This document shows, piece by piece, positions 1 to 47,272 of a DNA stretch of 47,272 nt. The stretch is taken from positions 1 through 47,272 of the IMG/VR virus record IMGVR_UViG_3300027870_000214; one strand, 5' to 3'. Both the position numbers and the translations under genes were made by a program. Below the pieces are notes generated by a model, which had not been told where the DNA came from, did no database searches, and worked only from the letters and a program-made list of their open reading frames with translations. Origin of the DNA: a virus. Numbering within the stretch: the stretch's first letter is position 1; every line of letters begins with the position of its first letter.

Positions 1-1
1 G

Positions 2-355
2 ACCGAGATTTTCCGATCGGGAATCCAGAGCATCGACCGCGGTCAGTGGGAGGCGTCGCGCTCCATGGGCTTCGGCTTTTCGCTGACCATGCGCAGGATC
101 ATCCTGCCGCAGGCGCTTCCGGTGATCATTCCGCCGACGGGCAACCAGTTCATCTCGATGCTCAAGGACAGTTCGCTGGTCTCGGTCATCGGCGTCTGGG
201 AATTGATGTTCCTTGCCCGCACGCTCGGGCAGAAAACCTTCCAGCACATGGAAATGCTCATTTCGGCTTCAGTCATCTACTGGATCCTGTCGATCTGCCT
301 CGAGTTGATCCAATCCCGCATCGAACGGCACTACGCCAGGAGCAAGGTCCGATGA
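2..355 (+). CDS. Amino-acid ABC transporter permease, C-terminal part (partial)
   Basis: This is the 3' end of an inner-membrane permease of the polar amino-acid uptake ABC family (HisM/GlnP type); the 5' part lies left of the window. The frame is open from base 2. It contains the family's EAA-type cytoplasmic loop that docks on the ATPase, seen as an 'EASRSMGFG' stretch followed by '[12 protein letters not shown]'. Two hydrophobic segments follow, and the protein ends in a basic tail. Its TGA stop overlaps the ATG of the ATPase gene (ATGA), so the two are translationally coupled. The transported amino acid cannot be told from this fragment. Confidence 0.9.
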
Positions 356-1095
356 GCGCGGAGCCGATCATTCAAGCCCAGGCCGTATCCAAATGGTATG
401 GCAAATTTCATGCGTTGAAAGACATCAACCTGACTGTCCACAAGGGCGAGCGCATCGTCATCTGCGGGCCGTCCGGTTCCGGAAAGTCGACGTTGATCCG
501 ATGTTTCAATCGTCTGGAAGCGCATCAGGCCGGCGACATCACCGTGAACGGCGTGCATCTCCACTCAGGCATGAAAAACCTAGCGGACGTGCGCAACAAT
601 GTCGGCATGGTCTTCCAGCACTTCAACCTGTTCCCGCATATGACTGTGCTGATGAACTGCATGGCGGGGCCTATGTGGGTCAAAGGCGTGTCGGCCGTTG
701 AAGCACGCAAGACCGCCCTTCAGTTCCTGGAGCGAGTGCGAATCCCGGAACAGGCGAACAAATTCCCGGTTCAACTATCCGGCGGCCAGCAGCAGCGCGT
801 CGCGATTGCGCGCAGCCTGTGCATGAAGCCGGCGGTGATGCTCTTCGACGAGCCGACGTCGGCACTCGATCCCGAAATGGTGTCGGAGGTACTCGACACG
901 ATGACGGGACTTGCGCGCGATGGCATGACGATGGTCTGCGTCACCCACGAAATGGGCTTTGCGCGTGCGGTGGCCGACCGCGTGATCTTCATGGATGCCG
1001 GCCAGATCGTCGAGGAAGGCAAACCGGATAGCTTCTTCGGCAACCCTCAACATGACCGGACGAAACTGTTCCTGAGCCAGATACTGAAGCATTGA
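352..1095 (+). CDS. Amino-acid ABC transporter ATP-binding protein
   Basis: This 247-residue ATPase is the usual length for the GlnQ/HisP family. It would power the permease encoded just upstream, on the cytoplasmic face of the inner membrane. All motifs are present in order: Walker [10 protein letters not shown] near residue 39, Q-loop [10 protein letters not shown] near 90, signature LSGGQQQR near 144, Walker B VMLFDEP near 163, and the H-loop THEM near 198. The start at 352 overlaps the permease stop by 4 nt. No gene of the system follows; the next 250 nt hold no feature I can support. It appears intact. Confidence 0.95.
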
Positions 1096-1342
1096 GGCAC
1101 ATTTTGGCCATGTCGGGACGGAGGTCACTCGAACACCCGGTTGCTTCCGTATCAGACCGCTAGACTAAGCGCTCGACTCGCGCCATTCCGGGTCTTGGCG
1201 GCGACCCGCGCTCATTTACGGCTGGCGACCTTAGCGCTGTTGGTCACGCGCCGCCGTGCCGCATTGTTCTCAAATCGCCACCATCAGTGAATGTCGTTAT
1301 CGGTGGTTTCTGTAATCGAGCATGTTTCCTCAAGCACTATTC

Positions 1343-1619
1343 TCATGCTGTGATCTCATCGGCCACCGCAACAGTCCTGGCGAGGCCGACAAACGATCGC
1401 TCGACCTCCTGCATCAGCGTTGCGGCCCTCCCGGGTGGGAGTTATCTGGTTCCCACGCCGCTCAAACAGCAGCAATTTCGTCGACCGTTCGAAGTCGCGG
1501 ATTAGTCTGCTTACCGCTGGTTGGGTTATGGAGAGCAGCTCGGACGCCGCCGTCATCTTTCCTGTCAACATAACCGCCCGAAACGCTTCGAAGACAAAGA
1601 AATGTATCAAAATACGCAA
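1343..1619 (-). pseudogene. LysR-family regulator remnant, frameshifted and truncated
   Basis: The minus strand encodes the N-terminal winged HTH of a LysR-type transcriptional regulator: '[20 protein letters not shown]', then '[15 protein letters not shown]', then '[15 protein letters not shown]'. After that glycine the frame is lost. A shift restores LysR-like sequence ('[20 protein letters not shown]') for about 24 residues before a TGA at 1345-1343. The whole effector-binding domain is missing, so this is a relic. Its 5' end overlaps the divergent aldehyde dehydrogenase remnant. That is the usual arrangement for a LysR gene controlling a catabolic neighbour, and that pairing is inferred. 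Confidence 0.75.
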
Positions 1620-2915
1620 ATGTTTATCGATGGGGTCTTGCGCGATGCCTCTGACAAGCGCACGCAGCGACGCCCTGAATCCTGCCACAGGCCAAGTTAT
1701 CGGCGCCGCGGCGCACGCCGGTATCACCTACATCGATGAAGCGCTGCACGCTGCTGCGTCAGGTTATCGTACCTGGCGCGTTTTTTCTGCTTTGGACCGT
1801 TACAAGGTATTGCGGCGTGCGGGCGAACTGTTGCGCGAACGGGTCGAGGTGATGTCCGTCATTCTGACGCAGGAACAGGGAAAGCCACTGGCAGAGGCCA
1901 AGGTCGAAATCCTACTCTCGGCAGATGTTCTCGATTGGGCCGGCGAGGAAGCCCGTCACGCGTATGGCCGCGTCATACCGGGTTGGTCCCCCCAACATCT
2001 TTCAAAGCGTGCTCAAGGAACCGGTCGGTCCCGTCGCCGTCTTCACGCCTTGGAACTTTCCTATGTCGCAGGTAGTTCGAAAGATTGCGCCTGCGCTGGC
2101 TGCAGGCTGCTCGGTAGTTGTGAAGGCGGCAGAGGATACTCCGGCCTCGGCGGCTGAACTTGTTCGTGCTCTTGCAGATGGTGGCATCCCTGCAGGCGCG
2201 CTCAACCTTGTTTTCGGCAACCCTGCCGAAATTTCGACCCATCTCATTCCGCATCCGGTGATCCGCAAAATCTCGTTCACAGGATCGGTGCCTGTCGGAA
2301 AGCAATTAGCAGCACTGGCCGAACAGTACATGAAGAGGGCCACCATGGAACTGGGGGACATTCGCCTGCAATTGTGTTTGACGACGTGAATGTGGAGGAT
2401 GTCGCCGCCATTCTTGCCAGCTCTTCCGCAATGCCGGACAGTCTGCGTGTCGCCGACACGGTTCCTGGTGCAGGAAAGAAAAAGTCTACAATGAGTTTGT
2501 CGAAGTTTTCTCTGCCCATGCCAAAGCGATCAAGGTTGGCAACGGCCTCGACCCAGACACGATGATGGGCCCGGTCGTCAACCAGCGCCGTCTGCAAGCT
2601 ATCGAGGAACTCATCCTCGACGCGCGGCAAGCTGGAGCAACAATTCGAACGGGCGGCAACCGCGTCGGTAACAAAGGAAGCTTTCTTGAGCCCGCTGTAC
2701 TCGCGAACGTTTGATCCGTCCATGCGGGTGATGAATGAGGAGCCTTTTGGCCCGATCGCTCTTCTAACCCCGTTCAATCGCATCGAGGAGGCAGTAGCCG
2801 AGGCCAACCGGCTTCCTATGGGCTCGCTGCCTATGCTTTTTCTGGCTCCGCAAAAACGGTCGCAACACTAACATCGGAGGTTGAAACAGGCATGCTGACG
2901 GTCAACCATTTGGGC
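1602..2915 (+). pseudogene. NAD(P)-dependent aldehyde dehydrogenase (succinate-semialdehyde type), decayed
   Basis: Pieces of one aldehyde dehydrogenase occur in different forward frames. They run from 'MFIDGV' at 1620, through '[15 protein letters not shown]', then '[20 protein letters not shown]', '[20 protein letters not shown]' and '[15 protein letters not shown]', to '[13 protein letters not shown]' at about 2915. Frame changes are visible near 1660, 1975, 2360 and 2480, with further small indels near 2420-2460 and 2715. The catalytic cysteine region near 2440 is scrambled. The last 20 or so expected residues are absent because the frame runs into an IS256-type fragment. The class resembles GabD-like enzymes, but the substrate is not determined. 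Nonfunctional. Confidence 0.85.
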
Positions 2916-3580
2916 TTGGCGCCCCTGAGGCCGCGGCGGGTCAGCTTGCGCAAAAACTCCGTCCAGATCGGCTCGGCCTCCGAGGTGCCGATCTCCATGC
3001 CCAGCACCTCGCGCCGGCCGTCAGCGTTGACGCCGACGGCGATGATGACGGCGACCGAGACGATGCGCCCGCCGCGGCGCACCTTCAGGTAGGTGGCGTC
3101 GATCCACAGGTATGGCCAGTCGCCCTCGATGGGTCTTTCGAGGAAGGCCTTCACCTTGCCGTCGATCTCCTCGCACAGCCGCGAGACCTGGCTCTTCGAA
3201 ATGCCGCTCATGCCCATCGCCTTGACCAGGTCGTCGACCGAGCGTGTCGAGATGCCCTGGACGTAGGCCTCCTGGATGACGGCGGTGAGAGCCTTCTCCG
3301 CCATACGCCGCGGCTCCAGGAAGCTCGGGAAGTAGCTCCCCTTCCTGAGCTTCGGGATGCGCAGCTCGACGGTGCCGGCCCGCGTCTCCCAGTCGCGCTC
3401 GCGATAGCCGTTGCGCTGAGCCAGCCGCAGAGGGTTCTTCTCGCCATAGGCGGCGGCGGTGGCGGCTCCCACCTCCAGCTCCATCAGCCGCTCGGCGGCA
3501 AAGCCGATCATCTCGCGCAAGAGATCGGAATCCGGAGTCTTCTCCATGAGCGCGCGCAGGTTCATCATGTCGTCGGTCAT
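2916..3580 (-). pseudogene. IS256-family transposase, C-terminally truncated
   Basis: This is the N-terminal 220 or so residues of a mutator-type (IS256) transposase, normally about 400 residues. Recognisable parts are '[20 protein letters not shown]', '[20 protein letters not shown]', '[20 protein letters not shown]' and '[20 protein letters not shown]', which carries the first catalytic Asp. Homology stops after '[10 protein letters not shown]' at about 2916. The rest of the 249-codon reading frame is antisense dehydrogenase sequence. The second Asp and the Glu of the DDE triad are therefore missing, and the protein cannot transpose. Confidence 0.88.
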
Positions 3581-3740
3581 CGATGGTTCCTTCGAATCAG
3601 GTTGGTGTCAGCAACCGACCTTACCGGCGAACTGTCGATGACCACCGCAAAGCCGCTCGCTCGCTACGGCGCTGTTGAGGGCGCGCTCGCGAGCGGCTTT
3701 GCTACCGCCGAACTACACCACCCGTGGGGACGCGACCTTC
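2916..3740 (-). mobile_element. IS256-family element, one-ended fragment
   Basis: Only the transposase-start end of the element remains. The likely terminal sequence lies about 150 nt upstream of the gene, where an IS-end-like stretch reads ACACCACCCGTGGGGACGCG (about 3715-3734). The other end is gone, so no inverted repeat pair or target duplication can be checked. The right limit is therefore approximate. Loss of the 3' half together with the dehydrogenase tail points to a deletion or rearrangement after insertion. Confidence 0.5.
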
Positions 3741-3779
3741 GCGCGTCTCTGAACGATCCAGCGAAGCCATTGAGTTTAT

Positions 3780-3829
3780 TGGCGCACCCGACACGATTCG
3801 AACGTGTGGCCTCCACCTTCGGAGGGCAA
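3780..3829 (-). other. tRNA-Arg(CCG) 3' fragment, probable attachment-site remnant
   Basis: Read on the minus strand, this stretch ends in CCA and carries a T-arm (ACACG, loop TTCGAAT, CGTGT), the acceptor 3' strand CGGGTGC plus discriminator G, and an anticodon loop CTCCGAA with anticodon CCG (Arg). The 3' anticodon stem GGTGG can pair with TTGCC only through several G-U wobbles. No 5' acceptor strand able to pair with CGGGTGC is present, so it is not a complete tRNA gene. A 3' tRNA fragment whose CCA end faces the chromosome is what tyrosine-integrase insertion leaves at one end, with the element on the other side (here to the right). Confidence 0.6.
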
Positions 3830-3882
3830 CGCTCCGGCTTATGCTGCCAATCTCGGAATGGCGGTCTCAACCAATCGCATGA

Positions 3883-3988
3883 ATCGGGTGTTGCGAGCGC
3901 CCGCAACCAACGATTCTTGCGTATTCCCGATCCCCGGAACAGACGTTCCATTTCGCCGGGATCGGGTGTTGCGTGTCCCCGCAACCAA
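3883..3988. repeat. Two copies of a 28-bp hairpin-forming direct repeat
   Basis: Copies at 3883-3910 and 3961-3988 match at 25 of 28 positions. Each contains GTTGCG and CGCAAC arms that can form a hairpin. They lie just inside the tRNA fragment, in about 320 nt without a convincing gene (3830-4152). Integrase arm sites, a small structured RNA and decayed IS sequence are all possible. Nothing in the sequence decides between them. Confidence 0.5.
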
Positions 3989-4017
3989 AATAAGAAAAAC
4001 ATATCAAGATGTTACAG

Positions 4018-4045
4018 GCCGCCCTCCGGGGCGGCGTTTGCGTTT
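4018..4045 (+). terminator. Hairpin with weak T tract
   Basis: GCCGCCC, loop TCCG and GGGCGGC form a perfect 7-bp G/C stem at 4018-4035, followed by GTTTGCGTTT. It could end transcription on the plus strand. The minus-strand Hsp70 operon ends 108 nt to the right, but no T tract follows the hairpin in that direction. Confidence 0.4.
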
Positions 4046-4152
4046 CCAACACCCGTGGAAGCACTGTGGAAGCAAGAGGGCGCGAAGTTCTTGGTAACAA
4101 AGCGAAAATCGCAAACACGCATAAGCGGATGACATCTTCTAGCCCTCGACAT

Positions 4153-6087
4153 TCATATTAGCCCCGGGGAAGTGGGATGTGCCTCAATTGATGCGGCGGG
4201 TCTTTTGAAACCGCAATAGTCTCTAGTGTCGCCGCAGGAACGCACCGGACCTTCAGCTTTGATCTGAGAAATCAGCCGCTTGCAGCGCGGGCAAGGCACA
4301 TAGAAGTACCGCTCTTCATGTTGCCGCGCGGTTGCGGCATCCCCACGGGTGTCGAAATGGCTGGAGCGCCAATCCGCGAGAAGATCACCTGGAACTAACT
4401 TCCAAAGACTGTCGCGCGCATCAACCTTGTCGTTGAGGTACGCCACGTTCGAGCGCTGGACCAAGTTGCTGCCAGCGCGCGCAATCGCATCACCCGCAGG
4501 GCCACCTCCGGAGGACGCAAGATCCGCTTTCTCCTCGCCGCCCGGTCGCCCGTTCATTCCAAGAGCAAGCCCAAACTCCAGTTCGTGGAATTCTTCGACG
4601 GTACTGTCTCCGCGGCCGGTGGAACGCAGGGTAACTCGAGCAACGTAGTCATGATCAATCTGAAGGTGGCATTCGATACGTTCGAGAAGTGGCTGTGCTT
4701 TGGGGTCGACTTGGACTTTCGTCACACAAAGAGTGAGCCGTGCATCCGCAGGTGCCGCGCGGCCAAGTTTCACGGGTTTGGCAATCTCGACGACAGCAAC
4801 CCCTTCCCTCGGATCAGTGCAAAAGAGACGCGTGTTTGTGACGTTTTGCGTTTCATTCTCGAGCGGCAGCGTCCAGCCGGCATCAACAAGCGGGTAGTAT
4901 GTCCCACGACCTGAAGTATCGGCTATCAAAATCTCAATGGGCTTCGAGAGCGTCAGCCTGAGGCCGTCGTGGGCGATCCAAGCGGCACCTTCAGCGATAA
5001 TTCGGTCTCCGTTTTCCAGCCTTGGCACCCTCCCGACAAATCGTTCCGTCAAGCCATCCCTGATCGCAGGCATATTTACCATGCCGCCTGTTGCCAAACA
5101 AAGCTCGATGTCCTGATAGGTCAGTCGGGCTAACTCGAGGATTTCGTCAATACGCGACAAGCCACGGGCGACGATGCTTGCGCTTTGTGCATCAAGTTCA
5201 CCTCGCGTCACGCTCGCAACCAGATTCCGCGTCGGCCCATCCGACTTTAGGTAGTTCCGGATGATCACGTCTTCACCGTCGGCGCCCGGATCGGAAAGCT
5301 GGATTTTCACGATTTCGCATTGATGCAGCAGCTTTGCTGCCATCCCAGGCTGTTCGAGAGCCGCGATGTCATCAATGCCATGGGCAGTGGCATGTTTCGT
5401 GCGCAAGAGATTTCTCAACCGTTCGTCGAAACGGTCACCGCCAACTTCGTTGTCCCCGAGGTTGGCGACCTGCATGATTGACCCACCCTGAATCCTGCAG
5501 AGCGTTAGGTCCAGGGTACCGCCTCCCCAGTCGAAGACGAGGATCGATCGCCCCTCCAGGCGAGCTAGTTCCCGGCTCAGATCAGTTTTGGATCGGAGGT
5601 AAGCGTAGAGCGCGGCAACGGGTTCATGCACAAACTGAACGACACCAAGACCAGCCTTTCTGGCCGCCTTGCGCAGGGAGCGTCGCTCCGGCCCACCAAA
5701 GTCCACAGGTATCGTAAACACCGCCCGACCAATATCCTGTCCTGGAGCTTTTCCGCGCGCCAATGCTGCATCTTCCTTCAGATGCCTGAGCACTTCCGCA
5801 ACTGCATCGGTCGGATCGATTGGCCGTCCATCGACAAAGATGGGACCATCCCGTCGAAGTGACATTTTCGGTGATCGCACGAACCCTGGAGGCGCACCTG
5901 TCTCGGTAAGATCCATGTTCTGCCGGGCCTCCCGACCTACCACGACGTCTCCACCACGATACCAGATGACCGACGGGTGTGGTCGGTTCGTAACCTGATC
6001 CGCCAGTGACAACGCACGATCGCCCACAATCATTGCCGCAAGACTGTTTGTCGTTCCAAAGTCGATTCCAAAAACAGTGCCGGTCAT
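4153..6087 (-). CDS. Hsp70-family protein with C-terminal zinc ribbon
   Basis: This 644-residue protein has the Hsp70 actin-type ATPase: phosphate-1 loop FGIDFGTTNS (6-15), phosphate-2 loop VFDWGGGTLDLTL near 200, and an adenosine loop like LATGGMVNMPA near 345. The region after residue 390 does not look like the canonical DnaK substrate domain, and there is no DnaK lid or EEVD-type tail. Instead four cysteines at 599, 602, 618 and 625 form a likely zinc ribbon. It is the last gene of a three-gene set; its ATG overlaps the preceding stop by 4 nt. The local GC is near 50 percent in sampled lines, lower than the phage genes. It is not the housekeeping DnaK. A chaperone-like switch in a defence cassette is my inference. 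Confidence 0.85.
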   Translation of the reverse strand: MTGTVFGIDFGTTNSLAAMIVGDRALSLADQVTNRPHPSVIWYRGGDVVVGREARQNMDLTETGAPPGFVRSPKMSLRRDGPIFVDGRPIDPTDAVAEVLRHLKEDAALARGKAPGQDIGRAVFTIPVDFGGPERRSLRKAARKAGLGVVQFVHEPVAALYAYLRSKTDLSRELARLEGRSILVFDWGGGTLDLTLCRIQGGSIMQVANLGDNEVGGDRFDERLRNLLRTKHATAHGIDDIAALEQPGMAAKLLHQCEIVKIQLSDPGADGEDVIIRNYLKSDGPTRNLVASVTRGELDAQSASIVARGLSRIDEILELARLTYQDIELCLATGGMVNMPAIRDGLTERFVGRVPRLENGDRIIAEGAAWIAHDGLRLTLSKPIEILIADTSGRGTYYPLVDAGWTLPLENETQNVTNTRLFCTDPREGVAVVEIAKPVKLGRAAPADARLTLCVTKVQVDPKAQPLLERIECHLQIDHDYVARVTLRSTGRGDSTVEEFHELEFGLALGMNGRPGGEEKADLASSGGGPAGDAIARAGSNLVQRSNVAYLNDKVDARDSLWKLVPGDLLADWRSSHFDTRGDAATARQHEERYFYVPCPRCKRLISQIKAEGPVRSCGDTRDYCGFKRPAASIEAHPTSPGLI

Positions 6088-7106
6088 GCTTTCGCCTCAC
6101 CAATGATCGAGAGAATTGCCTTCAATCGCCTCAGCGCCACGCCAGGTGCGGACGGCTCGATCTCCAGAGCATCGATCGCGTCAGACAGCAACGGCGCGAC
6201 CCTCTCTCCGAGCAGAACCTTTTGCTCAGCTTTCGCTTCGGTCAGATCATGACCCCAATGCTGACGTTCGGCCGTTAGCTGCGCCTCGATCACCACCAAG
6301 CGCTTCACCTTTTGATCAAGTTCGGCGCGCAGTGCTTCGGCCTCAGCGTGCAGCCGCTCGATAGTCGACCGTGCATCCGCCAGGCGGTGGCGCAAGTCGG
6401 CAGCAGATAGCCTTTCTGAGTCGCGCTCCGACTGTGCCGTCTTGACCATTTCCTGGCCCAACCCCGCCATGGAGATCGCAAGCCGAAATTCGTTCGGTTT
6501 CCCCCGCTGCAATGCTCGCTTGGACAAACGGGCGGCAGCCATCGGATCGACGAACAGATATGGCAGCATGCGCTCGGCTATTCCCCAAGGCGGCAGAGAA
6601 CGCTTTTCAACCAACCAGCAGATTCCCAGTCGCAGCCAGTTCTCAGCGCTCTTGCTCTCGATTTTGTCCTCAGATTTCACAATCGGTGCGAGCCTATCCC
6701 GGAGTGACTTCAAAATACGATCAGCGTCATGGTCCTGCGGATCGAAGTCTTCGCCGAGCACAGATTTCAAGCGCTGTTGTGCCGCCCCCCAAATCCACCT
6801 GTCCACTGATTCTGGCAGGGATCCCTGTGACATAAGTCCCCACAAGCGGTCCCCAGTCGGATCCATCTTTTCCATGAGACCAACTGCATGAGCTTCGTCG
6901 CCTTGCGCGAAACGCTTGATGTCAAGTGTACGCAATACCTTGAAGAATGCGGGCACAGTTGCCTTTGGTTCCTGGAAGTATCCAGAAATTGTCGGGGAGA
7001 TTTGTATCTCTTCCGCAGGTGATTTCTGATGGGTGCCAATTCTGGCCGCATCGGCGTGTGCTGGAGTCGTGCGCGGAACTTTGTTTTCTTCGGTCTCTAT
7101 TGTCAC
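6084..7106 (-). CDS. Coiled-coil protein of the Hsp70 cassette (possible exchange factor)
   Basis: I do not recognise this 340-residue protein as a named family. Residues about 235-300 are a long heptad-rich helix with many Glu, Arg, Leu and Ala, followed by a short helical C-terminus. The N-terminal 230 residues are soluble and helical-looking, with no membrane segment. Its GTG start overlaps the zinc-finger gene's TGA, and its own stop overlaps the Hsp70 start, so all three proteins are probably made together. A long coiled coil beside an Hsp70 recalls GrpE nucleotide-exchange factors, but I see no clear GrpE beta domain. That role is a guess. Confidence 0.75.
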   Translation of the reverse strand: MTIETEENKVPRTTPAHADAARIGTHQKSPAEEIQISPTISGYFQEPKATVPAFFKVLRTLDIKRFAQGDEAHAVGLMEKMDPTGDRLWGLMSQGSLPESVDRWIWGAAQQRLKSVLGEDFDPQDHDADRILKSLRDRLAPIVKSEDKIESKSAENWLRLGICWLVEKRSLPPWGIAERMLPYLFVDPMAAARLSKRALQRGKPNEFRLAISMAGLGQEMVKTAQSERDSERLSAADLRHRLADARSTIERLHAEAEALRAELDQKVKRLVVIEAQLTAERQHWGHDLTEAKAEQKVLLGERVAPLLSDAIDALEIEPSAPGVALRRLKAILSIIGEAKA

Positions 7107-8251
7107 TTTGTCGCGCTCTCTAGATAGGATTCAGCCCATGTGCTGAACGGATATGTAGCCGAGATTTGTCTCAGCGGCTCAATAGCACTTTGCTTGGCGC
7201 TAAGTCGCCATGCAGCGACAGCCCAGATCGCCAAAGCTTTTTGACGGTCAGAAGCATCCAAGAGCTCCGAATTGGCGATCTCTCTGCATTCGCCATCAAG
7301 AATGGGGCTCCACCTGGTTTGTTTGCTCATACGCCCAGCCAAGTTCAAGACCCGGCTGGTGGCATGGTCGATTGGGCAGACCGATCTGCGTACCCCATCT
7401 TCGTCGACAGGTAGACAAAGATCTTGGCTGGGATCCTTCAGAAGCCCATTCGCAATGTCCAGTTCCCGGAAGCCAGTTTCCGTCGTGGTCCGAGAAAAGT
7501 CGTTCAGGGCGAACCGGATAACATCTCCAACTAGCCGTGCCAGCGGCCGATCAAAGTCAGTCAGGCGTTGGACCGCGGAACCGTATAACTCCCGATACCG
7601 AGCGAACGGGGTTGTAAGTGCTTCCGTTTCTGGTCTTTCCTTGAGTAGAACGCCTAACGAATAATCTGCCAACCCCGCCGCGTATTCGGATCCCGCGCCT
7701 GTTGATCTCGGATCTGCCAGAAAGCGTCTAATTGAGGCCCGGGAAATCGGCGCGGACATGATGACTTCGTCGTATGCCCTTTCGACTTCCTTAAGATCAC
7801 GAGTTTCCGCAATCCTGATCGAAAGAGTATACGAGGTTGTCACTGGTGCGGCATTCACTTGCGAGCTGTTGGACAGGCGGAGGGAAACTTCCGCCTGCCT
7901 TAGATCGGAAACCTGCTGAGCAAGCTTGTTCAAGGCGACTGTCTGAAAGGGCATCCCATCGACGGCAACTTGGGCTGACGTAACATTCGCGACGATGATT
8001 TCTGAATTCCGCAGGGGAACCCGTATGACCCTATGCTGCGAAGGTTCAGTTCCCCAAAGCAGGATAAGTGGCCGCTCAACGCGGTGATGATCAGAAACGT
8101 GATCCTGAAGAGCGCGTCTGTCACCTACTACAGCCTTGCAGAACGGGCATGAGTATGTCGGCTCTGGGGCAGGTCCAGGATTGGGCACACGATCTGTGCC
8201 TTCGAAGAAGGCATCCATTCCGTCTTCACGAACCCACCCGAAAGTCGCCAT
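7103..8251 (-). CDS. C2H2 zinc-finger protein of the Hsp70 cassette
   Basis: This 382-residue protein has an N-terminal C2H2 finger with C35, C38, H51 and H55/56, spaced as in 'CPFCKAVVGDRRALQDHVSD'. The remainder (about 60-382) matches nothing I recognise. It has a beta-rich part up to about residue 160 and a helical part after it, which includes a 'CLPVDEDGVRRSVC' stretch. The finger suggests nucleic-acid or protein binding. It is the first gene of the cassette; its stop overlaps the next gene's GTG. A gap of 166 nt separates it from mcrC upstream. It could be the target-sensing subunit, by inference only. Confidence 0.75.
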   Translation of the reverse strand: MATFGWVREDGMDAFFEGTDRVPNPGPAPEPTYSCPFCKAVVGDRRALQDHVSDHHRVERPLILLWGTEPSQHRVIRVPLRNSEIIVANVTSAQVAVDGMPFQTVALNKLAQQVSDLRQAEVSLRLSNSSQVNAAPVTTSYTLSIRIAETRDLKEVERAYDEVIMSAPISRASIRRFLADPRSTGAGSEYAAGLADYSLGVLLKERPETEALTTPFARYRELYGSAVQRLTDFDRPLARLVGDVIRFALNDFSRTTTETGFRELDIANGLLKDPSQDLCLPVDEDGVRRSVCPIDHATSRVLNLAGRMSKQTRWSPILDGECREIANSELLDASDRQKALAIWAVAAWRLSAKQSAIEPLRQISATYPFSTWAESYLESATK

Positions 8252-8417
8252 GCTTGTTTTCGATGCTCCGTTTGGAACTTATCCAAATGTCAATGGGTTG
8301 GCGCGCCATGTAAAGGGCATGCGCGCATCTTAGCTGGCTTCAGCAGGCGTCAGACTGGATTTGCGCCAGTCCTGCCTGAACGCTTACGCTTTCACCTGAC
8401 CTAGAGTGAGGTCCCTT
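8252..8417. other. Intergenic region between mcrC and the Hsp70 cassette
   Basis: These 166 nt hold two short inverted repeats, GACTGG/CCAGTC around 8350-8380 and GACCT/AGGTC around 8398-8414. Neither has a T tract in the minus direction. A weak terminator for mcrC or a promoter for the cassette could lie here, but no clear -35/-10 pair is visible to me. Confidence 0.3.
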
Positions 8418-9530
8418 TCATTGTGGCACGCGCAGCAACTCCGCGCGAATGTCCGAAGCGCTGGCCGTCAGGTCGACCGTCATGAATCTGATCTTGTGGC
8501 CCTGAATGATGACGGATTCGTCGAGATGGGAACCAACTGCTGGATGCAGCAGCAGCCCTTCGGCGTCGTCAGAATATCCATCGCCGGAGCCCTCTTGTGA
8601 TCGCAGATAGGCGTACATCTGATACAGGTATCCGCTTCGGAGGCTTTCTTCCCGATACCAGCCGGTCGTCACAATCGCATTGAACTTGGTGTCGATGACG
8701 ATCCTTCGCCGGGCGACTTTGTCATCTAGGACGATGTCTGTTCTCATGCCGGGAAGGATGCGGTCAATTCCTTCTGTGCCAGCTGTTGTCGGCCAAGCCA
8801 AGGCGCCGCCGGTGCTGACCAGCCATTCTGTTGGCGGCAAGACAACCTGAAAGAAGCCACCGACGGCGCGCTCGAACAGTCGGCGCACCCAGCGCTCATC
8901 GCGGTCCGATAGTGGCATTTTCTGTGGTCCGGCGACTTCAGTGGGAATGGCCAGCTCGAAGGCCAGCTTTGCGGCCGCGACCATCTCCTGATCTTCCACG
9001 TCGTGTCGGCCAAAGCGGTCTGTGCTCATTTCGCGCAAGGTCGGCGCAGCACCGGACACGCCCATCATTTTCATCTCGTTCGCCAATCTGCGGCAGCGAC
9101 GGACGACATCTGGCCGTGCTGCAAGCCGCGAGATCAGTTCAAGAGCTGCGCGTACGAAGCGATTTCTCAGTGTATCAACTGTGAGTTCGTCGAACCTGCA
9201 GGCCACAAGCCCCCGTGCCAACAGTTGGTGACGCTCAGTCGTCAGGACGTCAATTCTGCCGCGCACCCGGTTAAGTGCGTCCGTTCTCTGTTTGTAGCCA
9301 AGGCTCAATCTGCGCCGTTGCCGCTGCTCTACCGCGCGCGCCAGAATCTGCCCGACCAAGTCGGGCAGATCATCAGGCATGTCCTCAATGCCCGTCTCAT
9401 CCGTCCCTTTGATGCGAAACAGGTCGGATGCGTAGAGCATCAAAAGCCAGATGTTTCTGACCGGGATTGCGCCAATATAGCCATGACCCGGCGCGGCGTA
9501 GCCATCCGACTCGATGAGTGCGGATTCCAT
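8418..9530 (-). CDS. mcrC: McrC-type nuclease subunit of a methylation-dependent restriction system
   Basis: McrC partners McrB and supplies the nuclease that cuts DNA carrying modified cytosine. The protein (about 370 residues) is typical McrC length. Near residues 262-285 it shows the PD-(D/E)XK core 'GMRTDIVL' followed by 'RRIVIDTKFNAI', giving the D...DxK catalytic pattern. The N-terminal 'IPVRNIWLLMLYASDL' is also characteristic. The ATG at 9530 overlaps the mcrB stop (TGATG) and has AGGA 6 nt upstream; an in-frame ATG at 9536 is possible. The coupled order McrB then McrC is the family norm. Confidence 0.93.
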   Translation of the reverse strand: MESALIESDGYAAPGHGYIGAIPVRNIWLLMLYASDLFRIKGTDETGIEDMPDDLPDLVGQILARAVEQRQRRRLSLGYKQRTDALNRVRGRIDVLTTERHQLLARGLVACRFDELTVDTLRNRFVRAALELISRLAARPDVVRRCRRLANEMKMMGVSGAAPTLREMSTDRFGRHDVEDQEMVAAAKLAFELAIPTEVAGPQKMPLSDRDERWVRRLFERAVGGFFQVVLPPTEWLVSTGGALAWPTTAGTEGIDRILPGMRTDIVLDDKVARRRIVIDTKFNAIVTTGWYREESLRSGYLYQMYAYLRSQEGSGDGYSDDAEGLLLHPAVGSHLDESVIIQGHKIRFMTVDLTASASDIRAELLRVPQ

Positions 9531-11740
9531 CACCATCCTGCAATCAGCTTTTCGAGCGCATCCTTCGCGGTCTTGGGAGAGTCGAACCAGTACTCTTCCA
9601 GCAACGGGCCAATCTCGGTTTCTGCGACCTGAACAAACCAGTCGCGAGTAGATCCCGGTTCAAGGCGTTGGGGCGGGGTGACGTAACTATGACCGATGCG
9701 GAACTGGATCCCGAGATCCTGCTCGATCTTCTGGTTGAGGCTGGAAAGACGCTGTTCGATCCCCTGTGCCAGATCCGGATCAATGCCGCATTGCTGGATC
9801 ACCCAGCCTCGCCAGGAATCCCCGAGCTTCGGTTCCAGCGTTGCAAAGGCAAAACGTCGTCGAAATGCCAGATCCACCAGAGCAAGTGAGCGGTCGGCGA
9901 TATTCATCGTGCCAATCACATGCAGGTTCTCCGGCACGTGCACGGGCCTCCGCTTGCCATCGGCATCCGCATAGCAGAGTTCGAGGGCCTCGCTGGGAGT
10001 CCGTTTCCCGGCTTCTAGCAGCGTCAGGAGTTCCCCGAAAATCTGCGCGGGGTTTCCCCGATTGATCTCTTCGATTACCACCACAAATTTCCAAGTCGGG
10101 CTTTTTGAGGCTGCGCGGATCGCCTCCATGAAGACGCCATCAGCCAGTGCAAGCTTGCCGTCGCCGGTTGGCCGCCAGCCCCGCACGAAGTCTTCATACG
10201 ATAGGTTCGGGTGGAACTGGACCGCTCGGATCCTGCTGTCGTCCTTCTCACCCATCAACGCGTAAGCAAGCCGCTTGGCGATCCATGTCTTTCCCGTTCC
10301 CGGCGGACCCTGAAGGATCAGGTTCTTCTTCGTCCGGAGCCTTTCCAGAAGTCGCTCGACCTCGGCTTGCGAAAGAAAGCAGCCGTCCTTTAGGACGTCG
10401 GCTACCGAATAGGGTTCAAAAACTGGTGCTGGCTGGACAACACCTTTTTGCTGATCCTCGGCGTCACCAAAATCGTCAGCCGACCCGTCGTCCAAAATCG
10501 ATTTCTCCGGTTCTGCCGGATCTTTGTAGTGCCAGGACGCCAAGGACAACTCGGGAAAACTGTGCACCGGATAGCCGTCCTCGGTAAATCGGGCCTTCAG
10601 GTCGTCGATCAGCTTGAGATAACCATCTGCATCTGCGGGCTTTTGTTGCCCTGTCGTGGGAACAGGAATGCTGAGGCGCTTTGCGATATAGTGTCGGGAC
10701 TGGCTGTCCAGAGTGGGGAACTCCCATGGGTGAGCCCAGTAGAGGCCGGTGGAAAGGTTCCATGCAACGCCCCAAACTTGCGTGGCGCCATCATAGGCGT
10801 GAGCCAGCTCCGTGCGGTGCTCGGGAAGATCGGAGCCCACGAACTCGGCCGCCGCCGAAAAAACGCGCCAGAGCGCTTCGATGTCGCCGTCACCACGCTT
10901 TTCTGCATATGAGAAGAACCATGAACGCTGGTTGTTTAGAACAGGGATTCCATCGAATGTGTCTGGAACAGGCACGGAAACGCCGAGTAGCTTGGCTATT
11001 TCGGCCGCGATCACTTTCCTGTTCGCGTCAGTCATCGACCGGTTGAATGTGCCCATCGCGGTGAAGGGACAAATGTCCTGAAGCGGGCCCGTCGTTCCGT
11101 CTGCGAATTTGTCCTGTAGGTACGAAAGACCCGTCACTTTGGTTGCGATCTTATGAATACCCTCGATCAACGGCTTTCGGTCGGCCCGGAATTCCAACAG
11201 CTTTTCAGCCACGGCCTCATAGAAATCAGTCCAAAGAAAGCGCTGCCGGACCGACCCATCGCCGAATCTTTCTCGCCAATAAGGCTCGTTGCGCCAACGG
11301 TCGATATCTTGTGGTTTGTCTTCAAAGGTGAAGGCGATCAGCCCGTCGGCACCCCAATCCCCAACCCCACGCGCGAGTCGCCAAATCACCTCACGGTACG
11401 TGTAGAAGTACCATTCACGCTGTGGCTCTTGTTTGACCCATGATACCCGCACGCGCTTCCCGTCGTTCAGGTTCTCGGTGACCGTGCCGATCGCCTTGAT
11501 GGCCATGACTGATACGGTATTCCCACGATTGTCGAAGGGCAGATTGTGCTTTCGGGTGAAGGTTGACTTGATCGCGATCCTGTCGCCGGGCTGAATGGAG
11601 CGAACCAGGTCGAGATGCTTGTCGTCGTAGCCGTTCTCCCAGATGCCTTCGCTCAGAAATCGAGGCGTCTGGTCTTCAGTCCTGCCAAAACTTGCGCCTA
11701 CGAACCAGTAGAATTTCGGAGCATCGGTGGTTTCTGTCAT
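9530..11740 (-). CDS. mcrB: McrB-type AAA+ GTPase with N-terminal PUA/EVE-like domain
   Basis: This 736-residue McrB-type motor would load McrC onto modified DNA. The C-terminal AAA+ domain has Walker A LQGPPGTGKT near residue 478, Walker B 'FVVVIEEINRGNPAQIFGEL', and the McrB signature 'IGTMNIADRSLALVDLAFRR' that replaces the usual NTP-binding sensor. The N-terminal 130 residues begin 'FYWFVGASFG' and contain 'QPGDRIAIKS' and 'AIGTVTEN', resembling PUA/EVE folds that read modified bases. That assignment is less certain. The middle (about 180-390) resembles no domain I can name. It lies 58 nt downstream of the ImmA-type gene on the same strand. Confidence 0.92.
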   Translation of the reverse strand: MTETTDAPKFYWFVGASFGRTEDQTPRFLSEGIWENGYDDKHLDLVRSIQPGDRIAIKSTFTRKHNLPFDNRGNTVSVMAIKAIGTVTENLNDGKRVRVSWVKQEPQREWYFYTYREVIWRLARGVGDWGADGLIAFTFEDKPQDIDRWRNEPYWRERFGDGSVRQRFLWTDFYEAVAEKLLEFRADRKPLIEGIHKIATKVTGLSYLQDKFADGTTGPLQDICPFTAMGTFNRSMTDANRKVIAAEIAKLLGVSVPVPDTFDGIPVLNNQRSWFFSYAEKRGDGDIEALWRVFSAAAEFVGSDLPEHRTELAHAYDGATQVWGVAWNLSTGLYWAHPWEFPTLDSQSRHYIAKRLSIPVPTTGQQKPADADGYLKLIDDLKARFTEDGYPVHSFPELSLASWHYKDPAEPEKSILDDGSADDFGDAEDQQKGVVQPAPVFEPYSVADVLKDGCFLSQAEVERLLERLRTKKNLILQGPPGTGKTWIAKRLAYALMGEKDDSRIRAVQFHPNLSYEDFVRGWRPTGDGKLALADGVFMEAIRAASKSPTWKFVVVIEEINRGNPAQIFGELLTLLEAGKRTPSEALELCYADADGKRRPVHVPENLHVIGTMNIADRSLALVDLAFRRRFAFATLEPKLGDSWRGWVIQQCGIDPDLAQGIEQRLSSLNQKIEQDLGIQFRIGHSYVTPPQRLEPGSTRDWFVQVAETEIGPLLEEYWFDSPKTAKDALEKLIAGW

Positions 11741-11798
11741 CTCATCGCCCCTTGTCGTCGTTAGGTATCTGTTTGATATTTATCTTCTTGAAGCATGG

Positions 11799-12737
11799 TT
11801 AGGCGGGAAATTGGCCATTGGCCGTGAACTGATCATAAGCATCCCAAGGTTCCTCCTCGATGATCTCGGCACCTCTGCCGTCATCATCGAAGTGCAGCAG
11901 AGAAACCGACATCCCGAGACGCTCTGAAAAGAAGGTGAGTTCCCGCGCCGGTTCGGAGCCACGGCTGAAAGTCCAGATGCCACTTGGAAGTGCCACGGCG
12001 CAATCCTCCCCCGACTGAAGTGCGGTAGACCCCAGTGCCGCGATCGAGCCATCCGGAATCTCCATGCCCGACGGGATGAACACACCGCTCTTGAAAGCTG
12101 CCCTGCTGGCACGTCCCCATAATGCGAACCCGTCGGTCGCAACCACCATTGCTGCGCGCCGATCAGTAAACTCGATCCATTTTCTGACGGCAGCCAACAG
12201 CGACACGCCGTAGCGGTCTGTGATATGCCCCAGCAGGCTACGCGTTATTTCCTGGCCATCGACCTGAATCCGATAGTCGTCAAGCGGCATCAGAAGGTAG
12301 GAAGCGAACGTATCCGCTTCCTCTTCACGCTGCTTTTCCGCAGCTTTCCATGCATTTGACTGGAGCGGTAGGCATTGAAAATCGCAGCTTCGCGCCAGTT
12401 GTCCGCCAGGGTAGTCGGCCTGACCAAGCTTGGGGCGGTGCAACATGTAATGGCCAAGTTCGTGCGCGACTGTGAAGCGTTCGCGGCCGCGATAGCGGGG
12501 TTCTTCGTTGTAGACGATGTGCCATGCAGGCCGCTTGCGATGGGCTCGAAGCATTCCTTCAAATCCGGGAAGTTCGCCGCTGACGACCTTTTCGATGGGG
12601 TCTTCGTTGTTCTTCGAGACTTCAAGCGCGAGTTGCTGGATGTCGATGGGAAAGCGATTCTCCCCGAGCGCCATGCGAAGCATTATGGACAGGCGGTTGG
12701 CTTCTCTTTGGGGCGTTTTCTTTCCGTCCTTTGCCAT
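11799..12737 (-). CDS. ImmA/IrrE-family metallopeptidase
   Basis: This 312-residue protein carries the zinc-peptidase motif HELGH at 92-96 and a downstream 'EEEADTFASYLLMP' that supplies the third ligand, as in ImmA/IrrE proteins. Such enzymes cleave or inactivate a partner XRE repressor during DNA damage or induction, as with ImmA-ImmR of ICEBs1 and phi105. Its ATG at 12737 overlaps the TGA of the XRE gene (TGATG), so the partner is the protein just upstream. A TTG at 12740 is an alternative start. The C-terminal 120 residues are unassigned and may sense the inducing signal. Confidence 0.92.
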   Translation of the reverse strand: MAKDGKKTPQREANRLSIMLRMALGENRFPIDIQQLALEVSKNNEDPIEKVVSGELPGFEGMLRAHRKRPAWHIVYNEEPRYRGRERFTVAHELGHYMLHRPKLGQADYPGGQLARSCDFQCLPLQSNAWKAAEKQREEEADTFASYLLMPLDDYRIQVDGQEITRSLLGHITDRYGVSLLAAVRKWIEFTDRRAAMVVATDGFALWGRASRAAFKSGVFIPSGMEIPDGSIAALGSTALQSGEDCAVALPSGIWTFSRGSEPARELTFFSERLGMSVSLLHFDDDGRGAEIIEEEPWDAYDQFTANGQFPA

Positions 12738-13054
12738 CAATCGTCGTCCAGTATGTTCAGCATCTTGCGCAGCCGTTCTTTTGAGTCGGTCGTCATCCCT
12801 TTGTATTTGCGAAAGAATGCCAGGTCATCGGCATTTTCTTCATTGGCCCCGTCGCCTGCAAGCAGATATTCGGTTGTGGTGTCGAGCGCCAAGGCTATCT
12901 GGCTCAGTTTTTCTGCCGATGGCCGCGTTACCTCCTTGTTTTCGATCTCCCACATGTAACTCTTGCTAGATCCGACCTTCTCCGCGAGGCCCTCCAGCGT
13001 CAGGCTGCGCTTCAGTCTGAGTTCGCGCACGCGCTCGCCCAATGGTGTTGGCAC
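12737..13054 (-). CDS. XRE-family HTH repressor
   Basis: This 105-residue protein has an N-terminal lambda-repressor-like HTH: 'LGERVRELRLKRSLTLEGLA', then 'EKVGSSKSYMWEIENKEV'. The GTG at 13054 was chosen because a perfect AAGGAGG sits 6 nt upstream. The frame stays open to an ATG at 13096 that has no such site. The C-terminal part is short and acidic, with no peptidase domain, so control by the coupled ImmA-type protease is likely. It probably represses the divergent promoter at 13104 and its own transcription. Confidence 0.92.
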   Translation of the reverse strand: MPTPLGERVRELRLKRSLTLEGLAEKVGSSKSYMWEIENKEVTRPSAEKLSQIALALDTTTEYLLAGDGANEENADDLAFFRKYKGMTTDSKERLRKMLNILDDD

Positions 13055-13103
13055 GGCAATCCTCCTTTGTGCCGGGGGTTCGTTGTTACCATACATCTAG
13101 TTC

Positions 13104-13157
13104 TTGACACGCAGTACGTGCAATCCCTATCTTCTGCGCAGGTTCGCTATCGCGAAC
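13104..13157 (+). promoter_or_regulatory. Sigma70-type promoter with downstream inverted repeat (probable operator)
   Basis: TTGACA at 13104-13109 lies 17 nt before CTATCT at 13127-13132, a good -35/-10 pair for the DUF2188 operon. Just downstream, GTTCGC (13142-13147) and GCGAAC (13152-13157) form a 6-bp inverted repeat over the expected transcription start. A CACG/CGTG repeat lies inside the spacer. The position between the XRE gene and the divergent operon makes this the natural operator region. Confidence 0.6.
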
Positions 13158-13193
13158 TTTGATTCACGCCATTACAAGACATAGGAGGTCGAT

Positions 13194-13433
13194 ATGGCCA
13201 AAAGCAAGGAACCGGGCACCCATCATGTGGTGCCCAGCAACGGTGGCGGCTGGGATATCCGTCGCGGTGGGGCAGAGCGTGCCAGCGGGCACTTTGACAC
13301 CAAGCGGGAAGCGGTGGATCGCGGTCGCGAGATGAGCCGCAACGCTGGGACCGAGCTCAAGGTCCACAACCAGGATGGTCGGATCGGGCAATCGGATTCG
13401 CACGGTAACGATCCCCGCAAGATCAAAGGCTAA
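13194..13433 (+). CDS. DUF2188 family small protein
   Basis: This 79-residue protein matches the DUF2188 pattern: a short beta-rich domain, 'HHVVPSNGGGWDIRRGG', then 'HFDTKREAVDRGREMSRNAG' and 'LKVHNQDGRIG'. The function of the family is unknown. A strong ribosome site (AGGAGG) lies 7 nt before the ATG. It is first in an operon with two unknown genes, 13 nt before the next, driven by the promoter opposite the XRE repressor. Confidence 0.88.
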   Translation: MAKSKEPGTHHVVPSNGGGWDIRRGGAERASGHFDTKREAVDRGREMSRNAGTELKVHNQDGRIGQSDSHGNDPRKIKG

Positions 13434-13446
13434 GGAGAGTTTCCAG

Positions 13447-14634
13447 ATGGCGTCGATCACCAGCTTCATCCGCAACACGCCCGCCGCATCGCTTCGGGCC
13501 TACTTCAATACTTCCGGGATCGAGCTGCCGACGACGCTGGATTGGGATGTCCCCGAGCCTGATGTGGTTCGACCGCTGCTTCAGGCCGTGGATAACATGG
13601 ACGACGCGGCGCGCGGCCGTGTCGTCAACGATGCAGACCGAGTCGGGTCGATGTCTGATGATGCCGGGCAAGTGGCCATCTACAGCGTCATCCATGATCG
13701 GGCTATCCTCGACGGTCTTGCCAACGCTTATGACCGGTCGCTCTGGATGTTCCTGAACCAGCGCATGCAGTTCCAGCATGCGGAGGAAGTCCGCTTCACC
13801 GATGAACGCCGTCGCGGCCGCAGCTGGGATGGTTTCATCTGTGACCTCGATTGTGCGGTGCGGCGGGATCCGATCGCGGTCGATGCCTTCCGGGCGGCAC
13901 TGCGCGAGCGGTTTGCGTCGAACAACATTCACGTCGACATCTTCGAACGTGTTCGCCCGACTTTTGATGGCGAAGACTGCGAACTGGTCCAGATCACGGT
14001 CTACCGGGAAGGCTTGCCCGACGATCACTTTGCTTTCGACGACGATGGGGAACTTGTCCGACGTGCCTATCGTCCCGTTTTTGAAGCGGCCATGACCTAT
14101 GAGCCATCGACGGGTGTCATTGAAGTCGTGGCCAATGACCGTGAAAGCCGTTCGGAGCTCGCGCAGTTCGTTGCTCGCCACCTTCTGGGTGTCGAGTTTA
14201 GCAGCGAAAAGGTCCCGATGCGTCAATACGACCTTTCGGTGCTGCGCAACCGGTTCGGCTTCCCGACTGACCTAGAGGACGGAATCGAGCGGGTTGATGT
14301 TCGCCAATTGCGCCTGATGCCGATCGATCACGAGGGTCGAAGGGTCACGCTCGAAAATACGGCTCGCGCGGGCGGCACGATCTGGGACATGGCGGACGAG
14401 GAGTTCGGCGCCACGAATCCCCTAGGGCGCGGATGGGTGATCACGCAAGCCAAGCTGGCGATCAAGTTTTACCCCAAGGGAGATGCGCGTCGTGGTCGGT
14501 CTTTGACTCTTGCGGTGACGATGCCACACGGGTGCAACCTCAAGGATCAGACCGAACAGGAACAGCTTATCGGCGAGAAGTACATGCGCCGTTGGGGGAT
14601 CCTGGTCGATGACCAGCCGCTCTTCGAGGATTGA
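13447..14634 (+). CDS. Conserved-looking protein of unknown function (395 aa)
   Basis: I do not recognise this protein. The ATG at 13447 follows an AAGGAGAG site, and the frame upstream of it belongs to no gene. It is acidic and soluble, without a signal peptide or membrane helix. Notable segments are 'RSWDGFICDLDCAVRRDP' in the first half and a C-terminal 'IKFYPKGDARRGRSLTLAVT' module that ends in 'LKDQTEQEQLIGEKYMRRWG'. Its last 26 nt overlap the following gene, so the two are probably coupled. It has no catalytic motif I can name. A role in defence or induction is possible only from its neighbours. Confidence 0.8.
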   Translation: MASITSFIRNTPAASLRAYFNTSGIELPTTLDWDVPEPDVVRPLLQAVDNMDDAARGRVVNDADRVGSMSDDAGQVAIYSVIHDRAILDGLANAYDRSLWMFLNQRMQFQHAEEVRFTDERRRGRSWDGFICDLDCAVRRDPIAVDAFRAALRERFASNNIHVDIFERVRPTFDGEDCELVQITVYREGLPDDHFAFDDDGELVRRAYRPVFEAAMTYEPSTGVIEVVANDRESRSELAQFVARHLLGVEFSSEKVPMRQYDLSVLRNRFGFPTDLEDGIERVDVRQLRLMPIDHEGRRVTLENTARAGGTIWDMADEEFGATNPLGRGWVITQAKLAIKFYPKGDARRGRSLTLAVTMPHGCNLKDQTEQEQLIGEKYMRRWGILVDDQPLFED

Positions 14635-15562
14635 TCAACCGACGTTGGACCTGATCAGCACAATTGCTGAGACTCAACGGGGATCCATCTCGGCCATGGC
14701 GCTGTCAACATACTTTGCCGCGGCGGGAAGGCAGCTTCTCGCCGCGGGCCTTTTGGTGCGCAATGGCGATGACAAATTGACCACCTCGCTGGTCGACCAC
14801 GACGATGAGCCGGTTCCCCTGATCTGGTCGCCAAATGATGGCTCCCACGGCTATTTCAGCAACGCCGCAGGCTGGGTGAAAGTTGCTCCACAACAGACGG
14901 CTCTCTATCGGTTGGACATGATGGCAGTCATCGCAAGATTGACAGCGCAGTTCGATCTGGTCGCCCGCCACGGTCCGATCATGTTGTGTCCCGATCTCTT
15001 GTGGGAAATTGGAGATGTTCGGCTGGGTCGCCGTGCCGAGCGAATGCCAGTCTGGTTTGCACGCAGGCTGGCAGACGAGGCCGTCGCGACAAAGGTCTCA
15101 GAGGTGGCAAAGTCACGACCAGCGCCGCGCACGCGCATCGTGCTGACAACGACACCATCGAGATTGATCAAGCTCGCGTCAGTGCCTGGGCAGGTTGTGG
15201 TCAATTTTCGTGACCTGATTGATTTCAACGATGGGCTTGCGGTCCATCCAGAGATGCTTGGGGCCCGTCTTGATGGAGCGCATCCGTCAGATCCGACAGG
15301 GGTCTTGAACTTGTCGCCCGATGGCAAGCGGCTGAGCATCCTTGGCGGCGAGCCGGTCAGCTTCAAGACCGATATCCAGATCAAGATCATTCGAGCGCTT
15401 GTAGCCGGCCACAAGGAGGGCAGGCGCTACTCAGCAGAAGAGTTGCTGACGGCCGCAGGTTCGGGATCCGGATCGTTGCGACGCACTTTCGGCAATGCGA
15501 AGTGGGCCCGTCTCGAATCCTACCTAAAATCGAATAACGGACTCTGGGGGTTCGAGTTCTAG
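14609..15562 (+). CDS. Unknown protein with probable winged-helix C-terminus (317 aa)
   Basis: No family is recognised. The start at 14609 lies inside the preceding gene, which points to coupled translation. The N-terminal half contains 'SISAMALSTYFAAAGRQLLA', which looks like a winged-helix segment, then a mixed region with 'FDLVARHGPIMLCPDLLWEI'. The last 60 residues, 'IKIIRALVAGHKEGRRYSAE' through 'LKSNNGLWGFEF', look like a second helix-turn-helix module with an aromatic end. No nuclease or NTPase motif is visible. Together with the 395-residue protein it forms a fixed-looking pair. Confidence 0.8.
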   Translation: MTSRSSRIDQPTLDLISTIAETQRGSISAMALSTYFAAAGRQLLAAGLLVRNGDDKLTTSLVDHDDEPVPLIWSPNDGSHGYFSNAAGWVKVAPQQTALYRLDMMAVIARLTAQFDLVARHGPIMLCPDLLWEIGDVRLGRRAERMPVWFARRLADEAVATKVSEVAKSRPAPRTRIVLTTTPSRLIKLASVPGQVVVNFRDLIDFNDGLAVHPEMLGARLDGAHPSDPTGVLNLSPDGKRLSILGGEPVSFKTDIQIKIIRALVAGHKEGRRYSAEELLTAAGSGSGSLRRTFGNAKWARLESYLKSNNGLWGFEF

Positions 15563-15628
15563 GGTAATTTCTCCCCGTTCTTCTCCCGGCCTGGTCGTCG
15601 CTCTTCTCCCATCATCTGCGTGATTTTG

Positions 15629-15654
15629 CCTTCGGACGCGATCTGATCCGAAGG
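15629..15654 (+). promoter_or_regulatory. Inverted repeat overlapping the ribosome site of the HTH gene
   Basis: CCTTCGGA (15629-15636) and TCCGAAGG (15647-15654) are perfect 8-bp arms around a 10-nt loop. The right arm contains the Shine-Dalgarno sequence GAAGGAG of the gene at 15663. In RNA the hairpin would hide that site; in DNA it could be an operator. Confidence 0.5.
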
Positions 15655-15662
15655 AGTAGAAG

Positions 15663-15872
15663 ATGACGACCACCCACATGAACCAGGTCGAGCTCGCAGC
15701 TCGCTGGAAAATCAGCCCGCGCACGCTCGAGCGCTGGCGTTGGACGGGCGAGGGGCCCGCTTTCATCAAGATCGGTGGCCGGGTCGTGTACCGGCTCGAT
15801 GATGTCGAGGCTTTTGAAGCCGACCGCCACTGCGCGAGCACGGCTGACAAGCCTGCCGTAAAGTTCGCGTGA
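15663..15872 (+). CDS. Excisionase/AlpA-type helix-turn-helix protein
   Basis: This 69-residue protein has a MerR-like winged HTH: 'MNQVELAARWKISPRTLERW', then 'GPAFIKIGGRVVYRLDDVEA'. It is the pattern of phage excisionases and AlpA-type regulators. It starts the early module, 10 nt before the next gene. With no integrase in view, a regulatory role and an excisionase role are both possible. Confidence 0.88.
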   Translation: MTTTHMNQVELAARWKISPRTLERWRWTGEGPAFIKIGGRVVYRLDDVEAFEADRHCASTADKPAVKFA

Positions 15873-15882
15873 GGGGGAGGTC

Positions 15883-16371
15883 GTGAACATCCCCAACCGC
15901 ATCACCCTCAATGATCTGCGCGGCATGCCGATCGGCGCCATCGCCGCGCTTTCGGGCGAAGAACTCGCCCCTCTGCGTCTGGAAGCCGAAGACCAACTGC
16001 GCACAGCAAAGAGCCTCTGCGACTGGCTCGATGGAGCGATCGCACTGAAGTACGGCGACCGGGCCCATGCCGCGCGCAATGCTGATGGCAAAGACACCGG
16101 CACGGTCCGCTTCGCTGATGGTGCCGTGACCGTCGTCGCTGAACTGCCCAAGCGGGTCGATTGGGACCAGGCGAAGCTCGCGGCCCTCGTTGATCGGATC
16201 AAGGCGGATGGCGAGAACCCCACCGAGTACGTCGACATCTCCTTTGATGTTGCCGAGCGCAAGTACTCCGCCTGGCCCGCGCATATCCGCATGGCGTTCG
16301 ACGGCGCGCGCACGGTCCGGACCGGCAAGCAGCGCTTCCGCTTTTCCCTGAACGACGAGGTGACGAAATGA
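15883..16371 (+). CDS. Phage early protein of unknown function
   Basis: This 162-residue protein starts at a GTG preceded by GAGGGGGAGG. It is helical at both ends, with 'LAPLRLEAEDQLRTAKSLCD' in the first half and 'LPKRVDWDQAKLAALVDRIK' later. I cannot assign a function. Its last codons overlap the ATG of the next gene by 4 nt, placing it in the early operon that leads to the replication genes. Confidence 0.82.
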   Translation: MNIPNRITLNDLRGMPIGAIAALSGEELAPLRLEAEDQLRTAKSLCDWLDGAIALKYGDRAHAARNADGKDTGTVRFADGAVTVVAELPKRVDWDQAKLAALVDRIKADGENPTEYVDISFDVAERKYSAWPAHIRMAFDGARTVRTGKQRFRFSLNDEVTK

Positions 16372-16664
16372 TCGGCCAGAGCAAACTGGGCCAGCTGCGC
16401 GCGCGCCATTATGGCCTCGAGAAGCTGCCAGAAACCGTCCGGATCCCCGCGTTGGGCAACCGCCGCGAAGAGACGGTCAAGCCGATCGAAACCGCGACTG
16501 TGGACGATCTGGCCTTCGCGCTAATCGCACTGAACGAACGGTCCTCGGTCCTCTACCGCGAGATCGATGCTTTGCGGACCTTACAGGACGAAGCGCGCAA
16601 AGTCGGCGCTCGGGGCGCAGACATCGCAAGCGATGCGTTGATCACAGCGAAGGGGGGCAAGTGA
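16368..16664 (+). CDS. Small phage early protein of unknown function
   Basis: This 98-residue protein is soluble, with a helical centre, 'TVDDLAFALIALNERSSVLY', and a basic C-terminus. It shares no motif that I recognise. It overlaps the gene before it (ATGA) and touches the start of the ATPase gene after it, so it belongs to the same transcript. Confidence 0.78.
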   Translation: MIGQSKLGQLRARHYGLEKLPETVRIPALGNRREETVKPIETATVDDLAFALIALNERSSVLYREIDALRTLQDEARKVGARGADIASDALITAKGGK

Positions 16665-17554
16665 TGGCCCTCCCGATCATCAGCGCCGACGAGCGGCTGG
16701 CGCAGCGCAAAGGCATCAAGGGCTGCATCTTTGGCCGGTCGGGTATCGGCAAGACCAGCCTCCTGTGGACGCTGAATGCCCCGACCACGCTCTTCATGGA
16801 TCTCGAAGCTGGGGATCTGGCGGTCGAGGGCTGGGATGGCGACACGCTGCGGCCCCGCACCTGGAAGGAATGCCGCGACTTCGCCGTGTTCATCGGCGGG
16901 CCGAACCCGGCACTGCGCGAAGACCAGCCCTACAGCCAGGCGCATTTCGACGAGGTGAGCGGCCGGTTCGGCGATCCGGCCGTGGTTGATCGCTACGAGA
17001 CGATCTTCATCGACAGCATCACCGTGGCTGGTCGGCTTTGCTTTCAGTGGTGCCGGGGTCAACCCGAGGCATTCTCGGACAAGACCGGCAAGCCGGATAT
17101 CCGGGGAGCATACGGGCTCCATGGCCGCGAGATGATCGGGTGGTTGACCCACCTGCAGCATGCGCGGGGCAAGCATGTCTGGTTCGTGGGCATCCTCGAC
17201 GAGAAGCTGGACGACTTCAATCGCAAGGTCTTCCAGCCACAGATCGATGGCAGCAAGACCGGCTTGGAGCTGCCGGGGATCGTCGACCAGGTCATCACCA
17301 TGGCCGACATCGCCGATGCCAATGGCCAGCCCCAGCGCACCTTCGTCTGCCAGACGCTGAACCCCTGGAACTACCCCGCGAAGGATCGTTCGGGGCGTCT
17401 GGCCATGGTCGAGGAACCGCACCTCGGACGGCTGATGGCCAAGATCCAGAGCCCGATCCGCCCGGCAATGGAACGCCTGAGTTATCCGGCCGTCGCCTCG
17501 GCCGACCCTGCCGCATCGTCGGCAGAAATCACTCCTTCCACCAACTCGAACTGA
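16664..17554 (+). CDS. Phage RecA-like P-loop ATPase (AAA_24 type)
   Basis: This 296-residue protein has Walker A 'FGRSGIGKTSLLWTL' near residue 23 and an early acidic strand 'TTLFMDLEAG'. A Walker B-like 'YETIFIDSITVAG' follows near 115. This is the layout of phage Sak4/AAA_24 ATPases that act in strand annealing or recombination beside a single-strand-binding protein. The ATG at 16664 was chosen over the adjacent GTG because AGGGGGGC lies 5 nt before it. It is followed at 13 nt by a DUF669-like gene, the common phage pairing. Confidence 0.85.
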   Translation: MALPIISADERLAQRKGIKGCIFGRSGIGKTSLLWTLNAPTTLFMDLEAGDLAVEGWDGDTLRPRTWKECRDFAVFIGGPNPALREDQPYSQAHFDEVSGRFGDPAVVDRYETIFIDSITVAGRLCFQWCRGQPEAFSDKTGKPDIRGAYGLHGREMIGWLTHLQHARGKHVWFVGILDEKLDDFNRKVFQPQIDGSKTGLELPGIVDQVITMADIADANGQPQRTFVCQTLNPWNYPAKDRSGRLAMVEEPHLGRLMAKIQSPIRPAMERLSYPAVASADPAASSAEITPSTNSN

Positions 17555-17567
17555 AAGGAACCGTGCC

Positions 17568-18191
17568 ATGTCCGGTATCTGGAACGACTTCAACTCCGCC
17601 CAATCCAACTCCAACGTCATCCCCAAGGGCACGCTGGCCAAAGTGCGCCTGACCATCCGCCCCGGTGGCTTCGATGATCCCTCGCAGGGCTGGACCGGCG
17701 GTTTCGCCAAGCGCGCCGCGACCGGTGCGGTCTACCTCGACGCCGAATACACGGTGGTCGACGGGCCCTATGCCCGCCGCAAGATCTGGTCGCTGATCGG
17801 CCTCTACAGCCCCAAGGGCCCGGATTGGGCCAATATGGGCCGCAGCCTGATCCGCGGCATCCTGAACTCGGCGCGCGGGATTTCCGACAAGGACAACTCG
17901 CCCGAAGCGCAGGCCCGCCGCCGCATCAACGGGTTCGGCGATCTGGACGGGCTGGAATTCGTGGCCCGGATCGACATCGGCCAAGACACCAACGGCGACG
18001 ACAAGAACGAAGTGCGGGGCGCGGTGACGCCGGACCACCGCGACTATGCCGCCCTGATGGGGACGGCCGCCTTGCCGATCAGCACTGCCGCGCCGCAAGG
18101 CTATGCCCCGCAGCAGACGGCCGCCGCCACCCGTCCCAGCCAGCCCGCTTCCGCCCCCGGCAATGCCGGTCGGCCGAGCTGGGCGCAGTAA
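17568..18191 (+). CDS. DUF669-like phage protein, possible ssDNA-binding protein
   Basis: This 207-residue protein fits the DUF669 pattern found in phage replication clusters: 'VIPKGTLAKVRLTIRPGG', 'GAVYLDAEYTVVDGPYARRK', then 'LDGLEFVARIDIG'. The last 40 residues are an Ala/Pro/Gln-rich flexible tail, as in many ssDNA-binding proteins, but without the classic acidic tip. It lies between the RecA-like ATPase and the helicase. Single-strand binding is inferred from the context and the tail, not shown. Confidence 0.7.
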   Translation: MSGIWNDFNSAQSNSNVIPKGTLAKVRLTIRPGGFDDPSQGWTGGFAKRAATGAVYLDAEYTVVDGPYARRKIWSLIGLYSPKGPDWANMGRSLIRGILNSARGISDKDNSPEAQARRRINGFGDLDGLEFVARIDIGQDTNGDDKNEVRGAVTPDHRDYAALMGTAALPISTAAPQGYAPQQTAAATRPSQPASAPGNAGRPSWAQ

Positions 18192-18204
18192 GGGGGGATC
18201 GGCC

Positions 18205-19908
18205 ATGCGCCTGCGCCCCCGCCAGAAAACCTTCGTCGAGCGCAGTGTGGCTGCGCTCGCCTCCCGCGGCAACACGCTGGGCGTGGCACCCACTGGTGCT
18301 GGCAAGACCATCATGCTTTCGGCGGTCACCGGCGAAATGATCGGTGCCATGTCAAAGAATTCGGGGGCCAAGGCCTGCGTGCTGGCCCATCGCGACGAAC
18401 TGACCGCCCAGAACCGCGCCAAGTTCCAGCGGGTGGTGCCGGGGATTTCCACCTCCGTGATCGACGCCACCGAGAAATCCTGGGGTGGCCAGGTCGCCTT
18501 CGCCATGGTGCCCACGCTGGCCCGGGCATCGAACCTGGCCGACATGCCGCGCCTTGATCTGCTGGTGATCGACGAAGCGCATCACGCGGTGGCCGACAGC
18601 TACCGCCGCATCATTGATCGGGTGCGCGATGCCAATCCCGATGCCCGCATCTTCGGGGTCACGGCGACGCCGAACCGGGGCGACAAGAAAGGGCTGCGCG
18701 AGGTTTTCGACAACGTGGCCGACCAGGTGCGGCTGGGCGAGTTGATCGCCTCGGGCCATCTGGTGCCGCCCCGGACCTTCGTTATCGACGTAGGCGTGCA
18801 GGACGAATTGCGGTCGGTCCGCAAGACCCTGTCGGATTTCGACATGGCTGAAGTGGCGGGCATCATGGACCGCGCGCCGGTCACCGATGAGGTGATCCGC
18901 CACTGGAAGGAAAAGGCGGGCGACCGGCAAACCGTGATTTTCTGTTCCACGGTCGCCCATGCCGAACATGTCACCGAAGCTTTCCGCGCAGCTGGGATCA
19001 CGGCGGCGCTGATCCATGGCGATCTGGCGTCCGACACGCGCAAGGCGATCCTTGCCGACTATGCGGCGGGCAGCATCCGCGTCATCGTGAATGTGGCAGT
19101 GCTGACCGAAGGCTGGGATCACCCGCCCACCTCCTGTGTCGTGTTGCTGCGCCCCTCATCCTACAAGTCCACCATGATCCAGATGGTAGGGCGCGGCCTG
19201 CGCATCGTGGATCCGGAAGAACACCCCGGCATCGTGAAGACCGATTGCGTCGTGCTGGACTTCGGCACTTCCAGCCTGATCCACGGCACGCTGGAACAGG
19301 ATGTCGATCTGGACGGCAAGACCGAGGTTGGCGATGCGCCGACCAAGTCCTGCCCCGGCTGCGGCGCTGAAATCCCGCTGGCAGCAACCGAATGCCCGCT
19401 CTGTGGCGAGGTTTTCCCGCGGGAGGATGAAGACGGCGGCGAAGGCGGCGGCACGGTCCCGCTTTCGGGTTTCATCATGACCGAGATCGACCTGCTGAAA
19501 CGGTCCAGCTTCGCATGGGTCGACCTTTTCGGCACCGACGACGCGATGATGGCAACCGGCTTCACAGCCTGGGGCGGCATCTTCTGGCTGGACGGGGTCT
19601 GGTTTGCCGTAGGCGGGGCGAAGGGCGAACGCCCGCACCTGCTGGGTGTGGGCGAACGAACCGTCTGCCTCGCGCAGGCCGACGACTGGCTGAACACCCA
19701 TGAAACCGACGAAAGCGCCTTCAAGACCCGTTCCTGGCTGCGCCAGCCGCCGACCGAAAAGCAACTGCAATATCTGCCGCCCGAGTGCCGCCATGACTTT
19801 GGCCTGACGCGCTACCGCGCCTCGGCGCTGATGACCTTCGGTTTCAACAAGCGCGCCATCCGCCAGCTGATCGACAGCGCGGCCAGCCCCGAACGGAGGG
19901 CGGCATGA
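18205..19908 (+). CDS. SF2 DEAD/DEAH helicase with zinc motif
   Basis: This 567-residue helicase has motif I GVAPTGAGKT (26-35), motif II 'LLVIDEAHHAV' near 120, motif III 'FGVTATPNRGDKKGL', and C-terminal motifs V and VI 'NVAVLTEGWDHP' and 'QMVGRGLRI'. After the helicase core come paired cysteines CPGCG and CPLCG (about 384-403), a zinc ribbon. A C-terminal part of unknown fold follows. The ATG at 18205 has AGGGGGGAT upstream; the frame is open before it, but that part is shadow of the DUF669-like gene. It probably unwinds DNA during phage replication. Confidence 0.92.
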   Translation: MRLRPRQKTFVERSVAALASRGNTLGVAPTGAGKTIMLSAVTGEMIGAMSKNSGAKACVLAHRDELTAQNRAKFQRVVPGISTSVIDATEKSWGGQVAFAMVPTLARASNLADMPRLDLLVIDEAHHAVADSYRRIIDRVRDANPDARIFGVTATPNRGDKKGLREVFDNVADQVRLGELIASGHLVPPRTFVIDVGVQDELRSVRKTLSDFDMAEVAGIMDRAPVTDEVIRHWKEKAGDRQTVIFCSTVAHAEHVTEAFRAAGITAALIHGDLASDTRKAILADYAAGSIRVIVNVAVLTEGWDHPPTSCVVLLRPSSYKSTMIQMVGRGLRIVDPEEHPGIVKTDCVVLDFGTSSLIHGTLEQDVDLDGKTEVGDAPTKSCPGCGAEIPLAATECPLCGEVFPREDEDGGEGGGTVPLSGFIMTEIDLLKRSSFAWVDLFGTDDAMMATGFTAWGGIFWLDGVWFAVGGAKGERPHLLGVGERTVCLAQADDWLNTHETDESAFKTRSWLRQPPTEKQLQYLPPECRHDFGLTRYRASALMTFGFNKRAIRQLIDSAASPERRAA

Positions 19909-19911
19909 CCC

Positions 19912-20322
19912 ATGACTTCCATCACCATCATCACGGCCGAGGACCGGCGGCGGCTATGGCATCCGCGTGGAACACTCTGTGCTGTCTGCCGGCAACCCAG
20001 CCGTGGCTTTGGCTGGTTCGATCCGGTGCTCTCGAAGCGGCCCCGGCCATCGGTCTGGTTCTGCTCGATGTCCTGCCAAGGCTACTGGACGTGTTTGGCG
20101 CGGGAGCGTGTGGCCGTGGTTGACCTGACCGATGAAGAACGTGCGGCCGTCAGCGCCACCATGAAACGCGTCGCCCTGCTGATGGATGAGATCGGCTGGT
20201 CCACCCTGCTGGCCGGTCTGACCGAGGCGCAGGTCCGCGCCCTCATCGAGGAATCCGTCGAGGGTTTCCGTGAGGCCATGTCCGACATCGCCAAAGCCAA
20301 TGCGCCAGAGGTGCCGTTTTGA
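19912..20322 (+). CDS. DUF6511-like zinc-ribbon protein
   Basis: This 136-residue protein has an N-terminal zinc-ribbon pattern, CAVC then WFCSMSC about 25 residues later. A long helical C-terminus follows, with 'LTDEERAAVSATMKRVALLM' and a basic-acidic helix after it. The layout resembles DUF6511 phage proteins of unknown role. It starts 4 nt after the helicase stop and overlaps the TTG of the nuclease gene. Confidence 0.75.
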   Translation: MTSITIITAEDRRRLWHPRGTLCAVCRQPSRGFGWFDPVLSKRPRPSVWFCSMSCQGYWTCLARERVAVVDLTDEERAAVSATMKRVALLMDEIGWSTLLAGLTEAQVRALIEESVEGFREAMSDIAKANAPEVPF

Positions 20323-21089
20323 CACTGGACTTCAGCCACCGCCCCAGCTTCGCTGACCAGGTCAATGCCACCGTCGATCAGGCCCTGACCGCCGATCAGG
20401 CGACGCGCACACCCCGTGACTATCTTGGTGGATCCCGCCTCGGCCACGCCTGCGAACGCGCCCTGCAGTTCGAATTCACGGCCACGCCGAAAGACGAGGG
20501 CCAGGACTTCGGCGGCCAGGCGCTGCGCATCTTCGCCATCGGCCATGCGCTGGAGGATCTGGCCGTGGCCTGGCTGCGCGACGCGGGCTTCGACCTTTAC
20601 ACCCGGAAGGGCAACCGACCCGATGGCGGCCAGTTCGGCTTTTCGGTCGCGGGTGGGCGCATCCGGGGCCATGTCGACGGCATCATCGCTGCTGGCCCCG
20701 TGGGTTTCGATCTCGCCGTTCCCGCGCTCTGGGAATGCAAGACCATGAACGCCAAGAACTGGCGCGCCTGCGTCAAGGACGGGGTCACGAAGTCCAAGCC
20801 GGTCTATGCCGCCCAGATCGCCGTCTATCAGGCCTACATGGAAGCCAGCGTGCCCGGCATCAGCGCCGCGCCTGCCGTGTTCACCGCGATCAACAAGGAC
20901 ACGGCCGAGATGCACTATGAGCAGGTGCCCTTCGATGCCGATCTTGCGCAGCGCATGTCGGATCGCGGGGTGCGGATCCTGCAGGCGACCGACGCGGGTG
21001 AATTGCTGCCCCGCATCGCTGCCAGTGCTGATTTCTTCGAATGCCGCTTCTGCCCATGGGCCGCGCGCTGCTGGAGGCTGGATCGGTGA
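20319..21089 (+). CDS. PD-(D/E)XK nuclease, Cas4/RecB-like, probable Fe-S protein
   Basis: This 256-residue nuclease has core residues in 'IRGHVDGIIAAG' (Asp near 120) and 'LWECKTMN' (E-x-K near 140). A cysteine in 'GHACERAL' near residue 45 and the C-terminal CRFC...C group near 242-251 match the four-cysteine iron-sulphur arrangement of Cas4/AddB-type nucleases. It likely resects DNA ends for the phage's recombination system. The start is TTG, overlapping the preceding stop, and the stop overlaps the next GTG. Confidence 0.85.
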   Translation: MTLDFSHRPSFADQVNATVDQALTADQATRTPRDYLGGSRLGHACERALQFEFTATPKDEGQDFGGQALRIFAIGHALEDLAVAWLRDAGFDLYTRKGNRPDGGQFGFSVAGGRIRGHVDGIIAAGPVGFDLAVPALWECKTMNAKNWRACVKDGVTKSKPVYAAQIAVYQAYMEASVPGISAAPAVFTAINKDTAEMHYEQVPFDADLAQRMSDRGVRILQATDAGELLPRIAASADFFECRFCPWAARCWRLDR

Positions 21090-23404
21090 GTGACGACAGC
21101 ATTCTGCATTTCAACCCGTGGATGGACTTCAACGATGGCCCCCCGGCCGAAAACCCGTTCGGCTGCGATCCTGACCCCGATCAGATTTCTACCTTCCTCG
21201 ACACCGTGTTCAGCTGGTGCGAAGGGCTGATCCCCCTGCGCGGCTTCGTCGACAAGGGACAAGGCCGGGACGGCAAGCCGCACAACATCTGGATCGCGGC
21301 CGATGGTACCGCCCGCGAAAAACTGGCGACCTTCGCGGCATGGGCCAATCGTGAAGGGGCGGCCGTCTATGTCATCCCCGGCACGGTCGCTGAACAAGGT
21401 CAGGCCCGTGCCGCCGATGTGCTGCAGATGCAGGCCCTCGTGGTTGATCTGGATGCGGGCGACATCCCGGCCAAGCTGGATCACATCGTCAGTCACCTCG
21501 GCACGCCCACGCTGATCGTAGAAAGCGGTGGCCGCACGCCCGAGGGCGCGGCCAAGCTGCACGTCTGGTGGAAACTGACCGAACCCGCCGATGGCGAGGA
21601 TCTGGCCACCCTGTGCCGCCTGCGCGGTGATATCGCGGTGAAGGTCGGCGGCGACACGCATTTCCGCTCTGCGCACCAGCCTATCCGTGTCGCGGGTACG
21701 GTCTATCACAAGAACGGGCACCAGCGGTTGGTACAGATCCGCAACTACGACCCGGTCGAAGTCGATCTGGCGGATTTCGCGGAAAGGGTGGCCGACATGC
21801 CGCCGCTGCCGGGCGTTGGCATGGCCAGTCCTCCGCTGTCCGTCACCAAGCCCGGTGTTGATGCCGTCCTGACCACACCGGTGCGCGAGGGTGCGGTGGA
21901 TGACTGGTCGCGATTTCAGGGGGCGAGCGCCGCCATCGGGCATTACATCCGCCTGGTCCACGATGGCCGCATTGACCCTGCCGAAGGCTGGGAGGCGATC
22001 TGCGGCTACAACGCTGCCATGCTGCGCCCCGAATGGCCGCTCGATCGGCTTCAGGCCGAGGCCGAACGCCTCTGGGCACTGCATGTGAAGCGCAACGGCC
22101 CGCCGCTCATTCGCGCGGCACGCATCAACGCCCCCGCCAGCCCGCTGCCAACCTTCAGTCTTGGCGCACTGCTCGATGATCGCAGCCCGATGCCCGATGA
22201 CATCATCGCGCCGCGCGTCCTGACGCCGGGCGGGCTGCTGGTGTTGGGCGGAGCGCCCAAGGTCGGCAAGAGCGACTTCCTGATCTCGTGGCTTGTCAAC
22301 ATGGCCGCGGGGGTACCGTTCCTCGGCTTCACACCACCCCGGCCGCTGCGCGTGTTCTATCTGCAGGCGGAGATCCAGTATCACTACCTGCGCGAACGGA
22401 TGCAGCAGATCAGCCTATCGCCCGGGGTGATCGCCGCCGCACGCGACACTTTCATCGCCACGCCCAAGCTGAAGCTGCTGCTGGATGCCGACGGTGTTAC
22501 CCGCATCGTCGAGGCCATCCGGGTGGCTTTCCCCGACGAGCTACCCGACATCATCGTCATCGATCCGATCCGCAACCTCTTTGACGGCGGCCCCGAAGGC
22601 GGCGGCGAAAACGACAACACTGCCATGATGTTCTTCCTGAAGGACCGGGTGGAGGTTCTGCGCGAGGCGATCAATCCGGACGCGGGCGTCATCCTCGCCC
22701 ACCACACACGCAAGGCCGCCAAACACCAGGTCAAGGACGACCCCTTCCTCGCCCTCTCCGGCGCCAGCGCGCTGCGGGGCTTTTACACCTCGGGTCTTCT
22801 CATGCACCGGCCCGACGAGGACAGCACCCAGCGCCGCCTGGAAATCGAGTTGCGCAATGGCCCCGCGCTGCCGGGCAAGCTGATCGACAAGGTCGCGGGT
22901 CGCTGGGTCGAATTGAACCCGCTGAATGAGCGGCTGGTGCGCAAGGAGGTCGGGGCCAAGTTCGACGCCGAACGGCTGCGCAAGCATGATGTCATCCTCG
23001 GCATGTTGCTCGATGAGGCGGCGGGAGAGCGGCTCTACACCGCCATGCAGTTTGCCGAGACCTTCGAGAACCGGGGCGGTCTGGGCAGCAAGCACACCAT
23101 CCGCGAACGCCTGAGCGTGCTCGCCACCAAGGGTTTCGTGAAGTTCCTGCGCGACCCTTCGAGCTTTGGCTACCCCGTCACCCGGTCCCGGTTCGGCTAT
23201 CTCTGCGTGGAAGGCATGCAGTTCGGTTTGCCCGTCGAGGAGGTCGATCCGGCCACCGGCGAAGTCACCACATCCGCCCGTCCGGTCCTGCCCAGCCACT
23301 TCAAATGCCCGCAGTCCGGGCTCAGCCTTCAGGTCGAAAATCCGGCTGTCTGGGTCTACCAGGACGGGTCCGAGGACGACCTAACTCATATGAGTGAGGC
23401 CTGA
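21086..23404 (+). CDS. Primase-helicase fusion (AEP-like primase plus RepA-like ATPase)
   Basis: This large replication protein (772 residues from the GTG at 21086) overlaps the nuclease stop by 4 nt. The N-terminal half has primase-polymerase features: acidic 'VVDLDAG' near 119, 'LHVWWKL' near 158, and 'QPIRVAGTVYHKNG' near 200. The central part is a RecA-fold helicase domain with Walker A 'GGAPKVGKSDF' near 390 and Walker B 'DIIVIDPIRNLFDGG' near 490. 'GVILAHHTRKAAKH' near 534 follows, as in RepA/DnaB-like enzymes. The C-terminus includes a winged-helix-like part. An upstream in-frame ATG at 21041 would lie within the nuclease gene and is less likely. Confidence 0.85.
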   Translation: MSDDSILHFNPWMDFNDGPPAENPFGCDPDPDQISTFLDTVFSWCEGLIPLRGFVDKGQGRDGKPHNIWIAADGTAREKLATFAAWANREGAAVYVIPGTVAEQGQARAADVLQMQALVVDLDAGDIPAKLDHIVSHLGTPTLIVESGGRTPEGAAKLHVWWKLTEPADGEDLATLCRLRGDIAVKVGGDTHFRSAHQPIRVAGTVYHKNGHQRLVQIRNYDPVEVDLADFAERVADMPPLPGVGMASPPLSVTKPGVDAVLTTPVREGAVDDWSRFQGASAAIGHYIRLVHDGRIDPAEGWEAICGYNAAMLRPEWPLDRLQAEAERLWALHVKRNGPPLIRAARINAPASPLPTFSLGALLDDRSPMPDDIIAPRVLTPGGLLVLGGAPKVGKSDFLISWLVNMAAGVPFLGFTPPRPLRVFYLQAEIQYHYLRERMQQISLSPGVIAAARDTFIATPKLKLLLDADGVTRIVEAIRVAFPDELPDIIVIDPIRNLFDGGPEGGGENDNTAMMFFLKDRVEVLREAINPDAGVILAHHTRKAAKHQVKDDPFLALSGASALRGFYTSGLLMHRPDEDSTQRRLEIELRNGPALPGKLIDKVAGRWVELNPLNERLVRKEVGAKFDAERLRKHDVILGMLLDEAAGERLYTAMQFAETFENRGGLGSKHTIRERLSVLATKGFVKFLRDPSSFGYPVTRSRFGYLCVEGMQFGLPVEEVDPATGEVTTSARPVLPSHFKCPQSGLSLQVENPAVWVYQDGSEDDLTHMSEA

Positions 23405-23481
23405 CTCATATGACAGCGCCAACTGTGCACTCAATGAATTCAACGGGTTACGCGCAAATAAGAGTTAGGTCCCTAACTCAT
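23380..23481. repeat. Cluster of TAACTCAT-type palindromes
   Basis: CCTAACTCAT occurs at 23380-23389 and again at 23472-23481. The first copy runs into a 12-bp perfect palindrome ACTCATATGAGT (23384-23395). A variant, TGACTCATATGAC, follows at 23402. The second copy forms a perfect inverted repeat with GAGTTAGG (23462-23479, 2-nt spacer). A further AGTTAGG lies at 23543. Such repeats suggest binding sites for one protein, as an operator or origin. Confidence 0.6.
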
Positions 23482-23743
23482 GCCCGAAGACTTCGTGAAG
23501 TCTTATTCTATAATGAAATCAGCAGGTTGGTAACCTCGGAACAGTTAGGTGCTGAACCCCCATACTACGTATGGGATGGCCCCACCCTCGGGTGGGCCAC
23601 TCATCCCATGCGTAAAGGCCTGGCGCGCGGGCCGCCCTGACAGGTCCCCCATCCTCCGATCCGACGACGGCGGCCCGTACCGCCAAGCACATGACCGCCG
23701 TCGTCTTCCACCAGGACCAGCCCACCAAGACAGGAGAGCCATC
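23405..23743. other. Non-coding, structure-rich region after the primase-helicase gene
   Basis: No convincing gene lies here. A 76-codon open frame (23410-23640) runs through the palindromes and a long hairpin. Downstream of the repeat cluster are a hairpin, AAGACTT/AAGTCTT (23487-23504), and a perfect TATAAT at 23509-23514 without a good -35. A long hairpin follows, ATGGGATG with an inner G/C stem up to CATCCCAT (23571-23609). It may hold a replication origin, an operator with promoter, or a small RNA. Confidence 0.5.
23571..23609. terminator. Long hairpin, possible terminator or cruciform
   Basis: The outer arms ATGGGATG and CATCCCAT enclose GGCC-CACC/GGTG-GGCC arms with one bulged C, giving roughly 16 paired positions. 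No T tract follows on either strand. It could act as an attenuator, a rho-type terminator or an origin structure ahead of the RuvC-like gene. Confidence 0.4.
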
Positions 23744-24283
23744 ATGGCTACGACGACTCTGATCCCCAAATCCGACAGCGCAAGGTTTGAATTGCTGCCC
23801 GTCACCAGTTCAAGCCACCACTGCATCCTCGCCCTTGATCTGGGCACCACCACCGGATGGGCCCTGCGCGGCCATGACGGTCTGATCACCAGCGGCACTG
23901 TCAGTTTCCGCCCCAGCCGGTTCGACGGTGGCGGCATGCGCTATCTGCGCTTCACCAACTGGCTGGGCGAGTTGGACCGTCTGTCCGGTCCCATCGCAGC
24001 CATCTGGTTCGAGGAGGTCCGTCGCCATGTCGCGACCGACGCCGCCCATGTCTATGGCGGCCTGATGGCCACGCTGACCGCTTGGGCTGAACTGCGCGGC
24101 GTGCCTTACGAGGGCGTCCCGGTCGGCACCATCAAGCGCCACGCCACCGGCAAGGGCAATGCCGACAAAGACGCGATGATCGCAGTTGCCCGGGCCCGTG
24201 GCTTCAACCCCGCCGACGACAACGAGGCCGATGCCATCGCGCTTCTGCTCTGGGCCATCGCAACGAATGGGGGTGTCGCATGA
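23744..24283 (+). CDS. RuvC-like Holliday junction resolvase
   Basis: This 179-residue protein has the RNase H-fold acidic residues of RuvC-type resolvases: 'ILALDLGTTTGWAL' near residue 28, 'IWFEEVRR' near 87, and 'DDNEADAIALLLWA' near 158. Phage members resolve branched DNA before packaging. The ATG at 23744 has CAGGAGAG 7 nt before it; the 65 open codons upstream run through the structured region and are unlikely to be translated. Its stop overlaps the next start (ATGA). Confidence 0.9.
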   Translation: MATTTLIPKSDSARFELLPVTSSSHHCILALDLGTTTGWALRGHDGLITSGTVSFRPSRFDGGGMRYLRFTNWLGELDRLSGPIAAIWFEEVRRHVATDAAHVYGGLMATLTAWAELRGVPYEGVPVGTIKRHATGKGNADKDAMIAVARARGFNPADDNEADAIALLLWAIATNGGVA

Positions 24284-24480
24284 GGTGGCATCCCCACGGT
24301 TACGGCGGTCAGCGCCGCGATCCTGAGCAGGTCAAGCGCGAGGGCTGGCACGAACAGGGCGTGCTGGCGGTGTCGGCCGACGATCAGCGTCTGACATGGC
24401 CGGAGCGCGAACTGGTCCGCCAACTTGGCGAGAAGCTTTACGGGCGCCGCCCGATGAGAAAGGAGGTTCGCCATGGCTGA
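24280..24480 (+). CDS. Small phage protein of unknown function
   Basis: This 66-residue, strongly basic protein includes 'LTWPERELVRQLGEKLYGRR'. It overlaps the RuvC-like gene by 4 nt and the following gene by 8 nt. It has no recognised domain; the tight spacing on both sides supports it as real. Confidence 0.7.
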   Translation: MRWHPHGYGGQRRDPEQVKREGWHEQGVLAVSADDQRLTWPERELVRQLGEKLYGRRPMRKEVRHG

Positions 24481-24850
24481 TCGCATCTGGACGGCCGAGT
24501 GCGTGGCCGATCATTTCGAGGAAGCGTTCCGCACGCTGCGAAAACTGCCACCCATGAAGGCGCAAGGGTTCTTCAACGCCTGGCCGCAGATCGTCCGCAC
24601 CAGCCGCGAGATCGCGGCGATGGAACCCGAGCCGATGCGGGTCTGGCCATCGGCCGCTGCCATCACGCGGCTGGAGCAGACCTCGGACTGGGTGCTGTGG
24701 ATCGAGGAGGTCGAGCGCAAGCTAGTCTGGTCGCGCGCGGCCCGCGTGCCGTGGAAGCAGATCAGCGGGGAGATGGGCTGCGACCGCACCACCGCTTGGC
24801 GACGCTGGCAGCTGGCGCTGACCAAGATCGCGGCGCGACTGAATGCGTAA
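24473..24850 (+). CDS. DUF6362-like phage protein with C-terminal HTH
   Basis: This 125-residue protein starts after a perfect AAAGGAGG. It has a helical body, 'VADHFEEAFRTLRKLPPMKA', and a C-terminal helix-turn-helix, 'VPWKQISGEMGCDRTTAWRR'. DUF6362-like proteins occur in alphaproteobacterial prophages with unknown roles. DNA binding by the C-terminus is likely. It is the last gene before a terminator. Confidence 0.78.
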   Translation: MADRIWTAECVADHFEEAFRTLRKLPPMKAQGFFNAWPQIVRTSREIAAMEPEPMRVWPSAAAITRLEQTSDWVLWIEEVERKLVWSRAARVPWKQISGEMGCDRTTAWRRWQLALTKIAARLNA

Positions 24851-24861
24851 GCGACTCCAAT

Positions 24862-24873
24862 GTGTTGCAACAC
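24862..24873. repeat. Perfect 12-bp palindrome
   Basis: GTGTTGCAACAC is self-complementary, and an AACATGTT palindrome follows 20 nt later (24893-24900). Their position just after the DUF6362-like gene suggests binding sites of a dimeric regulator. Confidence 0.35.
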
Positions 24874-24922
24874 TTTTCCCTTCGACATCTGCAACATGTT
24901 CGTGCTATGCCGAAGGCAAGAT

Positions 24923-24965
24923 GGGGAGAGTGCGCCGAAGGGTTCGCTCTCCCCTTTGCTTTTGG
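24923..24965 (+). terminator. Rho-independent terminator
   Basis: GGGGAGAG (24923-24930) pairs with CTCTCCCC (24947-24954). TTTGCTTTT follows directly. This probably ends the early operon that begins at 15663. Confidence 0.75.
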
Positions 24966-25301
24966 GCGATGCGGCTGGATTTCGGGTTGGTTTCCGGGGT
25001 CCGGCAGGGGTCCAGCCGTGGTCTATCCCGCTAACCCACTGATTTCTGGTTCCTTCCTGGCCATATTCGTATGCTGGCGGGCGAAGCGCGGCGCATCGCT
25101 AGCGACAGAGCCGTTTTTTTGGGAGTCCACCCCCTCGGGAAGCCACCCGAAAACGGCACAGATAGCACGATAAAACAGGCACTTGGCTGGTGGACTCCGG
25201 AGTGGATACCGCCGGATTCCTGCAGCCGGTGAAATCCGGCGTGGATTCCTCATCCGGGGTCCAGCCCGGAAGCCAGCCCATCCTTCAAGAGGACGCCCCA
25301 T
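24966..25301. other. Intergenic stretch with long-range inverted repeats
   Basis: No gene is supported here. GGAGTCCACC (25122-25131) and GGTGGACTCC (25189-25198) are perfect 10-bp arms 57 nt apart. GCCGGATT and AATCCGGC lie near 25212 and 25233. A run of seven T's near 25113 precedes the first arm. Regulatory sequence for the methyltransferase gene, or remains of a lost gene, are both possible. Confidence 0.4.
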
Positions 25302-26678
25302 ATGACCCTGAGCTTCGCCCCGGAGCGCATCGAGCAATGGCCGCTCGCGCGCTTGCAGCCCTATGCTCGCAATGCCAAGGCGCATGGCGCGGATCAGGTC
25401 GCCAAGATCGCGGCCAGCATGGCTGAGTTCGGTTGGACCGTGCCCTGCCTCGTCGCCGAGGATGGCGAGTTGATCGCGGGTCATGGCCGGGTGCTGGCGG
25501 CAACGCAGCTGGGCTTGACCGAAGCGCCGGTGATCGTGCTTGGCCACCTGACCGAGGCGCAGCGCCGGGCATATCGCATTGCGGACAACAAGCTGACGGA
25601 ACTTGGCACTTGGGACGTGGCGTTGCTGTCGGCGGAACTGAACGATCTGCTGGCAGAGGATTTCGACCTGTCGCTGGTCGGTTTTTCCGACGGCGAGTTG
25701 GACAAGCTGCTGGCCTTTGTGCCGGAAGAGGACGGGGAAGAAGGTGGCGCCGGGGGTTCCATGCCGCCGGTGACCATCCCCGAACCGCCGCGTAACCCGG
25801 CATCGCGGACCGGCGATCTGTGGATCCTCGGGGACCATCGGCTGCTTTGCGGCGACAGCACCAGCGCGGCCGATGTGCGCCGTCTGATGAATGGCGAACG
25901 GGCGATCCTGTTCGCCACCGACCCGCCGTATCTGGTGGATTACGACGGTTCCAACCATCCGACACGGAACAAGGATTGGTCGGCGTCCTACGGCACGACC
26001 TGGGATGACAGTTCGCAGGGGGCCGAGCTTTACGACGGCTTCATTTCCGCCGCCGTGGCGGAAGCGATCTCCGAAAATGCTGCGTGGTATTGCTGGCACG
26101 CCTCGCGCCGCCAGGCGATGCTGGAGGCTTGCTGGGAAAAGGCCGGTGCCTTCGTCCATCAGCAGATCATCTGGGTTAAGGACCGCGGGGTTCTGACCCG
26201 GTCGCACTACCTCTGGAAGCACGAGCCCTGCTTCATGGGCTGGCGCCGCCCGAACCGCCCGCCAAAGGTGGCTGAGGAAACCCTGCCATCGACATGGGCG
26301 CTGCCCAGCTTCGCAAAGGACGACCGGCCCGACCACCCTACGCCGAAACCGCTCGACGCCTTCGGGATCCCGATGCGCCAGCATGTGACACGCGGCGGGC
26401 TTTGCTACGAGCCATTCTCTGGCTCCGGCTCGCAGATCATGGCGGGCGAAGCCAACGGCCGCCGCGTCTTTGCGATGGAAATCAGCCCGGCCTACATCGA
26501 TGTCGCCGTTGAACGCTGGCAGGCCGAAACCGGCAAGGACGCGATCCTCGACGGCGACGGCCGGACCTTCGCGCAGGTGAGAACCGAGCGGCTGGGCGAC
26601 GACGCCGAACCACCAGCCGATACGCCGGACACGGACGCCGCCCCTGAACCCGCGCGAAAGCGCAAGACCGCCGCGTGA
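25302..26678 (+). CDS. ParB-like domain fused to DNA methyltransferase (N6A/N4C type)
   Basis: This 458-residue protein joins two domains. Residues 1-135 are a ParB/Srx fold, with 'PYARNAKAHGADQVAKIAAS' and 'LIAGHGRVLAA'. Residues 165-435 are an amino-methyltransferase, with DPPY near 207 and SAM-binding 'FSGSGSQIMAGEANGRR' near 370. Motif IV before motif I is the beta-class order. Such orphan phage enzymes protect phage DNA or alter its regulation; the target sequence is unknown. AAGAGGA lies 9 nt before the ATG. A charged Ala/Pro-rich tail ends the protein. Confidence 0.92.
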   Translation: MTLSFAPERIEQWPLARLQPYARNAKAHGADQVAKIAASMAEFGWTVPCLVAEDGELIAGHGRVLAATQLGLTEAPVIVLGHLTEAQRRAYRIADNKLTELGTWDVALLSAELNDLLAEDFDLSLVGFSDGELDKLLAFVPEEDGEEGGAGGSMPPVTIPEPPRNPASRTGDLWILGDHRLLCGDSTSAADVRRLMNGERAILFATDPPYLVDYDGSNHPTRNKDWSASYGTTWDDSSQGAELYDGFISAAVAEAISENAAWYCWHASRRQAMLEACWEKAGAFVHQQIIWVKDRGVLTRSHYLWKHEPCFMGWRRPNRPPKVAEETLPSTWALPSFAKDDRPDHPTPKPLDAFGIPMRQHVTRGGLCYEPFSGSGSQIMAGEANGRRVFAMEISPAYIDVAVERWQAETGKDAILDGDGRTFAQVRTERLGDDAEPPADTPDTDAAPEPARKRKTAA

Positions 26679-27874
26679 CATGCATGACCTGGCTTTACCT
26701 TCCTCCGGACGCGTTTCCGGAACCGGAGACGCATGCCTGTTCGGCCTCTCCCTCTGCTCTGGCGCGGGTGGTCTCGACCTCGGTCTCACTATCGCCATCC
26801 CCGGATATCGTGCTGTGGGCCATGTCGAACGGGAAACCTTCGCCGCAGCCACTCTCGTGGCGCGGATGGAAGACGCGTCCCTGGATCAGGCTGTTGTCTG
26901 GGACGACGTTGGAACCTTCGACGGCCGCCCGTGGCGCGGCGCGGTGGACATCATCACTGCGGGCTATCCGTGCCAGCCGTTCAGCGTCGCGGGCAAGCGC
27001 CGAGGTGCGAATGATCCGCGCCACCTCTGGCCCCATGTCGCCCGCATCATCGGTGAGGTCGAGCCGCCCTTCGTCTTCCTCGAGAATGTCGCCCATCATC
27101 TCCGCCTCGGCTTCCCCGAAGTCGCCAGCGGACTGGTCGGCATGGGCTACCGCCTTGCGGCAGGCCTCTTCACGGCGGCGGAAGTCGGTGCGCCCCACAA
27201 GCGGGAGCGGCTGTTCATCCTCGCCATCCGCGAAGGCGACGAGCTGGCCGACCCCGCGCGCCTGCTCTGGCACCCGGTCGAGTGGCGGGAACCGGACGGA
27301 ATTGCTCCGCCTCTGGCCGACGCCGAGGGCCAGCGCCAACGAGAACCGGCAGACCAAGCCGACGCCATCGCAGGAAGCTGGGCAGCACGGCATGAACCTG
27401 GCGACGACGGCAGCCCTGTGGCCGACGCCGCAGATCGACAGTTTCCGCAGCCGGGGAGGCGAGCGGCGCGACGAGAAGGGTCTGGACCGGATGGCGCGGG
27501 ACTGGCCGACGCCGATGGCGAACGATGGCTGCAAGCCGAGTGCGGGCAACCGGCGAACAGCCGATCTGACCCATGCGGCGGGGATGTGGATGACGCCGAC
27601 GGCGCGCGATCACAAGGACGGGGCGACGACACTGGCGAACACGCCGGTGAACGGCCTGCTTGGCCGCCAGGTCCTGGTGACGCCAATGCCTGGGAGCGGT
27701 ACCTCCGATGCGCGCCGGACCTTGAACCCGCTGTTTGTCGAGGCGCTGATGGGCTGGCCCACCGGGTGGACCGGCTTCGCCTCTGTGGCAACGGCGTGGT
27801 CCCCCTGGTTGCGGCGCATGCGCTTCGAACTTTGGCGGCTGAACTGCTGGCCGACGGTTGAGGTGGCGGGATGA
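26675..27874 (+). other. Overlapping 399-codon open frame with WPTP repeats
   Basis: This frame, shifted relative to the methyltransferase, stays open across the whole gene. From about 27240 it looks protein-like: WPTP recurs four times ('SWPTPRACS', 'LWPTPRASAN', 'LWPTPQIDS', 'DWPTPMAND'), then 'MWMTPTARDHKDG', and finally 'LNPLFVEALMGWPTGWTGFA'. From memory, the WPTP and LNP...MGWP...GWT patterns occur in methyltransferase-associated phage proteins. The stop overlaps the next gene's ATG (ATGA), as for real operon genes. The first half is probably only shadow of the methyltransferase. Whether the second half is translated is unknown. Confidence 0.45.
26680..27861 (+). CDS. C5-cytosine DNA methyltransferase
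   Basis: This 393-residue protein has motif I 'LSLCSGAGGLDLGL' near 22, the catalytic loop 'AGYPCQPFSVAGKRR' with Cys near 98, ENV near 135, and 'GAPHKRERLFILA' near 170. Motif X appears as 'RLRLCGNGVVP' near the end. The region about 190-340, where target recognition should lie, is hydrophilic and repetitive (repeated ADA/ADAD), which is odd for a folded domain. The same DNA is open in a second frame with its own repeats. The start at 26680 lies 1 nt after the previous stop. It probably modifies phage DNA against host restriction. Confidence 0.9.
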   Translation: MHDLALPSSGRVSGTGDACLFGLSLCSGAGGLDLGLTIAIPGYRAVGHVERETFAAATLVARMEDASLDQAVVWDDVGTFDGRPWRGAVDIITAGYPCQPFSVAGKRRGANDPRHLWPHVARIIGEVEPPFVFLENVAHHLRLGFPEVASGLVGMGYRLAAGLFTAAEVGAPHKRERLFILAIREGDELADPARLLWHPVEWREPDGIAPPLADAEGQRQREPADQADAIAGSWAARHEPGDDGSPVADAADRQFPQPGRRAARREGSGPDGAGLADADGERWLQAECGQPANSRSDPCGGDVDDADGARSQGRGDDTGEHAGERPAWPPGPGDANAWERYLRCAPDLEPAVCRGADGLAHRVDRLRLCGNGVVPLVAAHALRTLAAELLADG

Positions 27875-28080
27875 AGCAGTCCCGCCTCATGTCGTTGGTC
27901 GAGTCCGTCGCCAACGTGGTCGTCGGCTACGGCGTCGCCGTCGTCACGCAGATCCTGATCTTCCCCATCTTTGGGCTGCACACGACGCTGGCGCAGAACC
28001 TGAAGATGGGTGCGGTGTTCACAGTGGTAAGCATAGCGCGATCCTACGTCCTGCGGCGGCTGTTCGAAAGATGGCGTTGA
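27871..28080 (+). CDS. Small membrane protein, DUF7220-like
   Basis: This 69-residue protein has two hydrophobic helices, 'VVVGYGVAVVTQILIFPIFG' and 'MGAVFTVVSIARSYVL', and a basic C-terminus (RRLFERWR). It resembles DUF7220 phage proteins of unknown function. The start overlaps the end of the WPTP frame by 4 nt and lies 9 nt after the methyltransferase stop. Confidence 0.8.
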   Translation: MKQSRLMSLVESVANVVVGYGVAVVTQILIFPIFGLHTTLAQNLKMGAVFTVVSIARSYVLRRLFERWR

Positions 28081-28304
28081 CGCAAAACGTGATGCTTACT
28101 AATCTTGAGACAGCGAAGACGATCTTGTCGTATTGATCAAGCCAGAGGCTGGTCAGATCTGAAGGTTCATCCATCAGGTTTCGCTGTCCGGCATGCGGAA
28201 CCACGAAATCTCGGGTCTCGCGCGAGCAAGAGCTTCCTGCCGGGGAGCGTCCGTCAGGACGCCGCGCATTCGCTTCTCATGAAGTCGAATGGAGTACCCG
28301 TGCC
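28081..28304. other. Intergenic region before the HNH gene
   Basis: These 224 nt hold no gene, tRNA or clear promoter that I can see. A weak GCTTCC/GGGAGC hairpin lies near 28230. The HNH gene has TGGAG 11 nt before its ATG. Confidence 0.3.
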
Positions 28305-28658
28305 ATGAAAGCACTGAAGAAACTGCGCCGTATGAAGATGCTCACACAGGGGGGCCGCTGTTTCTACTGCGGTCTGCCCATGTGGGATGAAGCCCTGGAT
28401 CCCTGTCGGCCGCTATCGTGCAGGTCGGGCGAATTGCCGAAAACCCTCCGATGCACGGCCGAGCACCTCCATCCTCGTTCCGAGGGTGGTGCGAACACCG
28501 CTGACAACATCGTTGCCGCCTGCTTGTTCTGCAACAACTCGCGTCACCGGCGGAAACGGCCACTGTCGCCCGAAGCGCACCGCGCGCATGTGCAGCAGCG
28601 CATGGCGGCGGGACGATGGCTTGCGGCGCAAATTGGGGCGTGGGTGCAAAGGGTCTAG
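28305..28658 (+). CDS. HNH endonuclease
   Basis: This 117-residue protein has zinc-binding C19-x2-C22 ('RCFYCG'), the HNH core 'AEHLHPRSEGGANTADNIVA', and the second pair 'ACLFCNNSRHRRKRP'. HNH proteins near phage terminases often assist packaging or cut DNA during replication. The basic C-terminal tail fits DNA binding. It is followed by a strong hairpin before the opposed DUF3489 gene. Confidence 0.9.
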   Translation: MKALKKLRRMKMLTQGGRCFYCGLPMWDEALDPCRPLSCRSGELPKTLRCTAEHLHPRSEGGANTADNIVAACLFCNNSRHRRKRPLSPEAHRAHVQQRMAAGRWLAAQIGAWVQRV

Positions 28659-28695
28659 ACGAGCACCGACGTCGCAGCGTCATTCCAAGAAGAAA

Positions 28696-28725
28696 CGCCG
28701 CCCCGGGTGGGGCGGCGGGGCTTTA
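28696..28725. terminator. Strong hairpin between convergent genes
   Basis: CGCCGCCCC (28696-28704), loop GGGT and GGGGCGGCG (28709-28717) form a perfect 9-bp stem. GGGCTTTAG follows on the plus strand and TTTCTTCTTGG on the minus strand. It sits between the ends of the HNH and DUF3489 genes, so it may stop both transcripts. Confidence 0.65.
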
Positions 28726-28740
28726 GTGTATCGTTTGATC

Positions 28741-29256
28741 CTACGCAGCCGGAAGTTTGTAAACCCTTCCCCGATCTTCCACCTTTTCCGAGGTGATGGT
28801 GAGGCCGAGCTTCTTCTTCAGCGCCCCGGACATTGCTCCTCTCACGGTATGACTGAGCCAGCCCGTCGCTGCGACGATCTCGGCGATAGTTGCACCTTCC
28901 GGTGCGCGCAACATTACGATCAGGGTGTCCTGCTTGGTGCCAGCGCGGCGCATCGGTTCGGTGCCGCTGGGGATCAAGGTCGCGGGTGCCGGATCGTCGG
29001 TGATCCCGAGGGTCGAATAGGCCAGCGGCGTGGCGCGCAGGGTGATCGAGCCGCGATCTTCGTCGTGCCGCCAAACCGTGTTCAGGTCGGTGGCGGCAAC
29101 TTCTTCAAGAAGCGCGTGCTTCAAAAGGCTTTTGCACACGTTGCCGACGGCACCGCCTTTCAGCTTGGCCGTGATCGGAAACACCATCCCGTCGTCGCGC
29201 CCGCAGGCCGTTGAAAGGATGATGGATTGGGTGTCAGTCAATTGGATCTGGGTCAT
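28741..29256 (-). CDS. DUF3489 protein with winged-helix C-terminus
   Basis: This 171-residue protein matches DUF3489: an N-terminal 'LTDTQSIILSTACGRDDGMV', a flexible middle, and a C-terminal winged helix, 'TKQDTLIVMLRAPEGATIAE', then 'IVAATGWLSHTVRGAMSGAL'. The ATG at 29256 follows GGAGACGACG and fits the family start; the frame opens at 29283. These proteins probably bind DNA, with unknown targets. It is transcribed against the phage genes. Confidence 0.85.
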   Translation of the reverse strand: MTQIQLTDTQSIILSTACGRDDGMVFPITAKLKGGAVGNVCKSLLKHALLEEVAATDLNTVWRHDEDRGSITLRATPLAYSTLGITDDPAPATLIPSGTEPMRRAGTKQDTLIVMLRAPEGATIAEIVAATGWLSHTVRGAMSGALKKKLGLTITSEKVEDRGRVYKLPAA

Positions 29257-29344
29257 CGTCGTCTCCGTATCGGGGCGTGACAATCGCGCCCCTCCTACGA
29301 GACCAAGCCCGCCAGTCGGCGGGCGTGTCCCGGAAGGGGTGTCG

Positions 29345-29569
29345 TCACTCGGCGTGTTCGCCTTCCTTGAAGGCGCTGTCGGTGATCTCGCGCAGTTTGG
29401 CGCGGTAGTGGTTCAGGGTGCCGACTTGGCCCCAATGAATCTCGTCGGGGCTGGTCTCGAAATGATCAGCGCTGAGGGTTGCCAGCCGCGCGAGCATCCC
29501 GTCGATCTCGTGTTTGGCGGCAAGGAAGGCGTTCAGGGCTTTGGAATTGTCGATGGCGCGGTGGGTCAT
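29345..29569 (-). CDS. Small helical protein of unknown function
   Basis: This 74-residue, all-helical-looking protein contains 'SKALNAFLAAKHEIDGMLAR' and 'HWGQVGTLNHYRAKLREI'. The ATG at 29569 was chosen for AAGGAG 8 nt upstream; an earlier ATG at 29596 has none. It lies 88 nt upstream of the DUF3489 gene on the same strand and is likely co-transcribed with it. No family is recognised. Confidence 0.7.
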   Translation of the reverse strand: MTHRAIDNSKALNAFLAAKHEIDGMLARLATLSADHFETSPDEIHWGQVGTLNHYRAKLREITDSAFKEGEHAE

Positions 29570-29681
29570 TTTGAAGGCTCCTTGATCAAGTTGCATCGCT
29601 TCCGTTGATCAACGTTCGCTCTCGTCCGGATGCTTATCAACCGAATAAGCCAATGGTTTTGAATGATAATCGGAGCGCGTG

Positions 29682-30284
29682 ATGCAGGGCATGAGCGAGC
29701 GGCAGTATGCCGCGCATGTCGGCCTGTCGCGGGGGGCAATCCAGAAAGCCAAGGAGACCGGGCGGCTGGTTCAACACCCCGATGGCTCGATTGATGCCAT
29801 CGCATCGGATGCGCGGCGGGCTGCGATGACCGACCCCGCAAAGCAGCGTGGCGCGAAGGCCGCGGCCGCGCCAGCCACGTCGAAGCTGAAGCCTGTGCCA
29901 GATACCGCGCTGTCGGCCGTGGGTGAGACGCTTCGCGACGAAGGGTTGCCCGCCCCGGTCAGCGGTGGTGGCACGACCTTCCTGCAGGCCAGGACCGCCA
30001 ACGAGGTGCTGAAGGCGCAGGAGCGCAAGCTTAAGCTCGCCCAACTGAAGGGAGAACTGATCGATCGCAATCGCGCGGTGGGGCTTGTCTTCCGGCTGGC
30101 GCGGGAGGAGCGCGATGCCTGGGTGACCTGGCCCGCGCGGGCGGCAGCGCTGATGGCGTCGGAACTGGGGGTGATGATCGCGGATCACGGAGTGCTGGAG
30201 CCCGCCATGATGCAGAAGGTGCTGGAAGCCCATGTCCGTGCCCAACTCGACAGCCTCGCCGAGGTCCGCATCGACCTTCGCTGA
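29682..30284 (+). CDS. Terminase small subunit (Nu1-like)
   Basis: This 200-residue protein begins with an HTH for cos or pac recognition, 'MSERQYAAHVGLSRGAIQKA'. An Ala-rich linker follows, then a helical oligomerisation part from about 105, 'NEVLKAQERKLKLAQLKGEL'. The layout matches lambda Nu1-type packaging subunits. It overlaps the large-subunit gene by 53 nt. The ATG at 29682 follows CGGAG; the adjacent GTG at 29679 is less well placed. It begins the late operon. Confidence 0.85.
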   Translation: MQGMSERQYAAHVGLSRGAIQKAKETGRLVQHPDGSIDAIASDARRAAMTDPAKQRGAKAAAAPATSKLKPVPDTALSAVGETLRDEGLPAPVSGGGTTFLQARTANEVLKAQERKLKLAQLKGELIDRNRAVGLVFRLAREERDAWVTWPARAAALMASELGVMIADHGVLEPAMMQKVLEAHVRAQLDSLAEVRIDLR

Positions 30285-32226
30285 AGCTGAAACCTTTGAT
30301 GGTGCGGATGAGCTTCTGCGGGCCTGGGGCCGGGGCGTCCGACCCGATGCCGATTTGACGGTGTCGCAATGGGCCGATGCGCACCGGATGCTGGGGTCGC
30401 GCGCCAGCGCCGAACCGGGACGCTACCGCACGTCGCGCACGCCCTACATGCGCGAAATCATGGACGCGCTGTCGCCAAGTTCAACTGTCCAGCGTGTGGT
30501 GTTCATGAAAGCGGCACAGGTTGGCGCGACCGAAGCCGGGAACAACTGGATCGGCTTTGCCATCCACCAGGCGCCGGGGCCTATGCTGGCGGTGCAGCCG
30601 ACCGTGGAACTGGCCAAGCGCAATTCGCGCCAGCGGATCGATCCGCTGATCGAGGAAAGCGCCGCCCTGCGTGAACGGGTCAAACCGGCGCGGTCGCGCG
30701 ATGCCGGCAACACCATGCTGTCCAAGGAATTCGCGGGCGGCATCCTGATCATGACCGGGGCGAACTCGGCTGTCGGTCTGCGCTCGACCCCGGCGCGCTA
30801 CATCTTTCTGGACGAGGTCGACGCATATCCGGCGTCGGCCGACGAGGAAGGCGATCCGGTCAGTCTTGCTGAGGCGCGGTCGCTGACCTTTGCCCATCGG
30901 CGCAAGGTGTTTCTGGTCTCGACGCCGACGATCCGGGGGCTGAGCCGGATCGAGCGCGAATACGAGGCCAGCGATCAGCGTCGGTTCTTCGTGCCGTGCC
31001 CACATTGCCGCCAGTTCCAGTGGCTGAAATTCGAGCGGCTGCGCTGGGAAAAGGCGCGGCCCGAGGCTGCCGAATATCACTGCGAAGGCTGCGAACGCCC
31101 CATCGCGGAACACCACAAGACGGCGATGCTGGAGGCAGGCGAGTGGCGCGCAACGGCTGTCGCCGCCGATCCCAGCACCGTCGGCTATCACCTCTCGGCG
31201 CTCTATTCGCCGATCGGCTGGCTCAGCTGGGAGCGGATCGTGCGGTCATGGGAGGCAGCGCAGGGCTCGGACGAGGCGATCCGGGCGTTCAAGAACACGA
31301 TCCTTGGCGAGACTTGGGTTGAGAGCGGCGAAGCGCCGGACTGGTCGCGGCTTTATGATCGCCGCGAGGCGTGGAAGCCGGGCATCGTCCCTGTGGGCGG
31401 GTTGTTCTTGACTGCGGGGGCCGACGTCCAGAAGGACCGGATCGAGGTTGATGTCTGGGCCTGGGGCAGGGGTGGGACAAGCTGGCTGGTCGATCACATC
31501 GTCATCGACGGCGGACCCGATCATCAGGGCGCGTGGGCGGAACTGACAAAGCTGCTGGACCGCACATGGGCCCATCAGAACGGCGCGCTTCTGCGGCTGG
31601 CCAAGCTCGCCGTCGATACAGGCTACGAGGCTCCGGCCGTCTATGCCTGGTCGCGGCGGCAAGGCGTGGCGCAGGTTGCCCCGGTCAAAGGCGTCGAAGG
31701 GTTCAATCGCTCCAGCCCGGTATCGGGGCCAACTTACGTCGATGTGACCGACGCGGGCAAACGCCTGCGCCGGGGCGCGCGGCTGTGGACGGTGGCGGTA
31801 TCCACCTTCAAGGCGGAAACCTACCGCCACCTTGGCTTGCCACGCCCGACCAAGGAGGAACTGGCCGATGGGGTGCAGTTTCCGCCCGGCACAGTGCATC
31901 TGCCCGACTGGGTGGACAGCGAATGGCTGAAACAGCTGGTGGCCGAGGAACTGGTCACCGTGCGCACCAAGCGCGGCTTCGCACGGCTTGAATGGCAGAA
32001 ATTGCGCGAGCGTAACGAGGCGCTGGATTGCCGGGTTTACGCCCGCGCTGCCGCCTGGATCGTCGGGGCCGACCGCTGGTCCGAGGCGCGCTGGGCCGAT
32101 CTGGAGGTGCAGGTCGCGGGGGACGGCAGGGACGAGCAGGGTCGCGAAAAAGCCGCCGCAGGATCAATCCGTGCGGTGCGCAGTCCGGCACGGCGTAGGT
32201 CTGTGGCGTCGAATTACATGCGGTAA
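30232..32226 (+). CDS. Terminase large subunit (GpA family)
   Basis: This 664-residue motor-nuclease packages DNA into proheads. It is lambda gpA-like: 'RVVFMKAAQVGATEAGNNWI' near 88 is the ATPase loop, and 'ARYIFLDEVDAYPASADEEG' near 187 is Walker B. 'CPHC...CEGC' near 258-285 is a zinc-binding insert. The C-terminal nuclease part has acidic sites around 'TAGADVQKDRIEVDVWAWG' (about 400) and later. Length and motifs fit an intact enzyme. Its 3' end overlaps the convergent GIY-YIG gene by 13 nt. Confidence 0.95.
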   Translation: MSVPNSTASPRSASTFAEAETFDGADELLRAWGRGVRPDADLTVSQWADAHRMLGSRASAEPGRYRTSRTPYMREIMDALSPSSTVQRVVFMKAAQVGATEAGNNWIGFAIHQAPGPMLAVQPTVELAKRNSRQRIDPLIEESAALRERVKPARSRDAGNTMLSKEFAGGILIMTGANSAVGLRSTPARYIFLDEVDAYPASADEEGDPVSLAEARSLTFAHRRKVFLVSTPTIRGLSRIEREYEASDQRRFFVPCPHCRQFQWLKFERLRWEKARPEAAEYHCEGCERPIAEHHKTAMLEAGEWRATAVAADPSTVGYHLSALYSPIGWLSWERIVRSWEAAQGSDEAIRAFKNTILGETWVESGEAPDWSRLYDRREAWKPGIVPVGGLFLTAGADVQKDRIEVDVWAWGRGGTSWLVDHIVIDGGPDHQGAWAELTKLLDRTWAHQNGALLRLAKLAVDTGYEAPAVYAWSRRQGVAQVAPVKGVEGFNRSSPVSGPTYVDVTDAGKRLRRGARLWTVAVSTFKAETYRHLGLPRPTKEELADGVQFPPGTVHLPDWVDSEWLKQLVAEELVTVRTKRGFARLEWQKLRERNEALDCRVYARAAAWIVGADRWSEARWADLEVQVAGDGRDEQGREKAAAGSIRAVRSPARRRSVASNYMR

Positions 32227-32489
32227 TCAGATGCATGGCCTTGCGCCGACAGGGCCAATTGTCGGCGCAAGGGGCGGTCGCGCTTCAGATACCACTCGCG
32301 GCTCATAGCATCCGTTCGCGACGGCAGGCGTTCGGCATAGATCAGGCACCAAGCTCGGCCGCGTGTCGACTTAGCACCGGTGCCCGAATTGTGCTGGGCC
32401 AGGCGGCTATCGAGATCGAGGGTCCATCCGACATAGGTGCGATAGCCATCCGGGGCATCACAGCCGAGGACATAGACGAACCCGGTCAT
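32214..32489 (-). CDS. GIY-YIG family nuclease
   Basis: This 91-residue protein has the GIY-YIG fold start 'FVYVLGCDAPDGYRTYVGWT', the conserved Arg in 'DLDSRLAQHNSG', and a C-terminal acidic 'AMSREWYLKRDRPLRRQL'. It is a stand-alone domain of the UPF0213/YhbQ size class. It runs against the structural genes and overlaps the pRiA4b gene by 4 nt. A homing or moron gene is likely; a nicking role is inferred. Confidence 0.88.
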   Translation of the reverse strand: MTGFVYVLGCDAPDGYRTYVGWTLDLDSRLAQHNSGTGAKSTRGRAWCLIYAERLPSRTDAMSREWYLKRDRPLRRQLALSAQGHASDYRM

Positions 32490-33100
32490 TGCTCTCTTGT
32501 ACGGCCCGAGCCACGATGGCTTAGCAGTGGGCCGCGACGGCGGGCGGCAAAGTTTCCGATGATCATGCGGATATCGCGCTCATCGATATCTTCGGGATCG
32601 AAGGATCCATCACTCCATTCGAGCATCTGGTCGTGATCCTCGTGCCGGGGATCGGTCACGGCTTCCAGAAACGCCTCGAATCCGCTGATGCCGCCGACAT
32701 CGTCGGGCGGTGCGCGGCGGGCTCCGCCGACGAAGGCAGGGTAGTCAGTTTGGTCTTCACCCTGCCGGACGCCGTCCAGGATGATGTGATGCCGCCAGTT
32801 GTCGCCGAAATCGTAGACGTAAAGAAAGCGATCAACCCCGCGCTCGACCAGCGTCTTGAGACGGATGCTCTTCGCTTGCAACACCTTGCGGTCCCAAGCG
32901 CTGTCGTCGGGATAAGGCTCGCCATAGACTTGGTCGCCGACGACAAATTCGAACATATGCGCGCCCTGCCAGCGCATCGTGACCTGAATGATGTCGTGCA
33001 GCGCTGTCAGGGTGGAAGACAGAGGCACGTCGACCGAGCGCCAGACCTGCGGGTCGGTCCCTTCAAGTTCGATGCGGATGCGGACGACTGGTTCGTTCAT
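32486..33100 (-). CDS. Plasmid pRiA4b ORF-3 family protein
   Basis: This 204-residue protein fits the pRiA4b ORF-3 family: 'VRIRIELEGTDPQVWRSVDV', 'LTALHDIIQVTMRWQGAHMF', and 'YVYDFGDNWRHHIIL'. The biochemical role is unknown; members travel on plasmids and IS elements. The ATG at 33100 matches the usual start; the frame opens at 33154. Its position between terminase and gpW, on the opposite strand, marks it as inserted cargo. Confidence 0.85.
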   Translation of the reverse strand: MNEPVVRIRIELEGTDPQVWRSVDVPLSSTLTALHDIIQVTMRWQGAHMFEFVVGDQVYGEPYPDDSAWDRKVLQAKSIRLKTLVERGVDRFLYVYDFGDNWRHHIILDGVRQGEDQTDYPAFVGGARRAPPDDVGGISGFEAFLEAVTDPRHEDHDQMLEWSDGSFDPEDIDERDIRMIIGNFAARRRGPLLSHRGSGRTREQ

Positions 33101-33152
33101 GACTGGTGCTGTTTTCCTGCGGCGAAACCCCAAACCTAACGGATAATACCCC

Positions 33153-33368
33153 ATGCCGACAACTGCAGAGCTGAAGACTCGCCGCGATGCCTTGTCAGCG
33201 CAGCGCTCCAGCGGCGTGGCGCGGGTCAGCTATGACGGAAAGACCGTGGACTACCGCAGCCTTGCCGAGATCGACCGGGCCATCGAGGTGCTGGACCGCG
33301 ACATCGCGACTGCCGAGGGGCGCAAGATCATCCGGCAGGTGCGCGTGATCACCACCAAGGGGCTGTGA
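33153..33368 (+). CDS. Head-tail joining protein, gpW family
   Basis: This 71-residue protein is the size of lambda gpW (68 residues). It has the same helix-strand-helix pattern: 'ELKTRRDALSAQRSSGVARV', a short beta part, then 'AEIDRAIEVLDRDIATAEGR'. gpW fills the gap between portal and tail. It lies 3 nt before the portal gene. Confidence 0.85.
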   Translation: MPTTAELKTRRDALSAQRSSGVARVSYDGKTVDYRSLAEIDRAIEVLDRDIATAEGRKIIRQVRVITTKGL

Positions 33369-33371
33369 CGC

Positions 33372-34859
33372 ATGGGCTGGCTTGATGCCTTTCGCCGCCG
33401 GGGCACCGACGGCCCTGTCGCTGTGCGCGCGCGGCTTGAAGGGGCGATGTCGCAGCGTCGGTTGCGGGGCTGGCAGCCGCCGCTGGAAAACATCAACTCA
33501 CTGATCGCCTCGGGTGGCCCCCGTCTCTTGGCAAGGTCACGCGAGTTAGTGGTGACCAATGGCTATGCTGCCAATGCCTGTGAGGCTTTCGCGTCGAACC
33601 TCGTCGGCGATGGGATCAAGCCCTCGTCGCTGATCGAGGATCCGGTCTTGCGCGATCAGGTGCAGCGGTTGTGGTTGGCCTGGACCGACGAGGCCGATGC
33701 TGATGGGCTGACCGATTTCTACGGCCTGCAGGCGATGGTTGCGCGGGAGATGTTCGTTGCGGGCGAATGCTTTGTCCGGATGCGTCCGCGCCGGGCCGAG
33801 GATGGTCTGCTGGTGCCCATCCAATTGCAATTGCTGCAATCGGAGATGCTACCCTTCGAGAAGACCGAGGCGGCGGCCAACGGCAATCGCATCCGCTGCG
33901 GCATCGAGTTCGATGCCATCGGGCGTCGCGTCGCCTATCACTTCCGCCGCCGCCATCCCGGCGACAGCACCGATCAGGGGATGGTCACGCCGGAAACGGT
34001 CCGCGTCCCGGCCGGGGACGTTTTGCACATCTACCGCCCCATCGACGCGGGGCAAATCCGGGGCCTGCCGCATGTGGCGCCCGCCATGGTACGTCTGTTT
34101 CTGCTCGACCAATATGACGACGCCGAGCTTGACCGGAAGAAGACGGCGGCGATGTTCGCGGGCTTCATCACCAAGACCGCACCCGAAGAGCAGCTGATGG
34201 GCGAGATCGAGGCGACCGATGACAGTGGTGCCACTGTAAGTCTGGAGCCCGGCACTCTTCAGGTGCTGTTGCCGGGTGAAGACGTCAAGTTCTCCAGCCC
34301 CGCAGACGTTGGCGGTGGCTACGAGGCGTTCCAGTACAGGACGCTGCTGTCGGTCTCGGCCTCGCTGGGGCTGCCCTATCATCTGGTGACTGGCGACGTG
34401 CGGCAGGCCAACTATTCGTCCTTGCGCGCCGAACTCGTCGAGTTCCGCCGTCGCGTCGAGCAGTTGCAGCACGGGGTGGTCGCGCATCAACTCTGCCGCC
34501 CCGTCTGGGCGCGCTGGCTAGAAACCGCGGTGTTGTCGGGGGCGCTGGACCTACCGGACTTCGCCCGGTCCCCCGCGCGCTATCGCCCGGTGAACTGGAT
34601 CCCGCCGCGTTGGGATTGGGTCGATCCCTTGAAGGACATTCAGGCGCAGGTGCTGGCGATGGAGGCGGGGATCATCTCGCGGCGCAAGGTGGTCGAGGCC
34701 ACAGGCTACGACGTCGAGGAAATCGACCGCGAGAATGCTGGGGACGCCAAGCGAGCCGGGGACATGGGGCTCACCTATCGCACCAGCCCGGGCGAGACGC
34801 AGGGGGCGCGGGCCACACCAACCCGCAAGCCGGAAACCGAGACAGAACAGGAGGCGTAA
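33372..34859 (+). CDS. Portal protein, lambda gpB family
   Basis: This 495-residue portal forms the ring through which DNA enters and leaves the head. Family sequence is seen in 'RSRELVVTNGYAANACEAFA', 'FVAGECFVRMRPRRAED', and 'YHLVTGDVRQANYSSLRAEL'. The last 25 residues are a charged Thr/Glu tail. It is intact and lies between gpW and the protease, as in lambda. Confidence 0.95.
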   Translation: MGWLDAFRRRGTDGPVAVRARLEGAMSQRRLRGWQPPLENINSLIASGGPRLLARSRELVVTNGYAANACEAFASNLVGDGIKPSSLIEDPVLRDQVQRLWLAWTDEADADGLTDFYGLQAMVAREMFVAGECFVRMRPRRAEDGLLVPIQLQLLQSEMLPFEKTEAAANGNRIRCGIEFDAIGRRVAYHFRRRHPGDSTDQGMVTPETVRVPAGDVLHIYRPIDAGQIRGLPHVAPAMVRLFLLDQYDDAELDRKKTAAMFAGFITKTAPEEQLMGEIEATDDSGATVSLEPGTLQVLLPGEDVKFSSPADVGGGYEAFQYRTLLSVSASLGLPYHLVTGDVRQANYSSLRAELVEFRRRVEQLQHGVVAHQLCRPVWARWLETAVLSGALDLPDFARSPARYRPVNWIPPRWDWVDPLKDIQAQVLAMEAGIISRRKVVEATGYDVEEIDRENAGDAKRAGDMGLTYRTSPGETQGARATPTRKPETETEQEA

Positions 34860-34863
34860 GCCG

Positions 34864-35925
34864 ATGAACAGCTGGTACACGATCCGCGCCCAAAGCACCG
34901 GCGCGGAGGTGGTGATCTATGACGAGATCGGGGCTTACGGCGTCTCGGCCAAAGGTTTTCTTGCAGAACTGGCAGCACTTCCGGACGCCACACCGCTGGC
35001 CTTGCGGCTGAACAGCCCGGGCGGCTCGGTCTTCGACGCGGTGGCGATCTACAATGCGATCAAGCGCCATACCGGCACGGTCACAGTCTGGATCGACGGT
35101 ATCGCCGCCTCCGCCGCCTCCTACATCGCGATGGCAGGCGACGAGATCGTCATGCCGGAAAACGCCTTCCTGATGATCCACGATCCTGCCGGGGTGGTCA
35201 TGGGCACCGCCATCGACATGCGCGCGATGGCCGAGGCGCTCGACAAGATCAAGGGCAGCCTGCTGCAGGGCTATGCCGCCAAGTCCGGACGCCCGCAGGA
35301 AGTGATTGCCCCCTTGATGGCGGCGGAAACATGGCTCGACGCCAAGGATGCGCTGGATCTTGGCTTTGCCGACCGCATCGCAGAACCGGTCCGCATCGCC
35401 GCGCGGTTCGATGTCGGGCGGTTCCGGAATGCACCGCCGGTGCTGGTAGAGGGCGCGGGTGTCGAGGCTGAGGATGAACCTTCGGGCTCTTCGGAAGCAG
35501 CTGCCGACGATGTGCCGGAGGCAGCCGCGTCCGACGACGACGCTGAAGGTGTCGCGGGGAACGACGACCTTGTGAACGATGATCGGCCCGCTGCCGAACC
35601 CGATCCGCCCCCTGATCCCGGCGCGCCGCCGCTGGTACTAGATGCCGCCAGTGCCGTCCCCATTGTCGATGCCGCCACCATGCGCGCCGACGTCCTTGCC
35701 CATGCCCGCGCCGTTGTCGATCTCTGCCGTCTCGCCGGGCAGCCGCAAATGGCGGGCCGGTTCCTCGAACGCGACGCCGGTCTTGACGAGGTCCGCGCCG
35801 CCCTCCTGGCCCTCCGCGCCGAGAGGGAACCCGACATTTCCGCCGCCCATCCGCAACCCGGCCGCCCGTCTGGCGCGCGCCCCTGGGGTGACGTCATCGC
35901 CCGCACCTTCCGTCTGAAAGGATAG
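34864..35925 (+). CDS. ClpP-like prohead protease with scaffold-like tail
   Basis: This 353-residue serine protease has 'LNSPGGSVFDAVAIYNAIKR' near 50, the catalytic Ser in 'GIAASAASYIAMAGDE' near 82-90, and the catalytic His in 'FLMIHDPAG' near 104. After about 205 comes an acidic, low-complexity part rich in Asp, Glu, Ala and Pro. A helical C-terminus follows, as in protease-scaffold fusions (lambda gpC/Nu3). It would mature the prohead. Confidence 0.92.
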   Translation: MNSWYTIRAQSTGAEVVIYDEIGAYGVSAKGFLAELAALPDATPLALRLNSPGGSVFDAVAIYNAIKRHTGTVTVWIDGIAASAASYIAMAGDEIVMPENAFLMIHDPAGVVMGTAIDMRAMAEALDKIKGSLLQGYAAKSGRPQEVIAPLMAAETWLDAKDALDLGFADRIAEPVRIAARFDVGRFRNAPPVLVEGAGVEAEDEPSGSSEAAADDVPEAAASDDDAEGVAGNDDLVNDDRPAAEPDPPPDPGAPPLVLDAASAVPIVDAATMRADVLAHARAVVDLCRLAGQPQMAGRFLERDAGLDEVRAALLALRAEREPDISAAHPQPGRPSGARPWGDVIARTFRLKG

Positions 35926-35929
35926 ACCC

Positions 35930-36295
35930 ATGCCGATCCTCACCGAAACCCCGCACGCGGGCGGCTTCCTCGTCTGGGAAGCACTGCGCGACTATTGCCG
36001 CAGCACCGTCATTCTTGCCTCGGGCAACCTGCAACCCGGCACTATTCTGGGCAAGATCACCGCCTCGGGCAAATACGCCGCCCACGATCCGGCCGCCTCG
36101 AACGGCACCCAAACGGCGGCGGCGATCCTCTGGGACAGCGTCGATGCCAGCGGCGGCGACAAGAATGCCGTCGTGCTGATCCGCGGCCCCGCCATCGTCA
36201 ACCAATACGAGATCAGCATCCCCGGCACGCCCACCGCACCACAGATCGCGGCTGCTTACGCCGCCCTGATGACCCTCGGCATTCTCGTCCGCTGA
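35930..36295 (+). CDS. Head decoration protein, gpD-like
   Basis: This 121-residue protein matches gpD-type capsid stabilisers, with 'ASGNLQPGTILGKITASGKY', then 'TAAAILWDSVDASGGDKNAV' and 'VLIRGPAIVNQ'. GAAAGGA lies 8 nt before the ATG. Its place between protease and capsid is the lambda order. Confidence 0.9.
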   Translation: MPILTETPHAGGFLVWEALRDYCRSTVILASGNLQPGTILGKITASGKYAAHDPAASNGTQTAAAILWDSVDASGGDKNAVVLIRGPAIVNQYEISIPGTPTAPQIAAAYAALMTLGILVR

Positions 36296-36331
36296 CCCGG
36301 ACAACCACATCCCCAAATCAGGAGGCACCCC

Positions 36332-37345
36332 ATGGCCACCATGGACATCTTCGAAGGCGATGCCTTCTCGATCATCGAACTCACCCGCGCGCTGGAAAAC
36401 ATCCCCTACAAGCCCGCCACCCTGTCGGGGTCGGGCCTGTTCGGCCCGCGCGGCGTCCGCTCGCGCACCGTGGTGATCGAGAGCCGCGACGGCACGCTGT
36501 CGCTGATCCCGTTCTCCGAACGGGGCTCGGCCTATGACCAGCAGACCCCGGAACGCCGTGACGTGCGCGCCTACGTATGCCGCCAGTTCAAGAAACAGGA
36601 CGTGATCTGGGCCTCGGAAATCCAGCAAGTTCGCGACTTCGGCAGTGAATCCGCCACCCAGCAGGTGCAGGCCGAAGTCGCCCGCAAGCTGGGCCGCCTG
36701 CGCAATGATGCCGAGACCACCTTCGAGTATCACCTCTTCAATGGCATCCAGGGGCTGGTGAAAGATCCACGCGACGGTGCCACGGTGGTGAACTATTTCA
36801 CCGAGTTCGGCATCACCCCGGCCACCGAGGTGGATTTTGATCTCGACAACGCCACCCCGGCGTCCGGTGCGCTGCGCAAACGCTGCCAGGCGCTGATCGA
36901 AGGCGTCGAGGACACCATGGGTGGCCTCGCCACCGGCGCCATCGCGCTGCGCGCCGAGTGCGGTTCGGCCTTCTTCGCCGATCTGGTGGCGCACAAGGAG
37001 GTGCGCGAGACCTACCTCAACACCGCCGCCGCCGCCGATCTGCGCTCGCGCATCGCCGATGAGGTCAGCTTTGGCGGTATCACCTTCCGCCGCTATCGGG
37101 GTGGGGCGGGCTTCGGTGTCGCCACCGACAAGGCCGTGTTCTATCCTGAGGCCGTCGATGGGCTGTTCGAAATCTACCACGCCCCAGCCGACACGTTCGA
37201 AACGGTCAACACGCTGGGTCAACCGCTCTACGCCCGCATGATCCCCGATCGGGATCGTGACGAATGGGTGCGGCTTGAGATCGAAAGCAATCCGCTGCCG
37301 ATCTGCACCCGCCCGCAGGTGCTGCGCTCCGCGCGGCGGACGTGA
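36332..37345 (+). CDS. Major capsid protein, lambda gpE family
   Basis: This 337-residue capsid protein has gpE hallmarks: an N-terminal 'AFSIIELTRALENIPYKPAT', a central 'VARKLGRLRNDAETTFEYHL', and a C-terminal 'GFGVATDKAVFYPEAVDGLF' followed by 'QPLYARMIPDRDRDEWVRLE'. CAGGAGG precedes the ATG, fitting high expression. Its stop touches the ATG of the next gene. Confidence 0.95.
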   Translation: MATMDIFEGDAFSIIELTRALENIPYKPATLSGSGLFGPRGVRSRTVVIESRDGTLSLIPFSERGSAYDQQTPERRDVRAYVCRQFKKQDVIWASEIQQVRDFGSESATQQVQAEVARKLGRLRNDAETTFEYHLFNGIQGLVKDPRDGATVVNYFTEFGITPATEVDFDLDNATPASGALRKRCQALIEGVEDTMGGLATGAIALRAECGSAFFADLVAHKEVRETYLNTAAAADLRSRIADEVSFGGITFRRYRGGAGFGVATDKAVFYPEAVDGLFEIYHAPADTFETVNTLGQPLYARMIPDRDRDEWVRLEIESNPLPICTRPQVLRSARRT

Positions 37346-37656
37346 TGAACGCCTTTGCCGCCGCCATCGAAATGCTCTTCGCCGATCCCAACATCGGCGT
37401 GGAGGCGATCTACACATCCGATGGCGGCGCGCCTGTTCTGGTGCGCGCCGTCGTCCGGCGGCCGGATGAGGTGACCAACTTTGGCGATGCCCGGCTCTGG
37501 TCGGAAACCACGCGTATCGATCTGCGCGTGGCCGAGGTGCCGAACCCGCGTCCCGGCGACCGGCTCGAGATCGACAGCGAAGCTTTCCTCATTCAGGGCG
37601 AACCCGTCCGTGATCGCGAGCGGCTGGTCTGGACCGTGGATTTGGGTCCGGCATGA
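37345..37656 (+). CDS. Head-tail joining protein, FII-like
   Basis: This 103-residue, beta-rich protein with 'EVPNPRPGDRLEIDSEAFLI' and 'GEPVRDRERLVWTVDLG' is typical of head-tail attachment proteins in the lambda FII slot. The ATG at 37345 shares its first base with the capsid gene's stop. The gene overlaps the following one by 4 nt. Confidence 0.8.
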   Translation: MNAFAAAIEMLFADPNIGVEAIYTSDGGAPVLVRAVVRRPDEVTNFGDARLWSETTRIDLRVAEVPNPRPGDRLEIDSEAFLIQGEPVRDRERLVWTVDLGPA

Positions 37657-38279
37657 AATTGAAACTCGCCATCGATCCCGACATCGTTGCCTTGATGGCG
37701 GCGGAGGTCGTGGCCGGGGAACGCGCTGTCACCGCTGCGATGCGCGAGGCTGGCACCGGCTTGAAATCCGCCTGGCGCACGCAGATCACCGGCGCGGGGC
37801 TGGGCACGCGCCTTGCCAACTCGATCCGCTCCGCCAGCTTCCCCAAGTCCGGCGAAAGCCTGAACGCGGCGGCGCTGGTCTGGTCGAACGCCCCGGTGAT
37901 TATCGGCGCGCATGACGCCGGCCCGCTGATCCGCTCGAAGAACGGGTTCTGGCTGGCAATCCCCACGCTCGCTGCAGGCAAATCCACCCGTGGCGGCCGG
38001 ATCACTCCCGGCGAATGGGAACGCCGCACCGGCCTGCGCCTGCGGTTCATCTACCGCCGCCGGGGCCCGAGCCTGCTGGCCGCTGAAGGGCGACTGAACA
38101 CCAAGGGCCGGGCGGTGGCGTCACGGTCGAAAACAGGCAAGGGCGTCGTCACCGCGCCGATCTTCCTGCTGGTGCCGCAGGTCAAGCTGCCGAAGCGGCT
38201 GGATCTGGCGCGGGATGCCGAGCGGGCAGTGGACGGTGTACCGGGGCTGATCGCGGCGAAGTGGGTGGGAGCCAAATAG
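37653..38279 (+). CDS. DUF6441-like tail protein (gpZ slot)
   Basis: This 208-residue, strongly basic protein has the DUF6441 look: 'AMREAGTGLKSAWRTQITGA', then 'WSNAPVIIGAHDAGPLI' and 'FIYRRRGPSLLAAEGRLNTK'. It holds the position of lambda gpZ, a minor tail protein for tail completion. Its stop is followed 75 nt later by the end of the opposed SIR2-like remnant. Confidence 0.8.
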   Translation: MKLKLAIDPDIVALMAAEVVAGERAVTAAMREAGTGLKSAWRTQITGAGLGTRLANSIRSASFPKSGESLNAAALVWSNAPVIIGAHDAGPLIRSKNGFWLAIPTLAAGKSTRGGRITPGEWERRTGLRLRFIYRRRGPSLLAAEGRLNTKGRAVASRSKTGKGVVTAPIFLLVPQVKLPKRLDLARDAERAVDGVPGLIAAKWVGAK

Positions 38280-38880
38280 TCGGAAGCGCTTCGTTGGTTC
38301 GAAGATTTCTGGGTGAGCAAAGTGCGCAGCGGTCAAGAGAATTCGGTCAACTGGTTACTTGGACCAAGCTGAGTTTTCGTAGATTTCCTCGTAATTCGAA
38401 GTGAAAATCATCTTGATCCCAAGACGCTCAAGAAACGCGACACGGTGATCGCTTTCGGCGGAGCCTTTCACGATGAACCAAGCGTCCGTCTTCATTTCTG
38501 GCCTAATCCGATGTAAACGGGCTCTTTCTAGAAAAAGCCACCTGAGAAAGTTTTCATCCTTGCCGAGGCCGAATCCAATAATCACGATGGGGCAAAAGAA
38601 GAAGGCTTCGAGCCAAGTACCAGAACCCTTCCAATCTTCCGCCTTGCTAACTTCCTTCGATCTAAGCCCATTCGCGCCGTAGATCAGACGGCGTGCCCGT
38701 TCCACAGATCCCATGTAATGAGTCAGGCCCAAGCGGATGCTACGTGGATATTTTGCCATTCCGTGCGCGTGCCATATAGCGAAACTGGATCGGACGTTCG
38801 TCACTGGACCAGACGAGAAGCACGAACTCCAAGGGTAATAGTCCGTAAAACCAGTCCTTGATCTATTGAATTGAGCGCCA

Positions 38881-38888
38881 ATTGATTG
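38881..38888. repeat. IS66 target-site duplication, left copy
   Basis: ATTGATTG directly precedes the left end of the element and is repeated exactly at 41393-41400. Confidence 0.95.
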
Positions 38889-38910
38889 GTAAGCGGCGCC
38901 TGGGCCCCAC
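38889..38910. repeat. IS66 left inverted repeat
   Basis: Starts GTAAGCGGCGCCTGGG. It matches the complement of the right end at 17 of 22 positions, including the outer 8. Confidence 0.9.
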
Positions 38911-38973
38911 CTTCTGCATGATCTGTTAACCTGCGACTCCGCGCCTGTTGGAGATCGGGGCAGGAGTTTCGCG

Positions 38974-39402
38974 ATGGCGACTACGGTGGAGTTTCTCAGG
39001 GACTACGGTGTGGAGATACGGGCCAATGGCCAGAAGCGGTGGCCAGACGAGATCAAGGCGCAGATCGTTGCAGAAAGCCTAAAGCCTGGTGTGACGGTGA
39101 ACGCGGTTGCGGCGCGGTATGGGCTTCGGGCGAACCATTTGTCGGAATGGCGTGGTCGGGCGCGGGACGGGAAGTTGGTTTTGCCTGCGCTGGCGGACGA
39201 CGGCTTTTGCTTTGCGCCTCTCGTGCTGTTGGATGAGAATACAGGCCCTGTGTCAGCGCGTCCTGATCGGTCGGGCAAGTCAGAAGCGCAGCTCTTGGGA
39301 TCTATTGAGATCGCCGTGGGCCAGGTGACGATCCGGCTGGACTGCACCACGCCGGCCACACGAATTGCCGAGATTGTGCGGGCGATCGGGCCGTCGTCAT
39401 GA
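38974..39402 (+). CDS. tnpA: IS66 accessory protein TnpA
   Basis: This 142-residue protein has an N-terminal IS3/IS66-type HTH: 'RWPDEIKAQIVAESLKPGVT', then 'VNAVAARYGLRANHLSEWRG'. It likely binds the IS ends. GGCAGGAG lies 8 nt upstream. Its TGA overlaps the tnpB ATG by 4 nt (ATGA), the coupling usual for IS66. Confidence 0.95.
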   Translation: MATTVEFLRDYGVEIRANGQKRWPDEIKAQIVAESLKPGVTVNAVAARYGLRANHLSEWRGRARDGKLVLPALADDGFCFAPLVLLDENTGPVSARPDRSGKSEAQLLGSIEIAVGQVTIRLDCTTPATRIAEIVRAIGPSS

Positions 39403-39752
39403 TGCTCCCCTCGAACCGGGTGCGGTTTCTGGTCTCGACGCAGCCTGTCGACTTCAGGAAAGGCCATGATGGCCTGGCAGCAATTGTGTCGTCGGTGCTA
39501 CGCAAGGACCCGTTTACTGGCACGGTGTTTGTGTTCCGCTCGCGTAAGGCGGACAGGCTGAAGCTGCTCTTCTGGGATGGCACCGGTCTGGTGATGGCCT
39601 ACAAACGGCTTGAGGATGCGACATTCACTTGGCCCGCGATCAAAGACGGGGTGATGGCGCTGAACCATGCCCAGTTCGAGGCGCTGTTTGCCGGGCTTGA
39701 TTGGCGCAAGGTCAAGGCATTGGAGGCACGCCCGCCAGCTGCGGCAGAGTGA
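39399..39752 (+). CDS. tnpB: IS66 accessory protein TnpB
   Basis: This 117-residue IS66 Orf2 protein has the family sequence 'TQPVDFRKGHDGLAAIVSSV', 'FVFRSRKADRLKLLFWDGTG' and 'YKRLEDATFTWP'. It is needed for IS66 transposition by an unknown mechanism (this is not the IS200/IS605 nuclease of the same name). A second ATG at 39402 is possible. A gap of 54 nt precedes tnpC. Confidence 0.95.
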   Translation: MMLPSNRVRFLVSTQPVDFRKGHDGLAAIVSSVLRKDPFTGTVFVFRSRKADRLKLLFWDGTGLVMAYKRLEDATFTWPAIKDGVMALNHAQFEALFAGLDWRKVKALEARPPAAAE

Positions 39753-39806
39753 ATCAACCGCTTGGTTTGGCGTGTTTTTGCTGGGGTTTTATGGTAGCTT
39801 CAGCCT

Positions 39807-41363
39807 ATGCAAATCGCCCCCGCCATCGACCTTTCCGCCATCCCTGCCGCGCAACGCGCGGCCGTGCTAGCGTTGATGGAAACGGTGGCGGCACTGACAG
39901 AAATCACCCGCCGGCAGGAGCATTTGATCGCCGAACTGAACCATGCCCTGCACGGCAAGCGGTCGGAAAAGCTGTCTGAGGATGAACGTCAGCTGGCCTT
40001 TGAGGATCTGTCCATCGCACTGGCGGAGGTCGACGCGGAGAAGGAAACGCGCGCCGCCAAGGCGGGGGACGGGACATCCAAGTCTGCCCCAAAGCGCACC
40101 ATCGGCAATCTGCCCGCCGCGCTGCCACGCATAGAAGAGGTCATCGAACCCGCCAGCCTGATCTGCCCTTGCGGCTGCGGCGTCATGCACAAGATCGGCG
40201 AGGATCGCAGCGAACGGCTGGACATCGTGCCGGCCCAGGTGCGCGTGATCGTCACCGTGCGCCCGAAGTATGCCTGCCGGACCTGCACCGACGGGGTGAC
40301 CCAAGCCCCGGCACCCAGCCACCTGATCGCGGGCGGGCTGCCGACCGAGGCAACCATCGCCCATGTTTTGGTCAGCAAGTATGCCGATCACCTTCCCTTG
40401 TATCGTCAAAGTCAGATACTCGCCCGAGCGGGCCTTGATCTGCACCGCGCAGTCTTGGCCGATTGGGTCGGCAAGGCCGCGTTCCACTTGCAGCCCATTG
40501 TCGACCGGCTGGCCGACCACCTGAAGCGCTCATCCAAGCTGTTCATGGATGAGACGACAGCCCCGGTGCTGGACCCGGGGCGCGGCGTGACAAAGACCGG
40601 ATATCTCTGGGCCTTGGCCCGCGATGATCGACCTTGGGGCGGGGAAGCCCCCCCGGGCGTCGTCTACTTCTACGCGCCCGGCCGCGCAGGCGAGAATGCC
40701 GAAACCTTCCTCACCGGCTTCGATGGCATCCTCCAGATCGACGGTTACACTGGCTACAATCGGCTGACCAAACCTTCCCGCAAGGGCGGCGCACCCATTC
40801 GGGTGGCGCATTGCTGGGCGCATGCACGGCGCAAACTCAAGGAAATCTTCGACCGCGACGGTTCCGAGATCGCCGCCGAAGGCCTGCGCCGCATCGCCGA
40901 GTTCTACGCCGTCGAGGCCGATATCCGTGGCATCTCGCCCGGTCAGCGCCTGTCTGCCCGCCAGGCCCGCACCGCGCCACTGGTGGCCGCCTTCGGTGAT
41001 TGGCTGCAGGCACAACGCCGCAAGATCTCCGCCAAATCCCGGCTGGGAGAAAAGCTGACCTACATCCATAACCAATGGGACGGGTTGCAAACTTTCCTGA
41101 CAGACGGCCGTGTCGAGATCGACTCCAACAGGGTCGAAAACCTGATCCGCCCCATCGCTCTCAATCGCAAAAACGCGCTCTTCGCCGGTCACGATGAGGG
41201 CGGCATCGCCTGGGGCCGCATCGCTTCGCTGATCGAAACCTGTAAAATCAACGACATCGAACCCTTCGCCTATCTCAGGGCCACCCTGACCGCGATCGCC
41301 AACGGCCATCCTCAAAGCCGCCTCGACGATCTGCTGCCGTGGAACTTCACGCCGTCAAGATAA
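39807..41363 (+). CDS. tnpC: IS66 transposase TnpC (DDE)
   Basis: This 518-residue transposase has a coiled-coil start, a zinc-binding part with CPCGC and ACRTC (about residues 117-155), and the DDE core. First Asp is in 'SSKLFMDETTAPVLDPG', second in 'GILQIDGYTGYNRL', and Glu in 'IDSNRVENLIRPIALNRKNA'. The C-terminal 'LDDLLPWNF' is the normal family ending. The catalytic residues are intact. Confidence 0.96.
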   Translation: MQIAPAIDLSAIPAAQRAAVLALMETVAALTEITRRQEHLIAELNHALHGKRSEKLSEDERQLAFEDLSIALAEVDAEKETRAAKAGDGTSKSAPKRTIGNLPAALPRIEEVIEPASLICPCGCGVMHKIGEDRSERLDIVPAQVRVIVTVRPKYACRTCTDGVTQAPAPSHLIAGGLPTEATIAHVLVSKYADHLPLYRQSQILARAGLDLHRAVLADWVGKAAFHLQPIVDRLADHLKRSSKLFMDETTAPVLDPGRGVTKTGYLWALARDDRPWGGEAPPGVVYFYAPGRAGENAETFLTGFDGILQIDGYTGYNRLTKPSRKGGAPIRVAHCWAHARRKLKEIFDRDGSEIAAEGLRRIAEFYAVEADIRGISPGQRLSARQARTAPLVAAFGDWLQAQRRKISAKSRLGEKLTYIHNQWDGLQTFLTDGRVEIDSNRVENLIRPIALNRKNALFAGHDEGGIAWGRIASLIETCKINDIEPFAYLRATLTAIANGHPQSRLDDLLPWNFTPSR

Positions 41364-41370
41364 GCTACCC

Positions 41371-41392
41371 GTGGTCCCCAGCGACCGCTTAC
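41371..41392. repeat. IS66 right inverted repeat
   Basis: Ends ...AGCGACCGCTTAC, the complement of the left end with 5 mismatches in 22. Confidence 0.9.
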
Positions 41393-41400
41393 ATTGATTG
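41393..41400. repeat. IS66 target-site duplication, right copy
   Basis: ATTGATTG, identical to the copy at 38881-38888. It lies inside the SIR2-like reading frame. Confidence 0.95.
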
Positions 41401-41893
41401 AGACAGCATCTCATCAAAGTTGACTGTAATGACTGGTGCAGATCGACGCTTGGCCCATGACATCAGGGCCTCGTGATGGCCTTTGTGCGTCCACGATTTC
41501 ATCAGATTGCAGAAATCCTGTTGCAAACTGCTTCGGTCATCGAAGGGACGTGCGAGATCGAGGATGTCGAAGAACTCAGTGTTCGACATTTCTTTCAGTT
41601 GGTCCTGTGTCAGTTGGATGTCGTACTTACCTGCGAGCACCTGCAGTAGTCGCTCCCAACTGGAGTTCTCGTCTTCGTTCCGATGGCGATTGACTCCGTT
41701 GCCCAAGAGGAGCGCAGGCGGCCGATGTCGCTCAAGAATGTCGGCAATATCTTTCACGATCCAAATGCTCCAATGGCCAAAGTGGATTCGACACCGACAA
41801 TGCGCTATCCCGACTTCCAGAGGACTCTATGCTGCAACACGATGCTTTGCATAGTGATGGCTTTCGGATGTTCTATGCTCTTCAATCAACGTT

Positions 41894-42319
41894 GTGAACA
41901 TGCCCACTCCCCGCGAAACCATCCTTGCCGCGCTGCACGCGCGGCTTATGGCGTTGCCCGCCACCGCCCTGCGCGGTGACGTTCTGCCTGAACGCGTGCC
42001 CGCTGCCGGCTTGCTGATCCTGCGCGACGGCGAACCGGGGGAGCCAGAGGTCACGCTGTCGCCGCTGCGCTACCATTACCAGCACCGGGCCGAGATCGAG
42101 GCAGTTGTGCAGGGTGCTACGCGTGACGCGGCCTTCGACACGATTTGCTCCAGTATCGGCGCATCGATTGCCGCCGATCGCACGCTGGGCGGTCTCTGCG
42201 ATTGGGTCGAGGCGGAAGCGCCGCGCCCAGTCGATCTGCCGGTCGAAGGTGCCGCCAGCCTGAAGGCATCGGTGATCCCGGTCATCCTGCACTATTCCAC
42301 GGCCGATCCGCTGGCCTGA
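41894..42319 (+). CDS. Tail terminator-like protein (gpU slot)
   Basis: This protein (141 residues from the GTG at 41894; an ATG at 41900 is equally possible) contains 'RETILAALHARLMALPATAL', 'LILRDGEPGEPEVTLSPLRY' and 'HRAEIEAVVQG'. In alphaproteobacterial phages such proteins are sometimes mislabelled acyl-CoA transferases. Size and place before the tail tube fit a lambda gpU/DUF3168-type terminator. No strong ribosome site is visible. Confidence 0.78.
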   Translation: MNMPTPRETILAALHARLMALPATALRGDVLPERVPAAGLLILRDGEPGEPEVTLSPLRYHYQHRAEIEAVVQGATRDAAFDTICSSIGASIAADRTLGGLCDWVEAEAPRPVDLPVEGAASLKASVIPVILHYSTADPLA

Positions 42320-42344
42320 CCCCGAATAACGAAAGGAGACTACG

Positions 42345-43283
42345 ATGGCACGAGCCCATGGGGCGCGGGCGCAGATGGCGCTTGCGTTCGAATCCGTCTA
42401 TGGCACCGCGCCCGCCACGGGCTATCGGACGGTGCCGTTTGCCAGCACCACGCTCGGCTCCGAACAACCGCTGATCGCCTCTGAACTGCTGGGTCAGGGG
42501 CGCGACCCGCTGGCCCCGATCAAGGACGCGGTCACCGCAGACGGCGATGTCGTGGTGCCGATCGACGTCGAGAACCTCGGCCTCTGGCTGAAGGCGGCCT
42601 TCGGCGCGCCTGTCACCTCCGGCACCACGCCCAAGACCCACACCTTCCAGTCGGGCAACTGGACCCTGCCGAGCATGGCCATCGAGACGGCGATGCCCGA
42701 GGTGCCGCGCTATGCGATGTACACCGGCTGCGTCTGCGATCAGCTGTCGTGGCAGATGGCGCGGTCCGGTCTGCTGACAGCGACGGCGCGGCTGGTGGCG
42801 CAGGGCGAAAGCGTTGCAGTCACCACGGCCGCTGGCACGCCCACGTCGCTGGCGTTACAGCGGTTCGGGCATTTCAACGGGGCGATCACGCGCAACGGCT
42901 CGCCGCTCGGCAACGTCATTTCCGCCGAGGTGACCTATTCCAATGGTCTGGACCGGATCGAGACCATCCGGTCTGACGGGCGCATCGAAGGGGCTGACCC
43001 CGGCATGGCCGCGCTGACCGGCCGGGTGGAGGTGCGCTTTGCCGACAGCACGCTGATCACGCAAGCCATCGACGGCACCCCATGCGAATTGGTTTTTGCC
43101 TGGAGCCTCGGCGCCAACGCCAGCTTCACCTTTACCGCCCATGCCGTCTACCTGCCGCGCCCGCGCATCGAAATCCCGGGCCCGCAGGGCATCCAGGCCA
43201 CTTTCGACTGGCAGGCCGCAAAGGCCATCAGCCCCGCCCGCATGTGCACCGCCGTCCTCGTCAACACTGTTGTGAGCTATTGA
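42345..43283 (+). CDS. Tail tube protein
   Basis: This 312-residue protein is beta-rich and fits the lambda gpV/major tail tube position. It has 'AFESVYGTAPATGYRTVPFA' at the start and 'CDQLSWQMARSGLLTATARL' in the middle. The end, 'FTFTAHAVYLPRPRIEIPGP', is typical of phage tube proteins. GAAAGGAG lies 6 nt before the ATG, consistent with high expression. It precedes the G/GT genes. Confidence 0.88.
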   Translation: MARAHGARAQMALAFESVYGTAPATGYRTVPFASTTLGSEQPLIASELLGQGRDPLAPIKDAVTADGDVVVPIDVENLGLWLKAAFGAPVTSGTTPKTHTFQSGNWTLPSMAIETAMPEVPRYAMYTGCVCDQLSWQMARSGLLTATARLVAQGESVAVTTAAGTPTSLALQRFGHFNGAITRNGSPLGNVISAEVTYSNGLDRIETIRSDGRIEGADPGMAALTGRVEVRFADSTLITQAIDGTPCELVFAWSLGANASFTFTAHAVYLPRPRIEIPGPQGIQATFDWQAAKAISPARMCTAVLVNTVVSY

Positions 43284-43285
43284 AC

Positions 43286-43723
43286 ATGATCAGACTGAAC
43301 CTGACCGCCACGCCCGCGTGGCTGACCCTCGCTTCGGGCCTGCGCTTACAGGTCGCGCCACTGACCACCGCGCTGATGGTTTCGGCGCGTGCCGATTCTG
43401 CCATCGAAGCCCTTCCGGATACCGCGACCCAGGAGGAATTGGCACTCGCCATGGCCAAGGCAGTGGCCCGGCGAGCGGTGCTGGATTGGGAGGGCGTTGG
43501 TGATGACGAGGGCAATGCCGTGTTAGTCTCGCCCGAAGGCGTCGATGCCCTTCTGGAAATCTGGCCGGTCTTCGAAGCCTTCCAGACCCAATATGTCGCC
43601 AAGGGCCTGATCCTGGACGCGGAAAAAAACGTCTCCGCGCCCTTGCCGAATGGTCCTTCGGCGGGGGCGACCGCTATTGCGCAGCCTGCACGGGGCGGTG
43701 CCCCGACTGCCCTGCAAGACTGA
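43286..43723 (+). CDS. Tail assembly chaperone, gpG-like
   Basis: This 145-residue protein lies between tail tube and tape measure, the site of lambda gpG. It is helical, with 'VSARADSAIEALPDTATQEE' and 'LLEIWPVFEAFQTQYVAKGL'. Its last 30 residues, after the slip site, are a low-complexity Ala/Pro/Gly tail. A -1 shift at A AAA AAC (43624-43630) gives the longer gpGT form. The ATG at 43286 is 2 nt after the tube gene's stop. Confidence 0.85.
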   Translation: MIRLNLTATPAWLTLASGLRLQVAPLTTALMVSARADSAIEALPDTATQEELALAMAKAVARRAVLDWEGVGDDEGNAVLVSPEGVDALLEIWPVFEAFQTQYVAKGLILDAEKNVSAPLPNGPSAGATAIAQPARGGAPTALQD

Positions 43724-43950
43724 ACCGGCCGCAGACGGAAGACGGCTGGCAGGTCTGGGATCTGGTCGGTCGTCTTGGCGGCCAGCTGCGGGTCATCCCC
43801 GGCGCGGTGCTGGGCTGGGACATGGGCGCTGCCCTCGCGATGGCCAAGGCGCTCGGGATCGACGCCCTCATCGCCGCCGAACTGCTGCCAGAGATCGAGG
43901 CGGTGATGGTGCGCAAGCTCAACGAACAGATCGGAGACGGCCATGGCTGA
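43286..43950 (+). CDS. Tail assembly chaperone, gpGT-like, by programmed -1 frameshift
   Basis: Reading 115 codons to 43630, slipping back one base, then 106 codons to the TGA at 43948 gives about 221 residues. The shifted part has 'LRALAEWSFGGGDRYCAACT' and 'GRCPDCPARLN', a C-x2-C...C-x2-C group. A helical end with 'LPEIEAVMVRKLNEQIGDG' follows. It ends inside the tape-measure start. The T part would bind the tape measure while G coats it. The frame has no good independent start, which supports frameshifting. Confidence 0.82.
43624..43630 (+). promoter_or_regulatory. Slippery heptamer A AAA AAC for -1 frameshifting
   Basis: In the gpG frame the codons are GAA AAA AAC. Slipping one base back lets both tRNAs re-pair on AAA AAA. 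The new frame is exactly the one that encodes the T extension. A GCG/CGC-rich stretch downstream could supply a stimulating structure. Confidence 0.85.
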
Positions 43951-46384
43951 GAAAAGGGTCAGTGTCCGGCTGGTCGCCGAAGGCGGCCGTCAGGTCCGTG
44001 CGGAGCTGGAAGGGATCGGCGAGGCGGGTACGCGCGGGTTTGGCCGCCTCTCTTCGGAGATGGAACTGGCCAACGCTAGGCTGGGCAGCTTTGCCCGGAA
44101 GGCCGGTATCGCACTGGCGGCGGTCACCGCCGCCGCAGCGGCTGCAGGCGTGGCGATGGTCCGCTCGGGGCTCGACGTCATCGGCGCGCAGGCGGACATG
44201 GCCGCCTCGCTCCGCACCACTGTGGAAAGCCTGCAAGTGCTGACATGGGCTGGGGAACTGGCCGGTGTCTCGATGGGCGAGATCGAACAGGCCACCAAGA
44301 AGCTGACCACGCGGCTGTCGGAAGCTGCTGCCGGATCAGGCTCGGCGGTGGGGGCACTGCAGCGGCTGAACCTGACAGCCGCCGAACTACAGGCGTTGCC
44401 GCTCGACCAGCGCATCGTCGCCATTCAGGAGGCACTGAACCAGTTCGTTCCGGAAGCAGAACGCGCTGCCGTGGCTTCGGACTTGTTCGGCGACCGGGCC
44501 GCACTGGCATTTCTGCGCATCGACGCCGCCACCTTGCGGGAAGCGGCGCAGGACGTGCAGGACTTCGGGGTCGCGGTGAGTGCGGCCGACGCGGCGCAGA
44601 TCGAACGCACCGGCGATGCCATCGCCAAGCTGAGCCTGATCTGGCTCGGCCTGACCAACCGCCTGACCGCCGCCGTCGCCCCGGCACTGGAAACGGTGGC
44701 GAACGCGCTGGCCGACATGGCGCGCGGCACCGGGCCCATCGGAGGCGCAATCACTGCCGTCTTCGATAACCTCGCACGGCTCGCCACCTATGCCGCGACC
44801 TTTGCCGCCTTCATGGCGGGTCGCTGGGTAGCCGGGCTGGCCGTTGCTGCCCTTTCGGTGCGCGGCCTTGCCACGGCGCTGGCCTTTTTGCGCGGGGCGC
44901 TGATCCGCACCGGGATCGGCGCGTTGATCGTTGGCGCGGGAGAACTGGTCTATCAGTTTTCGCAGCTTGTTGCCCGGGTCGGCGGCGTGGGCGAGGCTTT
45001 CCGGCTGCTCGGCGATCTGGCCAAAGAGGTCTGGTCGCGCATCGGCCTGTCGCTCGACGCGGCCTTCGCCAACATAGCCGCAGGATGGGAGGGGCTGAAG
45101 GCAGCCGGGCTGTCCGCGCTCGAAGGCACCATCGCGGGCGTGGTCAGCTTCGGCGACCGGACAGCCGCCATTTTCCAGGGGGCATATGACGCGGCGGTGG
45201 CGATCTGGGGCAGTCTGCCCGGCGCCATCGGCGACTTCGCCTTTCAGGCCGCAAACGGGCTGATCTCCGGCGTCGAGGCGATGCTGAACGGCGTCGTCAC
45301 GCGCATCAACAATTTCATCAACGGCTTGAACGCCGCGCTTGACCTGTTGCCTGACTGGGCGGTGGGCGAAGGCGGGGTGCGGATCGGCACACTCGATCCG
45401 GTGGAACTGGCGCGGATCGGCAACCCCTTCGAGGGGGCCGCAACCGCCGCCGGGGAGGCTGCAGCGGATGCCTTCTCGGCCGCGCTGTCCCAGACGTATC
45501 TGGAGCCGCCTGACCTCGGGCTTGGCGCGATGGCTGAAGATGCTCGTGGCCGGGCCGATGGCTATCACGAGGCTGCTGGAATGTTGGCCGATGCCGCCGG
45601 CCGTCCACTTGCCAGTTGGCAGGCGCTGCGCGACGCGGTGACCGGCAGCGGGACGGAGGCGGAAGCCGCGTTGGCAGATGCCGCCGGTTCGGCGGATGCC
45701 CTGAACACCGAACTGGACGACACCGCAGCCGCTGCCGGAAGTGCAGGTGCAGCCGCGCGCGATGCCGGGGCTGAAGCTGCCGCAGGGGCTGACCAGGCCG
45801 CAACCGGCTGGGGCGCGGTGACTGCGGCGCTGGCTGATTACGCATCCAAGGCGCGCAACATCGGCGGCGATATCGGCCAGGCGCTGGTCGGGGCCTTCAC
45901 CTCCGCCGAGAACGCGGTGGGCGAGTTTGTGAAGACTGGCAAGCTCGATTTCCGTGATCTGGTCACGTCGATGATCGCCGATCTGGCCAAGCTGGCGGCG
46001 CGAACCTTCATCCTCGGCCCGATTGCCAACGTACTGTCAGGAGCCCTTGGCGGAACGGGCGGGATCTTCGCCAACATCCTTCATGCGGGTGGCATGGTCG
46101 GATCGCCAGGCCCCGGCCGCATGGTTCCCCCGCTGGCCTTTGCCAATGCACCGCGCATGCATGCGGGCGGCTGGGCCGGGATCAAACCCGACGAGGTGCC
46201 TGCGATCCTGCAACGGGGCGAACGCGTGCTCTCCCGCCGCGAGGCTGCAGGCTACGGTCAGACCAACGCACCCGCCGTCAACGTCACCATCATGGCCCGC
46301 GACGCTGAAAGCTTCCGGCAATCGCGCACGCAGGTGGCGAGCGACATCGCCCGCGCCGTGTCGCTGGGTCGGAGGGGCATGTGA
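43943..46384 (+). CDS. Tape measure protein, gpH-like
   Basis: This 813-residue protein fixes tail length. It has an N-terminal 'VRAELEGIGEAGTRGFGRLS' helix and hydrophobic segments around 35-55 and 280-340. A long Ala/Gly/Asp-rich helical body follows (about 490-640). The C-terminus with 'DFRDLVTSMIADLAKLAART' and 'KPDEVPAILQRGERVLSRRE' is the tape-measure ending seen in lambda-like and GTA-like phages. Its start overlaps the GT frame. Confidence 0.92.
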   Translation: MAEKRVSVRLVAEGGRQVRAELEGIGEAGTRGFGRLSSEMELANARLGSFARKAGIALAAVTAAAAAAGVAMVRSGLDVIGAQADMAASLRTTVESLQVLTWAGELAGVSMGEIEQATKKLTTRLSEAAAGSGSAVGALQRLNLTAAELQALPLDQRIVAIQEALNQFVPEAERAAVASDLFGDRAALAFLRIDAATLREAAQDVQDFGVAVSAADAAQIERTGDAIAKLSLIWLGLTNRLTAAVAPALETVANALADMARGTGPIGGAITAVFDNLARLATYAATFAAFMAGRWVAGLAVAALSVRGLATALAFLRGALIRTGIGALIVGAGELVYQFSQLVARVGGVGEAFRLLGDLAKEVWSRIGLSLDAAFANIAAGWEGLKAAGLSALEGTIAGVVSFGDRTAAIFQGAYDAAVAIWGSLPGAIGDFAFQAANGLISGVEAMLNGVVTRINNFINGLNAALDLLPDWAVGEGGVRIGTLDPVELARIGNPFEGAATAAGEAAADAFSAALSQTYLEPPDLGLGAMAEDARGRADGYHEAAGMLADAAGRPLASWQALRDAVTGSGTEAEAALADAAGSADALNTELDDTAAAAGSAGAAARDAGAEAAAGADQAATGWGAVTAALADYASKARNIGGDIGQALVGAFTSAENAVGEFVKTGKLDFRDLVTSMIADLAKLAARTFILGPIANVLSGALGGTGGIFANILHAGGMVGSPGPGRMVPPLAFANAPRMHAGGWAGIKPDEVPAILQRGERVLSRREAAGYGQTNAPAVNVTIMARDAESFRQSRTQVASDIARAVSLGRRGM

Positions 46385-47010
46385 TGGCGTTCCATGAAGT
46401 CAGGTTCCCCGACAACATCAGCCGCGGGGCGCGCGGAGGGCCGGAACGGCGCACGCAAGTGGTCGAACTGGCCTCTGGCGATGAAGAGCGCAATGCCAGC
46501 TGGGCCAACAGCCGTCGCCGCTATGATGTCGCTTACGGTATCCGCCGCGCTGACGATCTTGCAGCGGTCGTCGCGTTCTTCGAAGCCCGCAACGGCCGCT
46601 TGTACGGCTTTCGCTACAAGGATTGGGCGGATTACAAATCCTGCCTGCCGTCACAACCGGTGGCCCCGACCGACCAGCCCATCGGCACAGGCAATGGTGC
46701 TGTCACCACCTTCGCATTGCTGAAGCGCTACACCTCCGGCGCGCAAAGCTGGACCCGTGCCATTGCCAAGCCGGTGGCCGGCACTGTCCGCATCGCCCTG
46801 AACGGGGTCGAGCAGATGTCGGGCTGGACCGTTGATACCGCCACCGGCAGCGTCACCTTCACCACCGCCCCCGGCGCGGGCTTCGCAATCACGGCCGGTT
46901 TCGAATTCGACGTCCCCGTCCGCTTCGACACCGACATGCTCGACGTCACCCTCGACCTCGAGCGGCTGGGGTCGATCACATCCATTCCGCTGTTGGAGAT
47001 CCGGCGATGA
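46384..47010 (+). CDS. DUF2460 protein, GTA gp12-like (distal tail)
   Basis: This 208-residue protein has the DUF2460 sequence: 'FPDNISRGARGGPERRTQVV', 'ERNASWANSRRRYDVAYGIR' and 'FEARNGRLYGFRYKDWADYK'. The C-terminal 'FDVPVRFDTDMLDVTLDL' is also typical. The family includes gp12 of the Rhodobacter gene transfer agent, at the tail tip. The ATG at 46384 is preferred over the adjacent GTG. Its stop overlaps the next start. Confidence 0.93.
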   Translation: MAFHEVRFPDNISRGARGGPERRTQVVELASGDEERNASWANSRRRYDVAYGIRRADDLAAVVAFFEARNGRLYGFRYKDWADYKSCLPSQPVAPTDQPIGTGNGAVTTFALLKRYTSGAQSWTRAIAKPVAGTVRIALNGVEQMSGWTVDTATGSVTFTTAPGAGFAITAGFEFDVPVRFDTDMLDVTLDLERLGSITSIPLLEIRR

Positions 47011-47272
47011 ACGAAGAAACCGGTTTTGTCGCCGCAGTGCTGCGCGATCTGGCAACCTCCACCGCCGTCATCCTGGCGGCTTGGGGAGCGCTCGGCGGGG
47101 CGACCAACGCTCTGACCACCCGGATGCGGTTGCGGGATGCGCTGCGCCACATCCTGCTCGGCGGGCTGATCGCGGCAGGGATGGGCAGTCTGTCCATGGC
47201 GATCATCACGGCCTGGCTCAACCTGCCATCGCAGGCAATCCCGGCCGGGGGTGCGGCGGGCTCGGCCGCCTA
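47007..47272 (+). CDS. Putative holin-like membrane protein (partial)
   Basis: The first 88 codons are in the window. Two hydrophobic helices, 'STAVILAAWGALGGATNAL' and 'LLGGLIAAGMGSLSMAIITA', flank a basic loop (RMRLRDALRH), a layout usual for small phage holins. No lysin gene can be seen, because the window ends here. A different small membrane protein of the tail region is possible. Confidence 0.6.
   Translation, partial: MNEETGFVAAVLRDLATSTAVILAAWGALGGATNALTTRMRLRDALRHILLGGLIAAGMGSLSMAIITAWLNLPSQAIPAGGAAGSAA

Follow-up and report, generated by a model that had tools for sequence, protein, structure and literature searches.

Three co-directional genes occupying about 4 kb, which encode a C2H2 zinc-finger protein, a coiled-coil protein and a divergent Hsp70, form a conserved unit (hereafter the trio) whose genomic context suggests a self-contained Hsp70 machine with dedicated co-chaperones, serving as an antiviral module of bacteria and some prophages; we assign this reading a probability of about 0.45. 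The trio was recognized in an IMG/VR virus record with terminase, portal and tail genes (product calls by inspection), all 47,272 nt of which were analyzed and are called the window. The genes overlap by 4 nt at both junctions (zinc-finger/coiled-coil and coiled-coil/Hsp70), and lie on one strand exactly where the original prediction had placed three overlapping genes. The trio, its internal features and the genes upstream of it are:

4153..6087, minus strand: divergent Hsp70 gene, 644 aa (ORF; Pfam HSP70, 1.3e-47; 33-sequence family alignment)
4213..4293, minus strand: putative C-terminal zinc motif C599-x2-C602-x15-C618-x6-C625, in the place of the lid (33-sequence alignment)
4573..4920, minus strand: probable diverged SBDbeta (full-length profile alignment to DnaK; hhalign P=0.0012)
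4963..6087, minus strand: Hsp70 nucleotide-binding domain with intact ATPase residues (residue conservation 33/33)
6084..7106, minus strand: coiled-coil gene, 340 aa, GTG start (ORF)
6162..6497, minus strand: long helix of the coiled-coil protein, residues 204-315, followed by a short helix at 321-339 (AF2 model)
7103..8251, minus strand: zinc-finger gene, 382 aa (ORF)
8084..8149, minus strand: C2H2 finger C35-x2-C38-x12-H51-x4-H56 (33/33 homologues; profile)
8418..9536, minus strand: McrC nuclease subunit (NCBIfam PRK09736, 411.5 bits against a cut-off of 338)
9530..11740, minus strand: McrB-type GTPase with an NxxD motif, MNIADR (PRK11331, 2.5e-71, below its cut-off, plus AAA_5)
11799..12740, minus strand: IrrE/ImmA-type peptidase, CapP-like (PADLOC capP, 1.3e-58)
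12737..13096, minus strand: XRE repressor, CapH-like (PADLOC capH, 3.9e-27)

To collect relatives, a 106-residue Hsp70 signature was run against 84,980 species genomes, and 80 of the 231 relatives returned were kept; the resulting 84 loci (including the window) were thus mostly fetched by the Hsp70 signature, and each was scored with profiles for all three proteins. The complete trio, with order and strand conserved, is present at 82 of the 84 loci, and the remaining two, L007 and L009, are fragmentary: in both, the zinc-finger gene is truncated or undetected, and in L009 the coiled-coil gene is also shortened. Neighboring genes overlap at 79% of instances of one junction and 65% of the other; where they do not, the spacing is in most cases no more than about 12 nt, although spacings of 24 and 95 nt also occur. 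A search of about 1,330 genomes (random Pseudomonadota plus three families) with the zinc-finger profile only, which removes the Hsp70 preselection, found 7 genomes outside the first set, of which 6 carry the ordered trio and one only a 94-residue remnant. The zinc-finger gene occurs exactly once in each of the 49 genomes in which it was detected, and pairwise protein distances across 69 trios are strongly correlated among the three proteins (r 0.93-0.95). The original prediction had described the genes as a fixed unit, to be given up if a count across genomes found them rarely together; that count was run here, and both the 82 ordered trios and the 6 of 7 genomes reached through the zinc finger bear the description out.

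The Hsp70 of the trio retains a complete ATPase site, and residues of the DnaJ contact and linker of DnaK are replaced in it. Residues D9, T12, T13, K74, E155, D186, T191 and D193 are each conserved in 33/33 aligned homologues, and include the equivalents of the DnaK catalytic residues D8, T11, K70, E171, D194, T199 and D201. DnaK residues R167, N170 and D393 are used by DnaJ or for interdomain coupling. In the register of the DnaK alignment, N170 is replaced by His in 33/33 trio Hsp70s, R167 by Gln in 29/33 and the linker D393 by Lys in 33/33; because the peptides QFVHEP and DWGGG partly drove locus retrieval, invariance within them is biased, which applies to the His and Gln (H154 and Q151) and not to the linker Lys (K382), which lies outside the retrieval peptides. 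The protein probably retains a diverged SBDbeta: its C-terminal part is colinear with DnaK SBDbeta in the full-length alignment and in hhalign (P=0.0012), but queried alone it has no PDB match at E<=1. A recognizable lid is missing from the sequence and is replaced by a tail with putative zinc-binding cysteines, of which the first CxxC is present in 33/33 sequences and the second pair, usually C-x-C, has one or both cysteines missing or displaced in a minority of the 33. The suggestion that the usual substrate domain had been swapped for unfamiliar sequence plus a zinc ribbon therefore holds only in part, for the lid; the ATPase domain is intact and a diverged SBDbeta is probably present.

Apart from the finger itself, neither partner protein was matched to a known family model or solved fold. 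In the zinc-finger protein a single N-terminal C2H2 finger precedes a beta-rich domain (approximately residues 62-146) and a helical C-terminal half. The finger, already proposed in the original prediction, is judged real because its ligands C35, C38, H51 and H56 are invariant across 33 diverse homologues; its profile matches solved C2H2 fingers, and the window sequence itself scores against Pfam zf-Di19 (7e-5) and zf-C2H2_4 (0.003), in both cases under the curated cut-offs. Its AF2 model (pLDDT 89) has no fold match at E<=0.001 in the PDB or a viral library, and a J-domain was rejected in the absence of any DnaJ match in Pfam at E<=0.1. The coiled-coil protein (homologues are about 340-505 aa) is modeled with pLDDT 90 as a helical domain followed by one helix of 112 residues and a further short one; it has nothing firm in Pfam, no PDB-sequence match, and no PDB fold match for the model at E<=0.001. 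Comparison with 22 GrpE sequences gave hhalign P=0.0014, against P=0.0062 for a reversed control, and GrpE is absent among the fold matches listed for the model, so that likeness to GrpE is suggestive only and GrpE identity is not established.

Upstream of the trio on the same strand are McrC, McrB and then the CapP-like and CapH-like genes, which form a tandem pair with a 4-nt overlap; the McrBC and XRE/ImmA switch read beside the trio in the original prediction are thus identified, as is its lower-GC cargo (0.54-0.60, vs 0.63-0.69 for most of the phage body on its right). The McrBC genes are likely controlled by the CapP/CapH-type switch, and perhaps the trio is too. McrC and the zinc-finger gene are separated by 166 nt, and the trio may therefore have its own promoter. 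Directly left of the Hsp70 gene is a truncated Mutator-family transposase (2831-3580).

Across loci, the trio keeps company with many kinds of defence gene. Families recurring beside it (loci each) are BrxL (13), PglX (12), PglZ (12), GmrSD/Orf5/HEC-06 (9), McrB (8), a dynamin with PLD domain (8), serine recombinase (7), DUF1156 methylase (7), tyrosine integrase (6), BrxC (6), PLD helicase (6), DUF499 (5), HsdM (5) and HsdR (4), where the HsdM, HsdR and BrxC clusters were named by inspection backed by pooled scans. A recurrent defence cluster is present at 41 or more of 83 loci, a count that includes only clusters common to several loci and many short contigs. In 50 whole genomes (240 Mb), we counted defence genes lying no more than 10 kb from the trio, mapping BREX by BrxL because PF08665 (PglZ) is too insensitive. 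Eleven of 20 BrxL genes fall within this distance (0.10 expected, P=7e-21), as do 11 of about 155 N6_Mtase genes (0.77 expected, P=5e-10) and 2 of 17 McrC genes (0.08 expected, P=0.003), corresponding to enrichments of about 14- to 110-fold. Homologues sitting mainly in core housekeeping loci, the setting that would have spoken against a defence role, were not what we found, and the candidate defence reading is supported by operonic neighbors that include BREX, type I RM, GmrSD, dynamin, PLD-helicase and DUF499 genes.

The same neighbors raise the alternative that the trio is an accessory chaperone, which assembles, activates or restrains machines such as BREX, McrBC and type I RM and does not itself act against viruses. 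Its position is suggestive in this respect: type 1 BREX operons carry the trio nested between PglX and PglZ/BrxL, two loci (L057, L074) have it between the HsdS and HsdR genes of a type I RM system, and the genes are co-directional. We nevertheless consider this alternative rather unlikely, as the partners bear no structural relation to one another (BREX, type I RM, McrBC, dynamin-PLD, GmrSD, DUF499/DUF1156) and an operonic partner is absent at several loci. Nor does the trio appear to be a core component of BREX: it occurs without BREX in the window and at most loci, PADLOC BREX models do not match it, PglZ, BrxC and PglX are all absent among the window cargo proteins scanned, and the text of a 2026 BREX survey mentions neither Hsp70 nor DnaK nor chaperones.

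No described system was found to have this composition, in agreement with the original prediction. In PADLOC-DB 2.0.0 (2023) the zinc-finger protein and Hsp70 are unmatched at E<=0.1 and the coiled-coil protein has only weak coiled-coil matches to LmuB (E 0.025); for these two partner proteins, the zinc-finger and the coiled-coil one, PADLOC, Pfam, NCBIfam and PHROG give only weak matches to a finger or a coiled coil and no model that describes either, and no description of the trio was found in the non-subscription literature searched. The trio is thus a candidate for a novel type of defence module with a familiar ATPase family at its core. It resembles DnaK-DnaJ-GrpE in its Hsp70 ATPase with every catalytic residue and in the logic of an Hsp70 with two helpers, and differs from it in the replaced J-contact residues and linker Asp, the tail of zinc-type cysteines in the lid region, the lack of a J-domain or an established GrpE, and a patchy spread in defence islands. 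In bNACHT25, too, a chaperone component has a role in phage sensing, but there a NACHT protein uses host DnaJ (PMC12169576), whereas the trio encodes its own chaperone set.

The nearest ideas to the trio are the CoCoNuTs and the GTPase-HSP70 conflict systems. The latter, the GAP1-N2/DO-GTPase systems, are likewise predicted conflict systems that use HSP70, and combine TRAFAC GTPases with GAP1, GrpE and DnaJ-fused FNIII proteins (PMC7159879); none of these components, including the TRAFAC GTPase plus GAP1 at their center, was found among the window cargo proteins scanned. C2H2 fingers are able to bind RNA, and one may imagine an RNA-directed module in which the Hsp70 and the finger bind viral or aberrant RNA, after the manner of the Hsp70 parts of CoCoNuTs. 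CoCoNuTs do bring Hsp70-like proteins together with coiled coils and relatives of McrBC (PMC11090510), and type III (CnuD/CnuCD) resembles the trio in that coiled coils and an Hsp70-like protein are found close to such relatives in defence loci. CnuD, however, which is fused to or beside CnuC, has degenerate Walker A-like motifs from which very low hydrolysis was inferred (PMC11090510), whereas the ATPase residues of the trio Hsp70 are intact in 33/33 sequences; CoCoNuT McrB GTPases carry an NxD motif (PMC11090510), whereas the window McrB has NxxD; and types II and III-A include a HEPN RNase, of which Pfam and PADLOC scans find none in the window cargo. The fixed partners of the trio are moreover its C2H2 and coiled-coil proteins, mostly without McrBC. 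CoCoNuT membership was rejected on the McrB motif, the intact ATPase and the missing HEPN gene, and the RNA-directed alternative is improbable on the same grounds.

The distribution of the trio bears on two further alternatives. It is found in Alpha-, Beta- and Gammaproteobacteria and Actinomycetota, in genera that have cultured representatives (Halomonas, Vibrio, Stutzerimonas, Buttiauxella, Azospirillum, Arthrobacter), and in MAGs labeled Chloroflexia, Acidobacteria, Nitrospirales, Binatia and Cyanobacteria. It is rare and patchy, occurring in 2/398 Pseudomonadota genomes, both known positives beforehand; a DNA search with the Buttiauxella trio found no copy in E. coli. Close relatives, and an Hsp70 copy at 40% identity, occur in viral contigs and on Paenarthrobacter plasmids, and zinc-finger queries from loci L071 or L079 against 72,556 plasmid records returned only two Paenarthrobacter plasmids, both trio-bearing. 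The window zinc-finger protein as query matched nothing in plasmids, viral contigs or 50,697 phage records, with the qualification that its relatives are too diverged for a single-protein search and were reached via the Hsp70 signature. A prophage-encoded chaperone for phage protein folding or counter-defence would fit the viral identity of the window, with its terminase, portal and tail genes, and the phage genes it has in common with three other loci (L003, L013, L016). That role has a low probability given that the Hsp70 was found on just 3 further viral contigs among 2.9 million, the zinc-finger protein in 0/50,697 of those phage records, and most copies of the trio on bacterial contigs, often adjoining defence genes. 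A general stress or protein-quality-control operon, brought near defence genes through shared genomic islands, would accord with the Hsp70 family and with the integrases or serine recombinases at 12/83 loci, but is very improbable for so rare and patchy a locus nested in defence operons, and a housekeeping operon was rejected on that distribution and on the 11 of 20 BrxL genes nearby.

We return to the preferred reading, an antiviral Hsp70 machine. A dedicated chaperone cycle is suggested because the DnaJ and coupling residues are replaced, the ATPase is intact and the same two partners are always linked to it. We favor stand-alone antiviral action because the neighboring systems vary and are often absent from the operon. 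The zinc-finger protein would stand in for a J-protein and select a phage protein or nucleoprotein as target; its coupling to the Hsp70 would fall to the coiled-coil protein, as scaffold or exchange factor; and the Hsp70 would act as an ATP-driven clamp, whose clamping and remodeling disable the target or signal infection. No nuclease is recognizable in the trio, and it would therefore inactivate its target directly or pass it to the adjoining restriction system. A more specific form, which we put forward only tentatively, is an autonomous system with the Hsp70 as effector, in which a zinc-finger/coiled-coil adaptor brings a conserved phage protein or nucleoprotein to the lid-less Hsp70 and ATP-driven remodeling disables it without nuclease, toxin or signaling nucleotide. 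The preferred reading must be tempered by the roughly half of loci (many on short contigs) that show no recurrent defence cluster in the available sequence, by the missing J-domain (Pfam) and unestablished GrpE homology, and by the association with restriction systems, which also fits an accessory chaperone.

The majority of bacterial immune modules known to date rely on nucleases, toxins, membrane pores, NAD depletion or signaling nucleotides. If the reading offered here is true, a chaperone is used as a defence machine, in the form of a mobile, conserved Hsp70 that travels with its own co-chaperones. An Hsp70 that seemingly has moved past DnaJ and GrpE would also bear on how Hsp70 allostery can be rewired.

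In betaproteobacterial loci, only 23-34 nt separate the zinc-finger gene from the end of a gene ahead of it, whose product is a dynamin-family GTPase of 967-974 aa carrying a PLD-like (MIT_C) domain at its C-terminus; this GTPase is a possible fourth component beside the trio. Actinobacterial copies of the trio are immediately followed (6 loci) by a gene encoding an uncharacterised ~450 aa protein, the L059 copy of which matched nothing in Pfam or PADLOC. The trio is also repeatedly adjoined by DUF499-cluster ATPases together with a DUF1156 methylase and a PLD helicase, a BREX-related system; the L071 ATPase carries a Swt1-like HEPN domain at its N-terminus.

Neighbours of the trio at other loci (L handles; coordinates per locus)
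L041:4388-7291; L046:4303-7227; L075:4292-7195: dynamin-family GTPase with PLD-like (MIT_C) domain
L050:11424-12767; L059:6898-8262; L066:11423-12775; L005:10769-12109: ~450 aa protein
L018:4101-7406; L025:2460-5567; L071:15036-18455: DUF499-cluster ATPase

In both Paenarthrobacter plasmids an IS3-family element splits the zinc-finger gene (L005:5397-7851, L006:11998-13851), and these trios are therefore broken.

Within the window, the N-terminal ~190 residues of McrB (9530-11740, minus strand) received no Pfam assignment and, judged by eye, could be a candidate PUA/EVE-like base reader. Beside the repressor lie two opposite-strand genes (13375-15562): one matches phrog_37634 (function unknown, 3.4e-81), and the product of the other was recognised by none of Pfam, PADLOC, NCBIfam and PHROGs. 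McrBC is directly preceded on the same strand by a CapH/CapP-type repressor-peptidase pair (9530-13096 spans McrB and the pair); because the best-known setting of such pairs is CBASS, McrBC may, by analogy, be under DNA-damage control.
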